Source: a virus
Virus record (IMG/VR): IMGVR_UViG_3300010885_007256
Coordinates: 1 to 40,624 of that record
DNA: 40,624 nucleotides
Reading direction: 5' to 3' (one strand)
Of this stretch, positions 1 to 40,624 are shown piece by piece (the stretch's first letter is position 1; each line of letters starts with the position of its first letter). Both the position numbers and the translations under genes were made by a program. The notes below the pieces were generated by a model. The model was not told the DNA's origin and did no database searches. It saw only the letters and a list, made by a program, of their open reading frames with translations.

Positions 1-77
1 GTTTCAATTCTGTGAGGTAGTGTTTTACTAACCAACGAACTGAGCCAGCAAAGCTGGCAACTATTGTGGCAGTGGCA
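1..77. repeat. Terminal direct repeat, left copy (circular contig closure)
   Basis: The first 77 bases are identical to the last 77 bases (40548-40624). The length 77 matches a common k-mer setting in short-read assemblers, so the repeat is most simply the overlap left on a circular assembly graph, not a physical phage terminus. A single open reading frame passes through it in one frame, which also supports a closed circle of about 40,547 bp. A real terminal repeat of this length cannot be excluded from sequence alone. Confidence 0.9.
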
Positions 78-109
78 ACAGCCAAGCCAGCCCATTCGTT
101 GGTAGACAT
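1..109 (-). CDS. Holin-like small membrane protein, 5' part (split by contig ends)
   Basis: This is the first part of a 67-residue gene that continues at 40547-40453 once the circle is closed. The reading frame stays open across the junction (204 nt in total). The ATG at 109-107 overlaps the stop of the upstream gene as TAATG. The protein has one predicted membrane segment at about residues 8-28, followed by a charged helix (about 41-62) that looks like a short coiled coil. It lies between a two-segment membrane protein and the endolysin gene, so a holin or holin-regulator role is likely. That role rests on position and topology only; no family motif is recognised. Confidence 0.75.
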   Translation of the reverse strand, partial: MSTNEWAGLAVATATIVASFAGSVRWLVKHYLTELK

Positions 110-297
110 TATTCTACTCCGCGACCAAAGTCTGTAGATGACTGGTCAAGCCACTTAAGTACTGGACCAAGGAAGCCTGTTAGGGCTGCCATTCCTAGTG
201 TCTTAAGGTCCGTCTCACCAACAAGGTATAAAGCGACAGCAGCTGATGCTGCTGCGCGGAACCAAGATAGTGCTGCTGCTTGAAACTTTGCGTTCAT
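109..297 (-). CDS. Putative holin (two membrane segments)
   Basis: This 62-residue protein has two hydrophobic stretches, at about residues 11-27 and 33-50, separated by a short GETD turn, and a polar tail. The size and topology suit a class II holin, which would make lesions in the cytoplasmic membrane and release the endolysin. A strong ribosome site (AAGGAG, 6 nt before the ATG) supports the start. The stop overlaps the next small membrane gene by one base (TAATG), and the endolysin follows directly after that gene, giving a compact lysis cassette. The function is inferred from topology and position. An antiholin role for one of the pair is equally possible. Confidence 0.7.
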   Translation of the reverse strand: MNAKFQAAALSWFRAAASAAVALYLVGETDLKTLGMAALTGFLGPVLKWLDQSSTDFGRGVE

Positions 298-310
298 TTA
301 TTTCTCCTTA

Positions 311-544
311 TTATTCTGTTGTTGTTTCTTCTGGTGCAATAAATACATCTGCTGCAGAGTCATAGGTATAACCTGGACGAGCAAACACTCCACGGATACG
401 ACCAGTAAAGGATGTCTGAATCCAGTTACCACCTTCACCCCAGTACTTAGTTAGGTATTCAGTTGGGTCTGTTTCAAATTCATCTGGTACAGCAACTACA
501 ATATCTACTACATTATCTTCTTTTACTTTTGCAAAATATGCCAT
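311..544 (-). CDS. Small virion-associated protein of the GxYTYD type
   Basis: This 77-residue protein begins with MAYFAKV and carries the segments GGNWIQTSFTGRIRG and RPGYTYDSAADVFIAP. I recognise this pattern from short proteins next to, or at the ends of, tail and neck genes in many aquatic phages, where related sequences usually end in proline/tryptophan. The exact role is not established. It sits between the tail-fibre genes and the lysis cassette in the late unit, so it is probably a minor structural protein. The C-terminus here ends in a Glu/Thr run (EETTTE). The ATG follows the upstream fibre gene by 2 nt, implying translational coupling. Confidence 0.65.
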   Translation of the reverse strand: MAYFAKVKEDNVVDIVVAVPDEFETDPTEYLTKYWGEGGNWIQTSFTGRIRGVFARPGYTYDSAADVFIAPEETTTE

Positions 545-546
545 TT

Positions 547-2262
547 TTATACTCCGTTGTTTATTCCTGAGTTACCGTTTGCTGCACTTCCGATACCACC
601 TTGCCCAGGTAAAATAGCCCCTAGGTTTACAGTTGTTGCAGGTGCTGTATATACTGTAATAGGAATATATCTGGCTATTACACTGTTAGCGCCACTTTTA
701 ACATATCCTATTTCTACAAGAACAATAGTATTAGCAACAACAATAACAATCTGTTTTGTCTGACTAACGTTCATACTAGAATTTATTCCACGATTACCAA
801 TTGCAAATAATGAATTATTATCATTAGTTGCTATTGGTTGGTTAAGAGCAGTATTTAAGTGGTCAACAATTGAATAAGACATTGACTGCCCCGCTACCAT
901 TACACCATTTGGAAGAAATGTAGCCATTAGACCATAAGAGTTTGGTGCTCCACCGTAGTTTCCATTGTTAGTGCTACCACCGTAAACATTTCTAGATTGA
1001 AAACTTCCTACGCCAGTATAGACACCAGTCCTACTAAATCTAGCAAGGTAACCTTGCCCACTGTTATCACCAACCGCATAACTTAAACCAGTGCTTGCAT
1101 TTGGAACCGCACAATACCATCCCATATTAGTATCAGTTGTACCACCAGCGATTCTTGGGTCAACAACTCCATTAACATTTGAATATTCAACAGTATTTGT
1201 TGCAATATCCCATTGTGCCCAGTTGTGACGCCAGCCATAATTTACATAAGTGCCGCTGTAGGTAATATCTTTGCACCCATTGTAGATAACTTTATTATTT
1301 ACTCTATCATGAAAATAAGTCATAACGTTATTTAAAAGAGTACCTATGTTTGAACTGAGTGAAGCAAATGCAGTATTAGTATGACCAGGTGACATTGTTA
1401 ATGTAGAACCTGTTGGAAAAGTTCCAGCACTGATGTTTCCCTTAATCCAACCCCAGCGGTAACCAGCAGCATCTGTCATTAACCCAGACTGGTCTAAATT
1501 ATGCAATTCATTGCTTTTAATAAAGAATGAGGAATGGAACTCGGTTGCATTATCACCACGAAAACCAATACCATTACCATTGTAAAATGTATTTCCTGAT
1601 GATGCAATTACATTGCTCCAATATGTAGCATCCCAGGTGCCACTTGAATTAGCCCGCCATAGATAAAAATCTGATGTTCTAATTCTTCCGCTAGTTAAAG
1701 TGCCGTTTGAAGTAATTAAAAATGGAAGATTTCTATCGTAATCCCAACCAACTTGAAGGTCCTTGTGACTAAGGTCCGTAGTTGCAGTTGAAGATGCCCC
1801 ACCAACTGTTGTTCTATTTCCAGTAATGGTTCCTAAAGATTTATATGCTGAGTATGTTGGAGTAAAAGTAACATCAAACCCAACATCATTAAGTCCCGCT
1901 GCGCCATTGCTATTTCTTAGAGAGATTTGAACGTAAGCATCTCTTTGCAAGATAAGAATATTTCCTTTAGGGCTATTATCGTTTCCCATAAGAAACGGTC
2001 CTGGTCTGCCATTGTCGGCGTATTGGGTTAATACCGTCCATTCGCCACCACCTAGTGTGTAGTTTGCAGCAAAACTGCTTGACCCACCAATTGCAAAACC
2101 CATTGGCTGCGCCGAAACCGTGTACGTACCTTTTGGAATAACATGACGAGTGGATGTTGCATTTGCTACTGTACTTGCTACAGCATTTGCCAGCATGTTT
2201 TTAATTACAATTGGAGTATAGGAAACATTTGTTACTGAAGTACCGACAGTTGTTGCACCCAT
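547..2262 (-). CDS. Putative tail fibre / receptor-binding protein
   Basis: This 571-residue protein is rich in Gly, Asn, Ser and Thr, with aromatic residues spread through it and few charges. That composition is typical of beta-rich adhesins. The last 40 or so residues form a Gly/Asn/Ala-rich tail (GGIGSAANGNSGINNG). It lies directly downstream of a small beta-rich protein and a Stf-type fibre in the late unit, so a receptor-binding or fibre-tip role is likely. The start ATG overlaps the upstream gene's stop. No specific adhesin family is recognised, and host receptor specificity cannot be read from the sequence. Confidence 0.6.
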   Translation of the reverse strand: MGATTVGTSVTNVSYTPIVIKNMLANAVASTVANATSTRHVIPKGTYTVSAQPMGFAIGGSSSFAANYTLGGGEWTVLTQYADNGRPGPFLMGNDNSPKGNILILQRDAYVQISLRNSNGAAGLNDVGFDVTFTPTYSAYKSLGTITGNRTTVGGASSTATTDLSHKDLQVGWDYDRNLPFLITSNGTLTSGRIRTSDFYLWRANSSGTWDATYWSNVIASSGNTFYNGNGIGFRGDNATEFHSSFFIKSNELHNLDQSGLMTDAAGYRWGWIKGNISAGTFPTGSTLTMSPGHTNTAFASLSSNIGTLLNNVMTYFHDRVNNKVIYNGCKDITYSGTYVNYGWRHNWAQWDIATNTVEYSNVNGVVDPRIAGGTTDTNMGWYCAVPNASTGLSYAVGDNSGQGYLARFSRTGVYTGVGSFQSRNVYGGSTNNGNYGGAPNSYGLMATFLPNGVMVAGQSMSYSIVDHLNTALNQPIATNDNNSLFAIGNRGINSSMNVSQTKQIVIVVANTIVLVEIGYVKSGANSVIARYIPITVYTAPATTVNLGAILPGQGGIGSAANGNSGINNGV

Positions 2263-2564
2263 TATACTATCTCCACTCCGCTAATATGGAAGTTAACAGT
2301 TGTTGCGTTTGCCAAACCAGTAATTGTTTGAGTTGCGGCTAGCACTTGTTTTAAGTCAATAAATGTTGTTGCATTTGCAGGTACTGCACCACCCGATACT
2401 AAAGCAACTCCATTAAGGTTAATAGTAAATGTTGCATCATTGATTGATGTATTTGCTACTGCAATGTTTGTGACAACCGCAGTACTTCCTGCAGGTGTTG
2501 TATAGAGGGTTGTACTTGATGTTGCTGCTGCTGTACGAGACAGCACCTTTGATATAACAGCCAT
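2262..2564 (-). CDS. Small beta-rich tail or fibre accessory protein
   Basis: This 100-residue protein is dominated by Ala, Thr, Val and Asn, in alternating patterns such as STAVVTNIAVANTS and FTINLNGVAL that predict a compact beta-sandwich. Similar short proteins lie between fibre genes in many phages and may serve as fibre-tip, baseplate or decoration proteins. It sits between the Stf-like fibre (2585-4354) and the large putative adhesin (547-2262), and its stop overlaps the adhesin start. I do not recognise a named family. The structural assignment rests on composition and neighbours. Confidence 0.55.
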   Translation of the reverse strand: MAVISKVLSRTAAATSSTTLYTTPAGSTAVVTNIAVANTSINDATFTINLNGVALVSGGAVPANATTFIDLKQVLAATQTITGLANATTVNFHISGVEIV

Positions 2565-2584
2565 TAGTTACTGTTTCCTTTCGG

Positions 2585-4354
2585 TTAGAGGTATGCACCC
2601 ATGATGATTTGTTGTTGTATTTCTTCTATCTGTACTGTTGTCGGTCCACCAGCCACAGTTGACCATAGGATTCCAGAGCCAGTTGATTGCAAATACTGAC
2701 CATTGGTACCAGATGATGCTGCTGCAGTTAGTGTTCCAGTTAATGTTAAGTTAGAAATTGTAGGACTTGTTCCAAATACTAGCGAACCTGAACCAGTCTC
2801 GTCTGAAATAACTCCTGCTAATTCTGCAGAAGTAGTAGCAGCAAGTTGCGATAATTTATCTGTAGTAACTACTAGAGTCTTAGATGTAGGAATAGTTGTT
2901 GAGTTAATGGTTAAGCCAGCAATATTGGTATAAGTAGTACCAGAGGCAATTGTTGTGCTACCAAGAGTCGGTGCCGAATAAATGCTAGTTGTAGCAATCT
3001 GTACCCAAGTAGAACCTGACCACACATACATATTGTTAAGTGTAGAATTCCAATAGATAGCACCAACAAGAAGTGTGTTGCCATCATTGTCTACTGTAGG
3101 AGTAGTTGCCTTGCTACCAAGATAGCGGTCATCAAAATCATCGTATGTTGTTGCAGCAGAAGAAGCACTCGTTAAAGCACTTGATGCCGATGTAGCAGCA
3201 GACGATGCGCTAGTAGCTGCAGCAGAGGCAGATGATGCCGATGCGGAAGCCGATGCGGAGGCGCTTGTTGCGCTTGTTGCAGCTGCAGTTGCGCTTGTAC
3301 CAGCAGATGTTGCACTGGTAGCAGCAGCGGTAGCGCTTGCAGAAGCGTTTGTAGCACTGGTTGCAGCTGCTGCTGCACTTGCAGCAGCGCTGGTTGCACT
3401 GGTTGCTGCCTGTGATGCAGAAGTTGTAGCAGTTGCTGCTGAGTTGGATGCAGTAGTTGCTGACCCTGCAGCTGCCGATGCTGATGCTGCTGCGTTGGAT
3501 GCAGATGTTCCTGCACTGGTTGCACTGGTTGCAGCGCTAGATGCTGAAGTGGCTGCTGCTGTTTGAGAAGTCAATGCCGATGTTGCAGAAGTTGCAGCAG
3601 CCGTCTGTGATGTTAACGCTGAGCTAGCACTGGTTGCTGCTGCGGTTTGGCTAGCAAGTGCAGAAGATGCACTGGTTGCTGCTGCAGATGCAGAAGCAGA
3701 TGCACTTGTGGCACTTGTTGCTGCAGCGGTAGCCGATGTTGCAGCTGATGCTGCAGAAGTAGATGCTGCAGTAGCAGAACCAAGAATGTTGTCTACATAG
3801 TTTTTAGGAGTAGCAGACGAGTCAACCATGCCAGCAGATGACAATCCAGTAATAGTTGCGCTGGTAATTGTACCGCCAGTAATTGTTGCTGATGATGTGA
3901 AGGCACCAGTTAATGTTCCACCAGCATGTGCTGCTGTTGTAATAGTACCACCAGTAATTGTCGGTGAAGTAAGCGTCTTGCTAGTAAGTGTTTGTGCTCC
4001 GCCAGTACCAACAACATCTCCAGTTACGTTGTGTGCTGTGCTTGCCACCTCGTGTGCGCGAGACTCAGTAAAGTCTCTAGCGGACACACCATGTTCAATG
4101 ATTGCACCAATGTTGTGAGCCTTTGCTGTGGTTCCGTCTTGACCACGAAGAATGGTGTAAGCAGTACCAACTAAAGTAGTGACACTAACAATTTCTTCGT
4201 TAGCCGTATCCTTTTCAAGAATAAGCGTAAATGGATATTGTGATGGTAGACCAGAAGCGGTAGCAATCTGAAGGCTAGTTGAAGCCGAATCGATAGCAAC
4301 AGCTACCGTTGTCTTTGCAGCGGTTGAGCTATAATAACGTGATGGTGATGGCAT
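2585..4354 (-). CDS. Tail fibre with lambda-Stf-like Ala/Ser/Thr repeats
   Basis: This 589-residue fibre has three visible zones. The N-terminal ~190 residues contain beta-rich attachment-type sequence (SLQIATASGLPSQYPFTLIL, then TLTSPTITGGTIT repeats). Residues ~192-402 are an almost pure Ala/Ser/Thr repeat region like the phage tail fibre repeat of lambda Stf. After it comes FDDRYLGSKATTPTVDNDGN and a YWNST...WVQIA segment, a module often seen in environmental phage fibres. The C-terminus is again Thr/Ser-rich. The repeat zone probably forms a long trimeric shaft. The gene lies between the connector-like protein and the small beta-rich protein in the late unit. Confidence 0.8.
   Translation of the reverse strand: MPSPSRYYSSTAAKTTVAVAIDSASTSLQIATASGLPSQYPFTLILEKDTANEEIVSVTTLVGTAYTILRGQDGTTAKAHNIGAIIEHGVSARDFTESRAHEVASTAHNVTGDVVGTGGAQTLTSKTLTSPTITGGTITTAAHAGGTLTGAFTSSATITGGTITSATITGLSSAGMVDSSATPKNYVDNILGSATAASTSAASAATSATAAATSATSASASASAAATSASSALASQTAAATSASSALTSQTAAATSATSALTSQTAAATSASSAATSATSAGTSASNAAASASAAAGSATTASNSAATATTSASQAATSATSAAASAAAAATSATNASASATAAATSATSAGTSATAAATSATSASASASASASSASAAATSASSAATSASSALTSASSAATTYDDFDDRYLGSKATTPTVDNDGNTLLVGAIYWNSTLNNMYVWSGSTWVQIATTSIYSAPTLGSTTIASGTTYTNIAGLTINSTTIPTSKTLVVTTDKLSQLAATTSAELAGVISDETGSGSLVFGTSPTISNLTLTGTLTAAASSGTNGQYLQSTGSGILWSTVAGGPTTVQIEEIQQQIIMGAYL
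3148..3781 (-). repeat. Low-complexity Ala/Ser/Thr-coding repeat (fibre shaft)
   Basis: This stretch encodes about 210 residues that are nearly all Ala, Ser and Thr, with recurring units such as SALTSQTAAATSAS. The opposite strand is open in several frames here only because of this composition, so long antisense reading frames in this stretch are not genes. Repeat number probably sets fibre length and could vary by recombination. Confidence 0.8.
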
Positions 4355-4357
4355 TTG

Positions 4358-5257
4358 TTACCTCGTATACTGGATGATGTTTAGGAAGTTTGCCTGTTGC
4401 TTAGCAATTTCTTCTGCCAAGCGAACAGAATAAAGTTGGAAGATGTACTTTGCAGCATTAGTTGATGCACCTGGTGCTACTGGTTGGTCTAGTGCATCAG
4501 CAGATACTGATACCGCTGTAACCTTTCCTGGGTCTACTGTTGAAAGTAGTCGATACATTGCACCAAGTCGAACGACATCTTCGCAAGAAGATGGAAGACC
4601 GCTTGCTGTTAAATCCTGACCATTGGTAATTGCTGTTGGATACTTTGTATATTGAACTCGAACATCACGACCAGGCATTGGTGATTCTTTAAGAATCAAA
4701 GCCTGTCTTGTGGTTCCAGTATCTGGGTCATAGTAATTTGTATCCAAACGCCAGTTCTTAATAATCTGCCATACTCCTGTTGAATCTGGTACGTCCCATG
4801 AGATTCCAGTAATATCTACCAATGAATCTGGCATAACGTATGAGTAGTCAGCTCCGTTAAATTCAAATGTTTCATTTGTTACAACAGGAAAAGTCATTCC
4901 CTTGATTGTTTCTAGCAACGCTCTCTTTACCTGAGAACGTGGGAACAATGGGTTGTTGCGAACAATCGAGCCAGACACGTGACTTGTTGCTGTAGTCCCA
5001 CGCCATCCACGACCAGAAGGGTTTCCGCTGGTTCCGATAATCTCAATAGTTCCGCTGTCTGCAATAGATTTCTTTACGTAGAGAAGTTCTTCTTCGATTT
5101 CTACAACGCCTTTGCTGAGGGATTTAACATCGTCTACTGCAATAGTAAGGTCATTAGCAGCAATGCTACTAGTGATGACAGTAATTGAATCTTGGTTCTT
5201 GATATAAGAACCAACCTCAGCAATAGTCTGTTCAACTAATTCCGATAATATAGTCAT
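4358..5257 (-). CDS. Putative head-tail connector / neck protein
   Basis: This 299-residue protein lies between the small head genes and the tail fibre genes. Its N-terminus (ELVEQTIAEVGSYIKNQDS) is followed by a beta-rich region with the segment GRGWRGTTATSHVSGSIV, then FPRSQVKRALLETIKGM, and a long C-terminal helical region ending in FLNIIQYTR. Similar proteins appear after the capsid genes in short-tailed environmental phages and are thought to join portal and tail. The RGWRGTTA motif resembles that in the adjacent fibre (ILRGQDGTTAKAHN), suggesting a shared small beta module. The connector role is inferred from order and size. Confidence 0.6.
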   Translation of the reverse strand: MTILSELVEQTIAEVGSYIKNQDSITVITSSIAANDLTIAVDDVKSLSKGVVEIEEELLYVKKSIADSGTIEIIGTSGNPSGRGWRGTTATSHVSGSIVRNNPLFPRSQVKRALLETIKGMTFPVVTNETFEFNGADYSYVMPDSLVDITGISWDVPDSTGVWQIIKNWRLDTNYYDPDTGTTRQALILKESPMPGRDVRVQYTKYPTAITNGQDLTASGLPSSCEDVVRLGAMYRLLSTVDPGKVTAVSVSADALDQPVAPGASTNAAKYIFQLYSVRLAEEIAKQQANFLNIIQYTR

Positions 5258-5511
5258 TATGCTTGTGCTGCCCTTCCTATTTTTTCAGATACTCGTACAG
5301 CTTTTTGAATATCTTTCATCTTGGTTGATGCTGGTTGAATACCGAGTTTGCGAGCATCGCGGTAGGCGCTTAACTCTCTATCGGTTGTCTTAATAAAAGT
5401 TGCTGCGCCTTCGTGACTGACGCCAATATTTGCATCACGTAAACAATCACCATAACTTCCATGGTCTTGCGTACGACATCCGCTTCTACACTTCGACAAC
5501 GTAATCCCCAT
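5257..5511 (-). CDS. Small cysteine-containing protein of unknown function
   Basis: This 84-residue protein starts with the conserved-looking segment KCRSGCRTQDHGSYGDCL, with cysteines at residues 8, 12 and 23, then a basic helical part. I have the impression of similar proteins near capsid genes in uncultured phages, but I cannot name a family. It overlaps the upstream gene by 26 nt and its stop touches the start of the connector gene, so it is translated within the head/tail operon. A metal-binding or DNA-contact role is possible but unproven. Confidence 0.6.
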   Translation of the reverse strand: MGITLSKCRSGCRTQDHGSYGDCLRDANIGVSHEGAATFIKTTDRELSAYRDARKLGIQPASTKMKDIQKAVRVSEKIGRAAQA

Positions 5512-5740
5512 ACCCTGCAGCGGTTAGCTCCGCTGCCTCTGCGTCAGTAATTGGGTTGTCGTATCCACCACGTAATACCTTTTGGTAACTAGCAAGACTA
5601 GAGTCTTGCGGAGATACGATTGTCTTCCAGATTCCATTGTCTTTGACAACGGTCTTTCCCCATGGATATGAAACAAACCATAGGTCATTCTGCATGCCTA
5701 GCTTTATTCTCATGGTTGGTCCACGGAAAATTTTTGCCAT
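5486..5740 (-). CDS. Hypothetical virion-region protein
   Basis: An 84-residue product is predicted when the ATG at 5740 is used. This ATG overlaps the stop of the upstream gene as TAATG, whereas an in-frame ATG two codons earlier (5746) would overlap more. The protein has WFVSYPWGKTVVKDNGIWKTI, then a Ser/Asp-rich stretch and PITDAEAAELTAAGYGDYV, which looks like a small helix used to count or cap a fold. No family is recognised. The gene sits in a run of short genes between the capsid and the connector. Confidence 0.6.
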   Translation of the reverse strand: MAKIFRGPTMRIKLGMQNDLWFVSYPWGKTVVKDNGIWKTIVSPQDSSLASYQKVLRGGYDNPITDAEAAELTAAGYGDYVVEV

Positions 5741-6015
5741 TACCATTTCACCTTATCTGCCCAATAGGCTGCTGACATAACACCCTTATTAATGTTCTTT
5801 GCATGACGTGCTTTAAAAGATTGACGACGTTGGCGATATGATTTTGTTTCACCAGATTTTTCTGGTGAACCAGATACACCTTGTTGACCAAAACGGATAG
5901 TCTTTATTTGAGAACCAGATTTGGCTACAACAACATGAGACTTCTTGGGATGTGAAGGTGTAGCCTTTGGCTTATTAAAGCCAGATACACCTGCTCGTTT
6001 TAGTCTTGGGTCCAT
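5740..6015 (-). CDS. Small basic protein
   Basis: This 91-residue, strongly basic protein contains many Lys, Arg and Ser (KATPSHPKKSHVVVAKSG, RQRRQSFKARHAKNINKGV) and ends in AAYWADKVKW. It is one of several consecutive tiny basic genes between the capsid and the connector. Such charge suggests nucleic-acid contact, for example packaging within the head, but no family is recognised. It is separated from the DUF6496 gene by the stop/start boundary at 6015/6016. Confidence 0.6.
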   Translation of the reverse strand: MDPRLKRAGVSGFNKPKATPSHPKKSHVVVAKSGSQIKTIRFGQQGVSGSPEKSGETKSYRQRRQSFKARHAKNINKGVMSAAYWADKVKW

Positions 6016-6186
6016 TTACTTCTTCTTTGCTTTAGGCTTCTTGACCCCTGGCTTTGCTTTACCAGTCATTGACAAAGCAATAGCAATTGCCTGCTTTGGG
6101 TTCTTTACTACTTTGCCACCTTTACCAGAGTGAAGTCCTCCAGCTTTGAATTCATGCATTACTGCTTTAACTGATTTCTTTGGCAT
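6016..6186 (-). CDS. DUF6496-like small basic protein
   Basis: This 56-residue protein starts at the ATG at 6186 (MPKKSVKAVMHEFKAG), not at the in-frame ATG four codons upstream. The chosen ATG overlaps the stop of an 18-codon gene as TAATG. The pattern VMHEFKAGGLHSGKGGKVV followed by KQAIAIALSMTGKAK matches what I know as the DUF6496 family, small proteins common in phages and bacteria. The tail is lysine-rich (KPGVKKPKAKKK). The function is unknown; charge suggests DNA or RNA binding. Confidence 0.8.
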   Translation of the reverse strand: MPKKSVKAVMHEFKAGGLHSGKGGKVVKNPKQAIAIALSMTGKAKPGVKKPKAKKK

Positions 6187-6242
6187 TAGCACTTGCACTT
6201 CGACTTAGCTTTGCCACACTTCTTGCACATCTTTGTTGGCAT
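6186..6242 (-). CDS. 18-residue cysteine/lysine miniprotein
   Basis: A very short gene encodes MPTKMCKKCGKAKSKCKC. The four cysteines (CxxC and CxC, residues 6, 9, 16, 18) form a plausible single zinc-binding knuckle, with seven lysines around it. The TAA stop overlaps the ATG of the DUF6496 gene (TAATG), the same coupling used elsewhere in this genome, and an AAGGG ribosome site lies upstream. Non-random composition, frame coupling and its place in a gapless run argue that it is real. Its function is unknown. Confidence 0.6.
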   Translation of the reverse strand: MPTKMCKKCGKAKSKCKC

Positions 6243-6244
6243 GA

Positions 6245-6397
6245 TTACATACCCTTCTTCTTCTTAAGGGCTGGCTTCTTGACGGCTGGCTTCATTTTAA
6301 CCTTGCCATATTCCATCATCATTTCTTTTTTGCCTTCAGACTTCTCATGCTTTTTCATTGCAGTCTTTGACTTGTACTTCTCATTCTTCATTGACAT
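6245..6397 (-). CDS. Small lysine/methionine-rich protein
   Basis: This 50-residue product contains about 19 lysines and eight methionines, with KKEMMMEYGKVKMKPAVKKP near the middle. The ATG at 6397 and a second ATG at 6391 both lie inside the end of the upstream gene, and the downstream miniprotein starts 3 nt after its stop. The composition resembles the AlaLysPro-type tails of the neighbouring proteins. It is likely expressed within the capsid operon and may bind DNA. No family is recognised. Confidence 0.6.
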   Translation of the reverse strand: MSMKNEKYKSKTAMKKHEKSEGKKEMMMEYGKVKMKPAVKKPALKKKKGM

Positions 6398-6590
6398 CGT
6401 CTAACCCTTCATCTAGAAAATCTAATCCTTCTAATTCCAAATCGGGAAGCTGGCGCATTAACAATTCCCATGCTTCACCTTCACTAAACCCTGCTTCTTT
6501 GTACTCCGTGTAAAGCTCGTGAGCTTGAACAGCATGTAATTTAAGCGGTGTTAAGAAAGTTATATCTGGTTTTTGTTTCTTCTTTGTCAT
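6381..6590 (-). CDS. Small acidic helical protein, unknown
   Basis: This 69-residue protein has a basic start (MTKKKQK) and then a helical, acidic body (HELYTEYKEAGFSEGEAWELLMRQLPDLE) ending in a run of Glu, Leu and Asp. The GFSEGEAWELL segment resembles small helical proteins found beside capsid genes. It is the first gene after the terminator-like hairpin downstream of the capsid gene. Function unknown. Confidence 0.6.
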   Translation of the reverse strand: MTKKKQKPDITFLTPLKLHAVQAHELYTEYKEAGFSEGEAWELLMRQLPDLELEGLDFLDEGLDDVNEE

Positions 6591-6604
6591 ATCTCCCCTA
6601 AGTA

Positions 6605-6630
6605 GAAGGGGGAGGTTGCCCTCCCCCTTC
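6605..6630 (-). terminator. Stem-loop after the major capsid gene
   Basis: A perfect 11-bp GC-rich stem (GAAGGGGGAGG with its complement) closed by a 4-base loop lies 9 nt after the capsid gene stop. A T-run does not follow on the minus strand, so this is a weak intrinsic terminator or a processing/stability hairpin. Its position suggests it raises capsid mRNA relative to the downstream tail genes. Confidence 0.6.
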
Positions 6631-6638
6631 CGTCAAAG

Positions 6639-7616
6639 TTACGCTGTTGCGATGCTTGACTTGGTCTGGATAACGTAACGTGCTTCCTTGCGGTAGACGT
6701 TCCATCCGAGTAGACCCTTCCAACCCGCTGGGCGGAAGCGCATCAACTTATCTGTAACTGGACCGATGACAGTCTTTGGCTCATATGAAACAGCCTCAAC
6801 AAGAGCCTGCTTACCAAGGAGTACAGTTGCGTAAACCTTAGATGTACCTGAACCTGAGATTGACTCAGCACGTGGTGTTTCGATGTAACGAACCTGGTCG
6901 AAGATACCAATTTCACCATTCCATAGGTTGGCAACGCCAGCCTCTGTGTAGGTGTGTGGTAGCTGCCATGAAACGTTTCCAGATGATGCTGCTTCTGAAC
7001 GAAGGTCATATGAAACATCTGGGTGAATAAGTGCTGTGTAGAATCCACCATCACGTGGCTGAACAGATGCGCCACGAAGCTTTGCTACTGCCTTGCGAGC
7101 AAGTGCTGCAGACATGTATGGAGCTGTGGTTGAAGCAGATACGTTCTCACCGTTGATGGTTGATTCATCAGCAGATGATGTACCTGTGTAGCGCATTGTT
7201 GCAAGTGATGTTAGCTTTGCCCATACAAGTGAATCCAATGAATCGCGCATGTTGAATGCCAACATATCTGCGACCGCTGGGTCAATTGCTGATAGGGACT
7301 CTAGAGCTAGACGCTCTGTTGTGATGACAGCATTACCGAATTCATCTACAACTACGTTCACCTTGTCGGTGTTTGATAGTGTAACTGCATCTGGGTCCTG
7401 TGTCTGAGTTAGTGCTGTAGTAGCACGTGATAGGTCCTTGTAGACCTGGAATACGACAGTGTTGCCTGGGTTTGTTACATCGACAGGGCGCTTGTCCGCA
7501 AACTTGCGGAACATTGGCTCTGAACGAAGGTTAAACTCAATCAGCTTGTCATACGAGGTTTGAATCAAGTTCGACAACGTTGACGTTGTCGTACTCGTTG
7601 CTGGTGTAGTAGGCAT
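6639..7616 (-). CDS. Major capsid protein, N4-gp56 type
   Basis: This 325-residue protein builds the icosahedral shell. Features that fit the N4-gp56 branch of HK97-fold capsid proteins are an N-terminal helix (LIQTSYDKLIEFNLRSEPMFRKFADKRPVD) and the segment GNTVVFQVYKDLSRATT. Further matches are VVVDEFGNAVITTERLA, the central DGGFYTALIHPDVSYDLR, a peripheral SISGSGTSKVYATVLLGKQAL strand pair, and KGLLGWNVYRKEARYVIQT at the end. The length is normal for the family. A putative scaffold gene lies immediately upstream and a stem-loop follows, the usual high-expression arrangement. Assignment to the capsid role is strong; the exact subfamily is from pattern memory. Confidence 0.9.
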   Translation of the reverse strand: MPTTPATSTTTSTLSNLIQTSYDKLIEFNLRSEPMFRKFADKRPVDVTNPGNTVVFQVYKDLSRATTALTQTQDPDAVTLSNTDKVNVVVDEFGNAVITTERLALESLSAIDPAVADMLAFNMRDSLDSLVWAKLTSLATMRYTGTSSADESTINGENVSASTTAPYMSAALARKAVAKLRGASVQPRDGGFYTALIHPDVSYDLRSEAASSGNVSWQLPHTYTEAGVANLWNGEIGIFDQVRYIETPRAESISGSGTSKVYATVLLGKQALVEAVSYEPKTVIGPVTDKLMRFRPAGWKGLLGWNVYRKEARYVIQTKSSIATA

Positions 7617-7651
7617 GATTTCCTTCTATTAGGGTTTTATGTGGACTTTTG

Positions 7652-8101
7652 TTAGCCCTGAATTAGTTTCATTAACTCTTCTTTGGTACCAGCATTTCCA
7701 ATACGAGATTGCAAATCCTGTCCAACGTAAGGGTCAATGTTTCCATCATCCAGGCTAGACATATGCTCATATGCTTGAGCATCTGAGGAGGCTTCCCCTC
7801 CTTCTTCAACGGCTTCGATACCGAAAGCATCACCGTATTCGTTCAACCATTCAGCAATCGCATCCGCGTCGGCTTCGACTTCAGATGGTATGAACTGAGC
7901 GATTCTTGGGTTTAACCCGAATGATTCTAGGATTTCTCCGACTGACGATTCGTGACTATAAGTCGTGAACTCTTCAATAAGCGATTCTTTTTCCTTCAAT
8001 GATTTTTGAAGTCCATCGATTTGCTTACGAAGTTTCTTGACTAAGTCACTACCGCTGTAGTCTTCGTCGTCTTCGATTTCGTATTCGTAGTTATCTGCCA
8101 T
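7652..8101 (-). CDS. Capsid scaffolding-like protein
   Basis: This 149-residue, very acidic protein has an N-terminal Glu/Asp/Tyr patch, a coiled coil (about residues 18-45, LVKKLRKQIDGLQKSLKEKESLIEEF) and a short C-terminal helix (GTKEELMKLIQG). That layout and its position immediately upstream of the major capsid gene are typical of scaffolding proteins, which guide procapsid assembly and are then removed. The start is supported by a GGGAG ribosome site. No protease gene is adjacent, so scaffold exit or digestion by another factor must be assumed. Confidence 0.75.
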   Translation of the reverse strand: MADNYEYEIEDDEDYSGSDLVKKLRKQIDGLQKSLKEKESLIEEFTTYSHESSVGEILESFGLNPRIAQFIPSEVEADADAIAEWLNEYGDAFGIEAVEEGGEASSDAQAYEHMSSLDDGNIDPYVGQDLQSRIGNAGTKEELMKLIQG

Positions 8102-8244
8102 TGCTTTTTCTCCCTATTAGTTAGTTGAAACCCTCATCGGGTTTGCACCACACGTACTCCTCACAAGGGGTAGTGATTCATAGACGTGATGACTTCCAGA
8201 CTTATACACATCACCAGGGCTGGACAATCTGGGACGGAACTTAA
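8102..8244 (-). promoter_or_regulatory. 143-bp gap upstream of scaffold/capsid genes, with hairpin and weak promoter
   Basis: This is one of the largest gaps inside the late unit. Positions 8128-8144 form a 6-bp stem (AAACCC/GGGTTT) with a 5-base loop, about 26 nt before the scaffold ATG. On the minus strand a possible promoter reads TTGTCC (8222-8227), 15 nt, TATAAG (8201-8206); the spacing is short and the match only moderate. A dedicated start for capsid and scaffold transcription here would make sense, but the promoter is a weak call. Confidence 0.35.
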
Positions 8245-10203
8245 TTAAACGTCTGGGTTGTTTAGACGTCTTGTGAGACTTGCTCGGTCTATAGCACTGC
8301 GGGTTGAGAACTTTGCACGTTCCTTAGAAGCAAGCTTCTTGGTTTTAAGTGCAACTTCTGTTCCGCCTTTAAGCGATAACTGCTGGCGAGTAAGGTCTTC
8401 TTCGCCAGACTTCTCATTATATAGACCCATTAAACGCGCATAGTCTTGTTGATTACGAGCTGTTGTTTGGAATGCTGCTTCAGCTTCTCCTGCTTTACCA
8501 GCAGTAGTAATCTCTTCAGCAAAGCCCTTGGTTGCTTTCATTCCTGCGCGACCTGCTGCTCCACCAACTTCAGAAGCCGTGTACATCTTTTGTGCTTCTG
8601 TCGTTGAGTAAACAAATCGTTTGTCAATAGCTCTAAATGCTTTATCTTTATCAAGAAGATAGGCAACCATATCTGCGTCAGTAAGACCGTAGTATTCTTT
8701 CAATGCCTTCTTGGCTTCTGGGTCAGCAGTTTGCAAAACATTCTTTGCAATGTTGACACGGTCTTTTAACTCATCTGCGCTAACAGAGTTAGCGATAAGA
8801 TTAGTAAAGTCATTAAGCTCGTTATAGAAATCTGTTGGCAACCCAGCTGATTCCATGTATTGCTTGAAAGTTTTTTCTGTTTCAATATACTCTCGTGGAG
8901 TTAGAACTCTATCTCCTGGTAATCCCTTGCCAGATGCCATACGGTCACGTATAGTTTTGTTTGCAGCAAACCGTGTGTTGTATGCATCGCTTGTATAGAT
9001 TGCGTTAATAACTTGGTCTTCGGTTGGCATAATGTTATCTTCATATACCTTGTCAATAGCTCCAAGCATAGAATCAATTAAGTCTTTACCAAGACCAAGA
9101 TTCTGAAACATCTGCATTACAGAGTCACGAGCACCAAAGTCTTTATATGAATCAATTACTTTTCCAGCCGAACCATCGGACATAACCTCAACGGTTTCAA
9201 CAATGCCACCAGCTTTACGTTGGGTACGGACTCCAACAACTTTTGGCTTCTTTGCATCCTCAGCAGCTTTAGCTGCAGCATCTGTTTGTAGTTTTACTAA
9301 TTCTGCAATCTGGTCGGCAAGTGCTTTTACTTGTGCAGTTACTGCTGCAGTTGCTGCTGCTGCTGCAGCATCAGATGCATTTGCTGGTTCAACAATTTCT
9401 ATGCCGTCTTTGTAAGATTTGCCATTGTAGTTTCCAGTATAAGTTTTTCCATTCTTGGTAAAAACACCATCAATCGTTTCGTATTTATCGGCAACTGTTT
9501 TAGCTTTACCGTCTACGTATTCTTGACCATCGTAAGTACCAGTATACGGCTTACCATTCTTGTTAAGGACGCCGTTAACAGTTTCATATTTGTCTCCGCC
9601 TGGAATTTCTACAACTTTACCGTCTTTGTATTCTTTGCCTTGATAGGTTCCAGTATATGGCTCACCGTTCTTCATGAAAACGTCACCAACGGTTTCGTAC
9701 TTGTCACCGCTTGGAGCTTCTACAACTTTACCGTCTTTGTAATTCTTACCATCCCATTCGCCAGTATATGGGTTGTTATTAATGTCATAAAGAATTCCGT
9801 CTTTTGTGACAAATCCATCTACACCAGTAGCTACTGTTGATGTAGTGGTATTATCTGTTGCTTGATATGCATCATAAATTTCTTGCTCGGCATCATTGAG
9901 CTGAAGACCCTTAGCTATTTTTGCTAAAATAGCAGAAAGGTCTGATGCTGTATATGTAGGGGTAGGTGTTGGAGTAGGTGTTGGAGTAGGTGTTGGAGTA
10001 GGTGTTGGAGTAGGTGTAACGGTAGACGTGCCTATTTCATTTGCTGCATCAAACTCCGCATCATCAAGCATTTTGCCTTGTCCTGTTTTAGCAGCTGCAA
10101 CTTGATTTCCTACTGTTACAAATGTATTTAATGCATTGACTAAATCAGGGATACTTCCCCCGTCATCAGTCATCATTAAATTTGGATTTAAATAATTTGG
10201 CAT
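8245..10203 (-). CDS. Internal virion protein with Thr-Pro and MORN-like repeats
   Basis: This 652-residue protein is the last of a run of large late proteins between portal and capsid. It contains a Thr-Pro repeat (residues 62-83) that looks like a flexible linker. Four imperfect units of about 37 residues follow (about 130-272), carrying YTGxYxGKxYKDGK and DKYETVxGVxxKNG, similar in style to MORN or YwqK-type hairpins. Next come an Ala-rich coiled segment (277-315) and a long helical C-terminal half. Position suggests an internal virion or ejection protein, like the gp14-16 group of T7, but no homology is claimed. Confidence 0.6.
   Translation of the reverse strand: MPNYLNPNLMMTDDGGSIPDLVNALNTFVTVGNQVAAAKTGQGKMLDDAEFDAANEIGTSTVTPTPTPTPTPTPTPTPTPTPTYTASDLSAILAKIAKGLQLNDAEQEIYDAYQATDNTTTSTVATGVDGFVTKDGILYDINNNPYTGEWDGKNYKDGKVVEAPSGDKYETVGDVFMKNGEPYTGTYQGKEYKDGKVVEIPGGDKYETVNGVLNKNGKPYTGTYDGQEYVDGKAKTVADKYETIDGVFTKNGKTYTGNYNGKSYKDGIEIVEPANASDAAAAAATAAVTAQVKALADQIAELVKLQTDAAAKAAEDAKKPKVVGVRTQRKAGGIVETVEVMSDGSAGKVIDSYKDFGARDSVMQMFQNLGLGKDLIDSMLGAIDKVYEDNIMPTEDQVINAIYTSDAYNTRFAANKTIRDRMASGKGLPGDRVLTPREYIETEKTFKQYMESAGLPTDFYNELNDFTNLIANSVSADELKDRVNIAKNVLQTADPEAKKALKEYYGLTDADMVAYLLDKDKAFRAIDKRFVYSTTEAQKMYTASEVGGAAGRAGMKATKGFAEEITTAGKAGEAEAAFQTTARNQQDYARLMGLYNEKSGEEDLTRQQLSLKGGTEVALKTKKLASKERAKFSTRSAIDRASLTRRLNNPDV
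9955..10020 (-). repeat. Tandem 12-bp repeat coding Thr-Pro
   Basis: About five near-perfect copies of a 12-base unit (GGTGTTGGAGTA as read on the plus strand) encode a (Thr-Pro) run in the 652-residue virion protein. Copy number is likely to vary by slippage in multiples that keep the frame. Confidence 0.85.
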
Positions 10204-10212
10204 CTTTTACCC

Positions 10213-11577
10213 CTACTGGATGAATCCAAAGTCTTGAAGAATGCGACTTGCAATTCTTGTCTTCTCTTCTTTTGCGTTCTGGGTTAAGTCCCACTTAGAA
10301 CTTCGACGCGCCATCTTCTTTGCATCAAACAGATTAACTGGAGATACATTTCCTTTTTCATCTGTATTGTTTATAGTGCGCTGTACATATTCATCGTTAA
10401 GGTCTATTGAATCCGCATCTGTTTCCCATACATCAGCTATAGCTTGTAACCATGGGTCTGCTGCTTGACGCAGCGTTTGACCTTGGTCAATTAGGTTAGC
10501 CAATCCAGGAGCAAATGACTTTGCTCGTGTTTGTAGTTGGTCATCAACTTGCTGTGGGTTTAATTTTCCACCGACAAGACCTTTCATGCTGGTTTCAAAC
10601 CAGTTAGTAAATCCAGCGTTAGACATAGTCTGTGGATATCCGTAGTCCCATGCTTGCTTGTAAAGACTCTGTGCAAGAGTCTCAAGGTTTCCGCTAAGCT
10701 TTGTATATACGACCCTATCGCCAATCTTGTCGTTCTTAGTAAAGTTAATAGCACCAGACATAAGCGTATTAATATAGTCAGCATCAAAGCGAATAACTTT
10801 GCCATCTTGAATAATAGATTGTTTCATCATTTGTTCTGCGTATTTAACAGCGTCTTGTGCTGTAATGTTTAATCCATTGGCAGCAAACTTCTTAACAATC
10901 TCGCTTGCATTTAGTTGTAAATCTGCAGCAAACTGTCCAGGATTTGTTTCTCTAGCCCAGTCATACTGACGTTGACTGTCAGTTTGACCTTGCCACCAAG
11001 ATGTTCCTTTAATAATTTGTTCTTGTAGAAAAGGGTCCGTAATCATTGGTTCACCGTTTATACCAAGAATCTTATTAAGAGCTTCTTGTAAACTTTTGTC
11101 TGCTCCGATAACAGCAGCAGCAATACTAAATCGTGACTGCAGTTGCGCCAAAGAAAAAGTATCTTTTGTTTGTGATGAAGTCGTGCTCAGTGTTGCTGGG
11201 TCTACTGTAATTGTTGACCCTGGTACAACTGCTGGAGGTTCAACAGGTTCAACAGGTACAACAGGTGCAACAGGAATTGCGCTAGGAACAAACCCACTCT
11301 TGTTATTAAGTGCAGTAACCTTGGCTTCATTCTGAAGTTTTTGTTTTTCTAGTGCAGATAAACGAGCAACCTCAGCAGCTGCAGCTACAGATGAAGTACT
11401 TGATGAAGTACTTTTTTCTGTACCAATAGGAATCATAATCTTTTGATTTACACGAATAAGATTAGGATTAGTAATACTTGGGTTAGCTGCAAGAATCTTT
11501 GCTACTGTGGTCTTATTAGCTTTAGCAAGTGCACTAAGTGTGTCGCCTTTTTTAACTGTAATAGTTTTGTTTGCCAT
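10213..11577 (-). CDS. Virion protein with N-terminal LysM domain
   Basis: Residues 5-50 of this 454-residue protein form a clear LysM module (ITVKKGDTLSALAKANKTT, then AANPSI and NQKIMIP), which binds peptidoglycan glycan chains. It is followed by an Ala/Ser linker and a Val/Pro-rich stretch (about 98-118), then a helical C-terminal region (about residues 150-454). In the late unit it sits among large internal proteins, so it could help the ejected or tail-tip machinery hold on to the cell wall. The start ATG overlaps the stop of the preceding gene (TAATG). No catalytic cell-wall domain is visible in it. Confidence 0.75.
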   Translation of the reverse strand: MANKTITVKKGDTLSALAKANKTTVAKILAANPSITNPNLIRVNQKIMIPIGTEKSTSSSTSSVAAAAEVARLSALEKQKLQNEAKVTALNNKSGFVPSAIPVAPVVPVEPVEPPAVVPGSTITVDPATLSTTSSQTKDTFSLAQLQSRFSIAAAVIGADKSLQEALNKILGINGEPMITDPFLQEQIIKGTSWWQGQTDSQRQYDWARETNPGQFAADLQLNASEIVKKFAANGLNITAQDAVKYAEQMMKQSIIQDGKVIRFDADYINTLMSGAINFTKNDKIGDRVVYTKLSGNLETLAQSLYKQAWDYGYPQTMSNAGFTNWFETSMKGLVGGKLNPQQVDDQLQTRAKSFAPGLANLIDQGQTLRQAADPWLQAIADVWETDADSIDLNDEYVQRTINNTDEKGNVSPVNLFDAKKMARRSSKWDLTQNAKEEKTRIASRILQDFGFIQ

Positions 11578-12392
11578 TACTGAACGACCTTTCCAATTGC
11601 TGTTCTGTCAGGACCAATCAAACCTTCTATAATCTTTAACATGTTTTTTGCTGCAAAAGATTCTGCGTAGTCTGGCAAACTTCGGGCAAAGTTCTGTGCA
11701 AATATTGTTGGGTCAAATCCTGTTGATTGAGTAGCGTTTGTGACCGTATTGCTTACGCCAGTAGCACCAGACCCTGTAACTGTGGTCTTGCTTGTGTTCT
11801 CATAGACAGATGGCTCAAGGGCTGCCTTAGCATTAACAGCTTTTAAGTAAGCAGCAGCCTCAACAGATGAGGCTGTGCGACCAAGTTCTGATTCAATAGA
11901 TTTGTTGACATCGGCACCAGCGCCTGATGCGCTGTACTTTGTTGCTGTAGTAACCTTGCTTTTATTTGTTGCTGGTGCCTTGGCAGCCGTTGTCTTGTCA
12001 GCATAATCTGCCATAGACATACCAGAAGATAGGTACAACGCTGGGTCACCTTTAGAACCAGACCCTGGTGCTTGTGTCCAAGACACAGCATCTGCCCAAA
12101 CATCATTGTACTTTGACTTTGGGATACCAGCTTTGGCAAGTAGCGCAATAAAGTTGTCGTAGTACTTTCGACTTGGACTTCCTTTTGCTGCCTTTGGTGC
12201 AGTAAATTTAAACCAGTCTTTTGCTTGTGTGGCGTCGACACCTGTCTTAAGACCAGGAAGAATAATCGGCGGAATGTCTAATGTATTTTCAGTCTTTCCA
12301 GCGTTTTCTTTATTCCATTTAGCAAGAGCTGCTGTGTACTGTTTAATACCAGTTGCTCCCTTTGGGTAATCGCTTCTTACTGGTTTAGCCAT
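11577..12392 (-). CDS. Hypothetical internal virion-region protein
   Basis: This 271-residue protein has a short N-terminal domain (SDYPKGATGIKQYTAALAKWNKENAG), a Lys/Ser/Ala-rich centre and a helical end (DYAESFAAKNMLKIIEGLIGPDRTAIGKVVQ). The start overlaps the end of the 1647-residue gene by 8 nt, and its stop overlaps the LysM gene start. No family is recognised. Because it is encoded between two large virion-type proteins, a structural or ejection role is probable. Confidence 0.6.
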   Translation of the reverse strand: MAKPVRSDYPKGATGIKQYTAALAKWNKENAGKTENTLDIPPIILPGLKTGVDATQAKDWFKFTAPKAAKGSPSRKYYDNFIALLAKAGIPKSKYNDVWADAVSWTQAPGSGSKGDPALYLSSGMSMADYADKTTAAKAPATNKSKVTTATKYSASGAGADVNKSIESELGRTASSVEAAAYLKAVNAKAALEPSVYENTSKTTVTGSGATGVSNTVTNATQSTGFDPTIFAQNFARSLPDYAESFAAKNMLKIIEGLIGPDRTAIGKVVQ

Positions 12393-15300
12393 TTGTCACC
12401 GTGAATTCTGTATCTAGTTGAGGCATGTTGTTTAACCATCTATATGCAAAAGCAGCAAATTCTTCTGATGCTGTTTGCAAAAAGTCATAATGGAACTGAG
12501 CAAACTGTTGCTTTAGTTGTTTCTTTCTGGCATCAGTATTGTTCTGTGCTTCGTAAGTTTTGTTAAAGATTTTAGCTTCTTGCAGCCAGTAAGTAATCTC
12601 TTCCCACTTAGGGCTTCCTTTAGATATGGCGTAACTTCTCCAGTTAGTGTCATCAGTAATCTTTTGAATCGCTGGAATTGTTACATCCCAATACTCTTCA
12701 TTAGTATTCTTTCTGTCAACAGCCCAGCTTGGAAAGTCTTCGATTACGGAATCAACCATCTTCTGGTACTCACGTTTGATACCACTTCGTTCATACGTGG
12801 CATCATATGTAGAACCAATCCCATACTCAGCCATCTTGGCATCACGCCATTCTTGAGCTTTTTGGAATTCAAACCAACCGCGTCGAGCTTCGACGCTATC
12901 GGCTACTTCTTTCTTGGTCTTCTTCTGTGTAATTGGAGTGTCATACCCAGGGAAGCCAAGCTTCTTAAAGATTGCAGCAACCTCAGTTGAATACTCAGAA
13001 CTACTTGATAAATCACCATAACCAGATGAAAGCATTGCTGCGTACTTTGTATTTGAACGACCAAGTTTAGTAATTAACTCTGGGTTCTTACGAAGTACGG
13101 CTAGGTCTTCCATGGTTGTTGCAAGACCTGAGATGTTCTTTTGGTTAGAACCAATCAACGCAATAGCGTCAACTCCCCAGTCTTCAGCAAACATTTTATC
13201 TGCAAGTTTGTAATCTCCGCCTGCTGCATCAACCAAATCTGCATACCATGCAGTAGCTGCACGTGTGACAGGGTCAAAGGATGTAGCAATTGGCATAGAG
13301 AATTGGACTACTGCTCTAATGAAAGACATTACTCCAGCAGATTTAGCTGCTGTTGCCATTGTAGGTGGTTCACCTATACGACCGTTTCTATCCCATTGTG
13401 AATATGCAACTTTAAACTGAGCATATGTTTCATCTAGGAATCGGTCATCTCTGAATAATCCAGAAGCAGCTAACGCTGACTTCATATATCCAGGAATAAT
13501 CGTATTGGCTGCAGTTTCTACAAAACCGCCACCTTCTTGTGGGTATCCACCGTAAAGTACGCTTGACTCATAGACATCATCGCCTAACGCATCACGTAAT
13601 CCTTGAGCAACCTGCTCGCCATAAATCTTCCATGGACCAATTCCAATACCGTTCTTAACGATTTCAGAAACTGTGATACCGCCGAACCAAGATATGGATG
13701 GGTCAGCAACCATGAACTCTAGTTGCTTTGGGTTCCAACGAACTCCACCACCGCGTGAATCTGTGTATGGCTTTAGTGCATCTTGAGCCCATCCTGGCAA
13801 CTTGTTGCCAAACGGAATTGGATACTTTATAGAAACCTGTGTTCCCTTTGGAACATCTTGAATACTCTTGTAAGTATTTCCTTCTTGGTCTTCGTATGCT
13901 TCAAAGTTATCAAACGCTTCTTGGATACTGTTGTACCAATAAGCATTCATTGGGTTGCGAGCCAATAGGCGAAGCGCTACCGCTTGTGAGTTAAAGAATG
14001 CAAGAGGGAATGACATCGCATAACGTGCAACATACATTCCGTTAGTAAGTCTACGTGATGAGTATAGTGTTTCTTCAACACGTGTCAAAGCTTTACGGTA
14101 TGCAGCTTGACGAATCTCATTGTTGACAACCGCATCAGACAAATCAATGCCAGCACGTTCTGCTGCATCTACCATTGTCTTCATCTCTTGACGAGTGTAG
14201 GTGAGAAACAGCGGATTACGCACAAGTTTGTTTTCTGACGCAGATAGAATTCTCCATGCTGCATCGGTCATACCTTGCACCTTAGCCAAGCCACGTTCCA
14301 TATTATTAAGGTCGTTTAGCTTAAGACTTGGTCCATCAATTGTCTCTGGTAGGTCTGGCTTACCATAAAGAATTGAATCTACTTCATCTACTGACACATC
14401 ACGAGCAAGGATTGTTGAACGCAATCCTTCATCTGGATACATCTGATTGAGTTTTTCTCTAGTTGTATCAATCCAAGTTGCAAATCCATCGCGGTCAACT
14501 TCTTTGCCAAAGCGACTTTGCATACGCAATCTGTACTCTTTGCCTGCTGGGCTATAAAGCCATTTAAGAATACTTCCAGTAGATTCGTTACGCAGCATCA
14601 TGCCAAGAGGCAAATCAATTTCGTTGCGAATCTGACGGTTTGCAATATGAGTCAAAGCATTCATGTACTCTGCTCGGTCTGCTCGGTTAATCTTTACAAA
14701 GCGGGTACCGTCTGCGCGAAGGCGACGAGAGATTTGGCTTTGCATCGCCGTTGCAAGAAAGTTTTGTGCCGAATCAATCTCGGTCATGTAGGCACCGACA
14801 CCGCGTACGTTAGGGTCTGCAAGACCCTGAATTGTATATTCTTTACCGCTTGAACTTACAATAACGTCTTCTTCTTGACCAATTTTCTTTTTACCAGTTT
14901 TAAGTTCTTGCTTACGAGTTTCGTAATCAACCCAGTCTGTGCGGTTCTTGTCGATAAGTTTTGCATAACCATTGACTACGTCTGCTCTTAACGAAAGCTC
15001 ATCACTTGCATCACCTAGCGCAACACGTGCTTCATATAAAACATCTTCTGCTGCATACAATGCAGCCTGTGCTTTAGCAGCGCTATCGCCTTTAGCTTTA
15101 TTGGCACGAGCTAATGCTTTTTGTTGAGCAACCTCTGCCTTATTAAAGATTCTTGTTGCTTCATCAACGTTTGATTGAGCCTTTTCCCACAGTGCAACTT
15201 TTGGTTCCATCTCAGCGCGGTAACGTTCAATTTCAAACTTTGCTGCTTTGGCACGTTTGCGAGCGTTCGCTTGTGGACTACCAGGCTTAAACCGCTTTAA

Positions 15301-17328
15301 AGATTCAGCAAGTAAACTTGAGTTGTATGCAACATTTTCCATTGCAGGTGCTGCATTGCGTATTAGCTCCATTGACTCAAGTGCCATAGATGCACGAGCC
15401 ATAGGGTCTGCCATTGAGTTTTTTGGAATATAAGCAAGACGAAGTAAGTTAAGGTTTGAGAAAACCATGTTAGCTAAATCAAGGAACTCTCCAGTATTCA
15501 TGCCAACCTTTGAAGCTATTGCTCCACGATATTGACCTTGAGTTACCTTGGTTCCTTTGCCTGCTGTGCGCTTTGCATTAAGAATTACTTCTATTTCAAG
15601 TCTGCGGAAGTCAAGCATCGGAATAATGCTTGCTTCATTTGACACGGAAATAAAGTTCTGAACGTTAATTGAACCATCTGCATCAGGTATGATGCCGTTC
15701 TTAACTGCATACTGCTTAAGAGATGAACGTGATTCGTTGGCTTGTGTACGCCAGCTTTTAATAAGGTCAATTGCGTCAGCTGATGTACGGATACCCTGAA
15801 GGTCTGTTACACCATAATGCTTAGCCAAGCGGGTCATAACGATTTCTTCAATTTGACCTAAAGCAATTGCACGTTCTGTATCATCTTGCGCCTTAAGGAA
15901 TCTTGCTACCATCTTACGTTTGAAGACAGCACCTTCGGTTCCATTTAAAAACTGAAGACGGTTAAGGTCTGATAGTAAATCGCCAGATGCTTCGAATTGA
16001 CGTGGGTTAGAAATATTAATCATTCCCTGTGGGCGTCCTGAGCCAGTCCATGCAATCGTACGAATTACTCTGTCATAAGTATTTGACTGATAGACAGTTG
16101 ACTTCCATCCTTCGCCACCATCGTCGCCAAACATCTTAAGGTCACCATACTGTGACTGCAGTTGAATCTTCTTCTTAGCAAGGCTAAGTGATTCAATCAC
16201 AGCAAATCGTCCTGGACGATAGCTTTCAATGTTAACGCCACGTGGTGCGTTATTAGCAAATTCTTCTAATGCTCTAGCAAGTTTAGGGTCTTTTGCTTTT
16301 TTTGCATCAAGAATGCGTTGCATTCTTTCTGTCATCTTTGGTGTTAAAAATTCTTTGCCAACTTCAGACCAATTAGAGATTGGAGAATTATTATTAATAC
16401 CGTAGTCATCTAAGTGGTCTGCTTCTAGTGGCTTCTTGTCAAAGAAGCGAGCAAAAGCAGCAGCATCTCCGCGTTCTGCTAGCAAGTAATCTGCTACATC
16501 GCGGTGATTATCTAACTTAGATACAATCGTGGCAGTACGATATGGGTTTGATGTCTCACTAATTAAAGGATTGGCAGAAAGTTTAGTTAAATCTTTTTCA
16601 TTTACCGCATCATCCACAAGTACAGAAAGACCGCTTCTTGTACGCTCGGCAGCTGGCAATGTTGCATCAATAACAACTTCTTCTAGTTCATTAGTGAACT
16701 TATCCATGTCATCTGTTGTGACAATACGCTTTGGTCCAACAACTTTTTTGCCAGTGTAGCGTAATGTTCCGCCGACACCTTTAGTTCCAAGTGCTGCTAA
16801 TACTAAATCGCTAGAACCAGACGCAACAATACCCACCCATTCATCTCTGAATGCTTTGTCTCGTTGTTTATCATTGAAGATATCAAAGTCTTTATCAAGA
16901 AATGTTGTATTAGTTGCAGGACCAAGTATTGGTGATGCAATTTTGCCTACACCGCCAGCAAGTGCTTGACCCATAGAAATCTTTTCGGATTGCTTTTTAG
17001 CAAAACGGAAAGATTCAATAACATTACCTTTACCAGAAGCTAAAGCTTGTGGTGTAAGTAAAGCAGTAGATGCACCCTGGGTAATTGGTTTGACAATACG
17101 CTCACCAAAAGTTTCAAGTACGCGCATTGCAGGGTTAATTACAGCACCAAGGATTGGCTTCTTTTTGCCTGCTTCAAGTGCTCCCATTACTTTTGGTATG
17201 ATTGCAGCTTCTGCTTTTCCTACCTTAGTACTATCTGTTTTCTTTTTAAAATCATCTACCTTAGAGGTCTTGACCTTAGAAGGCTGCTCTGTATAACGTG
17301 GGTCATTCCACCATTCCGTCATTGACAC
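12385..17328 (-). CDS. Very large internal virion / ejection-type protein
   Basis: At 1647 residues this is the longest gene. It starts at a GTG (17328) because AAGGAGG lies 9 nt before it; an ATG two codons on would be 15 nt from that site. The protein is mostly helical, with a coiled-coil stretch around residues 710-780 and many Arg/Lys/Glu helices, and it lacks long hydrophobic heptads typical of tape measures. Lacking such a pattern, and given a capsid-type gene order, I read it as the large internal protein ejected with the genome (the position of T7 gp16). No lytic or polymerase domain was recognised. A tape-measure protein is the main alternative. Confidence 0.6.
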   Translation of the reverse strand: MSMTEWWNDPRYTEQPSKVKTSKVDDFKKKTDSTKVGKAEAAIIPKVMGALEAGKKKPILGAVINPAMRVLETFGERIVKPITQGASTALLTPQALASGKGNVIESFRFAKKQSEKISMGQALAGGVGKIASPILGPATNTTFLDKDFDIFNDKQRDKAFRDEWVGIVASGSSDLVLAALGTKGVGGTLRYTGKKVVGPKRIVTTDDMDKFTNELEEVVIDATLPAAERTRSGLSVLVDDAVNEKDLTKLSANPLISETSNPYRTATIVSKLDNHRDVADYLLAERGDAAAFARFFDKKPLEADHLDDYGINNNSPISNWSEVGKEFLTPKMTERMQRILDAKKAKDPKLARALEEFANNAPRGVNIESYRPGRFAVIESLSLAKKKIQLQSQYGDLKMFGDDGGEGWKSTVYQSNTYDRVIRTIAWTGSGRPQGMINISNPRQFEASGDLLSDLNRLQFLNGTEGAVFKRKMVARFLKAQDDTERAIALGQIEEIVMTRLAKHYGVTDLQGIRTSADAIDLIKSWRTQANESRSSLKQYAVKNGIIPDADGSINVQNFISVSNEASIIPMLDFRRLEIEVILNAKRTAGKGTKVTQGQYRGAIASKVGMNTGEFLDLANMVFSNLNLLRLAYIPKNSMADPMARASMALESMELIRNAAPAMENVAYNSSLLAESLKRFKPGSPQANARKRAKAAKFEIERYRAEMEPKVALWEKAQSNVDEATRIFNKAEVAQQKALARANKAKGDSAAKAQAALYAAEDVLYEARVALGDASDELSLRADVVNGYAKLIDKNRTDWVDYETRKQELKTGKKKIGQEEDVIVSSSGKEYTIQGLADPNVRGVGAYMTEIDSAQNFLATAMQSQISRRLRADGTRFVKINRADRAEYMNALTHIANRQIRNEIDLPLGMMLRNESTGSILKWLYSPAGKEYRLRMQSRFGKEVDRDGFATWIDTTREKLNQMYPDEGLRSTILARDVSVDEVDSILYGKPDLPETIDGPSLKLNDLNNMERGLAKVQGMTDAAWRILSASENKLVRNPLFLTYTRQEMKTMVDAAERAGIDLSDAVVNNEIRQAAYRKALTRVEETLYSSRRLTNGMYVARYAMSFPLAFFNSQAVALRLLARNPMNAYWYNSIQEAFDNFEAYEDQEGNTYKSIQDVPKGTQVSIKYPIPFGNKLPGWAQDALKPYTDSRGGGVRWNPKQLEFMVADPSISWFGGITVSEIVKNGIGIGPWKIYGEQVAQGLRDALGDDVYESSVLYGGYPQEGGGFVETAANTIIPGYMKSALAASGLFRDDRFLDETYAQFKVAYSQWDRNGRIGEPPTMATAAKSAGVMSFIRAVVQFSMPIATSFDPVTRAATAWYADLVDAAGGDYKLADKMFAEDWGVDAIALIGSNQKNISGLATTMEDLAVLRKNPELITKLGRSNTKYAAMLSSGYGDLSSSSEYSTEVAAIFKKLGFPGYDTPITQKKTKKEVADSVEARRGWFEFQKAQEWRDAKMAEYGIGSTYDATYERSGIKREYQKMVDSVIEDFPSWAVDRKNTNEEYWDVTIPAIQKITDDTNWRSYAISKGSPKWEEITYWLQEAKIFNKTYEAQNNTDARKKQLKQQFAQFHYDFLQTASEEFAAFAYRWLNNMPQLDTEFTVTNG

Positions 17329-17482
17329 CTGGTGCAGCCTCCTTCTTTACAGTCAACTCTTCTAATAAAGCAAGTCGGTCATCATCTGATGGGAATTGCA
17401 TCTTTGCAATATCCCAAGCAAGAGGAGCTAAATCAAAGCCAAGGTACTCAAGGTTCTCTTCGAACTTCTTGAGTACTCTCAT
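17303..17482 (-). CDS. Small helical protein, unknown
   Basis: This 59-residue gene (MRVLKKFEENLEYLGF...) lies between the 131-residue gene and the giant gene. Its ATG overlaps the upstream stop as ATGA, and its last 26 nt overlap the giant gene, whose ribosome site it contains. The protein is helical and slightly acidic, with the segment LAWDIAKMQFPSDDDRLALL. Position and overlaps make it a convincing coding gene although it is short. Function unknown. Confidence 0.7.
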   Translation of the reverse strand: MRVLKKFEENLEYLGFDLAPLAWDIAKMQFPSDDDRLALLEELTVKKEAAPGVNDGMVE

Positions 17483-17874
17483 TCGCTTTGACTCCTTAAA
17501 TATCTGACAAATGCTTTCATAGTTCCGCTTGATTCTGGTGAATCTGCATAACGAACCATTAATGGCATGAATTTTGCAATCTTGCTTAGGTCATCTAATT
17601 GAGATTCAACTGGTGACTTCATATTAAGAATGCTGCTACCTGGACCTGGACCAGCATCAACACCTGTAGTAACAGGTTCATCTGGTCTACGAGTTGGTGC
17701 TGTTAGCGGAACTACTTCCGCTAATGGACTAGGTGACTTTGCCATAGGTGCGCCAGCTTGTTCTGCTTGAAATTGCTTTTGCTCACCATAGGCTGCATCA
17801 GGCAATCTTTTTGCTCCTTGTATATCAGTCCTTTTGGAAAACTTTCCAGGACCTGAAGGCTGCATCATTGACAT
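17479..17874 (-). CDS. Small Pro/Ser-rich virion-region protein
   Basis: This 131-residue protein has an unstructured, Pro/Gly/Ser-rich N-terminal two-thirds (GAPMAKSPSPLAEVVPLTAPTR) and a helical C-terminal end (LDDLSKIAKFMPLMVRYADSPES...). It is encoded between the Lys-rich LysM protein and the small 59-residue gene. It could be a linker or small head protein. No family recognised. Confidence 0.6.
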   Translation of the reverse strand: MSMMQPSGPGKFSKRTDIQGAKRLPDAAYGEQKQFQAEQAGAPMAKSPSPLAEVVPLTAPTRRPDEPVTTGVDAGPGPGSSILNMKSPVESQLDDLSKIAKFMPLMVRYADSPESSGTMKAFVRYLRSQSE

Positions 17875-17882
17875 TATTTACC

Positions 17883-19382
17883 CTACTTCTTCTTAATATT
17901 AACCTTTGTTCCAGACCAAATCATTGAGCCCTTCTTATACTTAGGGTCATTCATTAGTTTTGGATTGATTGCTCGTACTTCAGATACTGTAAGCCCAGCA
18001 TTCTTTGCAATACCTGATAAGGTATCACCCTTCTTTACTGTGTATTTAGTGGTAGAACCACCACCACCAACAGATGGCTTAGAAGCTGCACCTGCTGCTG
18101 GACGTGTTTTAGAACCAGCCTTATATGCTGCAGTTCCTGGCACTAAGCTTTCTCCGCCTTTGCCATAACGTAATTTCTTGTTTTGATTTTCTGCCTTTGT
18201 AATCTTTTTGTTAAGTTCGTCCATACGTTGACGACGAGTTTTGCCAACAAGACCCATAGTTGCAAGATTAGCAAGGTTGCTTGCTTGTGTTACAGCACCT
18301 TCTTTAGCTGACATTGGCTTATCACCAAGCTTTGCCTTAAGACGGTTAATTTCTTTAAGGTCTTTGAATGTTGAACCTTTACCAGCGGAAACAACTTCTC
18401 CAGCAACCATAGCTAATGGGAATTTTTTAGCTGCAAACTTAGCTACACGAAATGTACGTGAACTCTTCTTAGCAACCTTTACTGCTTTACCTTCTGGCTT
18501 AGCAGTTGCCCTAGCTTTTTCTGCTTGAGGAGTTTGTGTCTTGCCTTTAGCAGAGTTAGCAAGTGCCTTGTTCTTTGCAGCAACACGTGCCTTTGCTTCT
18601 TCAAGACCTTTAGCCTCGTTACGCTTTAAATCAGCAAGCGTTACACGCTTAGGAGCTTTTGCTTCTGGCTTAGATGCTGCTTTAGCTGCTGGCTTTTCCT
18701 TAAATAGATTTGGATTAGCTGCTTTGGCTGCCTCTGCTGGTGTCTTACCTGCAGCACGAGCTGCTTCGTAAGTTGAAGGTTTAGCACCTGGCTTATTTGA
18801 CTTCCAGTTTCTACGTTCTTCTGGTGTCATCTTTGCCCATGCTGCTTTATTGGCAGCAGATTTTGTCATCTTTGGCGCATCAGCAGTTTTTGCTGGAGCT
18901 TGTGGCTTAGGCGCTGTAGCTTTCTTTGAAGTTGGCTTCTTAGCAGCTGGCTTCTTTGTGTCTGACATAATTTCTTCAGCACGAGCTTTAGATACAACCT
19001 TGCCATTTTCTACAAAAGACTTACCTTTAGCTGAAACGGTTGACTTCTTAGTCGTTGGCTTCTTAGGCGCTTCTGCTTCTGCAGGAGTAGCCTTCTTGCC
19101 ACCGTACTCACCAAATTCATCCCGCATGCTAGAACGAAACTTTTCACGTGCTGTTTTTTGAGTAGCTTCGTAATCAGATTTCTTGAGATATGCGTTTTTG
19201 CCAAGGTCTGTCTTAGCAGATTCTGAAACTTCTTTAGCAACAATTCTATCTTCGGCACTAATTTTTAACTTAGGGTCACGTTTTGCTGCTTGTTTCTTAC
19301 CAGGAAATGCTGCCTTAGCAGCAGGTTTGGCAGCCTGCTTTGCCTGCCGATACTTTCGTGTGGTTGCCTTTTTGGCTGCCAT
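17883..19382 (-). CDS. Lys/Ala-rich protein with C-terminal LysM domain
   Basis: The first ~430 residues of this 499-residue protein are dominated by Lys, Ala, Pro and Thr (for example KKPTTKKSTVSAKGK, PAAKKPTSKKATAPK), giving a strongly positive, histone-H1-like composition. The last 55 residues contain a complete LysM domain (YTVKKGDTLSGIAKNAGLTV then INPKL). A DNA-compatible tail joined to a peptidoglycan-binding module fits a virion protein packed with DNA and delivered to the cell wall. The gene is located between portal and the large virion proteins. The functional reading is inference; the LysM call is firm. Confidence 0.7.
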   Translation of the reverse strand: MAAKKATTRKYRQAKQAAKPAAKAAFPGKKQAAKRDPKLKISAEDRIVAKEVSESAKTDLGKNAYLKKSDYEATQKTAREKFRSSMRDEFGEYGGKKATPAEAEAPKKPTTKKSTVSAKGKSFVENGKVVSKARAEEIMSDTKKPAAKKPTSKKATAPKPQAPAKTADAPKMTKSAANKAAWAKMTPEERRNWKSNKPGAKPSTYEAARAAGKTPAEAAKAANPNLFKEKPAAKAASKPEAKAPKRVTLADLKRNEAKGLEEAKARVAAKNKALANSAKGKTQTPQAEKARATAKPEGKAVKVAKKSSRTFRVAKFAAKKFPLAMVAGEVVSAGKGSTFKDLKEINRLKAKLGDKPMSAKEGAVTQASNLANLATMGLVGKTRRQRMDELNKKITKAENQNKKLRYGKGGESLVPGTAAYKAGSKTRPAAGAASKPSVGGGGSTTKYTVKKGDTLSGIAKNAGLTVSEVRAINPKLMNDPKYKKGSMIWSGTKVNIKKK

Positions 19383-19400
19383 GATTATCCTTTACTTAAA

Positions 19401-19724
19401 TTACTTAGTGCGACGAATGATTGATTCAGCTCGCGATAATGTACGTTTGCGGTCTGCGATTCGACGTGCCTGCATTTGCTTTGTTTCTTTATCAGATAAA
19501 CTTGTTGCACCTTTAGGGATAGTAAAAAGTGTATCTGCAGTTTTAGGGCTTTGTGCTAATTTACCAAATGCTATTCCTTGGCTAGGTGTCATTGGAAATT
19601 TATATGAAGTATTTGGATTATAATTATTTGGTCCTTCTACCTTAACTTTTTTAGCCATTGTCTTTTTCTTAGCGGTAGATGATGCAACTACCTTTTTAGG
19701 TGCTGGCTTTTTTGCTTTTGCCAT
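19401..19724 (-). CDS. Small basic protein near portal
   Basis: This 107-residue protein has a Lys/Ala/Pro N-terminus (AKAKKPAPKKVVASSTAKKK), a middle segment NNYNPNTSYKFPMTPSQGIAFGKLAQSPKTAD and an Arg-rich C-terminal helix (RRIADRKRTLSRAESIIRRTK). It resembles its neighbours in composition and is probably a DNA-contacting virion protein. It is co-directional with the portal gene, separated from the 49-residue gene by 8 nt. No family recognised. Confidence 0.6.
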   Translation of the reverse strand: MAKAKKPAPKKVVASSTAKKKTMAKKVKVEGPNNYNPNTSYKFPMTPSQGIAFGKLAQSPKTADTLFTIPKGATSLSDKETKQMQARRIADRKRTLSRAESIIRRTK

Positions 19725-19732
19725 TGTTATCC

Positions 19733-19882
19733 TTACTTAAGTTTGTTTTTGCTACCCTTGATTGTCTTAGGTGCCTTTGCTACGTCAACTTGACCTAGAC
19801 CAATGCCTTTTCCTGCTGGCTTCTTGCCCATGATTGCTGAGCTTGTTGGTGCTTTTGTCATCTTTCCTTGCTTTCCGAACAT
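19733..19882 (-). CDS. 49-residue basic protein
   Basis: This short gene (MFGKQGKMTKAPTSS...) is Gly/Lys-rich and starts 13 nt after the portal gene, with AAGGAGAA as ribosome site. The composition (KKPAGKGIGLGQVDVAKAPK) matches the neighbouring basic proteins rather than random sequence. Function unknown. Confidence 0.6.
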   Translation of the reverse strand: MFGKQGKMTKAPTSSAIMGKKPAGKGIGLGQVDVAKAPKTIKGSKNKLK

Positions 19883-19895
19883 TTTTTCTCCTTGT

Positions 19896-21653
19896 TTATG
19901 CTGGTATTTGACGAGTTACTCTTGCTGCAAGATTTGGGTTTCCACCGCCAGTTAGACCTGCAAGAAGTTCTTGCATTGCTGGACGTTGTTGTTGGAATTC
20001 TGGCGCACCCGCGCCACCCATACCCTGTTCTGGACCTGCGCCCATTCCAGATGCTTCTGGCATCTGAGGTTGTGCTGGTTCTGGCTTGAACGCTTTGGCA
20101 ACCGCGTCTTCTAACGAGGTACCCTTTTTACGTTCGGCAATAACTGCAGCCATTTTTTCAACAATCTTCATTGGGTCTTGACCTTGCATTACCATTTGTG
20201 GAATTGCTTGAGCCATTGATGCAACTGACGCCTTGAGGGAGTCACGCATCTCTTCAATATCAATTGCTCGCTCTTCTTCTCCAGCATTGAGCGAAATCGG
20301 TAGATTGCGACGTAGCATCCCACGAGAGATTAGCTTGTCACCACGAGCTTGTAGACCCCAGACAAGTGCTCGGTTAGGGTCTAGACCTGCCATTAATCCG
20401 TATTCAACAGTAACTCCATAGTTACCTATGATGTCAGATGATGGCTTGTACTTTAACTTGTATGGAACTCCATTTGCTGTAGCAGATACTTCACGTGTTA
20501 TGTTCTCGAAGAATGCTTCGTCTGTAGCAAATGCTAGTGAAATTGCTTGACCAATTGCTTCGCCAAGTACTGATTGAATAACTTTAATCTGTGAATCAAA
20601 TCCAGCCATAAGTGCCTTGACACCTTGACCAGTAACGATAGAACCTTCAGCTTGACCTGCACGTGCCTGTGGGAAACGAGTTCCCAACTTCATTTCATCG
20701 GCTAGGACATTGTTTTCCGCAAACGCGAACTGAGGTACATCCAGATTAATACGACGAATTTTCTCAGGGGAGTTAGAACGAATAACTGAATCAGGACCAA
20801 CGGAAAGCTGAGTAACGTCATTAGGCAAAGCAAGAGGAGCTTCAACAGATTTTTGGACAGCTTCCATAGTAAGGAGAGCCAAACGTGCTTTCGCCGCGTA
20901 GACTGGTAGTACGTCGTCGAATGACCCTCGGACTTCGCCATCAAGCGAAGGACGCTGAGCAATTGCAACTGGGACTTTACCGATTTTGTTTTCTGTTTGT
21001 GCAAGTACTATTCCTCCACGTTCTGGAATAAACATGACTGTTTGCTTCTTGTCTGACCAACGTACAACTTCAAGTAGCTGGTTGCTATCTCCACGAGAGA
21101 ATGCACCTGTTTGTAGAATTTGATTAGCGTACTCAGGGAACTGAGCTGCTAAATCTCCCGCCTTACGATAGTAAGAACGAGCATAAACTTGGACATCGCC
21201 AAATCTATCAACGTCATAGTATGCACCCATGGAATTTTCAACATGGATGTGAGGACGTTTTTCTTTAAAGTTAGGTTCTACACGGAATACAACAAATCCG
21301 TATGTTGCCAACTGGTCTGCGCCACGCAGTAGTTCCGTTCCAAGACGAGATGATGCTACGTAGTAATTAGCAATCTTAGTTCTCTTGTCAGCCTTGGTAC
21401 GCTGGTTATCATCGAGAGATGAATCGCCAGCAGCAGTAATGGTAGGTAGAACACCAGCTTGCTCAGATACATCACGAGCTACAACGTCGATAAGGTTAGC
21501 AATAATTGGTCGTGACCAATTTCCTTCTGGAAGCAACCCTTTGAATACTTGGTCTGCTTGTCCAGCACGAACTAAGGCAACATCGCGCATGCGCCTGTCG
21601 CGCTCGGAGTTTCTAGCTTTTAACTGTTCAAAAGCTTGTACAAGTTCTTTCAT
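19896..21653 (-). CDS. Portal protein
   Basis: This 585-residue protein lies directly after terL. Its N-terminal helical part with NWSRPIIANLIDVVARDVSEQAG, the central RGADQLATYGFVVFRVEPNF strand region and the long stem-helix region ending in Pro/Gln/Gly-rich sequence (about the last 90 residues) are typical of portal rings. The ring sits at one capsid vertex, docks terminase and carries DNA in and out. The length is within the normal range for short-tailed phage portals. Position and shape give good support, although no short diagnostic motif exists for the family. Confidence 0.85.
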   Translation of the reverse strand: MKELVQAFEQLKARNSERDRRMRDVALVRAGQADQVFKGLLPEGNWSRPIIANLIDVVARDVSEQAGVLPTITAAGDSSLDDNQRTKADKRTKIANYYVASSRLGTELLRGADQLATYGFVVFRVEPNFKEKRPHIHVENSMGAYYDVDRFGDVQVYARSYYRKAGDLAAQFPEYANQILQTGAFSRGDSNQLLEVVRWSDKKQTVMFIPERGGIVLAQTENKIGKVPVAIAQRPSLDGEVRGSFDDVLPVYAAKARLALLTMEAVQKSVEAPLALPNDVTQLSVGPDSVIRSNSPEKIRRINLDVPQFAFAENNVLADEMKLGTRFPQARAGQAEGSIVTGQGVKALMAGFDSQIKVIQSVLGEAIGQAISLAFATDEAFFENITREVSATANGVPYKLKYKPSSDIIGNYGVTVEYGLMAGLDPNRALVWGLQARGDKLISRGMLRRNLPISLNAGEEERAIDIEEMRDSLKASVASMAQAIPQMVMQGQDPMKIVEKMAAVIAERKKGTSLEDAVAKAFKPEPAQPQMPEASGMGAGPEQGMGGAGAPEFQQQRPAMQELLAGLTGGGNPNLAARVTRQIPA

Positions 21654-21657
21654 GGAA

Positions 21658-23547
21658 TCACAATCTCGCTATTCGCTGCGCTGCAGCTAAGTCATCTAAG
21701 TTGACAATGTACCTAGATTCAATCTCATGACGAGGTGTGAATTCGTTTTTGAGGAAGTTGGGTACATTCGCTGAAGTAAGTAAAACATCACGGGCTACGA
21801 TTTCACAGAACCATAACGCCATTACGGCGTCCATCTTTAATCGCTTGCCCTGTACTCCTGGTTGCCAGGTTACAAGTTGTTCTATTAACTTTTTAATATG
21901 TTCATTTCTTGAAGAATCAGGCAACTCAATTATGTTGTCACCTGCATGCTTCAAGTTGTTATTGGTACCGTCTCGCTTAACTACGGTTCCAAATAACGGA
22001 GCCAGAGAGGCTACGCCAAACTCTGGGTCTTGCTTATTATTACCAGTATAATGTGGTCGGTAATTAATACCACGTGTAGCGAGGAAGTTTCTAATTTCCT
22101 CGTCTTGTGTTAAGAAAAGCTGAAAAGCATTTGATTCCACAATGACAGTATGCGGTTTGTAAGCATCTGTCCATTCTTTTATCAAAGAGCGAATTGCTGC
22201 AGGTGTTGGGGCTGTCATGACGTGAACGTCCATGACGTAGCGTTTGTGTGTTCTGCGGTCAACTGCGTAAGCTACAGCTGCGGTGTCGCCAGACATCGCT
22301 GGGTCGATACCAATAACGCGATAGAAGTTCTGTGCATTATCAGGATGACCCGCTGCGCCTGCAATCAAAGCACCCGATTTTCTCATTCCATTGACTGCGC
22401 CTCTGACGCATGTCGGGTCGAAGATTGCATTCTCCGCGATATCGAGATTTTGGTAAACCAAGGACCACTTGGAAGGACCAGCCTCGTTGCGAACCGCCGT
22501 TAAGCGTTCGCCTGTCCATCGGTCAAAGTTCCCATTTTCGTCAGGCACATCAGTGTCTGTGAGGGGTTGCTCTGATTTTGCCCAAAGAGTTTTCCAATCC
22601 TTTGGATTGTCAGCGTACTGAAGTACTGCTGGCATGGACAAATATGACCACGGAAGGACACCGTCCGTGTAATGCGTTGAGTTGCGAAGTTCTTTATATA
22701 AGTCAACTGCTGATACGCGAGTACCAACAACAAGAAGCTGACCACCACCTGGTGGAAGGCGGGAGGCAACTTCTTGTCTAATCCATTCTTGTTGCTTAGC
22801 CCATTCATTGGCGTTAGACAACGTCACAACGTCGTCTAGCACAATTAAATCTGCACGTGCTCCATAGACCTGACCGCCCATACCGATAGCTTCAACGGTT
22901 GGGTCTTTAGCGTCATTGTCGCGGATATCTCCGCCAAGGTAAATCTTGTTAGCCGACCACTGGTCGGCGGTTGCTTTGTAACCATCTGCTGGTCCAAAAG
23001 CTGCCTGTAGGTCAGCGTACCGAGGATGTGTCAGTCGCTGCTTAATAGCGTAAAGAAACTTCTTAGCCTGCTCCTGGGTTTTCGAAATAACGATAACCGA
23101 GATATTAGGGTTCTTGACGATACGGTAGGTCACGTAGTTAATCGTAATGGTCATAGTCTTGGCGTGGTTTGGTGGTATGTTTACCAACAAACGAGCTAGA
23201 CCAGCCGAGCCTTTTTCGTAGGTCATAGCTGGGTCAATCCAGCGGGGCTCTCGACCTTCTAGCATATCGACCACGTTAAGCATGTGGTCCCAGACTTTGG
23301 CACCAAGATATTTCTCGGAGAACTCGGCGAAATCTGAAAGATTCGTCCGAGCATCTTCTGCCAAATCGGCTGTTCTAAACCGAGCATTATCTATAAAGGC
23401 AGCGAAGCCTTGAGCTTCGCGCCGTTGGGTGTCATACCAAGAACGACTTCTACCAATAACTTTTAGAGAATCGGCGATGGTGCGCCCTTGGCGTACCAAG
23501 TCGATAAGTTCTTTACGTGCCTCTTCTGGGGTTAAGTTTCTTTCCAA
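21658..23547 (-). CDS. terL: Terminase large subunit with N-terminal HTH-like segment
   Basis: This 629-residue packaging motor shows an ATPase domain with a Walker A-like IPPNHAKT (124-131) and Walker B LIVLDD (234-239), followed by VVGTRVSA. The nuclease domain has GIDPAMSGDTA (D415) and IVESNAF (E471). Residues ~8-55 (RKELIDLVRQGRTIADSLKVIGRSRSWYDTQRR) read as a helix-turn-helix of the small-terminase sort, and no separate small terminase gene is visible. The start is a TTG, supported by GGAG five bases upstream; the ATG ten bases upstream is in another frame. ATP-driven DNA translocation and cleavage into headful or cohesive-end genomes is the expected job. Confidence 0.92.
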   Translation of the reverse strand: MERNLTPEEARKELIDLVRQGRTIADSLKVIGRSRSWYDTQRREAQGFAAFIDNARFRTADLAEDARTNLSDFAEFSEKYLGAKVWDHMLNVVDMLEGREPRWIDPAMTYEKGSAGLARLLVNIPPNHAKTMTITINYVTYRIVKNPNISVIVISKTQEQAKKFLYAIKQRLTHPRYADLQAAFGPADGYKATADQWSANKIYLGGDIRDNDAKDPTVEAIGMGGQVYGARADLIVLDDVVTLSNANEWAKQQEWIRQEVASRLPPGGGQLLVVGTRVSAVDLYKELRNSTHYTDGVLPWSYLSMPAVLQYADNPKDWKTLWAKSEQPLTDTDVPDENGNFDRWTGERLTAVRNEAGPSKWSLVYQNLDIAENAIFDPTCVRGAVNGMRKSGALIAGAAGHPDNAQNFYRVIGIDPAMSGDTAAVAYAVDRRTHKRYVMDVHVMTAPTPAAIRSLIKEWTDAYKPHTVIVESNAFQLFLTQDEEIRNFLATRGINYRPHYTGNNKQDPEFGVASLAPLFGTVVKRDGTNNNLKHAGDNIIELPDSSRNEHIKKLIEQLVTWQPGVQGKRLKMDAVMALWFCEIVARDVLLTSANVPNFLKNEFTPRHEIESRYIVNLDDLAAAQRIARL

Positions 23548-23845
23548 GTCATCTCCAGTACCTGTAGGGGTCTACAAGAGGATAGACAGAGGTATCCCCA
23601 CATAAGCATATTTACCAAACTAAGCAGGCGTTAAGCCTGCGTCTAAGGCTCAGTGGAACTTCGCCTTTATACTTATATAGGGGTCTAGAGAGTCGGCGTG
23701 TCTCAATAGCATTTGGAAATTATTTTTAGTTATTTTATATAACCGCAGGTCAGCAGCTGTTTCTGGTGAAAATATTTTAGGTGATAGTGGGGGGCGGGTG
23801 GGGGGTGGGGTTAAAAACCCTAGGGGTCGGCAGGGGCGGACGCAC
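23548..23845. promoter_or_regulatory. Non-coding leader upstream of terL: hairpin, G-runs, repeated octamer
   Basis: About 300 bp of non-coding sequence lie between terL and the small minus-strand unit. It holds a perfect 6-bp hairpin (GCAGGC-GTTAA-GCCTGC, 23624-23640), an A/T-rich tract (23720-23745), three TAGGGGTC octamers (23565-23572, 23678-23685, 23821-23828) and a strong G-quadruplex motif (23789-23810). Position beside terL suits a late promoter and/or packaging site. No convincing sigma-70 promoter was found, which would be expected if the phage sigma-like factor reads it. A 76-codon frame here is G-run driven and not credited. Confidence 0.5.
23789..23810 (+). other. G-quadruplex motif
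   Basis: Four G-runs of 6, 3, 6 and 4 bases are separated by single bases C, T and T. This is a textbook intramolecular G4 pattern with one-base loops, and lies on the plus strand (the template for the minus-strand units on either side). Confidence 0.75.
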
Positions 23846-23869
23846 AAAAAAAGGGGCAAGGGTTGCCCC
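23846..23869 (-). terminator. Intrinsic terminator of the short minus-strand unit
   Basis: On the minus strand a 7-bp GC-rich stem (GGGGCAA/TTGCCCC) with a CCC loop is followed immediately by seven T residues. This is a classic rho-independent terminator that would stop transcription coming from the 88- and 38-residue genes before it reaches terL. Confidence 0.85.
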
Positions 23870-23953
23870 CTGCCCCGCATGAATTACGCCTGCGTAGGTG
23901 AGCCCCTCCCCCACTCCATGGTGTGGAGCGAGAGAGAGGCTTGACTATCTGTA

Positions 23954-23967
23954 GAGGGTTAACCCTC
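23954..23967. repeat. Perfect 14-bp palindrome
   Basis: GAGGGTTAACCCTC reads the same on both strands and covers the stop codon of the 38-residue gene. It could be an operator or protein-binding site; nothing else was found to explain it. Confidence 0.5.
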
Positions 23968-24075
23968 GTCTATCCATCCGTCCCGTTCAATGTCGGGCTC
24001 GCATACGCATCTACTTGGTTGGACGTTGATGCGCCCACACGTTGGACACGTTCTGAATTGTCCCTTGTCACTCAT
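23959..24075 (-). CDS. 38-residue zinc-knuckle-like protein
   Basis: This short gene encodes MSDKGQFRTCPTCGRI..., with cysteines at 10, 13, 23 and 25 (CPTCG then RCVCEPD) that could hold one zinc. The ATG overlaps the upstream gene stop as ATGA, the same coupling used throughout this genome, and an intrinsic terminator follows. The protein is likely a small regulator or nucleic-acid-binding factor. Although short, the cysteine spacing and overlap make it believable. Confidence 0.65.
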   Translation of the reverse strand: MSDKGQFRTCPTCGRINVQPSRCVCEPDIERDGWIDEG

Positions 24076-24338
24076 GCGCTCACCCGCTTGAGAACTACGC
24101 GAAGGTTACTCGCGACGATACTTAACTCACGCACTCCGAAGCTTTCGACTACGTCGAACACGATACCGACCTTGCCTTTACCTAGTGGAACTAGGTCACC
24201 TAGTTGAGCATACTTGAGCGAGGTTAATTCGAAATCTGGTACATGGTCGAGCGAAGGTACGTTATAGAAACTCTTAACTTCGTTAACTTCATCCTTGAGA
24301 TTTACTAGTAAATCATCGTGTGTCCATGCTGTAATCAT
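24072..24338 (-). CDS. Hypothetical protein of the short minus-strand unit
   Basis: This 88-residue protein starts best at the ATG at 24338, which lies 7 nt after the AACCGAAAGG ribosome site; an ATG two codons upstream would be 1 nt from it. Sequence: DDLLVNLKDEVNEVKSFYNV, then YAQLGDLVPLGKGKVGIVFDVVESFGVRELSIV, suggesting a small alpha/beta fold with an SH3-like strand region. No family is recognised. It has its own promoter (24390-24418) and is divergent from the early unit, a location where phages often keep a control gene. Confidence 0.7.
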   Translation of the reverse strand: MITAWTHDDLLVNLKDEVNEVKSFYNVPSLDHVPDFELTSLKYAQLGDLVPLGKGKVGIVFDVVESFGVRELSIVASNLRVVLKRVSA

Positions 24339-24344
24339 CTTCAT

Positions 24345-24608
24345 GCCTTTCGGTTAATTCAACCAACCCAGCGCTGATTGAATGACACCAGAATACACGA
24401 CCAGCCCCAGCATGTCAAATTCAGACGGACAGGAGGCGTGTCTTGAGCCTATCGTCATGTCATACATACATGAACACCCATCCACATACACATCGGCACA
24501 TACACACACGCGCAGGGACATGCCTGCATGCATACGGATGGATGACAGTTCACGCGGATTGGTTACTAACAGGCGGGCGCCGTGATGCAGGCGCTACGCG
24601 CATCTCAA
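24345..24608. other. Divergent intergenic region (non-coding)
   Basis: This spacer separates the leftward short unit from the rightward early unit. It is rich in CATACA/CACATA-type words (24465-24515), with direct ACATAC and CATGCATAC runs, and GGCG-rich words near 24573-24600. It contains the leftward promoter described separately. A rightward promoter for the early genes must lie in or near here but I could not choose one with confidence. The repeat-rich, divergent setting would also suit a replication origin; that is speculation. A 67-codon frame through it looks like chance. Confidence 0.5.
24390..24418 (-). promoter_or_regulatory. Sigma-70-like promoter for the short minus-strand unit
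   Basis: On the minus strand TTGACA (24418-24413, perfect -35) is followed after exactly 17 bases by TATTCT (24395-24390). The predicted start of transcription is about 45 nt before the ATG at 24338. This is the best host-type promoter found in the window. Confidence 0.75.
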
Positions 24609-24640
24609 GATAGCAAAGCAAAGCTTTGCATTATTAAGGA
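24609..24640 (+). promoter_or_regulatory. Early leader element, copy A
   Basis: GATA is followed by a 7-bp stem (GCAAAGC, AAA loop, GCTTTGC; 24613-24629), then ATTATTA and an AAGGAG ribosome-type run. Copies B and C keep the frame GATA-GCANAGC-AAA-GCTNTGC-AT but change the middle base pair together, here A-T. Copy A is the first element of the early unit. A conserved loop and covarying stem suggest a structured RNA leader or an inverted-repeat protein site. Similar in concept to the start-associated and extended start-associated sequences of cluster K mycobacteriophages; no direct homology is claimed. Confidence 0.75.
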
Positions 24641-24680
24641 GTGACCAGCCAAAATTTGGTTGGCAGATTGGAGAAAAGTT

Positions 24681-24854
24681 ATGAACGGTTATGGACTCTA
24701 TTGGGGAGACTTCCTTGCAATTGGGATTCTCTTCAGCGTGATTGGCATCCTACTCGTGGCTCTTGCATGGGACTACGTGGACATCAAGATAGCAGACCGT
24801 AGGTCTGCAGATATAGAGAAGCACTGGGCAACAACGATTCGAGAGGAACGATAA
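24681..24854 (+). CDS. Small single-pass membrane protein
   Basis: The best start is the ATG at 24681, with GGAGA six bases upstream; a TTG at 24660 is less likely. The 57-residue protein has one hydrophobic helix (about residues 8-29, DFLAIGILFSVIGILLVALAW) followed by a charged tail (YVDIKIADRRSADIEKHWATTIREER). It is the first gene of the early unit, and its stop overlaps the next ATG (TAATG). Host takeover or superinfection-exclusion roles are possible for small early membrane proteins, but no specific function can be assigned. Confidence 0.65.
   Translation: MNGYGLYWGDFLAIGILFSVIGILLVALAWDYVDIKIADRRSADIEKHWATTIREER
24788..24815 (+). repeat. Possible diverged leader hairpin inside the first early gene
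   Basis: GATA, then a 7-bp stem (GCAGACC, GTA loop, GGTCTGC; 24792-24808), then AGATATA. This has the same layout as the three leader elements but lies in coding sequence, so it may be chance or a fourth, altered copy. Confidence 0.35.
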
Positions 24855-25030
24855 TGGATTACAAAGTAAAACTCAACTGGCAAGAAGACGAGTTCGCATC
24901 TCGCGGAACAACCTACTTCGTAGAGTTCCTGAAGATGGATGACACTTCTCTAGGAGAAGTGGATGGCAACTCATGGCAAGAAGTATTCACCAAAGCGGTG
25001 AATTACCTACAAGAGATAGGAGAAATCTAA
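24854..25030 (+). CDS. Small early protein, unknown
   Basis: This 58-residue protein (MDYKVKLNWQEDEFASRG...) is acidic and probably alpha/beta. Its ATG and stop each overlap the neighbouring genes as TAATG, an unbroken chain. The segments TTYFVEFLKMDDTSLGEVDG and SWQEVFTKAVNYLQEIGEI look like a short strand-helix fold. No family is recognised. Confidence 0.7.
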   Translation: MDYKVKLNWQEDEFASRGTTYFVEFLKMDDTSLGEVDGNSWQEVFTKAVNYLQEIGEI

Positions 25031-25389
25031 TGGGAGCACGTATCAATTTCGTACTGAAGGTATACCCGACAGAGCAAGCACACGTCACGCTCTACTCACA
25101 TTGGGGCGAGACTACTTGGCGTTACGATTTAGCAATGGCATTGCTACATGCCAAGCCTCGATGGGATGACCAGAACTACGGAGCACGAATAGTTGTTTCA
25201 CAACTAATCGGTGACAACTGGAACAATGAGACAGGCTACGGCTTGTTCACAAGCGTTGACGGCGAGGACTTAGGGGACACCACTGTAGTGGTGGACTTTA
25301 CAAATCAAACAGTCAATGATACAGGCAACGAACATTCGTTCGGTGCTTTCATCGAATACCAAACGGAAATGGTGGAATATCATGGGTAA
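25030..25389 (+). CDS. Early protein of unknown function
   Basis: The start is the ATG at 25030 (MGARINFVLKVYPTEQ), which overlaps the previous stop as TAATG; a longer in-frame extension starting at 24973 is not needed. The 119-residue product has aromatic-rich segments (LYSHWGETTWRYDLAMAL, VVSQLIGDNWNNETGYGLF) and an acidic C-terminal part. It has the feel of small proteins common in actinobacterial phage early regions, but no family was identified. The last 8 nt overlap the next gene. Confidence 0.7.
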   Translation: MGARINFVLKVYPTEQAHVTLYSHWGETTWRYDLAMALLHAKPRWDDQNYGARIVVSQLIGDNWNNETGYGLFTSVDGEDLGDTTVVVDFTNQTVNDTGNEHSFGAFIEYQTEMVEYHG

Positions 25390-25654
25390 CGCAACAGCGC
25401 AAGACTTAGCAGAGAATGTCATAGACATTCGTCAATCAGTGGCGATTCAATTGCGAAGCAATCACTATCCGCCAGTACCTCTCAGCATGGTGGAACCATG
25501 TATCGAAGCCATCTATGCAGTATCGGATGGTGATACTCATAAGAGTATCCAACTACCAGACGGTGTCGAGTGGCGTGGCTACCCGACAGCCCCTGCATAT
25601 GCCATCGTCGAGGGGCATCATCTCGAACCATGGTGTGACTTCGACCATCAATAG
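25382..25654 (+). CDS. Early protein of unknown function
   Basis: With ATG at 25382 this 90-residue protein begins MGNATAQDLAENVIDIRQS and contains YPPVPLSMVEPCIEAIYAVSDGDTHKSIQLPDGVEWRGYPTAP. It is slightly acidic. The start overlaps the previous gene by 8 nt with GGTGGA upstream. The last gene before leader element B. No family recognised. Confidence 0.65.
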   Translation: MGNATAQDLAENVIDIRQSVAIQLRSNHYPPVPLSMVEPCIEAIYAVSDGDTHKSIQLPDGVEWRGYPTAPAYAIVEGHHLEPWCDFDHQ

Positions 25655-25708
25655 ATAGCACAGCAAAGCTGTGCATATATATAAGGGCTAACCAACCAAC
25701 CGAAAGGA
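25654..25708 (+). promoter_or_regulatory. Early leader element, copy B, with extended ribosome site
   Basis: GATA, then a 7-bp stem (GCACAGC, AAA loop, GCTGTGC; 25658-25674), then ATATATATA and a run of ACCAACC leading to AACCGAAAGGA (25698-25708), nine bases before the GP88 ATG. The middle base pair is C-G here. The TATATATA tract could form part of a promoter or an open RNA stretch. Confidence 0.75.
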
Positions 25709-25716
25709 GCAACACA

Positions 25717-26442
25717 ATGGCAGGACTAAAGCGTTCCAATGACCGTAAGGTCACCAACTTACCAACACCAAACGGCAAACGCTCAGCAATCATGAACACG
25801 TTCGGCTTACCTAGTGGTAAGCAGTACTCATGTCCCAACGCCACCAGTATATGCGAGAAGATTTGCTACGCTGGAAAGTTAGAACGTATCTATCCCTCTG
25901 TGAGGGATGTGCTACTTCATAACTGGAATCTCTTGAAGGATGCAGAGTACGACACTATGGTGTCGCTGATTGATGACATGGTGACGGCATTCGAATACGA
26001 TTGCAAAGCAAAAGATGCAGAACAAATGTTCCGCATCCATTGGGATGGGGATTTCTTCTCCGATACCTATGCCAGAGCATGGCGTGACGTAATCGAAAAG
26101 CATACTGATACCCAGTTCTGGGTATATACCAGAGTTCCATCTGCTGCTCGTTGGTTAGATGGGATAGCAAACTTGTCGCTGTACTTTAGTACAGATGATG
26201 AGAACAAAGACAGCGCTGTCTATCTACGAGAGACAGGACAAAAGATAAAGGTTGCCTATCTGTCTGAGACTTTTGCTGATGCAAAAGAGATAATGCTTAG
26301 CATGACTGGCAAGGTGGGTGCGAAATGTCCAGAGAATCTGGGTTCAATCCCGCTAATCAGTACCGAAGGTAGTGCTTGTGCTACATGCCGTCTATGTATC
26401 GACGGTAAATCCGATATCCGATTTGCAATAGCAAAGAAATGA
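25717..26442 (+). CDS. GP88-family protein (radical-SAM-like cysteine motifs)
   Basis: This 241-residue protein matches what I know as the gene product 88 family of mycobacteriophages. It has an N-terminal cysteine cluster SCPNATSICEKICYAGK (Cys39, 46, 50), the central RIHWDGDFFSDTYARAW (related proteins have HDSGDFFS) and QFWVYTRVPSA. A C-terminal cluster C204...CATCRLC (221, 224, 227) follows. The cysteines suggest one or two iron-sulphur clusters on a barrel-like fold, but activity is unknown. It follows leader element B and is the first gene of its group, with the next gene overlapping as ATGA. Confidence 0.8.
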   Translation: MAGLKRSNDRKVTNLPTPNGKRSAIMNTFGLPSGKQYSCPNATSICEKICYAGKLERIYPSVRDVLLHNWNLLKDAEYDTMVSLIDDMVTAFEYDCKAKDAEQMFRIHWDGDFFSDTYARAWRDVIEKHTDTQFWVYTRVPSAARWLDGIANLSLYFSTDDENKDSAVYLRETGQKIKVAYLSETFADAKEIMLSMTGKVGAKCPENLGSIPLISTEGSACATCRLCIDGKSDIRFAIAKK

Positions 26443-26786
26443 GGGCAGACATGAACACAGTAGAAGATAGTGTGGCTTTACTTAGTAAAGCTGCCGAATC
26501 ATTAACAACTTATCGCACATCACTAGAGGTATGGCGTTCCGCCATGACTGACCTAGCAATCTGGCATTCACTAGAAGCCATGCTTGCAGACCAAGAAGAG
26601 TACGACATCGCAACCGTATTCACACGAGATGTACTGATGGCGTGGATTATCCGCGACCATTGGCAACCAGTATCTATCGATGAGGATGGATACGAAGGTA
26701 TCGACATCGCAGTCAGAGCCTATCTAATAGATAGCAAACTGGCACTAGACCCACACCACATGGAGGAGGATGAAGATGACGAATGA
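26439..26786 (+). CDS. Early acidic protein, unknown
   Basis: This helical, acidic 115-residue protein ends in EEDEDDE. It can start at ATG 26439, overlapping the previous stop as ATGA, or at ATG 26451 (MNTVEDSVALLSKAAES), which has GAGGG five bases upstream and is slightly better. The segment TFTRDVLMAWIIRDHWQPV-type (residues ~60-80) and ALDPHHMEEDEDDE are visible. No family recognised. Confidence 0.6.
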   Translation: MRADMNTVEDSVALLSKAAESLTTYRTSLEVWRSAMTDLAIWHSLEAMLADQEEYDIATVFTRDVLMAWIIRDHWQPVSIDEDGYEGIDIAVRAYLIDSKLALDPHHMEEDEDDE

Positions 26787-26922
26787 CAGCATAAGTTGGG
26801 GTGAGTTAGCAGAACTAACTCATCAGATACAGGTAGAACGCTTTCAATTCTGCATGTGTGAAGACAATGAAGGTAATGAGAATCCATACGCAGACTGCCC
26901 GAAAGGGGAAGGCAATGAGTAA
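26776..26922 (+). CDS. 48-residue early protein with paired cysteines
   Basis: This short gene (MTNDSISWGELAELTHQ...) sits between two convincing early genes, overlapping the previous by 11 nt and the next by 8 nt. A strong GGAGG site lies 7 nt before its ATG. Cys residues lie at 26, 28 and 40 (FCMCEDNEG, ADCPKG). Its function is unknown, but the overlaps and ribosome site make it a likely real gene. Confidence 0.6.
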   Translation: MTNDSISWGELAELTHQIQVERFQFCMCEDNEGNENPYADCPKGEGNE

Positions 26923-27097
26923 ACATATCTATGATATGAACGCTGAAGAACTGGCTCAACTTGTGTGCTTCGGATACGAGGGACACCCATGTACCAACAC
27001 GATGGATGAATATGGCTGTCGGAATAGCATGAAGGACAACGAACCATTCTGTTCAGAATGCTGTGCCGATACGAATGACGGCGCATGCTGTGGATAA
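26915..27097 (+). CDS. 60-residue cysteine-rich (zinc-binding-like) protein
   Basis: The ATG at 26915 has AAAGGGGAAGG before it; a longer frame from 26858 is not supported. The protein (MSKHIYDMNAEELAQLV...) carries eight cysteines, in the pairs HPCTNT, YGCRN, PFCSECCAD and ACCG at the very end. Such density implies metal binding. It overlaps the 48-residue gene by 8 nt and is the last gene before leader element C. No family is recognised. Confidence 0.7.
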   Translation: MSKHIYDMNAEELAQLVCFGYEGHPCTNTMDEYGCRNSMKDNEPFCSECCADTNDGACCG

Positions 27098-27108
27098 CAG
27101 GCGTCAAA

Positions 27109-27167
27109 GATAGCATAGCAAAGCTATGCATATATATAGGAGGCAAGACCAAACCCAACCGAAAGGA
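27109..27167 (+). promoter_or_regulatory. Early leader element, copy C, with extended ribosome site
   Basis: GATA, then a 7-bp stem (GCATAGC, AAA loop, GCTATGC; 27113-27129), then ATATATATAGGAGG and an A/C-rich run ending in AACCGAAAGGA (27157-27167), seven bases before the next ATG. The middle pair is T-A. Two possible ribosome sites (AGGAGG at 27138-27143 and AAAGGA) occur in this leader although only one reading frame follows. Confidence 0.75.
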
Positions 27168-27174
27168 AACGATA

Positions 27175-27642
27175 ATGACAGCAATAGAACAAGCAGTACA
27201 AGAAGCAGTAGGCATAGCATCACTCAGCGAAGCAGATAAACTGCGAGTTGACCTTGAAAGCGCAAGCACCACAGTCAACGCACTCCGCGTCGCCGTCAAC
27301 AATCATCGCAATCAAGTACGTGATTTATACACAGCACTCAACGACACCATCCAAGATGGTGGATGTGAAGAGACAAGCAACATCACCTTCGGTGAGTTGT
27401 CCGAGATACTCAAAGATGTATTCGGTAGTGAACTGGTGTTCACTAAAGAGTACGAAGTGCAGGTTCGATACACCATGTATGCAACGTTCAAGATAACAGC
27501 AGCATCTGAAGATGATGCTCGTTCAATCGCCGAAGAGATTGGTATCAGCACAGACCCAGAGTGGGATATCGATACCGATAACACAGAGCCAGACTCATGG
27601 CATATCGATGACACACGTATCGACTACATACAGGAGGCATAA
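27175..27642 (+). CDS. Early protein with coiled coil, unknown
   Basis: The ATG at 27175 follows AACCGAAAGGA, so the longer frame from 27085 is rejected. The 155-residue acidic protein has an N-terminal coiled coil (ADKLRVDLESASTTVNALRVAVNNHRNQVRDLYTALND, about residues 21-60). A C-terminal beta-rich part (KEYEVQVRYTMYATFKITAASEDDARSIAEEIG) looks like a ferredoxin-type alpha/beta domain. The last domain resembles small DUF-type domains in actinobacterial phages; I cannot name it. It leads the third early group. Confidence 0.7.
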   Translation: MTAIEQAVQEAVGIASLSEADKLRVDLESASTTVNALRVAVNNHRNQVRDLYTALNDTIQDGGCEETSNITFGELSEILKDVFGSELVFTKEYEVQVRYTMYATFKITAASEDDARSIAEEIGISTDPEWDIDTDNTEPDSWHIDDTRIDYIQEA

Positions 27643-27644
27643 CG

Positions 27645-27908
27645 ATGGCAACAATCAGACGAGGTGCGACCTGCCCCAATGGGGCAGTCATCGTCGACGC
27701 TAAAAACTCATGGGTAGATGGTGAGAAAATCATCCTCTGCCTATGGCTGAAAGACATACAAGGTAGCGAACCAATGCTACGAAACGCTGACCCTTACGTA
27801 ACTTGGAGGGCATACCTCCACCCAGATACAGGGGAAATCGTATGTAACACTGGTCATTACCATGACAAACTCTCCGATGCAGTTGTTGACTTTGCCAGCC
27901 GTATCTGA
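27645..27908 (+). CDS. Early protein, unknown
   Basis: This 87-residue protein (MATIRRGATCPNGAVIVDAKNSW...) starts 2 nt after the previous stop. It contains GEKIILCLWLKDIQGSEPMLRNADPYVTWRAYLHPDTGEIVCNTGHYHDKLSDAVVDF, which looks like a compact strand-rich domain. The stop codon lies within a 16-bp perfect palindrome. Function unknown. Confidence 0.65.
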   Translation: MATIRRGATCPNGAVIVDAKNSWVDGEKIILCLWLKDIQGSEPMLRNADPYVTWRAYLHPDTGEIVCNTGHYHDKLSDAVVDFASRI

Positions 27909-27921
27909 GAATATATTCTCA
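27906..27921. repeat. Perfect 16-bp A/T-rich palindrome before DUF932 gene
   Basis: TGAGAATATATTCTCA is a perfect palindrome that begins with the stop codon of the previous gene. It sits where copies B and C of the leader hairpin sit relative to their genes, upstream of a CCCGAAAGGA ribosome site (27934-27943). An operator or transcript hairpin are both possible. Confidence 0.55.
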
Positions 27922-27949
27922 CAACCAACCCGACCCGAAAGGAAATGAT

Positions 27950-28924
27950 ATGACAACAAGAACAGAACGACGCCAAGCAATGAGCGTGGCAGGTTACGAA
28001 GTAACAGCAACATCAGCACATGATGCAGCAGTACAAGCAGGACTTGACTGGCAAGTTTCACTTGCTGAGGTTGAAGCCATCGCATTAAACAACGACGGCG
28101 TTAGCCGTCTGCCAGTACCGAATACATTCGCCACTGTACGTACCGATAAGGATGGCGGACAGTCTGTACTAGGTACAGTTGGTAGCCGATACAAAGTATT
28201 CCAGAATGATGAGATGTTCTCAGCGTTGGATGCACTGGTTGACTCTGGTGAAGCCAGATATGCAGCAGCTGGTGCATTACGTGACGGTGCTCAAGTCTGG
28301 ATGACACTTGCACTTCCAAAGGAAGTGAAGATTGCAGGTGACCCACATGCAGGGTACTTACTAGCACGAACATCACACGATGGTTCATGTTCACTTGGTA
28401 TCCAGCCAATCGTTAACCGATTGTTCTGCACCAATCAAATCTCTGGCATCTTCCGTAAGGATACGAAGTATTCCTTGCACCACACAACCAACGCTAACCT
28501 CAAGGTCAATGACCTTCGCAAGATGTTAGATGTAATCTATACTGGCATCGAGACATATGAATCTGTGGCTGACCAGTTGTTGAATACAACTGTAAGTGAC
28601 AATCAAGTTGAAGCCATCTTCAAGAAGATGTGGTCATTACCTAGTACAACAGAGTCAGCACCATACTTCCGTCTCTCCACAGGGGAGAAGCGCCAGTTCA
28701 ACAAAGCAACTGAGGCTCGTACTCAAGCAATGAATATCTACCAAGGTAGCACTGGTACACAGGAAAACATTAAAGGCACAGCCTTCGGTGCTTTCCAAGC
28801 CATCGTTGAGTACGTCGACTGGTTCAGCCACAAATCAGGAGCAGTACGTGCTGAACGTGTGGTGTCTGGTTCATTCGACCGAACTAAGAGCAAGGCTCTT
28901 GAACTAATCACGAGAGGGGTATAA
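27950..28924 (+). CDS. DUF932 / phage-plasmid-like protein
   Basis: This 324-residue protein resembles the DUF932 family (also known as a phage/plasmid-like family). Visible features are SRLPVPNTFATVRTDKDGGQSVLGTVGSRYKVFQNDEMFSALDALV and the central SLGIQPIVNRLFCTNQISG. The helical C-terminal half has SGAVRAERVVSGSFDRTKSKALELI. Members occur in phages and plasmids and their role is unknown, though they have been noted near recombination and modification genes. Expressed from the strong CCCGAAAGGA site after the palindrome at 27906-27921. Length is normal for the family. Confidence 0.85.
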   Translation: MTTRTERRQAMSVAGYEVTATSAHDAAVQAGLDWQVSLAEVEAIALNNDGVSRLPVPNTFATVRTDKDGGQSVLGTVGSRYKVFQNDEMFSALDALVDSGEARYAAAGALRDGAQVWMTLALPKEVKIAGDPHAGYLLARTSHDGSCSLGIQPIVNRLFCTNQISGIFRKDTKYSLHHTTNANLKVNDLRKMLDVIYTGIETYESVADQLLNTTVSDNQVEAIFKKMWSLPSTTESAPYFRLSTGEKRQFNKATEARTQAMNIYQGSTGTQENIKGTAFGAFQAIVEYVDWFSHKSGAVRAERVVSGSFDRTKSKALELITRGV

Positions 28925-28926
28925 CT

Positions 28927-29157
28927 ATGACGGAGAATCCGTTACAAAAATATGTAGATGAGTTTGACCAAGAGGTTGCTCAGCCTCCGCTATCAGCGGA
29001 GGATGGGCAGTACCTACTCAAAGCTTTGGATTATCTAGCCATCTACTCAGAAAAAAATAATCAACCAGAATTGGTTGAGCAGCCACGTCATGATGAACTA
29101 GAAGTAACCATGACTGCCGTCACCCTGTATTCACGACAGGAGAATACCGATGGGTAA
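28927..29157 (+). CDS. Small acidic early protein
   Basis: This 76-residue protein is acidic and helical (NPLQKYVDEFDQEVAQPP, AEDGQYLLKALDYLAIYSE). It starts 2 nt after the DUF932 gene stop, so it is coupled to it. No family is recognised. Confidence 0.65.
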   Translation: MTENPLQKYVDEFDQEVAQPPLSAEDGQYLLKALDYLAIYSEKNNQPELVEQPRHDELEVTMTAVTLYSRQENTDG

Positions 29158-29377
29158 ACTTGAGAACAACACCACGTTAGTGGTGCGTGAACCATCGCTA
29201 GTAATTAGACCTGTCGCTGGATGGTCATGGTATTGTGGATATCATGATACCTATGGTATCGGTGACGATGAGGACGAAGTTCTCTGGATGGCTGGTGCTC
29301 ACATGTACTACAAAGAAGCAGACGGTGATGTCTGTGAAATCTATACACGAGAATGGGAAGTGAGGAAAGAAGCATGA
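29150..29377 (+). CDS. Small early protein, unknown
   Basis: This 75-residue protein (MGKLENNTTLVVREPS...) has an aromatic-rich segment (PVAGWSWYCGYHDTYGIGDDEDEVLWMAGAHMYY). It starts inside the previous gene (8 nt overlap) with AGGAG upstream, and its stop overlaps the next start as ATGA. Function unknown. Confidence 0.65.
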   Translation: MGKLENNTTLVVREPSLVIRPVAGWSWYCGYHDTYGIGDDEDEVLWMAGAHMYYKEADGDVCEIYTREWEVRKEA

Positions 29378-29505
29378 TACATATAGCAAGTGTGGTTCTT
29401 ATCTGTGCTTACTGCAATGCAGAGATTGAACGACGCACAGAACTAGAAGCAACCGAAGCACTGGCTCACCATCAGCAGTACGTCCAGTGTATTAAGAACT
29501 ACTAA
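29374..29505 (+). CDS. 43-residue zinc-finger-like protein
   Basis: This tiny gene encodes MIHIASVVLICAYCNAEIE..., with Cys11 and Cys14 (CAYC), His32-His33 and Cys39, a possible C2HC-type zinc site. Both ends overlap neighbours (ATGA at the start, TAATG at the stop), so it is held in a gapless chain. A regulatory or DNA-binding role is possible, with no family match. Confidence 0.65.
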   Translation: MIHIASVVLICAYCNAEIERRTELEATEALAHHQQYVQCIKNY

Positions 29506-29837
29506 TGGCACGACCACGTCCAACTGAAATCAAGTTAGTTGCTAACTTGTTAGACCCAGACAACACAAACTCCGAAAGTGCTAGCGAGTTAGCGTTAGAG
29601 ATTATCGAAGCTCTTGATGTATCAAGAGGTAAGCGTGACTCTTATGTACTCGTAGCACAGCTTGCAAGGTGGGCTCCAGTTCAAGCGTGGGGTGAGTTCA
29701 ACACACAACTACAAGCAGAGAAGTTTGTTAAGCATCTGACTGCCGTAGATATAGAAGGCGATGGGGGCAGAGCCCTCATCGTCCACCTCGAACAACCAGA
29801 AAAACTATTAGAACGGATTGGAGAATCGAAGAAATGA
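29505..29837 (+). CDS. Early protein of unknown function
   Basis: This 110-residue protein (MARPRPTEIKLVANLLDP...) has a helical N-terminal half (SASELALEIIEALDVSRGKRDSYVLVAQLARWAPVQAWGEFNT) and a beta-rich second half (KHLTAVDIEGDGGRALIVHLEQPEKL). It is coupled on both sides by overlapping start/stop codons. No family recognised. Confidence 0.7.
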   Translation: MARPRPTEIKLVANLLDPDNTNSESASELALEIIEALDVSRGKRDSYVLVAQLARWAPVQAWGEFNTQLQAEKFVKHLTAVDIEGDGGRALIVHLEQPEKLLERIGESKK

Positions 29838-29977
29838 TTACATTTATTATCGCATCAGCAGTAGGTTTCTTTGCCTATCGGTTGGGTAAGAAGAAAGGCG
29901 AAGCCGATATGTATCGGCTTTGCTATGACGCCGAACAAACCAAGAGAGAATTCTTCTCAGGCATAAGTCGGTGGTAA
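29834..29977 (+). CDS. 47-residue membrane-anchored protein
   Basis: Residues 1-16 are hydrophobic (MITFIIASAVGFFAYR), followed by a positive patch (LGKKKGEADMYR) and a short helix ending in EFFSGISRW. That makes a single N-terminal membrane anchor with a cytoplasmic tail. Its ATG overlaps the previous stop as ATGA. It is the last gene of the early unit, just before the terminator at 29984-30016. Confidence 0.65.
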   Translation: MITFIIASAVGFFAYRLGKKKGEADMYRLCYDAEQTKREFFSGISRW

Positions 29978-29983
29978 AGGGAG

Positions 29984-30016
29984 AGGCGGGGGATTATTCC
30001 TCCGCCTTTTCTTTTT
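29984..30016 (+). terminator. Intrinsic terminator ending the early unit
   Basis: A 10-bp stem with one G-T pair (AGGCGGGGGA/TCCTCCGCCT), a TTAT loop and then TTTCTTTTT follow the last early gene. The hairpin is shared with the end of the minus-strand glycosyltransferase gene, whose stop codon lies within it, so two convergent units use the same sequence. Confidence 0.8.
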
Positions 30017-30773
30017 CACGCGCCTGTGCCTTCATGCTATTCATCATCGTAATCCAATAGAGTTTATAGAACTCTTCATCATATGCAAACCGTTTCATAT
30101 GCTTAACCCCAGCACCAGTATGACCATACAATGGGACGCCTGCTTCCTTCATGTTCATGAAGAACTGGATATCCTCACCAATAAATCTATCCTTGCCATC
30201 AGCGCTGCCACCATCTGTCTCTAAGAACAGTGGCTTATCGCCATGGAATTCTCGTATCTTGTCAGCTGCATTGCGATGCATAAGTAAGAAGCCAAACCCA
30301 GCGTAATCAATCTTAAGTAATTCATTCGGTGGCAAGGGATGGATGTATGACATGCTGTACTTATCATCCTCCGATGCATGAAACAGCGCAGCATACGGCT
30401 GCATGATAGAGCTTTCCATCTGCTTACTAATGTAATAGGTTCCGCTAACAACAGGTCGGTTGACTGGGTCAGCTGAATCCCATACCAACTTAAGCGCCTC
30501 GTTCGTAAGAACGATGTCGCTATCTACCCAGAGTATCCAATCAAAGTTAGTCTTCTTATGCCAAGTATCGAACGCTGTCTCACGTTGCCTGCCTATCTGA
30601 TTGCCTTGCACACGCTGAGCTGATGTGATTGGTAGACCCGCAGTTAACAGGGAATACACCACACCTTCCATGAACTTGCCATCAACAGTTCCATTGTCAC
30701 ACCAAGTCAACATGATTTGATTGTTAACTACCTTTGGTGTTACCTGCTTAGAAGGATTGCCTGACTTACCCAA
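29994..30773 (-). CDS. GT-A-type glycosyltransferase
   Basis: This 259-residue protein (with TTG start at 30773, because AGGAGG lies 8 nt upstream) shows DWILWVDSDIV with an Asp-x-Asp metal-binding motif (Asp84, Asp86 in this numbering). GRQRETAFDTW lies before it, and FIGEDIQFFMNMKEAGVPLYGH after it. These fit a nucleotide-sugar transferase with the GT-A fold. The sugar acceptor is unknown: possible targets are modified phage DNA bases or host surface glycans. A longer TTG-started form from 30827 would overlap the zinc-ribbon gene by 62 nt and is less likely. It is the last gene of the replication unit. Confidence 0.8.
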   Translation of the reverse strand: MGKSGNPSKQVTPKVVNNQIMLTWCDNGTVDGKFMEGVVYSLLTAGLPITSAQRVQGNQIGRQRETAFDTWHKKTNFDWILWVDSDIVLTNEALKLVWDSADPVNRPVVSGTYYISKQMESSIMQPYAALFHASEDDKYSMSYIHPLPPNELLKIDYAGFGFLLMHRNAADKIREFHGDKPLFLETDGGSADGKDRFIGEDIQFFMNMKEAGVPLYGHTGAGVKHMKRFAYDEEFYKLYWITMMNSMKAQAREKEKAEE

Positions 30774-30942
30774 TGCTACTACCTCCTGCCCATCCTCCAC
30801 CTTTAAAGTGGATAGGTGCTGCGACAAACAGCTTAGTTAATGTGACGTTGCAGTCTTCACATTTAGGAAACTCTTCCCCATCTTTGATATTAATCTCTGT
30901 AACTTTCTCACAGGTTACGCATTTGAAATCCCATGTTGCCAT
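30766..30942 (-). CDS. FmdB-type zinc-ribbon protein
   Basis: The 58-residue product starting at the ATG at 30942 (MATWDFKCVTCEKVTEI) has Cys8-x2-Cys11 and Cys28-x2-Cys31, followed by APIHFKGGGWAGG. That is the layout of the FmdB family of putative regulatory zinc ribbons, with the typical HFKGxGW ending. The start overlaps the sigma factor stop (TAATG). Its partner in the cell is unknown; regulation or ribosome/RNA contact is possible. Confidence 0.85.
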   Translation of the reverse strand: MATWDFKCVTCEKVTEINIKDGEEFPKCEDCNVTLTKLFVAAPIHFKGGGWAGGSSIG

Positions 30943-31580
30943 TAGTATGGTGCTCCCCCTCCAAGTAGTTCTGATATGTCTCGTATCCCTCGTGCTGATA
31001 TCTGTTCTACTCGCTGAGGTGAGATGTCCCAAGCTGTTGCTATCTCCGTTAATGGCTGGTCGTGAGCGAAGCGACTGTTAAGTATCCCTTGTGTACGTGG
31101 GTCCAGCTTCTTCATAGCTCTGTCAACATCAGCCAGCATAGCCAGCAAGTTGTTACCTTCGCTTGCTTGCTTCTTAGCTTTGATGCCATGTACATCTGGG
31201 TCTAACACTTGGTTGGTTAGATGTGCATCTTCGGAACCAAGAACTTTAATTAAACCTTCAATCATTTCAATACGATAGTAGTACTCATCACCAAGCTCAT
31301 AGCCAAGAGCTCTTGCCTTTTCTTTGCGAGCGTATCGCTCGCCTGCTCTACGCATGAAAGTAGAGAAAGCTTTGTAACCCATTCGTCTTTCGTTCTCTTC
31401 TTCACGCATGAGATACTCTTTGACTTTGTCTTTACGTTTCCAAGCGTACTCATTCATAGCTTGCTTGATGTCTGCCTGCTCGGCAAACCTGTGGTATTTC
31501 TTTGAAATATTATATGAAAGTACAGATGTAATATCGTTTACTTGTTCCCAAATAGAATGGTCGCGGTTCAGCTCAGCCAT
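30942..31580 (-). CDS. Phage RNA polymerase sigma factor-like protein
   Basis: Residues ~150-206 of this 212-residue protein (DVDRAMKKLDPRTQGILNSRFAHDQPLTEIATAWDISPQRVEQISARGIRDISELL) match sigma-70 region 4, which reads -35 elements. The N-terminal half (VLSYNISKKYHRFAEQADIKQAMNEYAWKR) resembles region 2, which helps open the promoter. Such proteins in phages direct host RNA polymerase to late genes. The terminal position in the replication unit would give it a delayed-early timing suited to that. A broad match is clear, but no -10 specificity residues can be read. Confidence 0.85.
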   Translation of the reverse strand: MAELNRDHSIWEQVNDITSVLSYNISKKYHRFAEQADIKQAMNEYAWKRKDKVKEYLMREEENERRMGYKAFSTFMRRAGERYARKEKARALGYELGDEYYYRIEMIEGLIKVLGSEDAHLTNQVLDPDVHGIKAKKQASEGNNLLAMLADVDRAMKKLDPRTQGILNSRFAHDQPLTEIATAWDISPQRVEQISARGIRDISELLGGGAPY

Positions 31581-31860
31581 GTGCCTTCACCAGATATTCA
31601 ATTGACTTAAGCAGTAGAGCAGGGTCATCACCTAATAAACCAAGGGCGCGATTATGGTTACTGCAAAGTAATCCTCGCACCTTGCCACTCTTATGACAAT
31701 GGTCGATGTCGAGCGCTCTGCCTTGGGGAGGTTCACCACAAATGTAGCAAGTCCCACCTTGGTCTTCGAGCATTTGGTCGTACTCTTCCACGCTAATACC
31801 GTAAGACCGTATGCGAGAACCACGTGCTTCTTCGTAGGTTTTATTTCTTTTGCGTGGCAT
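31573..31860 (-). CDS. Recombination endonuclease VII-like (HNH family)
   Basis: This 95-residue protein has Cys38-x2-Cys41 (CYICG), the HNH-type catalytic core DIDHCHKSGKVRGLLC (Asp53, His54, His56) and the following NHNRALGLLGD. These match endonuclease VII, which resolves branched DNA before packaging. The second zinc pair is Cys66 and His69 (LLCSNHN) instead of the usual Cys-x2-Cys. It overlaps the sigma gene by 8 nt and the DUF1599-like gene by 20 nt. Homing endonucleases share the fold, but the core sequence favours the resolvase branch. Confidence 0.9.
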   Translation of the reverse strand: MPRKRNKTYEEARGSRIRSYGISVEEYDQMLEDQGGTCYICGEPPQGRALDIDHCHKSGKVRGLLCSNHNRALGLLGDDPALLLKSIEYLVKAHG

Positions 31861-32158
31861 ACTTCTCCCAGATGCCTCGCTCTACCATTAACGCAATGAT
31901 TGCGTAGTTGGCTATGTCAACGAAGCTATCTTCAAGTGCCTCGTTGTTTGGTTCAATATTGTTATAGATTAAATTCTTTAATCGTTCCAGCTTATCTGAC
32001 ATACGAACCATCAACCCATTGGTTGCACCACCAGGTGCATTCCATATATTAAGGGGACCGTAATCAATTTGCTTCATTACTAAAATAGATAGAAGCTCAT
32101 CGTAAATTCCTTGAGCGTCTTCCTGGAAATTATCGATGGTTAGTTTGTTCGTTGCCAA
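31841..32158 (-). CDS. DUF1599 / MazG-like helical protein
   Basis: This 105-residue, mostly helical protein shows KQIDYGPLNIWNAPGG, RMSDKLERLKNL and EDSFVDIANYAIIALM. These resemble the DUF1599 group, now linked to nucleotide modification clusters, and also MazG-type nucleotide pyrophosphohydrolases. A role in nucleotide pool management or base modification fits its place between primase and endonuclease genes. The specific activity is not shown by the sequence alone. Confidence 0.75.
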   Translation of the reverse strand: MATNKLTIDNFQEDAQGIYDELLSILVMKQIDYGPLNIWNAPGGATNGLMVRMSDKLERLKNLIYNNIEPNNEALEDSFVDIANYAIIALMVERGIWEKYATQKK

Positions 32159-32169
32159 CGGAGCCCTTT

Positions 32170-32817
32170 CTAATCGTCTAGTGCATTAATCAATGCTGTT
32201 AATGCTTGAGCTCCTTGGTCAGCAATTATACTATTGATATCAGAATCAGGCGGTAACGACACGCGCATGGCTTGAGGTATTGCATCTACTAATCTGCGAG
32301 CCAAGTCCTGTCCTGGATTAGAACCATCTTCTTTAACATCGTTATCTGTGGCTACAATTACTCTACCTATGCCATCAAAACAACGTGAGAAATAAGGCTT
32401 CCAAGCGTTAACGCCAGCAACAGCGACAGCAGGATGCCCAGCAAGAGTAGCAGATATCGCATCAATCTCTCCTTCAACTATTAATACCTCCCTTACAGCA
32501 TGAATGATTGCGTTGACATTATATAGATGGTGCTTCTGACCAGTAGGTATCATGTACTTAGGGTCACCATCATCAATCCGACGGAACTTGAACCCGACAA
32601 CACCAGCATTAGTAATATACGGAATAGATAAATGCTTTTTAATTCTGTCTTCATGACCAGCAGCAGGTTCTTCCACGTAGCCCAACAGGAATTGTTGGGC
32701 GCCAGCAAGGATGCCACGCTTCTCAAGGTACGCCTCAGCTGGTGAACCAGCCAAAGAATTATGATAGGTGTGTGCTGCCTTTGTCCAGAGTTCAATGAGC
32801 TTAGGATTGGTTCTCAC
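32170..32817 (-). CDS. DnaG-type primase, TOPRIM half
   Basis: This 215-residue protein holds the catalytic TOPRIM domain of a DnaG-like primase: VLIVEGEIDAIS with Glu115/Glu117 and VIVATDNDVKEDG with Asp158/Asp160. Before it lies HTYHNSLAGSPAEAYLEKRGILAGAQQFLLGY, a segment of the DnaG RNA-polymerase fold. The CHC2 zinc finger usually at the N-terminus is absent and encoded separately at 33341-33673. It starts at a GTG that overlaps the previous stop (GTGA) with AGGAGAAGAA upstream. It should make RNA primers for host DNA polymerase together with the helicase. Confidence 0.88.
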   Translation of the reverse strand: MRTNPKLIELWTKAAHTYHNSLAGSPAEAYLEKRGILAGAQQFLLGYVEEPAAGHEDRIKKHLSIPYITNAGVVGFKFRRIDDGDPKYMIPTGQKHHLYNVNAIIHAVREVLIVEGEIDAISATLAGHPAVAVAGVNAWKPYFSRCFDGIGRVIVATDNDVKEDGSNPGQDLARRLVDAIPQAMRVSLPPDSDINSIIADQGAQALTALINALDD

Positions 32818-33344
32818 TTCTTCTCCTGTCTATGTGTAATGAATGGAGGCGCAGTATACACATCATTACGAGCAGCAATCTGCATTGCTTGCTTCCATGT
32901 TGCCCCGCCTGCCAGTGCGCCAAGAGCCCATGATGAGCCAGACCCTATCCCATACAGACCATCGTCACGCAGGTATACAGAATAGTTATCATCTACTTGG
33001 TAGATGGTGCCGTTGATTGCTAATAAAAATTCAAACCCAGCATCCTCGTCATCCTTACTTGGGGTATAGCCAGAATCTTTGATGCACTCTCTCATGCTAG
33101 GTACAACTGTTGTAATCATAAAATGATATTCATCTTTAATGTTAGCTGGGATAGTTGGTGGTTTCCACACGTGCTGCATCACATCGCATGGTTGTACGTC
33201 ACCAGCACCAGCAACCAACCACTTGCCACGTTTAGTTATCTTAGTAACTATCGGATGCGAGAATGGTCTACCGCCTGCGGTAGTACGTGAGTCGGCTGCA
33301 AATATGCAGCCGTTGTCTTGTTGGATACCAATGATAGTTGTCAC
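32814..33344 (-). CDS. Proteasome-beta / HslV-like Ntn hydrolase
   Basis: With GTG at 33344 (GAGGG seven bases upstream, GTGA overlap with the CHC2 gene) this 176-residue protein begins Met-Thr-Thr-Ile-Ile-Gly. Removal of Met would free Thr1 as in HslV and proteasome beta subunits. Mature numbering gives Asp17 (AADSRTTAGG), Lys34, WLVAGAGD (41-48), GSGSSWALGAL (Ser136) and ARNDVYTAPP (Asp160, Thr163). These line up with the proteasome residues Thr1, Asp17, Lys33, Ser129, Asp166 and Ser169. It is a threonine peptidase candidate encoded between the two primase halves. No ATPase partner is encoded in the phage. Confidence 0.8.
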   Translation of the reverse strand: MTTIIGIQQDNGCIFAADSRTTAGGRPFSHPIVTKITKRGKWLVAGAGDVQPCDVMQHVWKPPTIPANIKDEYHFMITTVVPSMRECIKDSGYTPSKDDEDAGFEFLLAINGTIYQVDDNYSVYLRDDGLYGIGSGSSWALGALAGGATWKQAMQIAARNDVYTAPPFITHRQEKK

Positions 33345-33673
33345 AGTGAAGCCCTCAATCTTGGTGGCGTCCAACGCCCACTTGACTTCTTACGTCCACG
33401 AGTTGGAGCAGACTGCTGTGATTCCTTGCCAATGTTTTTCTCTGCCCACTTACGAGCTTCTGGGTATGTTAGCTTCTCACGAGCCATGATTATCTGTATA
33501 CCAGAACCACTTCCGCTACATGCATAACATACCCAGACGCCCTTGTCTGAGTTTACTGAAGCAGACTTACGTGAGTCGTCATGTACAGGACACAAGATTG
33601 ATTTCTCCCCGCCAAGTGGCAAGGTCAATCCGTAATGACTGAAGACTGCTTCTAAAAACTCAGACTGATTCAT
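33341..33673 (-). CDS. DnaG-type primase, CHC2 zinc-finger half
   Basis: Residues 28-52 of this 110-residue protein form the CHC2 zinc finger (Cys28-Pro-x-His31 ... Cys49-x2-Cys52) typical of the N-terminus of DnaG, with SILCPVHDDSRKSASV and GVWVCYACSGSGSGIQ. The C-terminal tail (GRKKSSGRWTPPRLRASL) is basic. The domain senses template sequence in primer synthesis. The catalytic half is encoded 500 bp downstream after a protease-like gene, so the primase works in trans. The stop overlaps the GTG of that gene. Confidence 0.88.
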   Translation of the reverse strand: MNQSEFLEAVFSHYGLTLPLGGEKSILCPVHDDSRKSASVNSDKGVWVCYACSGSGSGIQIIMAREKLTYPEARKWAEKNIGKESQQSAPTRGRKKSSGRWTPPRLRASL

Positions 33674-33676
33674 TTG

Positions 33677-34054
33677 TTAATACCAATTCCTTTCCTGGTG
33701 GAACCTGTACGCCCCGCACCAAGTGTCATAACGATGAAGCACATACTTGTGTGCCTCCTGAGTCTGTTTGAGTATAGACCAATGAGGTTTCCCCCATAGT
33801 AGCTGCCATACTCCACGTGCTCCACTCGATTTGTTGAATGAATCCGTGTTGTAGCGACTCTCTTTGTACGCAATACGTTTTGCACATAGTCGCTGCTCTT
33901 TCTCGGTTACGAACTGAGCAATTGCATACTCCACCTTCTGCTCTTTTGTCATTACTGACATACGAACTTCTTGTGTGAGTATGGGTGACAACGCTTGTGC
34001 TGGTGAAACCAGCGCCATCGCTGTTGCTATGCCCATCGTTATCGCTAACCGCAT
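33677..34054 (-). CDS. Exported lytic transglycosylase-like protein
   Basis: Residues 1-21 (MRLAITMGIATAMALVSPAQA) look like a cleavable signal peptide with an AQA site. The rest of the 125-residue protein has IAYKESRYNTDSFNKSSGARGVWQL, the SLT-type catalytic motif with Glu65. It is followed by WSILKQTQEAHKYVLHRYDTWCGAYRFHQERNWY, with a pair of cysteines (57 and 113). It would cut the glycan backbone of peptidoglycan from the outside of the membrane. It lies in the replication unit and not the lysis cassette, and AGAGG provides its ribosome site. Confidence 0.8.
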   Translation of the reverse strand: MRLAITMGIATAMALVSPAQALSPILTQEVRMSVMTKEQKVEYAIAQFVTEKEQRLCAKRIAYKESRYNTDSFNKSSGARGVWQLLWGKPHWSILKQTQEAHKYVLHRYDTWCGAYRFHQERNWY

Positions 34055-34092
34055 AGTTACCTCTTTTCATTTTGTGAGTAGCCGTAACTTGC

Positions 34093-34446
34093 TCACTGAT
34101 GTCCATTGTAACCTGCCTGTTTAAGCAGATTCACCCAGAGTTCCGCAGGCATTACTGCATACGACTCTGAGATATTAGAAGTGCCACGCTTCTTGATTAA
34201 CACAACGCCTGTCTCTGCATCGGCATGTGTCATCTCATTCTCCAGTTCCCGAAGATACTGAGGAATTCTAATTGCTTTCTCATTCTTACATTCTATAACC
34301 ACACCATTGATACCGTCAATATCTCCGACATCATCGTGTCTGCCTGCACCATATGCGCGTTCAGCGCATGGATAGCCCATGGTTACTAACCACTTAACTA
34401 CATCACGTTCGTACTGTGAGCCTTTACGTTTAGCTGCTGATGTCAT
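34093..34446 (-). CDS. Holliday junction resolvase-like PD-(D/E)XK nuclease
   Basis: This 117-residue protein carries RKGSQYERDVVKWLVTMGY (Glu13), AYGAGRHDDVGDIDGINGVVIECKNEK (Asp42, then Glu52-Cys-Lys54), and a helical C-terminal part (YLRELENEMTHADAETGVVL). The E...D...ExK order and spacing fit archaeal/phage Hjc-type and VRR-type nucleases, which cut branched DNA. The start overlaps the WhiB stop by 4 nt (ATGA). Together with endonuclease VII this gives two candidate branched-DNA nucleases. Confidence 0.8.
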   Translation of the reverse strand: MTSAAKRKGSQYERDVVKWLVTMGYPCAERAYGAGRHDDVGDIDGINGVVIECKNEKAIRIPQYLRELENEMTHADAETGVVLIKKRGTSNISESYAVMPAELWVNLLKQAGYNGHQ

Positions 34447-34712
34447 ACGTAATCTCCTGGTATCAATGAGTCTAGTTTTATATTTAACTTACGACGTATC
34501 TTCATTCTTTCACGTGGTGTCAATCCACCCCATAGACCATACCCTTCATGGAGTACTGCCCAGTCAAGACATTCTTTCTTTACTTGACAACCAGAACATA
34601 TTTTTTTACCAAAGGAATACATTGATGTATCACCTTCGTTCTCAGAATCTGGGTAAAAAAAATCGCTACCAACTTCTCTGCACTGACCACGTGATAGGTC
34701 TGGCATACGCAT
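34443..34712 (-). CDS. whiB: WhiB-family transcriptional regulator
   Basis: All four iron-sulphur cysteines are present in this 89-residue protein: Cys11, Cys39, Cys42 and Cys48, in the pattern C-x27-C-x2-C-x5-C (ICSGCQVKKECLDW). The signature GYGLWGGLTPRERM is present too, followed by a basic tail RRKLNIKL that would touch DNA. WhiB proteins bind a [4Fe-4S] cluster and act with sigma factors to regulate transcription in Actinobacteria, and actinophages often carry them. AAGGAG is 6 nt before the ATG. It is the best single clue to an actinobacterial host. Confidence 0.95.
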   Translation of the reverse strand: MRMPDLSRGQCREVGSDFFYPDSENEGDTSMYSFGKKICSGCQVKKECLDWAVLHEGYGLWGGLTPRERMKIRRKLNIKLDSLIPGDYV

Positions 34713-34722
34713 CTGTAACTCC

Positions 34723-34884
34723 TTAAGGTCGGCGGTTTAATCTATAAAGATTTTCCCAGTACTTTAACGCAACTTCATCCGTAACTGCAAGATATTGTAA
34801 CCTTTTTCTTTTTTGCACACCAAGGTAGGCAAGTACATGCCACTTAATCCAAGCACCACGTATATAGATGGTTGGCTTAATCAT
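34723..34884 (-). CDS. 53-residue basic protein, unknown
   Basis: This small gene (MIKPTIYIRGAWIKWHV...) overlaps the PD-(D/E)XK gene by 8 nt, and its stop is followed 8 nt later by the WhiB ribosome site. The protein is basic and aromatic-rich (LAYLGVQKRKRLQYLAVTDEVALKYWENLYRLNRRP). Position in an otherwise gapless unit supports it as real. Function unknown. Confidence 0.65.
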   Translation of the reverse strand: MIKPTIYIRGAWIKWHVLAYLGVQKRKRLQYLAVTDEVALKYWENLYRLNRRP

Positions 34885-35269
34885 TCTTTAATTCTTTCAT
34901 CACATCTAATAGGTTCTCTACCGTAATCAGATAGCCCTTGCTTCTATTCGGTGGTATCTCACAAGTAATCTCTCGACCAAACTTTTTAATTGCATACAAC
35001 ACATGACCAGTTGGAACCATGAGCACACCACGTTCAAGTACGAACGCCCAGTATGCAGCTTTAGTTACCATCACACCTGACGGTTCCCAATTCTGGGAAC
35101 GTCGATACCAGCATTCAACTTCTATATATAGGTTATTGGTTGACCACCATTTGCGGTCACGTTTAACTTCTACTGTGCCACCTTCGGTCAGTAGTTGATT
35201 TACTAGTGACTCGCCTTCTTGACCAAATCTAAAATCTAAATCAAATGACGATAGATTTTCTACTGCCAT
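34877..35269 (-). CDS. PD-(D/E)XK-like nuclease, type unknown
   Basis: This 130-residue protein has FRFGQEGESLVNQLL, TVEVKRDRKWWSTNNLYIEVECW (Glu34-Val-Lys36), a GVMVTKAAYWAFVLERGVLMVPT segment and a Lys-rich end. The glutamate, Glu-x-Lys and strand order fit a small PD-(D/E)XK fold. Similar proteins occur in actinophages next to helicase genes, and could be repair or resolution nucleases. Its start overlaps the helicase gene by 10 nt. No subfamily is assigned. Confidence 0.65.
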   Translation of the reverse strand: MAVENLSSFDLDFRFGQEGESLVNQLLTEGGTVEVKRDRKWWSTNNLYIEVECWYRRSQNWEPSGVMVTKAAYWAFVLERGVLMVPTGHVLYAIKKFGREITCEIPPNRSKGYLITVENLLDVMKELKND

Positions 35270-36093
35270 TGCGATAACGTTCTTGCTCTATGTAAATCAG
35301 ATGGAGAGTTGTAAAGAACCATCTTGCTTGCTTCCGCCGATAAAGTTACATAGCTTTCTGCAGTTGGGTCTGCCTTGCCATGTCTGTTCTTTACAACAGC
35401 AACTCGATAATTAGAGGAAGCACTATCCAGAGCCACCGAAAGGACCAACTCTGGTAGTGCTGCCACCTTACCCATCAATGCTTTACGTGGTGCTGGGTAG
35501 TTCGGCTTAGACATCTTCTCATTCTCGGAAACGTGGTGCAGGACGATGAATGCCGATTCATACTCACGAGCCATGTAGTGAAACGCTGACATGGCATCGC
35601 GTAGTGCAGTCCACTCGTTATCACTTGCGGATGCTACGTTCATTAAGTTGTCTACATATACAGCAGTAGGTGCCGAACCATGCAATTCAATCCACGCTTC
35701 TATCTCCTCTTCAATGTCTTGAAGAGAAGGTGCTGGGTCGAACGCGAATCGTACATGGTCGGCACCTTCCGCTAGCGCATCCTCAAGGAGAACGCTTGCT
35801 TCGGTATCCATCAATCTTTCTACATCAGCAACATCTTTATTCATAAGTATTGCACCAGCGCGAGTAGCGATGGTACGTGAATCAGAGTCAGCTGATATAT
35901 ATAACGACGGAACCTTAGATGTAATTGCGTACCATAATGCAAGTAGTGTCTTACCTCCGCCTGGTTGACCAGCGACCAAATGCAATTGCGCTTGGCGAAA
36001 GACAACTTGACTGGCTGTGAGTTGAGGCAGGATTTCTGGTAGTTGATGACCAACTGGTGACTCGACACCCACTACTTGCAAGAGGCTACGCAC
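35260..36093 (-). CDS. RecA-fold replicative helicase-like ATPase
   Basis: This 277-residue protein starts at a GTG whose first base overlaps the previous stop (TAGTG). It has a Walker A motif AGQPGGGKT (residues 41-49), a Walker B TAVYVDN (143-149), AFIVLHHVSE (about 181-190) and VVKNRHGK. It aligns in layout with the RepA/DnaB-type hexameric helicases, without the N-terminal domain of full DnaB. It probably unwinds phage DNA at the fork together with the phage primase. A recombinase (RecA-like) reading is less likely because the sensor residues look like helicase. Confidence 0.85.
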   Translation of the reverse strand: MRSLLQVVGVESPVGHQLPEILPQLTASQVVFRQAQLHLVAGQPGGGKTLLALWYAITSKVPSLYISADSDSRTIATRAGAILMNKDVADVERLMDTEASVLLEDALAEGADHVRFAFDPAPSLQDIEEEIEAWIELHGSAPTAVYVDNLMNVASASDNEWTALRDAMSAFHYMAREYESAFIVLHHVSENEKMSKPNYPAPRKALMGKVAALPELVLSVALDSASSNYRVAVVKNRHGKADPTAESYVTLSAEASKMVLYNSPSDLHRARTLSQWQ

Positions 36094-36569
36094 TACTTAG
36101 CCCAGATTGTTTCTGCTTCTACGGCACCTGGTGAGAAAGGCTTCGGTCCCTTGGCTGGGTCAAACCAACCAACATAAGCCTTGCCTGCTTTTGATACGCC
36201 CTTCTTCTTGGCGTACTTACCGCGTCCGTCTGGTAGGTCTGGTGCATCTGGATGCCCATATGTCCATTCATTACCGTACCTATCTTTGACAACCTCGATT
36301 GATTGTACTGTTGTTCCTGATGTTACTGGCTGTGGGTTTAGCCCAGCATCCTGCAACATTTGGATTGCTTGTTCAGCATTAGGTGTGTATGCGTTGCCTG
36401 TTGGTATAGGCAGTGGTCGACCAAGACGTGCTTGGAGTTGTACAGCCTCAGCGATTGCTTCGACTGCTGCTTCTAGGTTAGTTCTAAATTCACTAACGCT
36501 ATTACCTCGGACGGTAAATAGGTCAGTTGAATTTAACTTACCTGTATACGAGAACATAGATTCAGTCAT
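36093..36569 (-). CDS. SSB-like or replication-accessory protein
   Basis: This 158-residue protein begins MTESMFSYTGKLNSTDLFTVRGNSVSEFRTNLEAAVEAIAEAV. It has a Pro/Thr-rich middle (IPTGNAYTPNAEQA) and ends in a basic and aromatic part (GRGKYAKKKGVSKAGKAYVGWFDPAKGPKPF). In actinophages similar proteins lie beside the RecB-like nuclease gene and are sometimes suggested to bind ssDNA. Here it lies between the split nuclease and the helicase. No family is firmly recognised. Confidence 0.6.
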   Translation of the reverse strand: MTESMFSYTGKLNSTDLFTVRGNSVSEFRTNLEAAVEAIAEAVQLQARLGRPLPIPTGNAYTPNAEQAIQMLQDAGLNPQPVTSGTTVQSIEVVKDRYGNEWTYGHPDAPDLPDGRGKYAKKKGVSKAGKAYVGWFDPAKGPKPFSPGAVEAETIWAK

Positions 36570-37238
36570 CTACTTTCTCTCCTTTTCTTTCCCTGTTGTT
36601 GGTAGTTGTAGTGGGAAATCTTTTGAGCCCCATGCGGGGCACTTCGCCATGAACGAACACATCTTACAGTTTTCACCAACGAATGTTGGGAAGTAACCTT
36701 GCAATACTGAGTGGTTCATAGATGTAAACGCATGTTCATAGTATTCAATACTGAGGTGGGTTAAGTCAATCAATTCATCAAGCTCGCCTTTGCGAGTCAT
36801 AAAAAATGCGCCCCACTTGGGGCGAATACCAAAAATCTTTTCAACACCACTGGCATACAATCCATTTTGGATTACACCGAACGGTGTCCTGGAACCAGTC
36901 TTATAGTCAACGATAACCAAGTCTTCCCCTACTTGGTATATCGCATCAATAATAAATCGAACAGGTGTACCCCCGAAATGCACATCTGCTGACCATTCGA
37001 TTCCAGGACGACCATCAGGCATGGTAGCGATTTGCCAACCAGATTGCAACATCCATTGATGGTATGCCTCAACCTGCTTTAGCCCATCGCTTTGCCAGAA
37101 GGAGAGGTCCTCACCGTCAGGACGAGCAGCGGTCTTACGACCAGCTACCTTCCATTCTGATGGGGGTAACCCCGACTTCTCCTCGACATCTCTTACTTCG
37201 GCATTGAATATCTCAAGCCATTTCTCAGTTAAACTCAT
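36570..37238 (-). CDS. RecB/Cas4-like nuclease, catalytic C-terminal half
   Basis: This 222-residue protein holds the nuclease motifs of Cas4/RecB-type enzymes: TPVRFIIDAIYQVGEDLVIVDYKTG (Asp98, Asp111, Lys113), VIQNGLYASG (Gln124) and three C-terminal cysteines CKMCSFMAKC (191, 194, 200) for a [4Fe-4S] cluster. What is missing is the N-terminal part with the first cluster Cys and the GxxxH motif; these are encoded separately at 37436-37639. Its ATG follows GAGGAAGAG and overlaps the zinc-ribbon gene stop. It is probably a DNA end-processing nuclease. Confidence 0.88.
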   Translation of the reverse strand: MSLTEKWLEIFNAEVRDVEEKSGLPPSEWKVAGRKTAARPDGEDLSFWQSDGLKQVEAYHQWMLQSGWQIATMPDGRPGIEWSADVHFGGTPVRFIIDAIYQVGEDLVIVDYKTGSRTPFGVIQNGLYASGVEKIFGIRPKWGAFFMTRKGELDELIDLTHLSIEYYEHAFTSMNHSVLQGYFPTFVGENCKMCSFMAKCPAWGSKDFPLQLPTTGKEKERK

Positions 37239-37467
37239 CGTACTCTTCCTCTGGTCGGTCAGGTTTCACATAGTCTGGATGGTCAACTGGTGTGGGGGTT
37301 GTCATAGGTGAACCGCAATCAGCACAGAAAGAATCCGTGAACCACATGACCAAGTCGTAGTCTTGGAAGATAGCCCTGATAACCTGAATGTTTGAACCGC
37401 AGTTCACACATTCATTACTAGGGATACCTCGCTGGTCAATCAAGTTGTTGTTGTTTGTAGAGCTCAT
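37225..37467 (-). CDS. Zinc-ribbon protein between two halves of a nuclease
   Basis: This 80-residue protein (MSSTNNNNLIDQRGI...) has two CxxC pairs, ECVNCGSN (Cys20, 23) and SFCADCGSP (about 48, 51), enough for one zinc, with an acidic tail (YVKPDRPEEEYDEF). It is read in a different frame from both nuclease halves and overlaps both of them, by 32 nt at the 5' side and 14 nt at the 3' side. It replaces what in related phages is one continuous nuclease gene. Its role, possibly bridging the halves or being an invader, is unknown. Confidence 0.75.
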   Translation of the reverse strand: MSSTNNNNLIDQRGIPSNECVNCGSNIQVIRAIFQDYDLVMWFTDSFCADCGSPMTTPTPVDHPDYVKPDRPEEEYDEFN

Positions 37468-37639
37468 GGTTTAACCATTCCAACATAGAGTGGACGGCAG
37501 AGCCAGCAGCAAGATACACTGCAGGCTTCTCTGGGACCATGGCTATCTTGCTCAGATAGTATTTCTGAGGACAGGATTGCCAAGTGGATAACTGACTATA
37601 CGACCGATGAGGAGGAAGTTGATTCATACCGTAAATCAT
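37436..37639 (-). CDS. RecB/Cas4-like nuclease, N-terminal half
   Basis: This 67-residue product carries SYSQLSTWQSCPQKYYLSK (Cys23, the first [4Fe-4S] ligand of Cas4/AddB-type nucleases) and VYLAAGSAVHSMLEWL (the GxxxH motif with His50). It stops right after that helix. The rest of the enzyme is in the separate gene at 36570-37238. An ATG four codons downstream (37627) lies 7 nt from a TATGAT -10-like element, so a leaderless transcript starting at that ATG is possible. It is the first gene of the replication unit. Confidence 0.85.
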   Translation of the reverse strand: MIYGMNQLPPHRSYSQLSTWQSCPQKYYLSKIAMVPEKPAVYLAAGSAVHSMLEWLNHELYKQQQLD

Positions 37640-37665
37640 ACCAATGAATTACCAATCTGTGTCAT
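37635..37665 (-). promoter_or_regulatory. Candidate promoter of the replication unit (possibly leaderless)
   Basis: On the minus strand ATGACA (37665-37660, five of six -35 bases) is followed after 19 bases by TATGAT (37640-37635, five of six -10 bases). Seven bases later comes an in-frame ATG of the nuclease N-half (37627). That would give a leaderless message, a form common in Actinobacteria. The spacer is long, so the call is moderate. Confidence 0.5.
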
Positions 37666-37699
37666 AGACACGCCAAATGTTATTACCAATAATCTGATA

Positions 37700-37721
37700 G
37701 GGTTGAGGGGTGGTGGGAGGG
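37700..37721 (+). other. G-quadruplex-type motif
   Basis: Runs of 3, 4, 3 and 3 G are separated by loops of 4, 4 and 1 bases on the plus strand. It is a weaker version of the motif near terL (23789-23810), and lies between the replication promoter and the late-unit terminator. It is in the template strand for minus-strand transcription. Confidence 0.6.
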
Positions 37722-37724
37722 AAA

Positions 37725-37744
37725 GGCTTGCCCGATGGCAAGCC
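37725..37744. other. Hairpin beside G-rich tract
   Basis: An 8-bp perfect stem (GGCTTGCC/GGCAAGCC) with a CGAT loop lies 18 nt downstream (minus-strand sense) of the late-unit terminator. It may be a second terminator or a stability element. Confidence 0.6.
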
Positions 37745-37761
37745 GTGGTAAGAAAAAGAGA

Positions 37762-37795
37762 AATAAAAAAAGAGGGGGACCATTAAGTCCCCCTC
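37762..37795 (-). terminator. Strong intrinsic terminator ending the late unit
   Basis: On the minus strand a 9-bp stem (GAGGGGGAC/GTCCCCCTC) with a 6-base loop is followed by TTTTTTTATTT. It lies 13 nt after the stop of the last late gene (37808-38026) and would halt transcription before the replication unit's promoter region. This is the clearest terminator in the window. Confidence 0.9.
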
Positions 37796-37807
37796 CTCTT
37801 CTATCTC

Positions 37808-38026
37808 CTACCATTCTGGTGGAGCAACTGCGAGCGCATCCAGCGTGGCTATATTGATGCACCCGACTGCTGGGATGGAAAGCCGATGCTGCAAACCTCT
37901 TAGCAATTCAGCAAGGGGCGCATCTAGCACATCATCGCCAGCAACATTAAGAGCTAGCCTGACTTGATTGACTAACTCATTTCGTTCGCCTAGTGATACC
38001 AGTGGTATTAACTTGTTATCTTCCAC
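37808..38026 (-). CDS. Small peptidoglycan-binding-like protein
   Basis: This 72-residue protein (MEDNKLIPLVSLGERNELV...) contains VNQVRLALNVAGDDVLDAPLAELLRGLQHRLSIPAVGCINIATLDAL. Its helical spacing with a final Thr-Leu-Asp-Ala resembles the peptidoglycan-binding domain found in many lysins. It begins at a GTG overlapping the upstream stop (TAGTG) and is the last gene of the late unit. Whether it functions alone in cell-wall binding or belongs with the tail or lysin is uncertain. Confidence 0.6.
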   Translation of the reverse strand: MEDNKLIPLVSLGERNELVNQVRLALNVAGDDVLDAPLAELLRGLQHRLSIPAVGCINIATLDALAVAPPEW

Positions 38027-39939
38027 TACTGGATTGCTTGTTCGTAATCGATTGTCTGCAACTGGATGGTGACTATCCCACCAAATCCTTTAGCAAACGT
38101 TGGAGGAGATTGTTGTTCGAACTGAATAGCTCGGATGACACAGACTCTTTCCTCACCAGAGGAGAAGTCTTGAAACAGTACGGCTCCACCGTTTTGTTCG
38201 ATACGTTCTAAATATCTAATACGTTCCCAAGGAGTGCTTACGTTAGTGACGCCGTTAGAGTCACGTTCTTCCTCGTAACACAGCAATGGAATTGTTATTG
38301 TTCTTGACCGAAGTGGCGCAGGCAATGCTCGACATTGCCACTCTTCAATCGTTGGACCAGAGGTTGCACTTGACGTACTACGGTTAAGGGTCAAGGTTAT
38401 ATTGAAATGGTCAGCTGGTTGCAGTCCAGCTGAAAGTTGAATCTCGCTAGACATATTAACTGCAATGGAGTCAACAGATGTTTCATTACCTTCTTGGTCT
38501 TCAACTTTAAATCCAACTGTTCCAGTACCAGATGAACGGACAGATAGTGAAACTGGTTGCTTGCGTTCTGCTGTGCCCCAGCGAACCCAACCAGAACTAA
38601 TTGTTCCGCTTGTTGCAAGCTCGGTTGCATGTTCAAGATAAATGCCAGCTGTAGTTGTTATGAATTTTCTACTACTAGTTCCAATAAAAGCAACACCAGT
38701 TGGCGCAGCTGCGCCAATAACTAAATCAGAAGCGTAAGCATAACCAACATTAAGGGGTACGCCTAAGTCAATTCGCCATAATCCATAGTTAAGTTCAGAG
38801 TTTGTCGAACTTTTGGTTGCATATAAATAGTTGCTATCAAAACTTACATCTTTGATTTCATCTTCAATAACCAATGCACCTAAAATAAAGGTCGTTCCAT
38901 CGGTTGATTGATTGCCAATACGTAGACCTCGGTTAGTGCATAGGGCAACATACTCATTGAGATACATTCTCATTTGATTGAGAGTCTCACCACGTGGTAG
39001 TTCAGCAATAACATTTGCTTCATTGATGGCAGCTAGTGGATTAGCTAGGTCAATTGAAAAAGAAATTACACGTGATATAGCACCCTGTGTGTAACCAGCA
39101 ACAATTGCACTGTTTAGTTCCGTAATAGAATTAACTACAGTGGATGTATTGGTAGTTTCCCATCGTTCGTTGGATGCATTAATAGTTGGAGTAGGTGTTG
39201 TGTAGGCTCTAGCTACTTCATAGATTCCAACCTCAACTGTGCCTTCCAAAGCTGCTACAACAATACGTTCTTTGATATAAGCAATTGTTTGTGGGAACCA
39301 TGCAGCTGCTACATATGTAGGATGGTTCCATAATTTCCGAACAACACCTGCAGTTGTTACATCATAGATTCCTTCAGTTGCTGCAACAATACAATAGGTT
39401 CCATCTGATGTAATGCAATATGGAATATTGCCTGCACCAAGGGTTATGGCTGTATGTGTATTAGCTGATTGACTATAAAACTTTAACGTTGAGCCTTCAA
39501 TATAAAAAGTTCCACCAGATACGGTTACTGGATTTATTACAGATGCAGTAGTTGCCTGGGTTGTTTTCTTAAGAAGGGACATATTTCCTAAATCCCAAAC
39601 ATCTACGTTATTAGATTCCCAAAATTTAAATAAGTCACTTGAGTCTGCATCGTAATACTCTTCTCCAGCACCATGGTGCCATGATGTAGCAGTACGTAAC
39701 CACCAGTTAGATAAGGAGTTCTCACCAGCAGATGCACCCTGGTCAATACGTTCCTTCTGGTATGTTGTAGTTACACGAGTGATACGGTTCTGGTCTGTTG
39801 CAGCAGATAGCCATGGCGTATTGCCGATAGCATAACTTGCAGCAAAGTCTTCACGTTTGTATTTAACTAAGGCAGTCGGAATCGACTGGCTTAATATAAT
39901 CGGTAGGTCACCAACAAGTTCTTTGTTATTTGTTGCCAC
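38026..39939 (-). CDS. Putative tail (nozzle-like) protein
   Basis: This 637-residue protein lies between the endolysin and the last small gene. It is beta-rich throughout with recurring strand-turn patterns (GGTFYIEGSTLKFYSQSA, SDGTYCIVAATEGIYDVTTAGVV, DSNYLYATKSSTNSELNYGLWRIDLG), which suggests a propeller-like or nozzle-type tail protein. The C-terminal part (EEERDSNGVTNVSTPWERIRYLERIEQNGGAVLFQDFSSGEE) is more charged. Functionally it may be the tail nozzle that docks to the connector. No named family is recognised. Confidence 0.6.
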   Translation of the reverse strand: MATNNKELVGDLPIILSQSIPTALVKYKREDFAASYAIGNTPWLSAATDQNRITRVTTTYQKERIDQGASAGENSLSNWWLRTATSWHHGAGEEYYDADSSDLFKFWESNNVDVWDLGNMSLLKKTTQATTASVINPVTVSGGTFYIEGSTLKFYSQSANTHTAITLGAGNIPYCITSDGTYCIVAATEGIYDVTTAGVVRKLWNHPTYVAAAWFPQTIAYIKERIVVAALEGTVEVGIYEVARAYTTPTPTINASNERWETTNTSTVVNSITELNSAIVAGYTQGAISRVISFSIDLANPLAAINEANVIAELPRGETLNQMRMYLNEYVALCTNRGLRIGNQSTDGTTFILGALVIEDEIKDVSFDSNYLYATKSSTNSELNYGLWRIDLGVPLNVGYAYASDLVIGAAAPTGVAFIGTSSRKFITTTAGIYLEHATELATSGTISSGWVRWGTAERKQPVSLSVRSSGTGTVGFKVEDQEGNETSVDSIAVNMSSEIQLSAGLQPADHFNITLTLNRSTSSATSGPTIEEWQCRALPAPLRSRTITIPLLCYEEERDSNGVTNVSTPWERIRYLERIEQNGGAVLFQDFSSGEERVCVIRAIQFEQQSPPTFAKGFGGIVTIQLQTIDYEQAIQ

Positions 39940-39949
39940 GAGTTATCTC

Positions 39950-40456
39950 CTACTTCTTGGATGGACAGTGCTTACAGCAGTTAGATGTATCTTCTGCTGG
40001 GTATGCTTTCTTAGTCGGTACAGCAGCAATTGCTGCTTTAACCTGATTAATTATCTTAGGTTGATTCATCCACCAGAACCACGGAGAAGTATCGGTACCC
40101 ATAGTGGACTCAATAGAAACATGTAGATGCTTATTATGAGGATTACTCCCAGTGTACCGTCTGTTTCCCAGCTTGGATTTTTCTTTAGACCAAATCTTTC
40201 CCTGAAAGATAAGGTACTTAACTCTTTTATCTTCTTTAAGTTTCTCAAATATTTCCTTACAGTCAATACCATTATCTGGGTCATGGGTAAGGTCTGCTGC
40301 TAGCCCAGTATTGTGGTCCGAGTTCGGACTTTGACTGACATGTGCTGCAGATGGTAGAAGACCATCGCTTGCTTTCTTCCGCTTTGGTTGCAGTGCCGTC
40401 GCTTGGCGCAGCACAGCAAGTGCAGCAGGTGTGGCTTTCTTGACTACAGTTGTCAT
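39950..40456 (-). CDS. Endolysin, M15-type D-Ala-D-Ala/L-Ala-D-Glu peptidase
   Basis: This 168-residue protein is a cell-wall peptidase. It has SQSPNSDHNTGLAADLTHDPDNGID with the zinc-binding His and Asp of M15/VanY-type enzymes, and NPHNKHLHVSI with the second His motif. The region DGLLPSAAH before them is typical of phage endolysins with this fold. The C-terminal tail carries SNCCKHCPSKK, two to three cysteines of unknown purpose. The start is at the ATG overlapping the holin-like gene stop (ATGA). It should cleave peptide cross-links of the host wall at the end of infection. Confidence 0.9.
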   Translation of the reverse strand: MTTVVKKATPAALAVLRQATALQPKRKKASDGLLPSAAHVSQSPNSDHNTGLAADLTHDPDNGIDCKEIFEKLKEDKRVKYLIFQGKIWSKEKSKLGNRRYTGSNPHNKHLHVSIESTMGTDTSPWFWWMNQPKIINQVKAAIAAVPTKKAYPAEDTSNCCKHCPSKK

Positions 40457-40624
40457 TCACGATTCTTTCCAGCTACTAGTTCATACAGGCTGTCAACACG
40501 AAGTTCTAATCTATCGAGTGAGTCACGCATCGAGCTGCCTGAATTTGGTTTCAATTCTGTGAGGTAGTGTTTTACTAACCAACGAACTGAGCCAGCAAAG
40601 CTGGCAACTATTGTGGCAGTGGCA
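40453..40624 (-). CDS. Holin-like small membrane protein, 3' part (continues from 109-1)
   Basis: This is the rest of the 67-residue gene whose start lies at 109. Positions 40548-40624 repeat the first 77 bases, so the unique coding part is 40453-40547. The TGA stop at 40455-40453 overlaps the endolysin ATG (ATGA). The coded tail (RDSLDRLELRVDSLYELVAGKNRE) is a short helix likely to form a coiled coil. Together with the gene at 109-297 it makes a two-membrane-protein lysis cassette with the endolysin. Confidence 0.75.
   Translation of the reverse strand, partial: ATATIVASFAGSVRWLVKHYLTELKPNSGSSMRDSLDRLELRVDSLYELVAGKNRE
40548..40624. repeat. Terminal direct repeat, right copy
   Basis: Exact copy of positions 1-77. 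See the left copy for interpretation as the closing overlap of a circular contig. Confidence 0.9.

Follow-up and report, generated by a model that had tools for sequence, protein, structure and literature searches.

A phage nuclease of the Cas4/AddB type encoded in two pieces, with a 1+3 cysteine site probably divided between two chains

Cas4 (Sso0001) and AddB are described as having a RecB-type active site and metal ligands made up of one N-terminal and three C-terminal cysteines (PMC3466216, accessible part). In the phage locus described here, the elements of this pattern are distributed over two open reading frames with a zinc-ribbon gene between them. This raises the question of whether the two frames still yield a single nuclease, and what the gene in the seam contributes. 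The stretch analyzed, referred to as the window, is the whole 40,624-base record IMGVR_UViG_3300010885_007256 (positions 1 to 40,624). The three open reading frames of the original prediction were found as described; they lie on the minus strand in three different frames and have 67 (N), 80 (Z) and 222 (C) residues:

37760 to 37807, minus strand: strong terminator-like hairpin upstream of N (consensus scan only)
37436 to 37639, minus strand: N-half of the Cas4/AddB-type nuclease, 67 aa, with Cys23, GxxxH (Gly46-His50) and Glu54
37436 to 37467, minus strand: 32-nt overlap of N stop and Z start (from ORF coordinates)
37225 to 37467, minus strand: Z, 80-aa zinc ribbon in the seam between the halves, with C20xxC23 and C48xxC51
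37225 to 37238, minus strand: 14-nt overlap of Z stop and C start (from ORF coordinates)
36570 to 37238, minus strand: C-half, 222 aa, with Asp98, Asp111-x-Lys113, Gln124, Tyr128 and Cys191/194/200
36093 to 36569, minus strand: 158-aa gene abutting C, putatively of the same operon (ORF list)
35260 to 36093, minus strand: DnaB-like helicase gene downstream, in the replication module (PHROG 243, E 2e-73)

The N-half probably starts at 37627 rather than at 37639, which gives 63 residues, since nine relatives (L017-L021 and L023-L026) have no earlier start codon in this frame; the first one is the Met equivalent to residue 5. The hairpin at 37760 to 37807 is a possible boundary from the gene preceding N, and its Rfam match to mir-627 was dismissed (E 0.076; score 23.7 bits, gathering threshold 86). 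Another terminator-like hairpin, located inside C (36824-36809), was rejected as probably due to chance because relatives break its T run. The replication region also holds a RusA-like resolvase gene (34093-34446) and an endonuclease VII gene (31573-31860), both on the minus strand. Other open reading frames scanned in the window include a sigma-70 region 4 protein, a WhiB-like gene and a glycosyltransferase. Cultured Planktophila phages are likewise reported to carry WhiB, sigma-70 and glycosyltransferase genes (PMC10202952, accessible part), and this common gene content makes an actinobacterial freshwater host likely for the window phage.

Profile searches show how the two halves relate to each other. 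Pfam PDDEXK_1 (PF12705) matches N at profile positions 3-53 (E 2e-7) and C at 89-247 (E 2e-6). In the exonuclease profile PHROG 1870, which has 313 positions, N covers 11-69 and C covers 74-304, so that almost nothing is missing at the cut. The active-site motifs GxxxH and D...DxK...Q are both present, as is the pattern of one N-terminal and three C-terminal cysteines, each spread over two chains. A single polypeptide, the usual form of these nucleases and not itself needed for activity, is not what this locus encodes.

A normal gene may also appear in pieces through sequencing or assembly error, and the distribution of the split bears on this directly. The C-half, Z and relatives served as queries for scans of IMG/VR, which gave, together with the window and the Planktophila phage LanE43-AprE7 (E7), 364 loci outside the fused set; all locus counts refer to the best-ranked loci of each scan (best 80 of 150, best 80 of 305 and best 80 of 297). 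Both N and C are present in 347 of these best-ranked loci, and all 347 are split. Sixteen more lack N and come from contigs that end too close upstream of C, and one, L430, was counted apart as fused. Some of the 347 are repeat fetches of one contig; they contain 192 distinct N-to-C DNA sequences. Among the best-ranked loci, 194 (102 distinct) belong to the clade of the window, with Z in the seam of every one, and 153 (90 distinct) to a sister clade. Even the divergent window-clade members L351 and L352 keep the gene order, with C 55-56% and Z 43-46% identical. Most sister-clade loci have N directly overlapping C (141 loci, 86 distinct); in the other 12 (4 distinct), about 300-960 bp lie between the two. 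The 158-aa gene next to C was found in all four window-clade genomes tested and in none of three from the sister clade.

The sister clade includes E7 and a second Planktophila phage, LanE43-AprF5 (F5). Both are split and encode identical proteins, an N of 61 aa and a C of 202 aa, with an overlap of 17 nt. Their sequence records carry the name 'Caudovirales sp. ct2KA10'. The two phages are reported to be isolated and lytic (PMC10202952), and a term count for that paper gave no 'exonuclease'. The split thus appears to occur across a large group of freshwater phages. A frameshift error fusing the frames, which the original prediction had named as its possible undoing, is ruled out, as is chance, by the 347 split loci with their 192 distinct sequences and by the two cultured genomes. 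With strong purifying selection on each frame as well, and nothing found in its favor, sequencing or assembly error is refuted by the data and retains only a negligible probability.

The residues singled out in the original prediction sit where it placed them and are nearly invariant. Of the 102 distinct window-clade sequences, 99 retain Cys23 (1 Ile and 2 gaps in the others) and 99 retain Asp111 (1 Val, 2 gaps); His50 and Asp98 are present in 101 each (1 gap each), Lys113 and Gln124 in 100 each (2 gaps each), and Cys191, Cys194 and Cys200 in 99 each (3 gaps each). The ligand and catalytic columns of the sister clade contain no substitution over 90 rows, gaps aside. D98, D111, K113, Q124, Y128, C191, C194 and C200 do not vary over the 41 rows of an alignment that combines C-halves with fused C-regions. 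Together with the profile matches, this conservation upholds the earlier view of one Cas4/AddB-type nuclease in two parts, one with the N-terminal Cys and GxxxH, the other with the Asp, Asp-x-Lys and Gln motifs and three cysteines.

Median pairwise dN/dS was computed outside the overlaps, on de-duplicated rows, and only for pairs with dS of 0.1-1.5; the rows of the trees discussed below were de-duplicated too. The values are 0.025 for N, 0.086 for Z and 0.111 for C in the window clade, and 0.070 for N and 0.110 for C in the sister clade. Purifying selection on both N and C is strong. The C-half carries D, DxK, Q and three cysteines, and it could be proposed that C acts alone while N is a decaying remnant or has another job. 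Near-invariant residues combined with low dN/dS, however, are not the pattern of a merely decaying chain: in each clade, no other piece has a dN/dS as low as that of N, which also retains its Cys, Gly and His with hardly an exception. In Sso0001, moreover, replacement of any of the four cysteines by Ala is stated, as data not shown, to yield insoluble protein (PMC3466216, accessible part); by analogy, the C-half should need the N-half. A C-half acting alone is therefore considered very improbable.

Predicted structures agree with a nuclease domain composed of both halves. The chain of L430, in which N and C are joined, was predicted with pLDDT 93 and pTM 0.88. In structure comparison its residues 1-249 align to AdnA 781-1039 (Z 16.7) and residues 1-252 to AddB (Z 14.3), with further matches to the Argonaute-associated Cas4-family protein ACE1 (Z 15.0) and to Cas4 (Z 12.9). 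The model of the window C-half alone (pLDDT 86) matches AdnA just over residues 844-1039 (Z 10.6), so the N-half would correspond to the missing part. The N/C junction falls between helices 41-55 and 59-67 of the L430 model. Confidence in the cysteine region is 67-71 for the C-half alone and 85-86 for fused L430, a weak comparison because the two models differ in sequence and alignment. A profile search against solved structures matched AdnA/AdnB, ACE1 and Cas4 chains.

A full-length protein could still be made from split frames by programmed frameshifting, ribosomal bypassing or splicing of an intervening element. In agreement with this, the frame order (+1, +1) and the frame overlaps are constant in all 78 complete window-clade loci of the first scan. 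In the same 78 loci, however, the C frame opens only 134-170 nt past the N stop. The codons before the N stop vary among sister-clade loci, in which inspection revealed no shared slippery site, and some seams carry cargo of about 300-960 bp. No Rfam intron match was found in the window stretch or in L160, L201, L229 and L235. Frameshifting, bypassing and an intron were rejected on frame closure, the variable seam and the absent Rfam match, and any of them is now highly unlikely, even more so than a C-half acting alone. An intein was also rejected, since N and C have lengths that would not accommodate one.

The overlaps instead point to separate but linked translation of the pieces. The N/Z overlap is 32 or 35 nt in 88 of the 102 distinct window-clade sequences and the Z/C overlap 14 nt in 91; the N/C overlap is 8-20 nt in all 86 direct-overlap sister-clade sequences. 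A match resembling a Shine-Dalgarno sequence, of 4 nt or less, precedes the Z start in 101/102 window-clade sequences and the C start in 82/102 of the window clade and 86/86 of the sister clade; most of these are 3-4 nt long. Matches of this length agree with re-use of terminating ribosomes, and the pieces are probably translationally coupled, although with matches of 4 nt or less in most sequences, coupling and independent initiation can be judged by inference only.

In other phages the nuclease is a single gene, as in Mycobacterium phage Dixon, Thermobifida phage P318 and Propionibacterium phage PHL010M04. A profile of the mycobacteriophages Zetzy and Dixon brought in 64 loci, and every one of them has one open frame over the match. 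The comparison of fused and split versions proposed in the original prediction gave fused mycobacteriophage relatives on one side and the 192 distinct split sequences on the other. One open frame is also found in the Herbidospora locus L309 and in contig L355; the virus record L354 starts inside the Herbidospora nuclease and is classed as fused only through L309. A search of genome contigs gave one relative, in Herbidospora cretacea, also fused. The two nuclease frames have the same order as in the fused relative. The cut lies after the GxxxH helix, and C starts where Dixon and Zetzy have an internal Met. In Zetzy (L162, 2483-3298) the annotated exonuclease gene 74 begins at this internal Met and omits the N-terminal part in the same frame. 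This annotation suggested a split nuclease in Zetzy as well, which was rejected since the sequence is one open frame.

L430 represents the opposite event. At 2206-2961 of this locus, N and C are joined as a single frame of 252 residues and the overlap is lost, and in the tree L430 is nested in the split sister clade. This re-fusion shows that the N and C pieces fit end to end; it is known from one metagenome contig of 5,075 bases, and could be an assembly error. In the first nuclease tree a branch separates the fused rows from the others in 72% of bootstraps. The second places the fused Herbidospora/L355 pair next to the sister clade, weakly supported (81/29), and a single split clade was not rejected by the AU test (p 0.37). 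Both trees contain long branches. Alignment A5 was left unused since its Z-only rows misaligned, and A1 was too divergent to serve as a query. On these sequences, the split may have arisen once or twice.

The gene in the seam requires separate consideration. Pfam matches of Z are of the zinc-ribbon type, weak and below cut-off, and there is one weak PHROG match. A search of the phage collection with the window Z gave five records, including E7 and F5, none with an E-value better than 3; the E7 copy, which encodes 59 aa and lies on the opposite strand at a distance of about 5 kb, was recognized in per-genome searches (E 4e-6; E 9e-10). When 20 split genomes were searched with a Z-family profile, every genome gave a single copy. 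For the nine window-clade genomes, the window included, this is the gene in the seam; in all 11 sister-clade genomes it lies elsewhere, and one of these 11 matches has an internal stop codon. Among 37 fused-nuclease records, 35 gave no match to this profile, which was built from the window clade and could miss distant copies; four of the 37 (L248, L272, L302 and L355) are fragments. The remaining two, the close relatives L245 and L246, gave a marginal match of 18 residues (E 0.005).

The original prediction had offered Z as a possible bridge or chaperone between the halves. As a dedicated bridge, chaperone or third subunit, Z is favored by its conservation, by its presence in the seam in 102/102 distinct window-clade sequences, and by its distribution, which is once per split genome in the 20 tested and no match in 35 of 37 fused records. 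The sister clade argues the other way, since Z lies elsewhere there and the two halves either overlap each other or have other genes between them; one of its 11 Z matches contains a stop codon. Z has evidently changed place, into or out of the seam, and on this sequence comparison its position there is not required. The association of Z with the split is consistent, but it is confounded with lineage, as it rests on one or two evolutionary events. A role tied to the seam is thereby weakened, and a dedicated role of any of these kinds is unlikely; a role of Z in trans is compatible with the single copy in every split genome tested.

Other seams hold other genes. Those read in L201 (3045-4014), L229 (3685-4008) and L235 (3661-4002) contain members of a 107-114 aa family and a 218-aa gene, and L361 represents the fourth distinct type of sister-clade locus with N and C apart. 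Four of these cargo proteins gave no confident family match among PHROGs (best E 0.005, to families of unknown function), and no convincing match to a homing endonuclease, with one endonuclease-family match at E 0.064. The 109-aa seam gene of L229 is present in one of 19 genomes tested, its own, and therefore, unlike Z, is not a core gene.

A parallel to the seam is provided by the primase of the same phages, which is also encoded in two parts. In the window, profile matches locate the following genes:

33341 to 33673, minus strand: CHC2 zinc-binding part of the primase
32814 to 33374, minus strand: HslV-family peptidase gene between the primase parts, overlapping both
32170 to 32817, minus strand: Toprim part of the primase

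The two primase parts are near each other in different frames in all eight genomes tested, two phages with a fused nuclease included. The HslV-family gene lies between them in the window and in three other window-clade genomes tested, two of which have a further 200-430 nt before Toprim. In three sister-clade genomes it is distant and the primase parts overlap directly. Two of six matches to the HslV-family peptidase contain a stop. Thus an unrelated gene occupies the primase seam of the window clade just as Z occupies that of the nuclease, and relocated genes in two seams of one clade argue against a special role of the position of Z. A more elaborate proposal, in which the cluster and the active site are assembled across two chains, Z is a trans-acting assembly factor that moved into the seam for stoichiometric co-translation, and the seams of split genes serve to park core genes, is judged unlikely, slightly more so than a dedicated bridge.

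The explanation that very probably applies is that of two subunits, likely to be translationally coupled, that together make up a nuclease of the Cas4/AddB type, its metal site being shared 1+3 by cysteines of both chains. A phage nuclease gene (PDDEXK_1, PHROG 1870) would have been cut in the loop after the GxxxH helix, and N and C would be made from one coding stretch by means of overlapping stop and start sites. They would then associate non-covalently into one nuclease domain, to which N would give the first Cys and the His helix, and C the remaining active site and the other three Cys. Association of the two chains is inferred from their conservation, from dN/dS and from one natural re-fusion. 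The four Cys would hold one metal site, shared 1+3 between the chains; a [4Fe-4S] cluster is its probable identity, and nuclease activity is presumed. The metal could also be zinc instead, which is described for the E. rectale nuclease (PMC3466216, accessible part). The seam would tolerate other genes, the window clade placing there the single zinc-ribbon gene of the phage, which sister phages keep elsewhere. The helicase, primase and resolvase genes nearby suggest an exonuclease of replication or recombination.

Among known systems, the Cas4-family exonuclease of actinobacteriophages (PHROG 1870; Dixon gene 81) is most similar, with the same profile over both halves, the same motifs and, as in the window, a DnaB-like helicase gene a few genes away. 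It is, however, one chain of 267 residues and not two. The nuclease domains of Cas4, AddB and AdnA share the cysteine and active-site pattern (Cas4, AddB) and the fold (as seen through L430), but are single chains, and the helicase fusion of AddB and AdnA is absent from the window nuclease. Inter-chain clusters exist in other proteins. Phage genes in pieces, such as Aeh1 nrdA/mobE, T4 topoisomerase with mobA, and DNA polymerase 43A/43B, likewise encode enzymes split by intervening DNA. The split NrdA of Aeh1 is reported to be fully functional from two chains, the 43A and 43B chains to co-purify, and the content between the pieces of gene 43 to differ among phages (PMC2988022, accessible part). 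In those genes homing endonucleases or untranslated spacers intervene, whereas in the nuclease a zinc ribbon, other small genes or nothing is found, none of the seam genes scanned being a convincing homing endonuclease, and here the putative metal site itself is divided. The two-gene actinophage primase (zinc-binding and Toprim) also has two frames, with a gene in the window-clade seam, but it is cut between domains and the nuclease inside one domain. No description of a split Cas4/RecB-type phage nuclease was found in a literature search of titles and abstract openings, which covered little of the subscription literature; the word 'split' is absent from the main text of PMC5704561.

Annotation may be affected by such loci, since so small an N-half may escape notice and the C-half may be labelled a truncated gene. 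The split nuclease, in which one ligand resides on a chain of its own of 63-67 residues, offers a natural test of how such clusters are inserted and of whether two chains can share a cluster, because each of the four cysteines is reported to be needed for soluble Sso0001 (PMC3466216, accessible part). An evolutionary series is also available, from fused to split, to split with different genes in the seam, and to re-fused. As this group of freshwater phages includes two cultured members, the series is directly testable.
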